Assembly (NCBI GenBank): GCA_012511975.1
Contig: JAAZEZ010000004.1
Span: forward strand, 1-32,247
Direction: 5' to 3'
From: Bacteroidales bacterium
Lineage (GTDB): Bacteria; Bacteroidota; Bacteroidia; Bacteroidales; UBA932
Length of the DNA stretch: 32,247 bases
Shown here: piece after piece, positions 1-32,247 of the stretch
How the letters are laid out: each line of letters starts with the position of its first letter
Position numbering within the stretch: position 1 is the first letter of the stretch
Translations under genes and position numbers: made by a program
Notes under the pieces: generated by a model
The model's input: only the letters and a program-made list of their open reading frames with translations
The model's database searches: none
What the model was told of the DNA's origin: nothing

Positions 1-572
1 CCTGTGCTACCTGAAACAACAGGCACACCGTCAACTACATAGAGAGGGGCGTTGGAGGCGTTCATAGAACCGATACCGCGAATACGAACGGCTGAACCGG
101 AACCAGCCTGTCCCGAAGTTGTGGTAATCTGCATACCTGCAATTTTTCCGGTGAGGGCTTGTTCAAATGAAACTGTAGGCACATCCTTGATGGCTTCTTG
201 TCTCACAACAGAAGCTGCACCTGTATATGTACCCTTCTTTGCCGTACCATAAGCCACGACCATCACCTCTTCGAGAGCCTCGGCATCAGGACTAAGGACT
301 ACATCGATTCTGGTCCTGCCTCCCACCGGGATTTCTGCATTCACAAAACCGATAGAAGAAACAACGAGAGTAGCATTTGAAGGCACATTGTCCAAAACAT
401 ACTCTCCATTGTCAAGAGTGGCGACACCGTTCATAGTACCTTTTACAATAACGCTTGCAAAAGGAATAGGTGCACCATCCTGAGAAGAAGTTACCTTACC
501 GGTAATTCTTGTTTGTGCAAAAGCGACATTAACTGTCAATATCGCTAGTGCAAGAAGTAAGATTTTCTTCAT
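1..572 (-). CDS. SusC/RagA-family TonB-linked outer membrane protein, N-terminal part (runs off the left edge)
   Basis: Minus-strand reading from the ATG at 572 gives MKKILLLALAILTVNVAFAQTRITGKVTSSQDGAPIPFASVIVKGTMNGVATLDNGEYVLDNVPSNATLVVSSIGF...EEVMVVAYGTAKKGTYTGAASVV...VRIRGIGSMNASNAPLYVVDGVPVVSGST: signal peptide, carboxypeptidase-like repeat, TonB box and plug. It is missing from the ORF track because it has no stop inside the window. Confidence 0.9.
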   Translation of the reverse strand, partial: MKKILLLALAILTVNVAFAQTRITGKVTSSQDGAPIPFASVIVKGTMNGVATLDNGEYVLDNVPSNATLVVSSIGFVNAEIPVGGRTRIDVVLSPDAEALEEVMVVAYGTAKKGTYTGAASVVRQEAIKDVPTVSFEQALTGKIAGMQITTTSGQAGSGSAVRIRGIGSMNASNAPLYVVDGVPVVSGST

Positions 573-900
573 AGATAGTTTTTTTGTGTATTAATAATTA
601 AATAATTAGGGTTGATTTATTTCCACGTTCGTAGAGTTTTCCTGTATTCAAGTCATAAAGTTAAGGATTAATATTCATAATGACAAAATATTTTTTTCAA
701 TGCTTCCGAAAATCGGAAAATTCAGCCCCTAAATATAACTTTTATGGCAGTTTTTAAAAAAATAGTAAAAAAAAGTTCTTCTCTTCTCAGATTTTTTTAG
801 TTATTTTTGTGTTATAATGAAAATAAACTTTAGCATCTGCGCCAAAGTATAACCTACTAACTTAAAAATATTCATTAACCAAACACAAAACTAAAAATCT

Positions 901-3900
901 ATGAAGAGATTGATGTTAATTGCGCTGTCCGCAGTGATTTGCAATGTGGCATTCGCGCAGATTAGGGTTACAGGAAAAGTAACCTCATCTCAAGATGGCT
1001 CGCCCGTTCCGTTCGCGAGTGTTGTCGTGAAGGGGACAATGCAGGGTATAGCCACTCTTGATGACGGAACCTATGTGCTTGATGGAGTTCCGGCTAACGC
1101 TACTCTTGTCTTTTCTTCCATTGGCTTTAGTGACCTGGAGGTTCCCGTAGAGGGACGTAACGTGGTCAATGCGATCCTCACACCTGACGCAGAAGCTCTG
1201 GAGGAAGTTATGGTCGTAGCCTATGGTACCGTTAAGAAAGGATCCTATTCCGGTTCTGCCACGGTTGTCGATCAGGAGACTATAAAGGATGCTCCTATTG
1301 TAAGTTTCGAGCAGGTTCTCGCCGGTAAGGCTCCCGGAGTTCAGGCCGTATCAATTTCAGGCCAGCCCGGTGCCGATTCACAGATTCGTATCCGTGGCTA
1401 CGGTTCATTTAATGCCGGTAATGCACCCCTGTATGTTATAGACGGAGTGCCTGCTACAAGTGGCAACTGGTCTTCCGGTAACGCATCTGCAAGTGTTATG
1501 AACTTCTTGAACCCAAGCGACATTGAGTCTTTCACCATTCTCAAGGACGCAGCGGCAGCTTCACTCTACGGCTCACGTGCATCCAATGGTGTTATCCTCA
1601 TCACCACGAAGAGAGGTAAATCAGGCAAGCTCACCTCGACGTTCAAGGCAAGCGCCGGTTTCTCTTATTTTGCTTACAATCACTTACCCCTTGCAACAGA
1701 TGAGCAAACCGAAACATTGCACAGGGAAGCCTGGACCAACTATGGTAACGCCAACCCTGCCAGATGGGCAAGTTACGGTTCACTTGATGCATACGTAAAT
1801 GCAAAGGTGGAAGAGAACTACCCTTCAAAAGATGAGAGTAAGTATATATACAAGGATTGGGAGGATGTAATCTTCCGTACCGGTATAATTCAGAATTATG
1901 AGTACAGCATATCCGGCGGTTCAGATAGATCCAAGATTTATGCCTCAGTAGGCTACACCGACCAGCAAGGTGTTGTTGTGGTTTCTTACCTCAAGCGTCT
2001 CTCAACTACTATTAACGCTGAAAGCCAGATAAGCAAATGGCTCAAAATCGGTGGTAACCTCCAGTACTCATGGCAGTATCAGCAGGGTCACCAGGAGGGT
2101 TATGTTACCAAAGCTAACCCTATCTTTATGTGGAAGATCCCCCTCAGCGAAAGATGGCCTTATGCATACAAAGAGGACGGATCACTCTATCTGGAGTGCT
2201 GGAACCCCTCAATGACCACAGTAAACCCCTTGGGTTCCTGGGGCAAAGAGTATAACGACTACAACCAGAACCGTCTGCTCCTCAAAGCGTATGCTGAAGT
2301 AAAATTCACCGATTGGTTAAAAGCTAAGACCATTATCAGTAACGACTGGATCAACCAGAGAGACCGCTTTGCATGGTACTACGGACACCCCAACTTCTAC
2401 GCTTATTCCGATGTCGGAGGTTTCATCTCTGACCGTAACCGTAATATCAGCCGCCTTGTAAGCTCCACAACGGTCAATTTTGACAAAACCTGGGGCAAAC
2501 ATCACTTGGGAGCAATGGTAGGATGGGAGGCAGAGCAGGAGACATACTTCTATCTCGGCCTTGCAAAGATTGACTTCTCGCACCTGGGTGCCACGGAGTC
2601 TATCCTTGCTACCGGCTTTGACAACGGTCGTTCATATTCTCAGGCTGATGCTCTGCTTTCAGCTTTGAGTAGTGTGAACTACGATTATGATGGCAGATAT
2701 TACCTTACAGGCACATATCGCCGCGACGGTTCGTCAAGGCTTTCCAAGGAAACCCGCTGGGGTAATTTCTGGTCCATATCGGGATCGTGGAGATTCTCCA
2801 ACGAAGAGTGGCTCAAGGCAGACTGGCTGAATGATGCCAAATTGCGCGCATCTTATGGCACCTCGGGTACGCTTCCTTCAAACTACTACGGCTACATGGC
2901 TGTCTATGCCTACACATCTTATGGTGACTTTGGTGCAAGCTACCCTGCAAACCTGGCCAACTCCGATCTCTCATGGGAAAAGAACACCAACTGGAACGTT
3001 GCTCTCGACGCAACCATCTTCGACAGATATACTTTCACAGCTGAGTATTACAACAAGCTCACCACCGACCTTCTCCTCGATGCGTCAGTGCCTACAACCA
3101 CCGGTTTTTCAAGCACTCTGACCAATATCGGATCAATGGTCAACAGAGGTTGGGAGATTTCTTTGAATGTTGACATCCTCAGGACCCAGGATTGGGATGT
3201 GTCGGTAGGTGCCAACTGGTCATATCTGCACAATGAGATCCTCTCGCTCTCCAAAGAGGGAGAAACTATAGTTAGTACCCCACACATTTGGAAAGAGGGT
3301 TACAACTTCTACCAGTTCTACACAAGGAACTATCTGGGAGTATGTCCGGAAGACAATCATATGGGCAACTCACGCCTAAAAGCCGGTTACCCGATGTATG
3401 CAGAGGGTACCTTCTATGAGAAAGGCGCAACTGTTGACCAGACCGTAGTTCTCAAAGACGGCACTAAGATCGAGAAAGGCGGCACAATGCCTTACGACAG
3501 CTATAACTATTATCCTACCAACCGAAATAACGCAAGCTCAATGATTCTTGACGGCATGACCGCTATTCCGAAAGGATTCGGAGGATTCAATGCCAGCGTA
3601 AGATGGAAAGACCTCTCACTCTCAATGTCATGGGCTTACAGATATGGAGCATATGTTTGGAATGAGGCAATCGAGCAGATCAGTAACGACGGTTACTACA
3701 CCTTCCACAGAAATATCGCTGCTCATCAGGTTGACACCTGGTCACCTTCCAATCCTAACGGAACACAACCTCTCCGTATCGTTGGTAACAACCAGGGTGG
3801 TTACTACTACTCAAGCAGATATATTAGTAAAGCTGACTTCCTCAGGCTAAAAGACCTGACTCTCTCTTACAACATTCCCCGCACTCTCCTCAATAAGATC

Positions 3901-4053
3901 AATATGGTAAATGCACGCGTATATGTGTCAGGTACCAACTTGATTACATTCGCCAACACAGATATCGATCCTGAGGTTACCGTGAATGGTAGCTACAGTT
4001 ATGGTATGCCTGCTCTGAGGTCTGTTTCATTCGGTCTCGAAGTAAGCTTCTGA
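901..4053 (+). CDS. SusC/RagA-family TonB-linked outer membrane receptor
   Basis: 1050 aa; signal peptide, CarboxypepD_reg-like domain, EEVMVVAYGTVKK TonB box, plug (RIRGYGSFNAGNAPLYVIDGVPA), C-terminal aromatic beta-strand (SVSFGLEVSF). Confidence 0.95.
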   Translation: MKRLMLIALSAVICNVAFAQIRVTGKVTSSQDGSPVPFASVVVKGTMQGIATLDDGTYVLDGVPANATLVFSSIGFSDLEVPVEGRNVVNAILTPDAEALEEVMVVAYGTVKKGSYSGSATVVDQETIKDAPIVSFEQVLAGKAPGVQAVSISGQPGADSQIRIRGYGSFNAGNAPLYVIDGVPATSGNWSSGNASASVMNFLNPSDIESFTILKDAAAASLYGSRASNGVILITTKRGKSGKLTSTFKASAGFSYFAYNHLPLATDEQTETLHREAWTNYGNANPARWASYGSLDAYVNAKVEENYPSKDESKYIYKDWEDVIFRTGIIQNYEYSISGGSDRSKIYASVGYTDQQGVVVVSYLKRLSTTINAESQISKWLKIGGNLQYSWQYQQGHQEGYVTKANPIFMWKIPLSERWPYAYKEDGSLYLECWNPSMTTVNPLGSWGKEYNDYNQNRLLLKAYAEVKFTDWLKAKTIISNDWINQRDRFAWYYGHPNFYAYSDVGGFISDRNRNISRLVSSTTVNFDKTWGKHHLGAMVGWEAEQETYFYLGLAKIDFSHLGATESILATGFDNGRSYSQADALLSALSSVNYDYDGRYYLTGTYRRDGSSRLSKETRWGNFWSISGSWRFSNEEWLKADWLNDAKLRASYGTSGTLPSNYYGYMAVYAYTSYGDFGASYPANLANSDLSWEKNTNWNVALDATIFDRYTFTAEYYNKLTTDLLLDASVPTTTGFSSTLTNIGSMVNRGWEISLNVDILRTQDWDVSVGANWSYLHNEILSLSKEGETIVSTPHIWKEGYNFYQFYTRNYLGVCPEDNHMGNSRLKAGYPMYAEGTFYEKGATVDQTVVLKDGTKIEKGGTMPYDSYNYYPTNRNNASSMILDGMTAIPKGFGGFNASVRWKDLSLSMSWAYRYGAYVWNEAIEQISNDGYYTFHRNIAAHQVDTWSPSNPNGTQPLRIVGNNQGGYYYSSRYISKADFLRLKDLTLSYNIPRTLLNKINMVNARVYVSGTNLITFANTDIDPEVTVNGSYSYGMPALRSVSFGLEVSF

Positions 4054-4088
4054 TTATGAAAATCAACCCTAAATTAATATATGTACAA

Positions 4089-5564
4089 ATGAAAAAATTT
4101 ATTTTTAGCATAGTAATTGCGGCCGGTATGGTGTTAGGGCTCTCTTCTTGCGAAGGCTTCCTTGACAGAATGCCTACCGACTCCGTCGTATCTGAGACTG
4201 CTATGGCAACGCTCTATGACGCAGGGGTTGTTGTTAACGGTCTTTATACACCATTAAAATACTACACAATGTATGGCTCCTGGTGGGCATACATGGGTGA
4301 TATGAGAGCTGACAATATCTATCCCAGACAAGTTAGTGGCACAGGCAATATTTTCTACTGTCTTGACTATGATTCAGAAGCCAACACCTATTTCGGTTTC
4401 TGGAACAACTACTACAATGTCATTATGAGAGCCAATTCCGTCATCGAGAACATTGAGACTCTACCTGCATCAGGTGCAGCCCAGATTGCACAGAGAAATG
4501 ACTATCTCGGACAGGCTCATGCGATAAGGGCTCTCTGTTACTTTGACCTCGCAAGACTGTACGGATACCCCTACCTTATGGATAAAGGTGCTTCTCTAGG
4601 CGCAGTTAACCTTGAAACTGTGTCATCACCTTCAGAGGCAAAGGTTCCCAGAAAGACAGTTGCCGAGACCTATGCACTCGTGCAAAAAGATCTCGAAACT
4701 GCAGTCGGACTGCTCTCCAAGCAGAAAAACACAGGTCACTTCAACTACTGGGCAGCAAGACTCCTCCAGGCTAGAGTACACCTCTACAAAGGTGAATATG
4801 CCAATGCATACACCTGTGCTACCGAAGTTATCAATAGTTCTCCCTACAGGCTTGCCACCTACGAAGAGTATCTAGATTACTGGGGAAGGGAAGGCCATGA
4901 TGAGAGCGTACTCGAGCTTCTCGTGACTGTAGATAGCGATATTGACCCGGACGGCGGTTTCTACACAATCTACCACAACATGTGGTTTGATGACAAGAAT
5001 GCAGGTGGATCTGTAATTCCTACACGTAAATGGAGAAATCTCTTTAAGGATACCCCCAACGATATACGTGGTCAAATGATTGCCTATGACGACCCCGTAA
5101 CAGGAGCGCGTCAAAGCGGTGATTACTGGCTCAGGAAATTTATAGGCAACAAGGACAGAGTATACACATTCCGTCGTAACAACCCCCGTGTGATGCGTAT
5201 TACTGAGGCTTATCTAATCGCAGCTGAAGCCGCTTTGGAGACAAACAAAGCGACAGATGCAAACACCTATCTCAACAAGATACGCAAGAGAGCCGATCCT
5301 ACAGCTCCCAATGTTACCGCAACTCTCGAACTGATCCAGTTAGAACGTCAGAAAGAGTTTATTGGAGAAGGGCACCGTTTCTTTGACGTTATGCGTCGTG
5401 GCGGCACCATAACCAGAGATCCCAGCGATCCTCACGAGTATGCTGTAGGCAGCGTTTACAAGCAATCCTTCAGTTGGGACTATGAAAAAATTGTTCTCCC
5501 GATATCACATACCGAGAGACTCCTCTATCCCGAGCTCCAGCAGAATCCTGGCTACAAAGATTAA
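4089..5564 (+). CDS. SusD/RagB-family nutrient-binding outer membrane lipoprotein
   Basis: Directly follows susC. The internal start at 4089 gives MKKFIFSIVIAAGMVLGLSSCEGFLDRMPTDSVV (lipobox LSSC). Typical SusD C-terminus (ERQKEFIGEGHRFFDVMRRG...LPISHTERLLYPELQQNPGY). Confidence 0.93.
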   Translation: MKKFIFSIVIAAGMVLGLSSCEGFLDRMPTDSVVSETAMATLYDAGVVVNGLYTPLKYYTMYGSWWAYMGDMRADNIYPRQVSGTGNIFYCLDYDSEANTYFGFWNNYYNVIMRANSVIENIETLPASGAAQIAQRNDYLGQAHAIRALCYFDLARLYGYPYLMDKGASLGAVNLETVSSPSEAKVPRKTVAETYALVQKDLETAVGLLSKQKNTGHFNYWAARLLQARVHLYKGEYANAYTCATEVINSSPYRLATYEEYLDYWGREGHDESVLELLVTVDSDIDPDGGFYTIYHNMWFDDKNAGGSVIPTRKWRNLFKDTPNDIRGQMIAYDDPVTGARQSGDYWLRKFIGNKDRVYTFRRNNPRVMRITEAYLIAAEAALETNKATDANTYLNKIRKRADPTAPNVTATLELIQLERQKEFIGEGHRFFDVMRRGGTITRDPSDPHEYAVGSVYKQSFSWDYEKIVLPISHTERLLYPELQQNPGYKD

Positions 5565-5585
5565 TCTTTGCAGTACTATTTAATA

Positions 5586-5620
5586 ATACAGGGTGGCCAA
5601 TAGGTCACCCTGTATTGTTA
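5586..5620 (+). terminator. Hairpin terminator after susD
   Basis: ATACAGGGTG...CACCCTGTAT inverted repeat followed by TGTTAT, about 20 nt after the susD stop. Confidence 0.6.
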
Positions 5621-5634
5621 TCAACTCATCAATA

Positions 5635-8382
5635 TTATTTTTTTACTTTAGCCTTACGGAGAGCCCGACGAAGTTCAGCCGCTTCACGACGTTCCTGACG
5701 ACGTAACTTCCACTGCTCGATGCGTTCTTTCCACCGTGCCTTACGGAGAGCCTTTCGTTCAGCACGAGCAACAGCTTTATCTGAGTCTTGAATTTTGATT
5801 TCCGAGTATTGAGTAGTGTCAATGGGGGAAGTTCCCAATTTTGAGTTCTGGGTATCAAGAGTATCAGGTAATAGAGAGGGCGATTTCTCCTCCTCTACTT
5901 GCTGCTCTTCTTCCTTTCGGACAGGGATTACTGCCTGCACACTATCTGTCACCGAAGCTACAATTCCTGTAGTATCCTTAGACATTTCGCGAATCAGGGT
6001 AGTATCAAGTTGAAGAGTATCGAGTTCTGAGTTCTGAGTATTGAGTAGAGTATCGCGCAAGGAATACTCAAGATGGAGCGTGTCACGTAGCAAAGTGTCA
6101 AGCAACAAAGAATCAAGGAGCAAAGAATCAAGGAGCAAAGAATCAAGGAGCAAAGCCTCAGCCTTGAGTGAGTCAAGTTCCCTGCGGGCCTCTTCTCTGG
6201 CTTGGTTAATCTGGCGCTCTCTTTCTCGCTCTGCACGGGTATTTATATTGATGATAACCTTTCTCATATGATTGTCATAATACCTGTCGGAATATGTATA
6301 ATCAGGTCTGGAGACATGAACATATCTATCCCTTTGAGATACATATACCGGCTCTGAGGTGATATCGAAGCGGTCTACAGGTCGCTCATCACCTCTCCAT
6401 TCAAATCCCTTGAGGCGCTGCTTTTCCATTTCAAGATCCCCAACGGGGTAGGCATCACTCTTAATCTGTGTAAGGTAGATCAACCGCTCGGCATTACCAT
6501 CCTTGATGACTGCAGTCATCGATTCCGCCTCTTTGACATTGACCGTAGTGATGGTCTGCTCTTCCACTACATAGAAGATGGCATATACGCTTCCGAGAGC
6601 ATCATATCTGTAGAGTTGGTTTTCTCTGAAAAAACCCATCATCTCAGCACTTTTGATCTGGTTGTAGTAGAGGGTATCTTCCTGCGTAGTAATCATCGCA
6701 TTATCAAGCATACTGCCCCTATAGAGGTTACCATCCTTTAACATCAGCTGCATTTCATCAGATGTAAGTTGGTTTTTGACCTTATTCCAAAGTATCGGTC
6801 TGCCGAATAATTGTGCTATAGAGTCAATTTCTGAAAAGAAAAGCGAATCACAGCGCATCTGCAAATCTGATCTCCACACCCTTACATTACGGTATGCAAT
6901 AATATGTTTAAGTGCGGTACTATCCGGAAGTTCAGACAACGGTTCCTGCATATGAGTCATAGTGCTATCCGGAAGTCCGGACGGTGGTTGTTGTGTATGA
7001 GCCATAGTGCTGTCCGGGAGTCCGGACGGCGGTTGTTGCATATGAGTCATAGTGCTATCCGGGAGTCCGGACGGCGGATTCTGTACATTGACAAGGGTGT
7101 TATCCTGATTAATATCCTTAAGTGATTTTCGAGAGGAAAGTGTATCCCTAACGCCAATTGCGGCTGTACCCTTCGCTTGCAACGCAAGGGAGTCCGGAGC
7201 GGATTGGCCAAGTGAGTCAAGTATTGGAGAAACAGCGGAAGAGTCTTTCTGGGGAATATCCGACGGAAGTTTTCCCATTTCACGCATCTTCTGCTCCGCA
7301 GCCTTAGCGCGTTCTGCAGCCTGTTTGTTTCGGAGTTCAGTCAATGCGTCAAAGAGAATGCTCTTTTTTCTAGCAGCCGCCTTATCTATGGTCTCCTGCG
7401 AAATATAATTGCGCTTGATCGTGTATAAATGAAGAGTATCGGCCCCAAAGAACAAACTATCTACAATGTTATTTTCATTTTCACCGTAATAGACGATAGC
7501 AGGACGATCGGTGACGGTTGCAACCGTATCGCTGGTATAGATCAGTTTATTGCCCAAAAGGGTCATATAATCTTTTTCGTTCAGAATCTGAATATTATTG
7601 TACATTTCCGTACGACCGGTTTCCCTATGGTAATAGACCTCGTCGCACCACGCCTCGTAATCATCGTTATTCATATAAACGTTTGCCGCAAAATGAATGA
7701 TACCCTCAGCATTATCATACCACCCCGCATCGGACTTTATGAAGCCATCACCTCTCCAAGTGTAGGTTTCAGGGCCAAAATACATCTTCTCCTCATCTGT
7801 CAGATAGCGCATCGTTGTAGATTTCATGAAGATTGTGTCAGTATAGAGTTCCACCTCCCCGTCAAATGTAAATGTTTTGATCTTGGAGTCATATGTGCCT
7901 CTACGGCTCTCTATGACCGACCCTTCCCTGTTTTTCATCGCACCGCCGGTTTCATAAGTGGCGACACTGTCTTTGGTATTATAAGCCATTCTATCAGAAC
8001 GAAGGGTGTTACCCTCCTTGTCTACAAGTTCCACAAGGGGACCATTGAAACGTACCGTATTCTGTTCAATGTGATACATAGCAGACTCGCTGGAAAGCAT
8101 TGTGCCGTCCTGTACTATCCTCACATTTCCAAAAGCTTCAACAAATTTTGCGCTGACATTCCAGATTGCAGAATCACATAATAAAAAGGTGTTATTGTGA
8201 AGAAAACGGGCCGGATTTCCCAGTACCCTGCGGAAATTCATTCCAAAATCTTCGAACTGTTGGGCAGAGGCGGCATCCACCAAACGGAAAACATCCTCTT
8301 CAGAGAGATTGCCCTGCGCTGCAAGAGGTAGCGCAAAAAGCACAATTACTGCAATATGAAGCGCTTTTCTGATAAAATTCAT
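5635..8382 (-). CDS. OstA/LptA-like domain protein (large Bacteroidetes form) with repeat-rich C-terminal half
   Basis: 915 aa; signal peptide, then repeated OstA-like strands (SESAMYHIEQNTVRFNGPLVELVDKEGNTLRSDRMAYNTKDSVATYETGG...GDGFIKSDAGWYDNAEG). The C-terminal half is low complexity and repeat-rich. Start lies 3 nt from the end of the SurA-like ORF. Confidence 0.75.
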   Translation of the reverse strand: MNFIRKALHIAVIVLFALPLAAQGNLSEEDVFRLVDAASAQQFEDFGMNFRRVLGNPARFLHNNTFLLCDSAIWNVSAKFVEAFGNVRIVQDGTMLSSESAMYHIEQNTVRFNGPLVELVDKEGNTLRSDRMAYNTKDSVATYETGGAMKNREGSVIESRRGTYDSKIKTFTFDGEVELYTDTIFMKSTTMRYLTDEEKMYFGPETYTWRGDGFIKSDAGWYDNAEGIIHFAANVYMNNDDYEAWCDEVYYHRETGRTEMYNNIQILNEKDYMTLLGNKLIYTSDTVATVTDRPAIVYYGENENNIVDSLFFGADTLHLYTIKRNYISQETIDKAAARKKSILFDALTELRNKQAAERAKAAEQKMREMGKLPSDIPQKDSSAVSPILDSLGQSAPDSLALQAKGTAAIGVRDTLSSRKSLKDINQDNTLVNVQNPPSGLPDSTMTHMQQPPSGLPDSTMAHTQQPPSGLPDSTMTHMQEPLSELPDSTALKHIIAYRNVRVWRSDLQMRCDSLFFSEIDSIAQLFGRPILWNKVKNQLTSDEMQLMLKDGNLYRGSMLDNAMITTQEDTLYYNQIKSAEMMGFFRENQLYRYDALGSVYAIFYVVEEQTITTVNVKEAESMTAVIKDGNAERLIYLTQIKSDAYPVGDLEMEKQRLKGFEWRGDERPVDRFDITSEPVYVSQRDRYVHVSRPDYTYSDRYYDNHMRKVIININTRAERERERQINQAREEARRELDSLKAEALLLDSLLLDSLLLDSLLLDTLLRDTLHLEYSLRDTLLNTQNSELDTLQLDTTLIREMSKDTTGIVASVTDSVQAVIPVRKEEEQQVEEEKSPSLLPDTLDTQNSKLGTSPIDTTQYSEIKIQDSDKAVARAERKALRKARWKERIEQWKLRRQERREAAELRRALRKAKVKK
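6087..6160. repeat. 15-bp tandem repeat (about 5 copies) encoding LLLDS
   Basis: Units of the GGAGCAAAGAATCAA type on the + strand; encodes SLLLDSLLLDSLLLDSLLLDTLL on the minus strand. Confidence 0.9.
6913..7085. repeat. 45-bp tandem repeat (about 4 degenerate copies) encoding PPSGLPDSTMTHMQQ
   Basis: Successive CATAGTGCTATCCGGGAGTCCGGACGGCGGTTGTTGCATATGAGT-type units; protein PPSGLPDSTMTHMQQ / PPSGLPDSTMAHTQQ / PPSGLPDSTMTHMQE / PLSELPDST. Confidence 0.88.
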
Positions 8383-8385
8383 AGA

Positions 8386-9762
8386 CTATTTAACCCAGCC
8401 TTCCCTCATGAAGTTGCACTCCTTGAAGAGAGGGTCTATCACTATAAAGGTACTCTTTTGCTTTTCCGTAATGAATTGGTCAATAGCTGCATTTGCATTC
8501 TTCCTATTGGCATCTTCAAGCAGGACATTGAAGTCTGTCTTATAATTTGCCACATGTGAAGGAATAATCTTTTCGAGCATAATGATTTTGTAAACAGTGT
8601 TGCCGCTGCGACCCTCGTTGTCAAGAGACTCGAAAGGCTCTGAAATATCCCCTTCCTGCATATCCTTCAGGACATTATAGTCGGCAGGCTTGAGTTGGTC
8701 TTTCTCAAAATATGATGATCCTGTATATTCGTCTGCGAGCAGACCGCCGTTAGTGGCGGTTTTCCGGTCTTCAGAGAGATATCTTGCTGCATTGAAAAAC
8801 GAAATGGAGTCTCCGAGAATCCTGGTCCGGATAGTATCCAAACGGTTAAATGCTTTGACTTTATCCTCTGTAGTGTAATGTGGTTTGAGCAGGATATGGC
8901 GTGCATTGAACATATCACCTTCCCTGGCGATGAGTTCGATGAGATGAAACCCATCAGGAGTTTCTACAATCTGAGATACCTGTCCCACCTTAAGTGACAT
9001 TGCGGCATCTGAAAAAGCAGGCCAAAATATAGATCTGGAGGCCATTCCCAGTTCGCCTCCTTTTGTATAACTGCCGGGATCTTGCGAGTAAATGCGTGCA
9101 AGCGTGGAAAATTTTTCTCCTCCTACGATTCTCTCCCTGAGTTCAAGAAGTCTCTCTTTTACTTCAAGTTCAGCAGCCTCTTTATCCGGATAAAGCACTA
9201 TCTGACGGATACGGTACTGTGTGGATACAATGGGTAAATCCTCTTCAGGAGTTTCTTTGCAATATTTTTCTATGTCAGAAGGTGTAAGGTTAGGAATATT
9301 GCTTGCCACTTTGCGCTGCATATCCTGCATGAGCGACTGTTCGGTAAGCATCTCTTTCCACTCCTGACGAAGCTTATAGAGAGGTTTTTGGAAGTACTCT
9401 TCCATCTGCTTTTCACCACCGAGCTGCGTCATAACTTCATCAATGCGCTGGGAAAGTGCACTCTCTACATTCGCATCGTTGATCTCAAGGGAATCTATTC
9501 TCGCCTGATTGAGAAAAAGCTTGGAGACAAGCATCTCCTCCAGTATCTGGCAACGGGCGTTGCGGTCAGCCGTGAAGCCTCTGGCACTCATCATCTGCAC
9601 TTCATTTTCAAGATCCGAGAGCATTATCATATCATTGCCGATAAGCACGATTGTCCTGTCGATCAATCCTTCCTGATACCGCTGTGCGGAAATCTCTGTT
9701 CCGAAAAGTGAGATAATGAAAAAGAGAGCAGTAGCGACAAAGGTTTTTTTCATATTTTTCAA
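8386..9762 (-). CDS. SurA-like periplasmic peptidyl-prolyl cis-trans isomerase (parvulin domains)
   Basis: 458 aa; signal peptide; parvulin signatures RIRQIVLYP...FSTLARIYSQDPGSYTKGGELGMASRSIFWPAFSDAAMSLKVGQVSQIVETPDGFHLIEL and a second NARHILLKP domain. Confidence 0.85.
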   Translation of the reverse strand: MKNMKKTFVATALFFIISLFGTEISAQRYQEGLIDRTIVLIGNDMIMLSDLENEVQMMSARGFTADRNARCQILEEMLVSKLFLNQARIDSLEINDANVESALSQRIDEVMTQLGGEKQMEEYFQKPLYKLRQEWKEMLTEQSLMQDMQRKVASNIPNLTPSDIEKYCKETPEEDLPIVSTQYRIRQIVLYPDKEAAELEVKERLLELRERIVGGEKFSTLARIYSQDPGSYTKGGELGMASRSIFWPAFSDAAMSLKVGQVSQIVETPDGFHLIELIAREGDMFNARHILLKPHYTTEDKVKAFNRLDTIRTRILGDSISFFNAARYLSEDRKTATNGGLLADEYTGSSYFEKDQLKPADYNVLKDMQEGDISEPFESLDNEGRSGNTVYKIIMLEKIIPSHVANYKTDFNVLLEDANRKNANAAIDQFITEKQKSTFIVIDPLFKECNFMREGWVK

Positions 9763-10613
9763 TAAATTTTTAGCGTTCCGTTGATATGGGCATCTTCAAG
9801 CAAGTCTTGTTCCAATTTAGACAAAAGTTCCTGTTTTCTTTTGCCAAGAATTGTTTCGCGTATCCTCGCCACATTGTATTCAAAGGGTGAAACTTCACCC
9901 GCATCCACCTTTTCCTCTATGAAAATAAGATAATTGGAGTCGTTAAACTTCATCTCACAACTTTTTTTGGGAAGAACCTCCCTGGTGCAGGTTTCGATAT
10001 CGGTGCCAAGCTCTTTTGCAAGTTGAGAAAGGGGTACCCAATCCCCTCCAAAATCGGTATAACGCTCGGCAGAGGAATAACACAACTCTCTAAGTTCTGC
10101 CACATCCTGCTCCGAAGTAACAGTATATGCCCCTTTAACTGTTTCATAGTAGGGCGAACTCGCAGAAATTCTGATGACTCGTGCTTTAACCAGTGGATAG
10201 GGGAAAATACTGCTCGAGGGATGCTCCTCATAGTATAACCGAGCTTCTTCCAACGTCACGGTTGTGTCAAGCCTCTCCTCAATCCATCGCTTCTCAAATC
10301 TAAAACCCAGCAAAGTGCTGCGAAACTCCTCTACTTCTGCGGTCACATCACGCTCGGCCTTGGAGAGCTGCTCCTCAGCCTTTAGCAACATCAGGCGACC
10401 AAGAGCCCAGGTGTTGATATAGCGGCTGACCATAGTTGCGCTGTCTGCGGATGAAACACCCTCCGGCATTAAACGCACTATATCGCTTTCATAGAGCACC
10501 TCCTGCCCTATCCTCGCAACTCTACGGTCCTGACGACCCCTACCTCCCTTTTCGATAAAGGAACAGCCGGAGAGCATTAGCATCGTTAATATTGTCAGGA
10601 AAATTTTTTGCAT
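9759..10613 (-). CDS. Putative peptidyl-prolyl isomerase / SurA-N-like chaperone lipoprotein
   Basis: 284 aa; lipobox MLSGC; overlaps the SurA-like ORF by 4 nt; helical region resembling a SurA/PpiC N-domain (RVARIGQEVLYESDIVRLMPEGVSSADSATMVSRYINTWALGRLML). Confidence 0.65.
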   Translation of the reverse strand: MQKIFLTILTMLMLSGCSFIEKGGRGRQDRRVARIGQEVLYESDIVRLMPEGVSSADSATMVSRYINTWALGRLMLLKAEEQLSKAERDVTAEVEEFRSTLLGFRFEKRWIEERLDTTVTLEEARLYYEEHPSSSIFPYPLVKARVIRISASSPYYETVKGAYTVTSEQDVAELRELCYSSAERYTDFGGDWVPLSQLAKELGTDIETCTREVLPKKSCEMKFNDSNYLIFIEEKVDAGEVSPFEYNVARIRETILGKRKQELLSKLEQDLLEDAHINGTLKIY

Positions 10614-10619
10614 AATGGA

Positions 10620-12089
10620 CTATCTGGAGTAGTTAGGGGATTCGCGGGTGATCGTCACATCGTGAGGATGGCTTTCAACCATTCCCGCATGTGTAATTTT
10701 GACAAATTTTGCCTTGCGCAGAGCCTCAAGGTTGGCTGCACCACAATAGCCCATACCTGCTCTGAGACCTCCGATCAACTGATAGACAACCTCAGCCAAA
10801 GTGCCCTTGTAAGGCACCTGAGCTACAATTCCTTCGGGTACGAGCTTCTTGATATCTTCTTCCATATCCTGGAAATACCTATCCTTGGAACCTCTCTGCA
10901 TAGCTTCAAGTGAACCCATGCCGCGATAGGATTTAAACTTACGGCCATTGAGAATGATGGCTTCTCCGGGAGACTCCTCAACTCCTGCAAAGAGCGATCC
11001 TGCCATAATGGTGTTGGCTCCGGCTGCAAGTGCCTTAACAATATCACCTGAGTAGCGGATGCCACCGTCAGCAATGATTGGAATACCGCTTCCTTTAAGG
11101 GCCTGCGCAGTATTCATCACTGCTGTGAACTGAGGTACTCCAATACCGGCAATAATGCGGGTAGTGCAGATAGAACCGGGACCGATACCCACCTTAACTC
11201 CGTCAACTCCACAATCTTTGAGAGCCAGAGCAGCCTCAGCAGTAGCAATGTTGCCGGCCACTATCTGCAGATGTGGGAATGCCTCTCGGATCTTTCTGAT
11301 AGTCTGCAGCACAAAATGGGAGTGTCCATGTGCCGTATCGAGCACCACTGCGTCAATATCCACAGAAACCAGTTTCTCCACATCTTCTAAACTATGGCTG
11401 TTGATACCCACAGCAGCCACTGCGAGTAAACGTCCACGAGAATCCTTGCTGGCGGTAGGATTTTTTCTGATCTTCATTATATCGCGATATGTAATCAGAC
11501 CTACCAGACGGTTGTTCTCATCCACCACGGGAAGTTTCTCGATGCGGTATTTGCTGAGCATTTCGGTAGCCTGAGGAATATCAATTGTCGGACCCGCCGT
11601 GATGAGGTTTTCAGAGGTCATCACCTCGGATATCGGAGTCTTGTAGTTCTCCTGAAAACGAAGGTCCCTGTTGGTTACGATACCGATAAGATAATTCTGC
11701 TCATCCACCACCGGAATACCACCAATTCGGTTTTCCGCCATCAGTTGGAGTGCATCACCCACCAAAGCATTATGCTTGATAGTGATGGGATCGTAGATCA
11801 TAGCATTCTCAGCACGTTTGACCTTACGCACATGCTCCATCTGCTGTTCGATAGACATATTTTTATGGATAACTCCGATACCACCTTCGCGTGCTATAGC
11901 GATGGCCATATTTGCATCGGTGACCGTATCCATAGCAGCAGAGACTATAGGAATGTGAAGCGGTATCTCTCTCGAAAAATGAGTAGTGATATCAACTTCC
12001 CTGGGTAGCACACCGGACTCAGCGGGGATCAACAATACATCATCGTACGCCAATCCTTCCATTATGATCTTGTCGGAAAATTGTTCCAT
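10620..12089 (-). CDS. guaB: Inosine-5'-monophosphate dehydrogenase
   Basis: 489 aa; [24 protein letters not shown] domains, [24 protein letters not shown] active-site loop, [30 protein letters not shown]. Confidence 0.97.
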
Positions 12090-12145
12090 ATCGCAATTAT
12101 TAACAGTTATTCAATTATAAACTACAAATATAGCAAAAGTTCGTT

Positions 12146-13066
12146 TCAGAGCAATTTGCCCTGCCAACTATCGCGCTCTTCCAATCTTTTTTCGAGCAAT
12201 CGTAGTAACTCTACGTTGCGAATGAGACCCCAAGGAGTAAACCTCACAAATCTCGGAGGCACTTCTCCTGCAAATCTTTCGATACAGATTTCCGGTCGCA
12301 GCCGCTCAAGTATATCTACAAAAAAATCAAGGTATTCGTCTAACGAAAAGGTGATAAAATCTTCCGGATGAGCCTCAATTTCCTGTTCCATGCGGGTTCC
12401 TTTGATAATCTGCAGCTGGTGAAACTTAAGCGAGGTGAGTGGCAGCGAATTGATCACTGTCGTACTCTCGAGCATCATCTCACGATCCTCACCCGGAAGT
12501 CCCAAAATGAAGTGCGCACAGACGTCAAGTTTGCGCTCTGCGGTCATCCTGACGGCATGAGCTGCCTGTTCAAATGTATGGCCACGATTGATGCGTTTCA
12601 GAGTAGCATCATAGCAAGATTCGATACCGTACTCCACCATCACTATGTATTCTTGGGAGAGTTCCGCAAGATAATCGAGTTTCTCCTCATCCACACAGTC
12701 GGGACGAGTTCCTACCGCTATCCCCACCACATCAGGATGTGAAAGAGCCTCGGTATAGAGCTCCTTGAGACGTTCAAGGGGTGCATATGTATTGGAATAT
12801 GGCTGAAAATAGGCAATATAACTGCTTGCTGTTCGATATCTGCGACGATGGAACTCCATCCCTTCCTCCATCTGCTGTATAATACTCTTATCGGGAGTAC
12901 TGTATGAAGGATGGAAAGCATTGTTGTCACAATAGGTGCACCCTCCGACGGAAACAGAGCCGTCTCGGTTGGGGCAGGTAAAGCCCGCATCTATTACAAT
13001 TTTCTGCAGTCTGCTGCCATATTTGCTCTTATAGTATCCAACAAGAGAGTTGTATCTTTTCTTCAT
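12146..13066 (-). CDS. Radical SAM protein, TIGR01212/YhcC-like
   Basis: The start at 13066 gives MKKRYNSLVGYYKSKYGSRLQKIVIDAGFTCPNRDGSVSVGGCTYCDN (CxxxxxxxxxxCxxC-type cluster), HFILGLPGEDREMM. The longer ORF start at 13240 overlaps the divergent gene and is unlikely. Confidence 0.88.
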   Translation of the reverse strand: MKKRYNSLVGYYKSKYGSRLQKIVIDAGFTCPNRDGSVSVGGCTYCDNNAFHPSYSTPDKSIIQQMEEGMEFHRRRYRTASSYIAYFQPYSNTYAPLERLKELYTEALSHPDVVGIAVGTRPDCVDEEKLDYLAELSQEYIVMVEYGIESCYDATLKRINRGHTFEQAAHAVRMTAERKLDVCAHFILGLPGEDREMMLESTTVINSLPLTSLKFHQLQIIKGTRMEQEIEAHPEDFITFSLDEYLDFFVDILERLRPEICIERFAGEVPPRFVRFTPWGLIRNVELLRLLEKRLEERDSWQGKLL

Positions 13067-13139
13067 TTTTGCAACCAAACTTGCACAAAGATAAGAAAAA
13101 GAGTATTTTTGAGTTTTGAACCAAATATTTTTAAACAGA

Positions 13140-14324
13140 ATGAAACGACTCCTGATTCCGGCTATCGCAGCCTTGATGATGATCCAATCTTGTGGATCCC
13201 CAGCAGACTCCTTCAAAGAGCAGTTTGATTCCATTTCCAATGAAATTAAAGAACAGTATGCTCCTGACCGCAGGGATAAGTGTTACGAACCGATACTCAA
13301 AGATGTAAATGGACAGAAGGTCCTATACGGCTCCACTACAGAGCAGGAAGCCAAGGATGCACTGCTGGCAGCTCTCTCAGAGAGGGGTCTCAATGTGCTT
13401 GACAGCATGATAGTGCTTCCGGATCCAACTTTTGAAGGCAAAACCTGGGGAGTTATATCACACTCGGTAGCCAATGTAAGATATGAGGCAAACTACTCCT
13501 CTGAAATGGCCACACAGCTATTAATGGGTACGCCGATACAATTGCTTGAAAAACGCAGTTACTGGTATAGGATCGTCACTCCCGAAGGCTATCACGCCTG
13601 GGTTACAGTCGGCAGCGTACAGAAGATGGACGAGCAGGAACTTAACGCCTGGAAGGCATCCGACCGTCTGATCATAACCACTTACTATACTCTCTTCCGA
13701 GAAAGGGCAGATCTCACATCACCGGTTGTAAGTGATGGAGTATGGGGCAATATAGTAGAGAAGGCCGGAGAGCAAGGGAGCTATTTCAAGGTAAAGATTC
13801 CCAATGGTAAGATTGCATTTATTCCAAAAAAGGATGCAGTCCCCTTTAACAGCTGGATTGCCTCACGTAACGCCACAGCTGAAAACATTATTGCCACAGG
13901 CAAGGCTTTCATGGGCTTCCCTTATCTCTGGGCCGGTACCTCCATTAAGGCTATGGACTGTAGCGGTTTTGTCAAAACTATTCTCTTCCTCAACGGAGTG
14001 ATTACCCGTAGAGATGCCAGTCAGCAGGCAAAAGTTGGTGATGATGTCAATATCGAAGAGTTCCCCGGTGACCTTCAGCCCGGTGACTTGCTCTTCTTCG
14101 GCCGTAAAGCCACCGAAGAGAGAAGCGAGAGGATAACTCATGTTGGAATATATCTCGGAGAAGGCAGATTTATACATGCAGCCACCAACGTCCACACCAA
14201 CTCCCTTATCCCCGATGCGGAAGATTTCTATGATGGTACTCTTGTGCGCGCAAAACGCATTATAAATAAGGCAGACGAAGTCCCTGGCCTGGTGTCAATA
14301 GCTAAGCACCCCTGGTATTTTTAA
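13140..14324 (+). CDS. NlpC/P60-family cell-wall endopeptidase lipoprotein with SH3-like domains
   Basis: Start 13140: MKRLLIPAIAALMMIQSCGSP (lipobox). Catalytic Cys motif FPYLWAGTSIKAMDCSGFVKTILF and His motif GDLLFFGRK...ITHVGIYLGEGRFIHAA. Confidence 0.9.
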   Translation: MKRLLIPAIAALMMIQSCGSPADSFKEQFDSISNEIKEQYAPDRRDKCYEPILKDVNGQKVLYGSTTEQEAKDALLAALSERGLNVLDSMIVLPDPTFEGKTWGVISHSVANVRYEANYSSEMATQLLMGTPIQLLEKRSYWYRIVTPEGYHAWVTVGSVQKMDEQELNAWKASDRLIITTYYTLFRERADLTSPVVSDGVWGNIVEKAGEQGSYFKVKIPNGKIAFIPKKDAVPFNSWIASRNATAENIIATGKAFMGFPYLWAGTSIKAMDCSGFVKTILFLNGVITRRDASQQAKVGDDVNIEEFPGDLQPGDLLFFGRKATEERSERITHVGIYLGEGRFIHAATNVHTNSLIPDAEDFYDGTLVRAKRIINKADEVPGLVSIAKHPWYF

Positions 14325-14352
14325 TGAATATAACAACGAAAAAGATACAACA

Positions 14353-15525
14353 ATGAGCGACAGAAGACAATTTTTAAAGGCCGCAGGTCTTATGACTGCT
14401 GCAGCTGCATTCTGGCACCCGAGAAATCTTTTTGCTGCAAACACAGCAAAAAGGAGCAAGGTTGCCACCAATAAGCTCGATCTCCAGTGGGAGAACTTCA
14501 TGGGCAAAATGAAATATACTTTCACCATTTCCGGATCATCCCGGACAACAACGCCAATAGTGATCAGCCGCATCACCTGGAACGGATACGCCGGATACGG
14601 TGAGGCAGCGATGCCCCCTTACCTGGGCGAGACACAGGCCTCCGTGCATGAATTCCTCAAAAAGGTGGCCGAAACAGTACTGCCCAGGTTTGACAATCCG
14701 TTCCGCATCGAAGATATAATGGTGGAAGTGGACAAACTAGCCACCAACAATACCGCGGCCAAAGCTGCCGTGGATATTGCTCTGCATGACCTTGTAGGCA
14801 ATATTATGGGGCAGCCCTGGTGGAAAATTTGGGGATTTAACCCCGACGACGCTCCCCACACCTGTTACACCATCGGCTATGATGCCAGCGACGATGTGGT
14901 AAACGAAAAAATAGAGGAAGCTTCCTGGACAAAAATACTGAAAGTCAAGCTCGGAATGACGGAAAAAGAGGATAAAAGAATGATCAACCTCATTAGGGCC
15001 AAGACCGACACCGTTATCTGCATAGATGCAAACCAGGGATGGAAAGACAAACACTACGCACTGGATATGGTCAATTGGCTTGCAGAGAGAAATGTCAATA
15101 TGATTGAACAACCGATGCCCAAACTATTGATTGAAGAGACCGCCTGGCTAACTGAGCGCAGCCCCCTGCCCATTATCGCAGACGAAGCCTGTCAACGCCT
15201 GACCGACATCCCGAAACTAAAGGGTGTATATCACGGCATCAACATCAAGCTGATGAAGTGTACCGGTATGCGCGAAGCACGAGAAATGGTTTCCCTCGCA
15301 AACGCTCTCCATATGAAAATCATGGTAGGATGCATGACAGAAACCTCCGTTGCCATTTCGGCGGCAGCCCAGATAGCACCTAAAGTGCAATGGGCAGACC
15401 TTGACGGCAATTATCTCATCGCAAATGACTGCTTCGACGGAATGAAACTGGTGGATGGACGCATCACCCTGGAGGATAAACCCGGTCTGGGTCTTACCAA
15501 GAAGCCCGGTATCATCTCTTTGTAG
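14353..15525 (+). CDS. Enolase-superfamily dipeptide epimerase (L-Ala-D/L-Glu epimerase type) with Tat-like signal
   Basis: 390 aa; MSDRRQFLKAAGLMTAAAAF Tat-like leader; KVKLGM (Lys catalytic motif), CIDANQGW, IEQPMP, IIADEAC, GINIKLMKCTG. Confidence 0.88.
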   Translation: MSDRRQFLKAAGLMTAAAAFWHPRNLFAANTAKRSKVATNKLDLQWENFMGKMKYTFTISGSSRTTTPIVISRITWNGYAGYGEAAMPPYLGETQASVHEFLKKVAETVLPRFDNPFRIEDIMVEVDKLATNNTAAKAAVDIALHDLVGNIMGQPWWKIWGFNPDDAPHTCYTIGYDASDDVVNEKIEEASWTKILKVKLGMTEKEDKRMINLIRAKTDTVICIDANQGWKDKHYALDMVNWLAERNVNMIEQPMPKLLIEETAWLTERSPLPIIADEACQRLTDIPKLKGVYHGINIKLMKCTGMREAREMVSLANALHMKIMVGCMTETSVAISAAAQIAPKVQWADLDGNYLIANDCFDGMKLVDGRITLEDKPGLGLTKKPGIISL

Positions 15526-15575
15526 AAAAAAATATTAATATTACCTTTGCGGCCAAATTAAAAAGGAATACAGAT

Positions 15576-15854
15576 ATGAATTTGAGAGTAATCAAGAAGG
15601 ACATAGAGTTTCTTATCGGAGATTTTGTTGAAGATTGTCTGCTTTTTGCTATGTTACATCCTGACAAGGATCGTACCAAGGTAGAAGAACTCATAGAGAA
15701 GGCCAGCGATCTCGCGGACGGCCTCTTTTACAGAGTCAATCACCCTGATAAGAGCAGCAAAAAGGCAACTAAAGCACATTATAAGGAAATAGGTCATGAC
15801 CTCATTAAAGGTCTTGACGACCTTTGTGAAGGACTATCGGCTCTTGCAAAATAG
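15576..15854 (+). CDS. Small hypothetical protein (92 aa)
   Basis: Complete ORF with independent position between epimerase and terminator; acidic/helical MNLRVIKKDIEFLIGDFVEDCLLFAML... Confidence 0.7.
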   Translation: MNLRVIKKDIEFLIGDFVEDCLLFAMLHPDKDRTKVEELIEKASDLADGLFYRVNHPDKSSKKATKAHYKEIGHDLIKGLDDLCEGLSALAK

Positions 15855-15892
15855 GCTTTCTTATTGAAAAGATCTCTGCGGAGCCTGCCGAA

Positions 15893-15928
15893 CAACAACG
15901 GGGTTGACATGTCAGCCCCGTTGTTTTA
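15893..15928 (+). terminator. Rho-independent terminator after the 92-aa ORF
   Basis: AACAACGGGGTTGACATGTCAGCCCCGTTGTTTTATT hairpin plus T-rich tail. Confidence 0.75.
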
Positions 15929-15986
15929 TTCTAATCACAAGAATTAATTATGATATCTCAGAAAAGAAAATTTCAGGTTTCACGGA

Positions 15987-17108
15987 TCATTTCCAGAATT
16001 GCCACCACTTACGAGCAGAGGACTTTAAACTTTGCTCCGCTTTCCGATCCGAATCATCCTGAACATCATCGTTTGAAACAGCCTCTTTAAGAGGAGCCTC
16101 ACTCTCCTCCATCTGCTTTTCAATTTTGTCAATTATTGGTTTGAAAAAATTGTGAATCGGATCACAGATACTTTTTTCTTCTTCAGTACGGGGATTGGTG
16201 ATCCTGCCATTGATGCCTAGAATATCACCCGAATCGAAATTGATGGTAAGGTACCAGTTGCCTGCTCCTTCTGCAGAAGTGGGATCATCATACGTATTAT
16301 CCACTTTCATTACGGCAACAAACTGTCTCAGCCGCTCCAAATCTTCGGGACCAAAAGTGAAAGAATAACCATCCCTATTGCCCTTGCTGAAGTATATAGT
16401 CGGATCCTCCGTTGTTGCATCAACATTATAGCAAACATGATTGAGATTATCGGGCAACCAATGAAACCTGAACCTTGTCATTTTACTCTCATTGACAGGA
16501 TTCATTATTTCAACATCGTCAAAGCTACGGACATTGTAAGTATCTTGATCTTCCTCCAATGTGCCGGAAGCGCACTTATCTTCTACTGCATCACTGGTAC
16601 AACCATCATCAACTATATCGTAGTTACATTCAGGTGAAACAATGCTATCTTCTTCGCCCGGCATCTTTTCCCACTTCTCGAAGTACTTTTTCAAAGCTTC
16701 AAACGCAGCGGCACCACCACGCGGATATTTCAAAACACCACTGGCACGGACAGTAAATCCATATTCGTATTTGAGATCAAAATACCAAGAATCTGCATCC
16801 AAGACCCTGACCGGAGGTTCATACCTCCCTTTGTAGGAGGTCATATTATGCTCATCAATAATTGCCTGAAGTTCGCTGAACACAGTCTCATCGGAAGTTA
16901 TGATCCTTTTCCGGTCGGGATAATCCTCGTTTATGAGAATTTCAATCCTGCCATCATCCATACGGGAAACCTGGTATGAAAAACCGGAAAACTGTCTCAT
17001 TCCACCGACAACCCTATAAGAAAAATAGTTCAAAGCGCCCCTATCATCTGCGGCAGTACCAAATAAATTCATCATAACAAGCAATAATATCAGCGATAAT
17101 CTCTTCAT
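15987..17108 (-). CDS. Hypothetical secreted protein
   Basis: 373 aa with signal peptide MKRLSLILLLVMMNLFGTAA; no family recognised. Confidence 0.7.
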   Translation of the reverse strand: MKRLSLILLLVMMNLFGTAADDRGALNYFSYRVVGGMRQFSGFSYQVSRMDDGRIEILINEDYPDRKRIITSDETVFSELQAIIDEHNMTSYKGRYEPPVRVLDADSWYFDLKYEYGFTVRASGVLKYPRGGAAAFEALKKYFEKWEKMPGEEDSIVSPECNYDIVDDGCTSDAVEDKCASGTLEEDQDTYNVRSFDDVEIMNPVNESKMTRFRFHWLPDNLNHVCYNVDATTEDPTIYFSKGNRDGYSFTFGPEDLERLRQFVAVMKVDNTYDDPTSAEGAGNWYLTINFDSGDILGINGRITNPRTEEEKSICDPIHNFFKPIIDKIEKQMEESEAPLKEAVSNDDVQDDSDRKAEQSLKSSARKWWQFWK

Positions 17109-17142
17109 ACAGTTTCACCTGACAAAGATAGATAAAAAAAGT

Positions 17143-17175
17143 ATGTAGTATGGAGTGAGTAGTATTATCAGAACT
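17143..17175. repeat. Short 7-nt-periodic repeat (STRR-like)
   Basis: AGTATGT AGTATGG AGTGAGT AGTATTA heptads in the pnp / 15987-17108 intergenic gap. Confidence 0.5.
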
Positions 17176-17200
17176 AAAAAACGGCCTCGAGGGCCGTTTT
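17176..17200 (-). terminator. pnp terminator
   Basis: Minus-strand TAAAACGGCCCTCGAGGCCGTTTTTT hairpin plus T tract, immediately after the pnp stop. Confidence 0.8.
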
Positions 17201-17201
17201 A

Positions 17202-19463
17202 CTATTTCTTTCCTTTGTTGAAATCTTTGCGGAATCCTCCTTTTCGATCGCCGCGCTCGCCACTTCCACCGCTGTGGCTGCCGTGAGGACGGGGACCTGA
17301 AGGACGAGGCCTGCGTTTAGGCTCTATATAACCTTCAGGCTTCTCCAAAAGGGCCTTGCGTGAAAGACGCAGTTTATTGGTCTTGGGATCGATCTCGATA
17401 AGTTTGACCTCAACCTCGTCACCTAATTGGAAGAGATCCTCCACCTTTTCTGTCTTACCCCAGTCCATCTCTGAAATATGGAGCAGACCATCTTTACCGG
17501 GGAGAATTTCCACAAATGCACCGAAATCTACTATAGATACCACTGTGCCTTTATAGACTTGACCAACTTCGGGTACCGTGACAATAGCTTTGATACGTGC
17601 CAGTGCAGCATCCATCTTCTCCTTGTCAACTCCGAAAATGTCAACCATGCCGATAGGTTCACCCTTATCGTCCTTGGCCTCAGTAATGGTGATACTGGTA
17701 TCGGTTTGCTTCTGAATATCCTGAATAACCTCTCCACCCTTACCGATAATTGCACCTATAAATTCACCTGGAACCACAATCTGAATAATGCGTGGTACGT
17801 GAGGTTTGTACTCTGCACGGGGCTCGGAGATAGTTTTGAGCATTTCATTCAAAATATGAGCACGACCTTGACGTGCCTGCTCTAGTGCCTTTTCCAGCAC
17901 CTCATATGAGAGACCATCTACCTTGATGTCCATTTGGGTGGCTGTAATACCGTCTTTGGTTCCGGCTACCTTGAAATCCATATCTCCCAGATGGTCCTCG
18001 TCTCCGAGAATATCCGAAAGAATAGCATATTTACCGGATTCAGCGTCTGAGATCAGACCCATGGCAATACCTGACACAGGCTTGGAAATTTTCACACCGC
18101 AATCCATAAGAGCGAGAGAACCCGCACAAACGGTAGCCATCGAAGAGGAGCCGTTGGATTCGAGGATATCGGATACTATGCGCACTGCATAGGGATTATC
18201 CTCTCCTACCGGTACAACCTCTTTGAGTGCCCTGAATGCGAGATTGCCGTGGCCCACCTCTCTGCGGCTAACACCGCGGGATGCTTTTGCTTCACCGGTA
18301 GAGAAAGGAGGGAAATTGTAGTGAAGCACAAACTGGTCGGTGCCCCGGGTAAGTACCTCGTCTCTCTCCTTCATATCATCCTTAGTACCAAGAGTAACCG
18401 TCGTAAGCGACTGGGTCTCACCTCTGGTAAAAATGGCTGAGCCATGAGCACCGGGGAGATAATCCACTTCGCACCATATGGGGCGAACATCAGTGGTCTT
18501 ACGGCCGTCGAGACGGATACCTTCGTCGAGGATCATACGGCGCATTGCCTTCTTCTCGATTGCGTTGAAATACCTTGCTACCATGATTGCCTTCTCTTCT
18601 CTCTCCTCTTCGGGAAGGGTCTCGAGAAATTCCTGGTGAAGAGCTTCAAATTGGTCGGTACGAGTATGTTTGTCGCTACCGCTCTTGGCGATTGTGTAAC
18701 ACCTGTCGTAACAATATTCCCATGCAGCCTTTTCAACTGCTTCGTCATCGGTCTCGTGGCAATATTCGCGTTTGATCTCTTTACCCACCTCTTTCTCCAG
18801 TTCCTTCTGCACTAAGCAGTGCTTTTTAATCTCTGTATGGGCAAATTTTATAGCTTCAAGCATATCTGCCTCGCTAACCTCTTTCATTTCACCTTCCACC
18901 ATCATTATGTTTTCATAAGTGGCGGCTACCATTATGTCCATATCAGCATTATTTAGCTGTTCGAACGTAGGGTTAATGCAGAATTGGCCATCTATACGTG
19001 CAACACGCACTTCTGAGATGGGGCCATCGAAGGGTATGTCACTTACTGCGAGGGCGGCTGAAGCCGCAAGTCCTGCAAGTGCGTCGGGCATATCAACTCC
19101 GTCAGCCGAGATAAGGTTAACTGTCACATAAACCTCTGCATGGAATTTTTCCGGGAATAGAGGACGAAGTGCCCTGTCGATAAGACGTGCTACAAGAATC
19201 TCATAATCTGAGGGTCTGCCCTCTCTTTTCATAAAACCACCCGGATAACGGCCCGCTGCGGCATATTTTTCTTTATATTCAACTTGAAGAGGCATAAAAT
19301 CAACATCTTCTTTGGCCTCTTTTGCACATGTAACGGCAGCCAATAACATGGTCTTGCCCATTTTTACTACTACTGAGCCGTCGGCCTGCTTGGCCAGTTT
19401 ACCCGTCTCAATCTCTATTGTCCTTCCATCGGACAACTGGATGGTTTTTTTAATAACATTCAT
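17202..19463 (-). CDS. pnp: Polyribonucleotide nucleotidyltransferase (PNPase)
   Basis: 753 aa; two RNase PH-like domains, KH ([16 protein letters not shown]), S1 ([34 protein letters not shown]). Confidence 0.98.
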
Positions 19464-19512
19464 TATTTCCGCTAAAATTATATTGTTTCCGCTTTATAAA
19501 TTGTTTTTTTAA

Positions 19513-19548
19513 TAAAAAAAGAGACCGCTTTAAAAACACGGCGGTCTC
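19513..19548 (-). terminator. Terminator/hairpin between rpsO and pnp
   Basis: GAGACCGC...GCGGTCTC hairpin; on the minus strand followed by a TTTTTTT tract (AAAAAAA at 19514-19520 on +). Confidence 0.7.
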
Positions 19549-19567
19549 CATTTTTTTCCTTTTTGTA

Positions 19568-19843
19568 TTATCTGCGAAGGTTGAGGGCCTTCAAAATTTC
19601 ACGGTATCTCTCAATGTCGGTCTCCTTGAGGTAATCGAGTAACTGACGTCTCTTACCTACCAGTCTGAGGAGTGAACGTTGGGTGTTATGATCCTTGCGG
19701 TTCCTCTTCAGGTGTTCGGTAAGGTGAGCGATACGGTAGGAAAACAAAGCAACTTGACTCTCAGGTGAGCCGGTGTCAACGTTAGACTTCCCGTATTTTC
19801 TGAAGATCTCTTGCTTTTTGTCGGCTGATAAATAATCTGACAT
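19568..19843 (-). CDS. rpsO: 30S ribosomal protein S15
   Basis: 91 aa; GSPESQVALFSYRIAHLTEHLKRNRKDHNTQRSLLRLVGKRRQLLDYLK. Confidence 0.97.
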   Translation of the reverse strand: MSDYLSADKKQEIFRKYGKSNVDTGSPESQVALFSYRIAHLTEHLKRNRKDHNTQRSLLRLVGKRRQLLDYLKETDIERYREILKALNLRR

Positions 19844-19954
19844 AAATGCAAAAAATTAATTGTTTAAAAAAAGTTTTCTCGTTTTTCGAGTCCGCAAAGG
19901 TAACTAATATTTTTTAGTTTGCAAAAAATTGCCTTATCTTTGCAACCTATTATT

Positions 19955-20028
19955 CGGGAAGTGGCGCAGTTGGCTAGCGCGCTGCGTTCGGGACGCAGAG
20001 GTCGGGTGTTCGAGTCACCTCTTCCCGA
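19955..20028 (+). tRNA. tRNA-Pro (anticodon CGG)
   Basis: Cloverleaf: CGGGAAG/CTTCCCG acceptor, GCGC/GCGC D stem, CTGCG-TTCGGGA-CGCAG anticodon arm, GGGTG-TTCGAGT-CACCT T arm, discriminator A; CCA not encoded. Confidence 0.95.
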
Positions 20029-20034
20029 CTTGAA

Positions 20035-20068
20035 GAACAAGTGGCACCCAATCGGACGCCACTTGTTC
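20035..20068. repeat. 11-bp inverted repeat just downstream of tRNA-Pro
   Basis: GAACAAGTGGC-N12-GCCACTTGTTC; no T tract follows. Confidence 0.8.
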
Positions 20069-20073
20069 TGTAA

Positions 20074-20165
20074 CGGGGTGCGAGTTACGGGGTACGAAGA
20101 TAGTGTGTAGTATGGAGTATGTAATTCCGAGTAAGTCTTTAGTTCTGAGTGTGTAGTTATGATTG
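20074..20165. repeat. 7-nt-periodic (heptad) intergenic repeat tract, STRR-like
   Basis: ACGGGGTGCGAGTTACGGGGTACGAAGATAGTGTGTAGTATGGAGTATGTAATTCCGAGTAAGTCTTTAGTTCTGAGTGTGTAGTTATGA; G/AG/GT residues recur with 7-nt spacing. Confidence 0.65.
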
Positions 20166-20184
20166 GTGCGGGAAGTCCTAACAA

Positions 20185-20781
20185 TTATTTCTTTGGTTTT
20201 TCTTTTTCCGATCTCGCAACAAAGACCCTTCCGAATGCATCTTCGATGCGGATCTCAAATTTTGATGGGTTGGCTGCGCCTTCTTTTGGCACTAATTTGA
20301 GACAATAACTCTCTATTCCACCCGGGACGTAGTAGCCGAGCATAATGTCACCATAACCTATCTCTGATACCGGCATTTTAATCTCCCTTCGATCTCTACA
20401 GCTGTAAGTGATATTAAACAGATCATTTAATGGCTCTCCTGCAGGATGATTTTCATCATAATCCTCCAATGCAATAATATCTATTTTCGTTATTCTCCAA
20501 TCTATTGCCTCATAATCAATCCACCAATGTGTTACATGGCGACGTCCTTTGATAAGCAAACTGGTGTCGGCCGCAATATAAAACTGTCTGCTCTCAAAAT
20601 CAAATATCTAATCCTCAGTAACATATGGAATTATTTTAATAAATGGGCGCTGATCGACATTAAGCCTTAGGCTATCTACTTTATAGATATGTTTTATTTC
20701 CTCTTCAAAATCCTCATACCAACAACTTGATAGGCTAAATACGCATAGTGTCGCTAAAACTATAAACTTGATTTTTCTCAT
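20185..20781 (-). pseudogene. Lipoprotein gene interrupted by one in-frame TAG (20608-20610)
   Basis: Minus-strand reading from the ATG at 20781: MRKIKFIVLATLCVFSLSSCWYEDFEEEIKHIYKVDSLRLNVDQRPFIKIIPYVTED*IFDFESRQFYIAADTSLLIKGRRHVTHWWIDYEAIDWRITKID... The 20185-20559 ORF is the in-frame continuation (74 codons from 20781 to 20560). Confidence 0.8.
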
Positions 20782-20867
20782 GATTTTGATGTTAAGTGAT
20801 TGATATATCTCCTACAGAGAGAGATAATTCTATATTCCAAAAAAATCAGTGCCTTTGTACAAGAAAA

Positions 20868-20907
20868 ATGAACCCCGAGAGTTTTTTATCTAACTTTCGG
20901 GGCTCAT
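20868..20907 (-). terminator. Terminator after the metalloprotease gene
   Basis: Minus-strand ATGAGCCCCGAAAG-loop-ACTCTCGGGGTTCAT followed by TTTTTCTT. Confidence 0.65.
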
Positions 20908-20955
20908 GTCACTCTCGGAGCTCATCAATTATTGTGTATCCAGATAACTAAGCGA

Positions 20956-23457
20956 CTACTCTTTTGCTTTAACAACCGGCGCATCAAATACCTGATTGAA
21001 AGCCTTGTCGATAACCTTTACAAGATAGTCATTGTGAGCACTCTCAAGAGGGTCACTACTGTTTTTGACGGAAAGTTTATACCTGAGATTATTCAACTGG
21101 TAGTACGCCATAGAGTTGATATCTGTGTGATCTTTTGTGGTATCTGTTGCCCTAATGGCTGTTTCTCCCGTTAAGAGGCCACATAATGCATTTACATAGG
21201 CCTTCTGTCCTATGCGCTTGTACGATCTGGCAGCCGCATCTCTAGGCATAGCACTATCCCACATATATTTATTGAGATCTGCGAAGAGGTCTGTCATAGT
21301 ATATGCCTTGTTGCCATACTGCAACTCGGCCTCATAGAGGTTGAGCATTACCCTTTTACTTAGCAGGTCTCCAAAAACAGCCTTATAGGCATTGTCGACA
21401 ATAATTTCAGGCTTCGTAACAACCTTGTTGATGATATCATTCGGTACAAGCCATTCCTGAGAAGTGAAGACATGTTTGTTTAGGAATGCCATCGCCTCTT
21501 TTTGTTTTGATTTCTCCACAGGAGTATAGACATTGCCCTCCATCTCCACGCGTTTAGGTGTCTCATATACCCCACCAACCCACTTAGCAACATGCCTTAT
21601 GTAACGACGGTATTGTGTAAAAACCTGATTGTGCATGTTGCGGAGCGCTTCATAACCCTTGTTTGGTTCGGAAGTCCATTCAATGAGGTTGTCCATTATA
21701 TACTTCAGATTACGGATACCGAGTTCGTTAGTCTCCATCTGATTGTTGCCCAGATCCTCGCTTTGATAGCGGGGGTCATTGGGACTCGATTCGGTGCCGA
21801 AGAAGTAGATGGGATCAGCTGTTTTTTCCATGATCCATTTATTGATCATAGGAAGCTCTTTCTTAGGATCATCATATTCGTAAAATCTTCTATAACCCCA
21901 TTCGATAGCCCAATTGTCATAGGTGCTTATGCGGGGGAAGAGTAGTTCGCGAGGAATGTTATCTCCCGGCTGAACCACGAAGTTGAAACGTGAATAGTCC
22001 ATTATAGAGGTAGTATGGCCGTACTTCTTGAGGTACTCGGGGTCACGAAGCTGTTTTGTGGTGGCAACAGCAGAGCCAAAGAAGTTGTGGCGCAATCCAA
22101 GGGTGTGCCCCACCTCATGTGAGGAGACAAATCTGATGAGCTGTCCCATCAGTTCGTCATCGAAGTTCATTGTGCGCGCACCCTCATCCACCGGTGAGCA
22201 CTGTATAAAGTACCAATCGTGCAAAAGCGACATCACATTGTGGTACCAGTTGATGTGGCTCTCTATTATCTCGCCTGAGCGGGGGTCATTGACATGAGGT
22301 CCACTGGCATTGGCTATATCGGAGGGTTTATAAACAATCGCAGAGTATCTCGCATCCTCGAGAGACCAGGTAGAGTCCTGTTCGGAAGTCGGGGCCATCT
22401 CCGCGCGAATTGCATTCTTGAAGCCTGCATTTCGTAAAACCGGTTCCCAGTCATTTACACCCTGTATAAGGTAGGGAACCCATTTGGCAGGAGTCGAAGG
22501 GTCTATATAATAGACAATAGGCTTTGCTGGCTCTACAAGCTCGCCTCTTTTGTACTTCTCAAGATCTTCCGGTCGGGGTTCGAGCCTCCAGCGGGTAATC
22601 AGCTGCACTTTCTCTACACCGTGGGGATTCTTGTCAAAGTCCGTATAGGATGTGGTAAAATATCCCACCCTCTCGTCATAGTAACGGGGAGTCATCGGCA
22701 CCTCGGGCAGCAGCACGAAGGAGCAGTTTAACTCGTAGGTAGCATTACCACCGGTAGTCCTTGCAAAGGTCTTCACCACTGTCACCTCAGTATTTATAGG
22801 ATAAGTCCTGATACTGCTGATGTAGGATTTATCTTTGTCCTGGGCGCCTAGCTTGAAAGAAGTTTTGGTGCTCTTGGAAAAAAAGAGCACTTCCGAATCT
22901 GCATTGAAGAAATCGGTTACATCGATTATTGAGAGACTCTTATCCTCATTCCAGGCCTTTATAGGGAATGAACCTATAATTGCAGTGAGGTTGGACTTTA
23001 AGATATTTTCGCTCATAATGGAATCTTGCGAGCGTTCCCTTACCGATACATTTCTGAAAAAAATCTTATTGTCGGGACCTTTTTCAAATTTGTATAGACC
23101 GCTGCTTATCTGATCGCCGGCATAGCCGCTGAAACTACCCCGAATGTCTGCTGCGGATTGAGAGACTCTGGAGACCATCAGGATATCCCTGCCAATGAGA
23201 GAATCCGGAATTGTGAGATAATACTTGCCATCCTGCTTGTAAACGGTGGTCATACCCTCCATCTTCGAAGCCTCTTTTGTAATGAACTTCTCGATTGAAA
23301 CAGGGCCTTGAGGGCTCTTTTTGGTTGAATCGCTCTTTGATTCAGCCCTTACTACAGGTATTCTGGAATCATTAGATGGCCTGTTGCGCTGAGCTGAGGA
23401 GGTTGCGGGGCTGCAAAGTAAAGCTCCCGCCATAATGATTGTCAATAATATTTTCAT
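20956..23457 (-). CDS. Zinc-dependent metalloprotease (DUF5117/DUF5118-type, secreted)
   Basis: The start at 23457 gives MKILLTIIMAGALLCSPATSSAQ; zinc motif SSHEVGHTLGLRHNFFGSAV and Met-turn-like TTSIMDYSRFN. Confidence 0.87.
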   Translation of the reverse strand: MKILLTIIMAGALLCSPATSSAQRNRPSNDSRIPVVRAESKSDSTKKSPQGPVSIEKFITKEASKMEGMTTVYKQDGKYYLTIPDSLIGRDILMVSRVSQSAADIRGSFSGYAGDQISSGLYKFEKGPDNKIFFRNVSVRERSQDSIMSENILKSNLTAIIGSFPIKAWNEDKSLSIIDVTDFFNADSEVLFFSKSTKTSFKLGAQDKDKSYISSIRTYPINTEVTVVKTFARTTGGNATYELNCSFVLLPEVPMTPRYYDERVGYFTTSYTDFDKNPHGVEKVQLITRWRLEPRPEDLEKYKRGELVEPAKPIVYYIDPSTPAKWVPYLIQGVNDWEPVLRNAGFKNAIRAEMAPTSEQDSTWSLEDARYSAIVYKPSDIANASGPHVNDPRSGEIIESHINWYHNVMSLLHDWYFIQCSPVDEGARTMNFDDELMGQLIRFVSSHEVGHTLGLRHNFFGSAVATTKQLRDPEYLKKYGHTTSIMDYSRFNFVVQPGDNIPRELLFPRISTYDNWAIEWGYRRFYEYDDPKKELPMINKWIMEKTADPIYFFGTESSPNDPRYQSEDLGNNQMETNELGIRNLKYIMDNLIEWTSEPNKGYEALRNMHNQVFTQYRRYIRHVAKWVGGVYETPKRVEMEGNVYTPVEKSKQKEAMAFLNKHVFTSQEWLVPNDIINKVVTKPEIIVDNAYKAVFGDLLSKRVMLNLYEAELQYGNKAYTMTDLFADLNKYMWDSAMPRDAAARSYKRIGQKAYVNALCGLLTGETAIRATDTTKDHTDINSMAYYQLNNLRYKLSVKNSSDPLESAHNDYLVKVIDKAFNQVFDAPVVKAKE

Positions 23458-23477
23458 AATATCTATTTTGTTAAAAA

Positions 23478-24008
23478 TCAAAACATTTTTGAAACCACAT
23501 CCCAAAGCACCACTCCTATCGAAACCGAAACATTCAGCGAATGCTTGGTACCGTATTGAGGAATCTCCAAACAAATATCACTCATATTCACAACCTCCTG
23601 TTGTACTCCGCGCACTTCATTGCCAAAAATAAAAGCGTACCTGGCTCCCTCTTCAGGGCGGAAATCCTGTAAAAGAGTAGAGTGCTCGGTCTGCTCTACA
23701 CTCACTATCACGTACCCCTCCTCCCTGAGACAACGTACCGCTTCTGAAGTGCTTTCAAAATACTCCCAATCCATACTGAACTCAGCACCGAGAGCCGATT
23801 TGTGTATCTCGGCAGTGGGGGGCACCGCACAAATGCCACATAGCAGAAGTTTCTCCACAAGGAATGCATCACAACTACGAAATGCGGAACCGATATTATG
23901 TTGACTGCGGATATTGTCCAGCACTACGGTCACAGGCATCTTTTTCCTCAATTTGAATTCTTCAGGAGTAACACGGTTGAGCTCACTGTTCAAAAGTTTT
24001 CGGAACAT
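23478..24008 (-). CDS. TrmH/SpoU-family RNA methyltransferase
   Basis: The start at 24008 gives MFRKLLNSELNRVTPEEFKLRKKMPVTVVLDNIRSQHNIGSAFRSCDAF; SPOUT motifs FIFGNEVRGV and IPQYGTKHSLNVSVSIGVVLWD. Confidence 0.92.
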   Translation of the reverse strand: MFRKLLNSELNRVTPEEFKLRKKMPVTVVLDNIRSQHNIGSAFRSCDAFLVEKLLLCGICAVPPTAEIHKSALGAEFSMDWEYFESTSEAVRCLREEGYVIVSVEQTEHSTLLQDFRPEEGARYAFIFGNEVRGVQQEVVNMSDICLEIPQYGTKHSLNVSVSIGVVLWDVVSKMF

Positions 24009-24104
24009 AGTTGGAAAAAGCCGTAAAAAAGTTATCTTTGTAATCCGATTCTGCCCTAAGCAGAAACACAAAAGTACGAAAATAATTACACAAAAAATAT
24101 CACA

Positions 24105-25385
24105 ATGAAACAAGACGTTCAAATATCCGCATTACTAAGGAAAGAAGAGGAGCGACAGACTCAAGGTATTGAGCTGATAGCATCCGAAAACTTTGTGAGC
24201 AATCAGGTGCTGGCAGCACTGGGTTCAGTTTGCACCAACAAATACGCTGAAGGCTATCCCGGAGCAAGATACTATGGTGGTTGCGAGGTAATAGACCAGA
24301 TCGAACAACTCGCAATCGACCGTCTATGTCAGCTCTTCGATGCTGAATATGCCAATGTGCAGCCACACTCAGGAGCGCAGGCAAATATGGCTGTCTTCAT
24401 GGTTTGCCTGAAGCCCGGTGACACTTTTATGGGCCTTGACCTGGATCATGGCGGACACCTCACACACGGTTCTCCCGTCAATATGTCCGGCATTCTCTAT
24501 AATGCAATCGGCTACCAGCTCAACCGCGAGACCGGTATGGTGGATTATGACCAAATGGAGCGCAAAGCTCTAAAATACCGCCCCAAACTCCTAGTCGGAG
24601 GTGCCTCCGCTTACTCGAGGGAGTGGGACTGGGAGAGAATGCGTGCAATTGCTGACAAGATAGGCGCCCTCTTTATGGTGGATATGGCACATCCGGCCGG
24701 ACTGATTGCTGCAGGATTGATGAATAACCCTGTAAAACATGCCCATATTGTTACCTCCACTACTCACAAGACCCTCAGAGGTCCACGTGGAGGCATAATC
24801 CTCATAGGTAAAGACTTTGATAACCCATGGGGAATTAAAACACGCAAAGGAGTGATCAGGAAAATGTCCTCTTTGATCAATTCAAGCGTATTCCCCGGCA
24901 TTCAGGGCGGTCCACTCGAGCACTGTATTGCAGCCAAGGCAGTTTCCTTCTATGAGGCCCTCCAGCCTGAGTTCAAAACATATCAGGAGCAGGTACGCAA
25001 AAATGCTTCAGCTATGGCCAAAGCATTTATCGAGAAGGGTTATCATGTGGTATCAGGTGGTACAGACAACCACCTCATGCTTATCGACTTCCGCTCTAAG
25101 TTCCCTGATTTGACCGGTAGGGTAGCTGAGACTGTACTCGGAAAGGCAGATATTACCGTTAACAAAAATATGGTACCCTTTGACAGTCGCTCCGCATTTC
25201 AGACCTCCGGTATGAGGGTAGGTACTCCCGCTATCACCTCACGCGGTTTGGTTGAAAAGGATATGGCCGGCATCGTTGACTTAATTGACAAGGTACTCAG
25301 CAATATCGATGACGATAATGTAATCGCACAGGTAAAAGAGCAGGTAAGAATGAAGATGAGCGGATTGCCGCTTAATAGGTGGTAA
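24105..25385 (+). CDS. glyA: Serine hydroxymethyltransferase
   Basis: 426 aa; [57 protein letters not shown] (PLP Lys). Confidence 0.97.
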
Positions 25386-25405
25386 ATTGAAGCCCTTTGG
25401 GCTTT

Positions 25406-25442
25406 AAAAAACCGCTGAGAGTTAGCTTTTAGCGGTTTTTTT
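25406..25442 (+). terminator. glyA terminator
   Basis: AAAAACCGCT...AGCGGTTTTTTTG perfect stem plus T tract. Confidence 0.85.
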
Positions 25443-25683
25443 GTTGCAAGGTGCAGGTTTCGGGGTGCAGAATAGTTTTGAGTATTTTAGAGGGAAGAGG
25501 ATAGTATTATTATGCGGCAGCAAACATTATGTTGGTGCTGCATATTTTTTTTAGAAAATCCGGTGTTTGTTCAAATTGTGAGAATTTGGGCAAAATCATG
25601 GAAATAAATTTTAGGGAGTGCGTTAAATTGACATAAACCCCATAAGTAAAACAAAAACTCTTTTAATTTGTACAGCCAAAAGT

Positions 25684-25723
25684 TAAGTGTAACTTCACGA
25701 CAGAAATCTAAGTGTAAAATCAC
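25684..25723. repeat. Two direct copies of TAAGTGTAA(C/A)(T/A)TCAC at 25-bp spacing
   Basis: TAAGTGTAACTTCAC (25684-25698) and TAAGTGTAAAATCAC (25709-25723). Confidence 0.85.
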
Positions 25724-25727
25724 ATTA

Positions 25728-26834
25728 TTACAAAGCAAACACATCCACGTAGGTTTTGATGTCACGAGGGCGTCTCAAAAAATCGACTGCCTCGCCTTGA
25801 AGCATTGTACGGCGGTTGTCATTCTCGGCCCAGTCAGTGGTGTGTGAGGCATATTGAGTAACTCTGTTGAATAGCTCCCAAACTTTCATGCTTGCTAACG
25901 CTTCCCTCGGCTTGAATCCGTGAAGACCATAGCCGGAATTTAAATAGAAATTCAACTCCTCATCATAAGGAGCAATCTTTTTCGACGACTCCTCCCCCAC
26001 AGCAAATCGTTCCAGCATTTTCGAAACTGAATGAAGTTCGCTTAAGGAGGCTCTGGTATTCATAGCTGTCCGAGCCATATCGGCAAATTTGCTGTATGAC
26101 CTACTAAGCATTTGATTGTCTTGCGGAATACTCAAGATTCCACGAAGTGATTTGTCGTCCAAAGCTGTAATCTTTGCTCTGGGGATGGAGATTTTTTCAA
26201 TCATCCCATTGGCACATACAAGACGTTCATAATATCGGCTCAATTGAATCTGTCCGAGATTCCACTTTAGAATATATGAGTTTATAAGCGTCTCTTCTCC
26301 CGGCGCAAAAGCTCTGATATCAGGAGTATTGCTTCCCATATGTAAGATTATTCCGGCAGATGCATTGCCACCCACCTCATAAGCAGTCGGAGTGAGGTTG
26401 TTGTGATCCATGAAGATCTCAGCAAGGTCAAAAAAACTCTCTGAAGTAATGAGTTCCTCTTCTACAGGAATAACGTTAACAATGGTCTTGCTCTCAGGAT
26501 GTGCCACAAGAGCCACTTTGGTCGGATTTGCGATTGAACTGGCAGCAGCGAGATAGTTGCGAAAATCACGCACACCCTCCTCGCCGGTTGCTTTAGCGAT
26601 GAAAGTCTGCTGATCTTTGGAGAATCCGGTGTATTTGTCTAAAGCTTCTGCTACGAAGTCTGTAGCAAGAACATTCGTACCTTGAACGGAAAAAACATTT
26701 CGTCCTAAATATTCTGTTTCGGAAAGGTCATCAGCGCGGCCAATATACTTGATGGTAGCACGATTGACCACCTTATATGGAAGCTGGTTATCAGTAATCC
26801 GCCTACCAAGGGCTAAAAATTCTTGTTGTGTCAT
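25728..26834 (-). CDS. DUF932-like phage/plasmid-type protein
   Basis: 368 aa; YYERLVCANGMIEK resembles the 'CTNGM' signature of DUF932 proteins; ATGA overlap with the upstream ATPase ORF. Confidence 0.55.
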   Translation of the reverse strand: MTQQEFLALGRRITDNQLPYKVVNRATIKYIGRADDLSETEYLGRNVFSVQGTNVLATDFVAEALDKYTGFSKDQQTFIAKATGEEGVRDFRNYLAAASSIANPTKVALVAHPESKTIVNVIPVEEELITSESFFDLAEIFMDHNNLTPTAYEVGGNASAGIILHMGSNTPDIRAFAPGEETLINSYILKWNLGQIQLSRYYERLVCANGMIEKISIPRAKITALDDKSLRGILSIPQDNQMLSRSYSKFADMARTAMNTRASLSELHSVSKMLERFAVGEESSKKIAPYDEELNFYLNSGYGLHGFKPREALASMKVWELFNRVTQYASHTTDWAENDNRRTMLQGEAVDFLRRPRDIKTYVDVFAL

Positions 26835-27709
26835 GGCTTTTTGATTTTTATGTTTTCAAATAGGATATCGAATTTGTCGGCATAGTTGCGCATACTTTTA
26901 CCGGCCTCAGACTGGAGTTGTCGGATCTGACGGTCCTGACTAAAACGATCTTCATTGTAAAAGACATCACCGGTCACGCTCAAATCATAGTAGAGACGCA
27001 CACCCACATCTCCACGGCGATGCTTTGAGAATAGGGCATAGCGCTCGGAATAGATGTTTTTAGGGTTCTCAAGGCGGAGCTCCATCATTGCAGTTATAGA
27101 GTGCTTAAGGCGGTTTGAGCCAATGAATGCGCCGGTCTTTGTAACCTGCTGAATGGTGAGGAATGTTGTGTTTACTTGGGCATTGTTGTCGGCTTTATTC
27201 TGCTGCTTGATGAGAGAAAGCAGCATACTCTCAGCTTTTTTCTGGGTAATGCTTTCTTCTTCCTTAATGATCCCTTGCAGTTCGTAAAATGAATCTATTG
27301 CCACGACATCCCAACCTTGCTGAAGAATCTCCGTCAGCGTCTGTAAATTATGAGAATCGACGTTGTCGTCAAAATTTGATTCCACGAAAAGGATATCAAT
27401 ATCCTGAAACTTCGGAAAACGTTGTACATAGATGGCGAGATCAATCTCGTTCATCTCGGCACTAACGAAAAGAACCTTTACCCCCGGATGCTGCTTCCTT
27501 ATATTTGACAAAAGATCCAGAATGATAGTCGTCTTACCTACTCCGGGGTCACCGATAACCATATAATTTACGCCTTTCGGCAGCCCCTTGTAGCTGCACA
27601 GCAATTCATCCAGCACAGTGCCTGTCATATAGTTCTCAAAGAGGGCCGGATCAAACCGTATCTCCCTCATTCGAACAATTTTGTCAGAAACATTTCCCAT
27701 GATACTCAC
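26831..27709 (-). CDS. RecA/RadA/DnaB-C-like P-loop ATPase
   Basis: 292 aa; Walker A GDPGVGKTTIILDLL, Walker B-like WDVVAIDSF, helicase-core-like VNTTFLTIQQVTKTGAFIGSNRLKHSITAMMELR. The start is GTG at 27709 or, more conventionally, ATG at 27700. Confidence 0.8.
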   Translation of the reverse strand: MSIMGNVSDKIVRMREIRFDPALFENYMTGTVLDELLCSYKGLPKGVNYMVIGDPGVGKTTIILDLLSNIRKQHPGVKVLFVSAEMNEIDLAIYVQRFPKFQDIDILFVESNFDDNVDSHNLQTLTEILQQGWDVVAIDSFYELQGIIKEEESITQKKAESMLLSLIKQQNKADNNAQVNTTFLTIQQVTKTGAFIGSNRLKHSITAMMELRLENPKNIYSERYALFSKHRRGDVGVRLYYDLSVTGDVFYNEDRFSQDRQIRQLQSEAGKSMRNYADKFDILFENIKIKKP

Positions 27710-27786
27710 CTTTTAATATTGCAAGTATCGGCCATCAAACTGCAATTTCAAGGCAGGAGCAGAAAAAAATCGTCAAAATATTTTCA

Positions 27787-27848
27787 CTGCCACTTTTTAG
27801 CAGTAAAAGCCATTTTCTTTGCAGTAGTGGAAAATAGAACTAACTTTG
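27787..27848 (+). promoter_or_regulatory. Promoter plus iteron element A upstream of the PD-(D/E)XK gene
   Basis: TTTG (27818-27821) - 19 nt - TAACTTTG (27841-27848) matches the Bacteroidetes -33/-7 architecture; carries CTGC at 27787 and GCAG at 27800 and 27821. Confidence 0.6.
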
Positions 27849-27864
27849 TTAGGAAAGCATTAAA

Positions 27865-29046
27865 ATGATACAAGGTGATAATTTTAAAAAACAGGTAATG
27901 GATCAAATAAAGAATTTACTTAGTCAAGTATCGATTATCAGCAAGAAAAATGCTGAAATATTAGATGCAACAGGAGGCAGATTTAATATGTTCCGAATTT
28001 GTGGTGTAGATCATTACGAAAATACACATTCAGCAATTCTCGCCGAATTCTTGAATCCAAATGGGACACACGGCTTGAAATCAAAATTTTTCGAGTGTTT
28101 TATTGAAACAGTAGGCGAACAATTTACCATTGAGGACTTCAACTGTAAAAATGCGAGAGTTCATACAGAATTTGCAATACCCGGAGGTCGGATTGATATT
28201 ATAATAGAAGATAAACAAAGGGAAAGGGCTATCATTATTGAAAACAAAATCTTTGCAGGCGACCAATGGAAACAACTAAAAAAATATGACGAATACGCAA
28301 ATAAAACATACAAAAATGAAAATTATCTAATATTATATCTGACACTGGATGGTCGTGAACCTTCCAAGCAAAGTGGCGAGGGAGTATCTTGTTTGACAAT
28401 TTCATATACAGAAACCATTATTAATTGGCTTGAAAAATGTGTTGCAATTGCTTCGCGTTTTCCAATGGTTCGAGAAACCATTATTCAATATAGTAATCAC
28501 CTTAAACAATTAACAAATCAAGATATGGACAACAAAAATAAAGAGGAGATAACGGATCTTTTATCAAAAGTAGAGAATCTGAGAGCGGCAAAAGTAATTT
28601 GTCAAAATTATTCAAAAACTTTTGATGCTATCATAGAAAAACACTTTAATCCTAAGATGGAAGAATTTGCAAAAGCAAACGGATTGGAGTATCACTATAA
28701 CCGCTGCGATGAGCAATATGTGAGTTTTATTATTAAAAATCCTAAATTGGAAGATAAATGTTGTATTTTTTTTACGTTTGAAAAGGGTCACTTTCACTAT
28801 GGATTATTCAATTATCCAAGAAAGTATAAGCTTTCTAAAGATAATAGAGAGACAATTCACAAAAAGTTGGAAGAAAAAGGAATTCAATCCCGTAAGCAAA
28901 GTGACTGGTGGCCTTTCTACGCTTATATAGACAACCTGAATATCGATATCTGGGAAAGTGATATTATTACAAGTGACAAATTTCTAAAAGCTTGTATCGA
29001 AAAAATAAAAATCATCTTAGATATTATGAAAGATATAAAATTGTAA
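27865..29046 (+). CDS. PD-(D/E)XK nuclease-superfamily protein (PDDEXK_4-like)
   Basis: 393 aa; ENTHSAILAEFLNPNGTHGLKSKFFECFI, then catalytic-like GGRIDIIIEDKQRERAIIIENKI. Confidence 0.8.
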   Translation: MIQGDNFKKQVMDQIKNLLSQVSIISKKNAEILDATGGRFNMFRICGVDHYENTHSAILAEFLNPNGTHGLKSKFFECFIETVGEQFTIEDFNCKNARVHTEFAIPGGRIDIIIEDKQRERAIIIENKIFAGDQWKQLKKYDEYANKTYKNENYLILYLTLDGREPSKQSGEGVSCLTISYTETIINWLEKCVAIASRFPMVRETIIQYSNHLKQLTNQDMDNKNKEEITDLLSKVENLRAAKVICQNYSKTFDAIIEKHFNPKMEEFAKANGLEYHYNRCDEQYVSFIIKNPKLEDKCCIFFTFEKGHFHYGLFNYPRKYKLSKDNRETIHKKLEEKGIQSRKQSDWWPFYAYIDNLNIDIWESDIITSDKFLKACIEKIKIILDIMKDIKL

Positions 29047-29117
29047 AAAGAATGAGCTAACACTAATGCTCTACTATTTAGATATTGGTCCTCGATTGAC
29101 TTGTTACAGGAGTAGCA

Positions 29118-29153
29118 CAACACCCTTTGATGGCACAAAGTCAAAGGGTGTTG
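29118..29153. terminator. Hairpin, twin copy 1
   Basis: CAACACCCTTTGA-TGGCACAAAG-TCAAAGGGTGTTG, followed by CTGTATTT. Confidence 0.7.
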
Positions 29154-29335
29154 CTGTATTTAAAGGCTACTGGTCGTAAACAACAACTACTTTTCTTGAT
29201 ACGACAAAAAGAGTAATTCAGAGAATCCGTTTACAACGCCGGTGAATGTTTGCCTTTGTTGGTACCGTCTGGGTGGTGGACGCAATAGCCTGATGTCAGG
29301 GAACGCAGATTGTTGTTTGGTTATAAGTCAACATA

Positions 29336-30619
29336 TTAGACCTGAGAGTTCCATTTCGGGCAAACCATACCGTTTTCATTAAAAAGTTTCTTTAATAGAA
29401 CTTCGTTAATCTTGATATTTTTTGTTTCTTTTTTGTAAGAATATAACTTGATGTCTTCAGTCTTCTTTGACTCAAGAATTGATTTGAATCGCTCCAGAGT
29501 GATCCAAGCATATCTCCTATCGTACGGTGAAATAGTTTTCCTATATACTGAAACGCGGCCAACGCCTTCCTCGTAGTAAACAAGCGGTTCAACGAGCAGA
29601 TATGATACGAGGGTGCTGCCATTCTCAATTAATTCTTTCGCGCAGAACAAATCAATGTCTCCTAATCTATCATCCTATGAATCAACTACTATAGGATTAT
29701 CGTGTTTTTCAAATTCATATCTGATTTCTTTTTCCAGTTTACCATTTCCATCTGCCTCAAAGACTACCCACCCTTTCGCAAGAAACACTCCTATATATCC
29801 AGGGCCTCCGGTTTTATAAAGAAATACCACATCATTGTTGCGACACCTTTTGATAAGGTTTGTCCTCCAAACTTCTCAATATTCACAAAGACCAAGTGCA
29901 TTTACTCCTTTAGCAAAAATATTCTTCTGCCATTCATGGTCATCGCTAAACATGTTAAAGTGGAAACTGTTACTATTAAGACGCTGATCAAACTTCACCT
30001 CGCTAACAGATGGCGACAATTCTGGTTCCTGTTCTTGTTCTGTTTCTTCAGGTAGAAGTGGATTAAACCTATTCCATAGGGTTTTAATTTTTGCTTTAAT
30101 GTCTGTTTTGCTATCATCCTGTTCTGCACCCATTACACTAGAACGCAGTACTGTGGTTATATTCTCAAAAACCCCTACGTAGTCCTGATCAGATAAGTCA
30201 AGCTTTAGCTTTCCCAATTCTGAGGAGATGGCATCTATCTGTGTATTATCAAGGTAGAAAATCAGTTTATTGAAGATTTCTGATCTCAATGCTATGATTT
30301 CTTCCGGTTCGACCTTGTTGTCATTCATTACCGCCCACATCTTGGAAATGAAATCAGCATAAACGGAGATTTTATTCTCATAGACCTTGATGTTCTTCTC
30401 ACGTGCCTCTTCGTTATTTGACTGACCTGTAAGAAGTTGGTTGGTAACAACTGCTGTAAAAACCACAGATAACACTACGGCGATTGTTTGAAAAAGCATA
30501 TCCTGTGCAGAGAATATCTTAGGCAGGATGGCGAATAGTCCTACAATGACAATAACAATCGCCAGATATATAAGTATCCTGACAGTGTTCAGAGATGACC
30601 TTTTAAATTTCTTATTCAT
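29336..30619 (-). pseudogene. Membrane-anchored coiled-coil protein with possible EVE/PUA-like C-terminal region, interrupted by two in-frame stops (TGA 29876-29878, TAG 29675-29677)
   Basis: ORFs 29876-30619 and 29336-29650 share one reading frame; the 75 codons between them read EVWRTNLIKRCRNNDVVFLYKTGGPGYIGVFLAKGWVVFEADGNGKLEKEIRYEFEKHDNPIVVDS*DDRLGDID. N-terminus has two predicted TM segments (ILIYLAIVIVIVGLFAIL, MLFQTIAVVLSVVFTAVVT). Confidence 0.72.
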
Positions 30620-30846
30620 AAGTTAATAATTTGATTTCCTTGATTATGTCTTTCAAAGGTAGCCAATTATTTCCGTTTAACATTTCAAACTTCCCCAACT
30701 AGAATCACTTAGGCTCAGTATCCACATTCTTTTCAAGCTGATACCGCAAATATATCTATCACGACTGCTAAAGTCAGGCAGTATTTATAATATGACAATA
30801 CATTATTCATGTGCTCAGGGCAATTTTGACAATTTTTGACATTTTC

Positions 30847-30878
30847 TTTGCAAAATGTAATATATTTATTACATTTGC
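30847..30878 (+). promoter_or_regulatory. higBA promoter overlapped by an inverted-repeat operator
   Basis: TTTG (30847-30850) - 19 nt - TACATTTG (30870-30877); inverted repeat GCAAAATGTAATA-TATT-TATTACATTTGC spans it. Confidence 0.7.
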
Positions 30879-30880
30879 AC

Positions 30881-31210
30881 ATGAGAACAATCATAAGAAG
30901 TATAGAATTTGATGAGTTTTACAACTCGCTACCTGTAAATGTTCAAAACAAGGTACAATATACTTTGAATATCATTGCAGAAGTCAAATTTGTACACACT
31001 AAGTTGGTAAAGAAGCTTGTGGATACAGATTTTTACGAGTTACGTATATCTGTAGGTAATGAATATAGAGTTGTCCTATTTACCATCGACCATGAAAGTT
31101 TTGTGGAAGCCCAACAGATACTTCTTTTAAATGGGTTTATGAAAAAGTCCGCTAAGGATTATAAGAAAGAGATTAAAAAAGCACAACAAATATTAAACAG
31201 TTTACAGTAA
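30881..31210 (+). CDS. RelE/HigB-type toxin (phage Gp49-like family)
   Basis: The start at 30881 gives MRTIIRSIEFDEFYNSLPVNVQNKVQYTLNIIAEVKFVHTKLVKKLVDTDFYELRISVGNEYRVVLFTID; stop overlaps the next start (TAATG). Confidence 0.88.
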   Translation: MRTIIRSIEFDEFYNSLPVNVQNKVQYTLNIIAEVKFVHTKLVKKLVDTDFYELRISVGNEYRVVLFTIDHESFVEAQQILLLNGFMKKSAKDYKKEIKKAQQILNSLQ

Positions 31211-31521
31211 TGAGACCAAAGATTGACACAGACAAACTCAAACATCTTCCTACCGCCGAGGAGATGTTTAAGAATGAGTACGGAGCGAAAGGCACTACTT
31301 CGCGTGATGAGTTCGATGCGAAGTCTCGTGCTTGGTACTATGCTGAGGTGCTGAAAAATGCCCGCAAATCGGCCGGAATTACCCAACAGCAACTTGCCGA
31401 CAAGATTGGTAAGAAGCGTGAGTATATTGCTATGCTCGAAAAAGGCGAAACTGATATGCAGCTCTCTACATTCATTATGATTGCAGATGCTGTCGGCTTA
31501 AAGTTCGCTTTGACCTATTGA
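31210..31521 (+). CDS. HigA-type XRE-family antitoxin
   Basis: Helix-turn-helix ARKSAGITQQQLADKIGKKREYIAMLEKGETDMQLSTFIMIADAVGLK, immediately after the toxin. Confidence 0.9.
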   Translation: MRPKIDTDKLKHLPTAEEMFKNEYGAKGTTSRDEFDAKSRAWYYAEVLKNARKSAGITQQQLADKIGKKREYIAMLEKGETDMQLSTFIMIADAVGLKFALTY

Positions 31522-31532
31522 TAAGTGTAAAT

Positions 31533-31572
31533 TGGCTTTTAGCTTTTAGCCGTTAGTTATTAGCTCGTGACG
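31533..31572. repeat. Heptad repeat tract (STRR-like)
   Basis: GGCTTTT AGCTTTT AGCCGTT AGTTATT AGCTCGT: five consecutive 7-mers with AG/GG at fixed phase. Confidence 0.75.
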
Positions 31573-31586
31573 TTTTATAATTAGCA

Positions 31587-31621
31587 CAACACCCTTTGAC
31601 CGACAAAATCAAAGGGTGTTG
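31587..31621. terminator. Hairpin, twin copy 2
   Basis: CAACACCCTTTGA-CCGACAAAA-TCAAAGGGTGTTG; arms identical to 29118-29153. Confidence 0.7.
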
Positions 31622-31658
31622 TTATATTCCGGAGTTAATTTTCTTAACTGAGGTCCCA

Positions 31659-31817
31659 TTACATACTAAAGGTTGCTATTGAAGCAAAATAATCAAACGC
31701 CTCGCGTGCCTCATTTATTTCTTTTTCAGATGCAGGCACAACCTCTTGTGCAGCTTGTTCAAAACGAGTTGCATCTTCGCCGGTAAGGAGCGGGGTTTCT
31801 TTAATTGGTTTTGCCAT
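31659..31817 (-). CDS. Small hypothetical protein (52 aa)
   Basis: The start at 31817 gives MAKPIKETPLLTGEDATRFEQAAQEVVPASEKEINEAREAFDYFASIATFSM; antitoxin-like size and composition, family not established. Confidence 0.6.
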   Translation of the reverse strand: MAKPIKETPLLTGEDATRFEQAAQEVVPASEKEINEAREAFDYFASIATFSM

Positions 31818-31931
31818 AATCTTGTTCTTTATATCAATTTCTCCACAAAGGTATGAAACAAATACTAATGAGATGTGCAGAAAAGACAATTTTGAATTCC
31901 AAATTCAAAAAATAATCAAAATTTCTGAGAA

Positions 31932-31990
31932 CTGCCACTTTTTGGCAGCGTGATTTATTTTCTTTGCAGTAGTTCAAAAAATCCTTGCAG
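31932..31990 (+). promoter_or_regulatory. Iteron element B upstream of the 32018 gene
   Basis: ACTGCCACTTTTTGGCAG palindrome then TTTGCAGTA and TTGCAGTAA; GCAG at 31945, 31966 and 31987 (21-bp steps). Shares layout with element A at 27787. Confidence 0.6.
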
Positions 31991-32017
31991 TAACAGAAAT
32001 AAAAAAGGAGCATAGTT

Positions 32018-32247
32018 ATGGAAAAGAAAAAATCTACAAGAGAAATTCTCGCGAGTATGCTTGAGTGTGAAAATTTGATTGATGATTTGGGACTTGAGTT
32101 GAAAAAGAAAAGTCTGTTGGAGTGTTTTGAGGAGGTAATTGAGAGGGCGCGAAAGAATAGGGAGTTTGGTCGGGAGTATGATGAGTACTTCTGTCTTAAC
32201 GATAAATTAATTGCTGCTAAACGCTTCGAGTTGGAGACGATTGCAGA
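32018..32247 (+). CDS. Hypothetical protein, N-terminal part (runs off the right edge)
   Basis: AAAAAGGAGCATAGTTATG (AGGAG ribosome-binding site) then MEKKKSTREILASMLECENLIDDLGLELKKKSLLECFEEVIERARKNREFGREYDEYFCLNDKLIAAKRFELETIA, open to the window end. Confidence 0.7.
   Translation, partial: MEKKKSTREILASMLECENLIDDLGLELKKKSLLECFEEVIERARKNREFGREYDEYFCLNDKLIAAKRFELETIA

Follow-up and report, generated by a model that had tools for sequence, protein, structure and literature searches.

The stretch of DNA analysed here, referred to as the window, comprises 32,247 nucleotides (contig JAAZEZ010000004.1) of a Bacteroidales bacterium. Beside glyA it carries the genes for a lone RecA/RadA-fold ATPase and a DUF932-fold partner, a divergently oriented PD-(D/E)XK nuclease and further cargo genes, and it ends within the gene of an AAA+ ATPase (Table 1). 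The ATPase and partner genes overlap by ATGA at 26831-26834, and the divergent starts of the ATPase and nuclease genes lie 155 bp apart (27710-27864). Both features had been claimed in an earlier note made from the sequence of the window, as translational coupling and as a shared intergenic region, and both are present as described. The same note placed these genes in an accessory island beside glyA, and this island is real: in a related genome (G019), the operator-AAA+ unit comes directly after glyA, then an operator-WYL unit, an exonuclease gene and aspA, and the 6.4 kb of cargo corresponding to window 25.5-31.9 kb are cleanly absent. Just 3' of the partner gene, two 20-nt direct repeats (AAGTGTAA) at 25679-25723 possibly mark a cassette edge. 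A 104-aa ORF on the minus strand (29336-29650), with weak similarity to PADLOC PDC-S64 (E 0.001), is perhaps a remnant.

Table 1. Genes and sequence elements of the window, with positions counted from its first nucleotide
Feature	Position	Strand	Remarks
glyA	24105-25385		
DUF932-fold partner	25728-26834	-	368 aa; overlaps ATPase stop (ATGA)
Lone RecA/RadA-fold ATPase	26831-27709	-	292 aa; GTG start
Degenerate operator-promoter of the ATPase/partner operon	27722-27761	-	CTGCCTTGAAATTGCAG; 4.0 bits; conserved in G013
Strong nuclease operator-promoter	27782-27823	+	33.1 bits; palindrome 27787-27803; -7 box TTTCTTTG at 27814-27821
PD-(D/E)XK nuclease, PADLOC PDC-S26	27865-29046	+	393 aa
Cassette-end hairpin, copy 1	29119-29152	.	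stem AACACCCTTTG/CAAAGGGTGTT
Membrane protein, operator-driven cargo	29876-30619	-	247 aa; weak 8xMP similarity
Membrane-protein operator-promoter	30745-30786	-	23.1 bits; inside an 81-bp block kept in G013
RelE-like (Gp49) toxin and HTH antitoxin pair, cargo	30836-31521	+	
Cassette-end hairpin, copy 2	31588-31620	.	same stem as copy 1
Strong AAA+ operator-promoter	31927-31968	+	38.5 bits
AAA+ ATPase of the island core	32018-32245	+	first 76 codons, gene cut by contig end; matches G013 AAA+ start

The ATPase and its DUF932-like partner

The ATPase consists of a bare RecA core with Walker A (GDPGVGKTT) and Walker B motifs. A second stretch, VTKxGxFxGSNRLKH...KHRRG, resembles the VTK/KNRFG motif of RadA. 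The solved structures nearest to the protein are KaiC-like proteins, RecA and RadA (8rxc, TM 0.61). Profile and structure comparison agree with the earlier description of a standalone RecA-fold ATPase devoid of the DnaB N-domain and of the RadA zinc and Lon domains. A DnaB N-domain was not found in the protein; its RecA core already starts inside the N-terminal 40 residues, with no cysteine cluster and no N-terminal C4 zinc finger of the RadA type, and the C-terminal end is formed by one helix (residues 253-289), with no Lon-like domain. The RadA model TIGR00416 scores the protein at 35 bits versus a cutoff of 403. Compared with the DNA repair ATPase RadA/Sms, the fold, the Walker motifs, the VTK..G motif and the KNRFG-like stretch are thus shared, whereas the two additional domains are missing and a DUF932 partner is nearly always present. 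Sak4-like and UvsX-like RecA-fold proteins of phages (PHROG 124 and 97) have the RecA core and the use by phages in common with the ATPase of the pair, but similarity is at the P-loop level only (E 1e-6 to 1e-4). A match to mad8 (4e-9) was rejected, being limited to residues 41-127 around the P-loop.

The partner is fast-evolving (38% mean column identity) and, taken as a single sequence, does not significantly match DUF932 (PF06067, E 0.15). Of its homologues, however, 29 of 61 match DUF932 at E 0.1 or better, the best at 8.7e-7. Its predicted model (pLDDT 89.7) matches phage proteins of the DUF932 type in BFVD, with a top E of 2e-17 at TM 0.72 and a named DUF932 protein at 8e-13. On the basis of these homologue profiles and predicted folds we consider the relationship to DUF932 real, in line with the earlier designation as DUF932-like. 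The window protein has the fold of the DUF932/TIGR03299 proteins of phages and plasmids, to which its profile match is weak, but represents a divergent chromosomal branch. Solved structures gave no match to the partner model; RMI1/RMI2 and DnaK folds came up but were discarded, with E above 0.02 and TM relative to the query no higher than 0.21. Profile comparison detected no homology between ATPase and partner, and in the literature searched we found no reported function for DUF932 or TIGR03299.

Occurrence of the pair in bacteria and phages

When one genome per species was scanned, we found 73 loci with the ATPase/DUF932 pair, nearly all of them from Bacteroidota by title; the few with other titles (Opitutales, Oscillospiraceae) may reflect transfer or misbinning. 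The pair is present in gut and rumen Bacteroidales and in large phages. The earlier note had asked if the two genes travel together, and they do: of the 70 loci that could be tested, 64 have the partner directly 3' of the ATPase, and ORF-calling artefacts account for part of the remaining six. Within the genus, two of 37 genomes, that of the window included, carry the pair, which is therefore accessory and not conserved as part of a core genome.

Plasmid records contained no match to either protein. Searching IMG/VR with each window protein as a single sequence also gave no match, and our early impression was that the pair is not viral. This reading was wrong and had to be dropped, since profile searches of IMG/VR revealed 43 viral contigs with a full-length ATPase (36-46% identity). 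Among the whole viral records holding the ATPase, 30 of 35 also encode the partner, usually within about 2 kb and in two different gene orders. Both proteins are present in a 484-kb phage, which gave the sole partner match and also the best ATPase match in the annotated phage collection. In an unrooted tree of the ATPases, in which some branches are long, all bacterial sequences fall on one side of a branch with support 100/98. This argues for one transfer and not for repeated capture, so that the phage and chromosomal forms would be related by a single event, perhaps in the direction from phage to host.

The proposal of a captured phage or plasmid recombination pair, made in the earlier note, is thus well supported with respect to phages and finds no support in plasmid records, and a role in recombination is what the fold suggests. 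The pair probably acts in DNA processing. In our preferred reading it would use ATP to remodel DNA or its ends, with the DUF932 protein as the DNA- or protein-binding partner. The phage relatives might also be taken to indicate a recently captured prophage or plasmid remnant without any role in the host. This is highly improbable, as the bacterial ATPases form one well conserved group (67% mean column identity among the bacterial homologues), no structural phage genes lie beside the pair in the window, plasmid matches are missing, and dedicated operators precede the ATPase gene in 38 of 68 cases (see below). More generally, no structural, replication or mobility genes were seen among the window island genes scanned.

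A shared operator-promoter and its candidate regulator

A 49-nt repeat, which had escaped the earlier note, occurs at positions 27786 and 31931, i.e. 5' of the nuclease gene and of the gene at 32018, and represents a promoter/operator. Of all inverted repeats 5' of genes in the pair loci, the palindrome within it shows the strongest enrichment. The exact sequence TGCCA-N5-TGGCA was found 26 times in intergenic regions versus at most once for each of 59 permuted half-sites, and the enrichment is essentially confined to a gap of 5. A Bacteroidetes -7 box (T[AT]NNTTTG) is located at exactly +11 bp in 53 of the 61 intergenic TGCC-N7-GGCA sites, and the operator overlaps the usual -33 region. A weight matrix applied at 12 bits detected 193 sites versus 2 in the reversed control, covering 60 of 74 loci; because the matrix was trained on part of the loci tested, independent evidence comes from counting the pattern in whole genomes, which yielded about 60 sites versus 1 in the control (25 genomes). 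Across the loci, the palindrome precedes the pair and many cargo genes, as well as the WYL regulator gene discussed below (23/41) and the AAA+ gene (15/16). In the window, the copy belonging to the pair is degenerate, in contrast to the three strong sites (Table 1), and the remainder of the window shows no operator match above 2.3 bits. Among 61 relatives, 8 genomes contain matches to the operator-promoter. These counts lend good support to a regulon with a fixed operator-promoter. Co-regulation, considered plausible in the earlier note in view of the shared intergenic region, is upheld and extends far beyond that region.

Treating every CTGCCA-N5-TGGCAG as an operator was abandoned, since genome counts of this motif include unrelated repeats (in G072 and G073) and coding matches; promoter context was therefore required. 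In these two genomes, similar sites are unusually many (41 and 31 at one mismatch) and mostly lie outside a promoter context, e.g. GTGCCACTCCGTGGCAG. They probably belong to a different repeat family.

The commonest transcription factor in the pair loci is a WYL-WCX protein (Pfam WYL and WCX), found in 42 of the 73 loci and in 20 of the 30 with full flanks. It is also encoded in the islands of G013 (C44) and G019, and it accompanies the island clusters of operator sites in G016, G019, G030 and G036, including those that lack the pair. In Marseilla massiliensis An824, a cultured carrier, loci L073 and L079 each contain WYL together with the pair. The window itself holds no WYL gene, and that of its island would lie beyond the contig end. 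The operator half-sites vary from locus to locus, and this variation follows that of the WYL protein (Mantel r 0.48, p 0.0002, 26 loci). After correction for ATPase distance the correlation is still 0.40, while correction for WYL leaves ATPase distance with no explanatory value (-0.004). This covariation suggests that the WYL protein binds the operator. Another contig of the window genome encodes an intact WYL protein of the same family (L109 13795-14703, G000 contig C75), without an operator.

The operator might instead be read by another factor, e.g. an unlinked global regulator, with WYL being a mere neighbour. Such a reading could invoke the fixed 11-bp spacing to the -7 box, a stricter constraint than most repressor sites require, and the many copies of CTGCCA-N5-TGGCAG outside a promoter context in G072 and G073. 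We regard it as unlikely, because operator variants track WYL after control for ATPase divergence, sites are found 5' of the WYL gene itself, and in those same-genus genomes inspected in which one contig bears several promoter sites, that contig also carries WYL.

A known system likewise speaks for WYL as the regulator: the defence-island repressor BrxR, itself a WYL protein, recognises inverted repeats of 11 bp separated by a 5-bp spacer (PMC9122601), and the operators described here have the same geometry. The BrxR-family regulators of BREX/defence islands (PMC9122601, PMC9122589) further resemble our case in the co-localised defence genes and in one operator being placed before the regulator's own gene. 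Different from these systems, the present islands consist of many separate cassettes, each bearing an operator-promoter with a fixed distance of 11 bp to the -7 box, and they have the Bacteroidetes promoter type and a different core (AAA+, DEDDh). WYL may act here as a repressor, given that the operator overlaps the usual -33 region, or as an activator such as PafBC or SiwR, reported WYL regulators of genotoxic-stress genes, which the rigid 11-bp spacing would also suit.

Cargo exchange and the probable role of the island

The nuclease belongs to PDDEXK_4 (2.7e-38), has the active-site residues GGRIDI...IENK and matches PADLOC PDC-S26 at 2e-104 over residues 8-390 of 393. It belongs to this family of single-gene phage defence candidates, with the difference that the window copy sits under an island operator. 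The earlier note had considered a defence cassette formed by the pair together with the nuclease. ATPase, partner and nuclease could in principle constitute one three-gene system with a divergent promoter: they share the 155-bp region, with a strong operator toward the nuclease and a degenerate one toward the pair, and the arrangement is conserved in G013 at 90.6%. Linkage of PDC-S26 to the pair does exist elsewhere, but it is rare (5 of 73 loci); the pair usually occurs without the nuclease, and in G016 the nuclease stands under its own operator in the absence of the pair. A single system is therefore very unlikely, and the nuclease is best explained as a separate cassette that obeys the same switch and not as a subunit of the pair.

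Comparison of the window with G013, in which the WYL-exonuclease-aspA end of the island sits on another contig, showed that the 81-bp operator block is kept and that the genes on either side of it differ. The differing blocks lie between the two copies of the hairpin, whose stem occurs twice per genome in the window genome and in G013, in all cases inside the island. The hairpin is possibly a terminator and cassette boundary. Taken together, the kept block and the hairpin-flanked differences between these two genomes suggest that cassettes exchange at shared ends. In the slot of the RelE/Gp49 toxin-antitoxin pair of the window (30836-31521), G013 has a different, HTH-containing gene set.

For the operator-driven genes (76 family representatives), 180 PADLOC families were matched at 1e-5, compared with 8 for 74 control genes; many PADLOC models are redundant, so the contrast is overstated, but its direction is clear. 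Among the matches, which include candidate and generic domains, are AbiE, ShosA, PDC-S26/S23/S05/S10 and GmrSD-type proteins. Cargo of the repair type (RtcB, HAD_SAK_2) is present as well and would fit a role in stress repair. On balance we favour inducible defence, the main rival being a regulon for DNA damage or nucleic-acid repair. According to the latter, WYL would sense damage and the pair would be a RadA-type recombination helper with its loader. The resemblance of the ATPase to RadA, the RNA-repair proteins RtcB and HAD_SAK_2, the DEDDh exonuclease, and PafBC and SiwR as reported regulators of genotoxic-stress genes are all compatible with such a regulon. We nevertheless find it doubtful, since patchy occurrence (2/37 same-genus genomes), fast cargo turnover and enrichment of defence families are typical of defence and not of core repair.

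Most likely, the ATPase and its partner are a domesticated DNA-processing pair of the phage type which forms one cassette of an exchangeable defence island. That this island is chromosomal, switched by WYL and probably directed against phages, with the pair as one interchangeable cassette, is in our opinion rather probable. According to this proposal, the ATP-driven pair would be one cassette among many, most of which have a promoter of their own equipped with the shared operator. A WYL regulator encoded in the island, beside the AAA+ ATPase and the DEDDh exonuclease, would bind these operators and switch the cassettes jointly upon sensing a signal, which is probably debris of nucleic acids left by infection or by DNA damage. 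As a more speculative extension, put forward tentatively, operator-promoter and cassette-end hairpin might act as homology anchors for the swapping of defence genes in a WYL-switched immune regulon of the Bacteroidales, one cassette of which would be a domesticated large-phage ATPase/DUF932 machine turned on phages.

Taken singly, defence islands under WYL control, PDC-S26, RadA-like ATPases and DUF932 are already known. In the part of the literature searched, we found neither the ATPase-DUF932 pair of phages and chromosomes nor a Bacteroidota-wide regulon with a fixed operator-promoter. How scattered bacterial defence genes are switched on jointly is poorly known. The 34-bp promoter signature, with almost no control matches in whole genomes, offers a way to list the inducible defence repertoire of gut and rumen Bacteroidota, unnamed families included. 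In addition, a pair of large phages without assigned function is now tied to a chromosomal counterpart, so both become testable.

Some further cargo was noted in the pair loci. A gyrase-B-like protein (GHKL, Toprim) is encoded in L034 (11646-13577), and a shorter relative, in L033/L167, comes with an operator of its own. An FtsZ/tubulin-like GTPase recurs as cargo in seven loci (L058 4657-5640, L070 6957-7970 and others), some copies being operator-driven.
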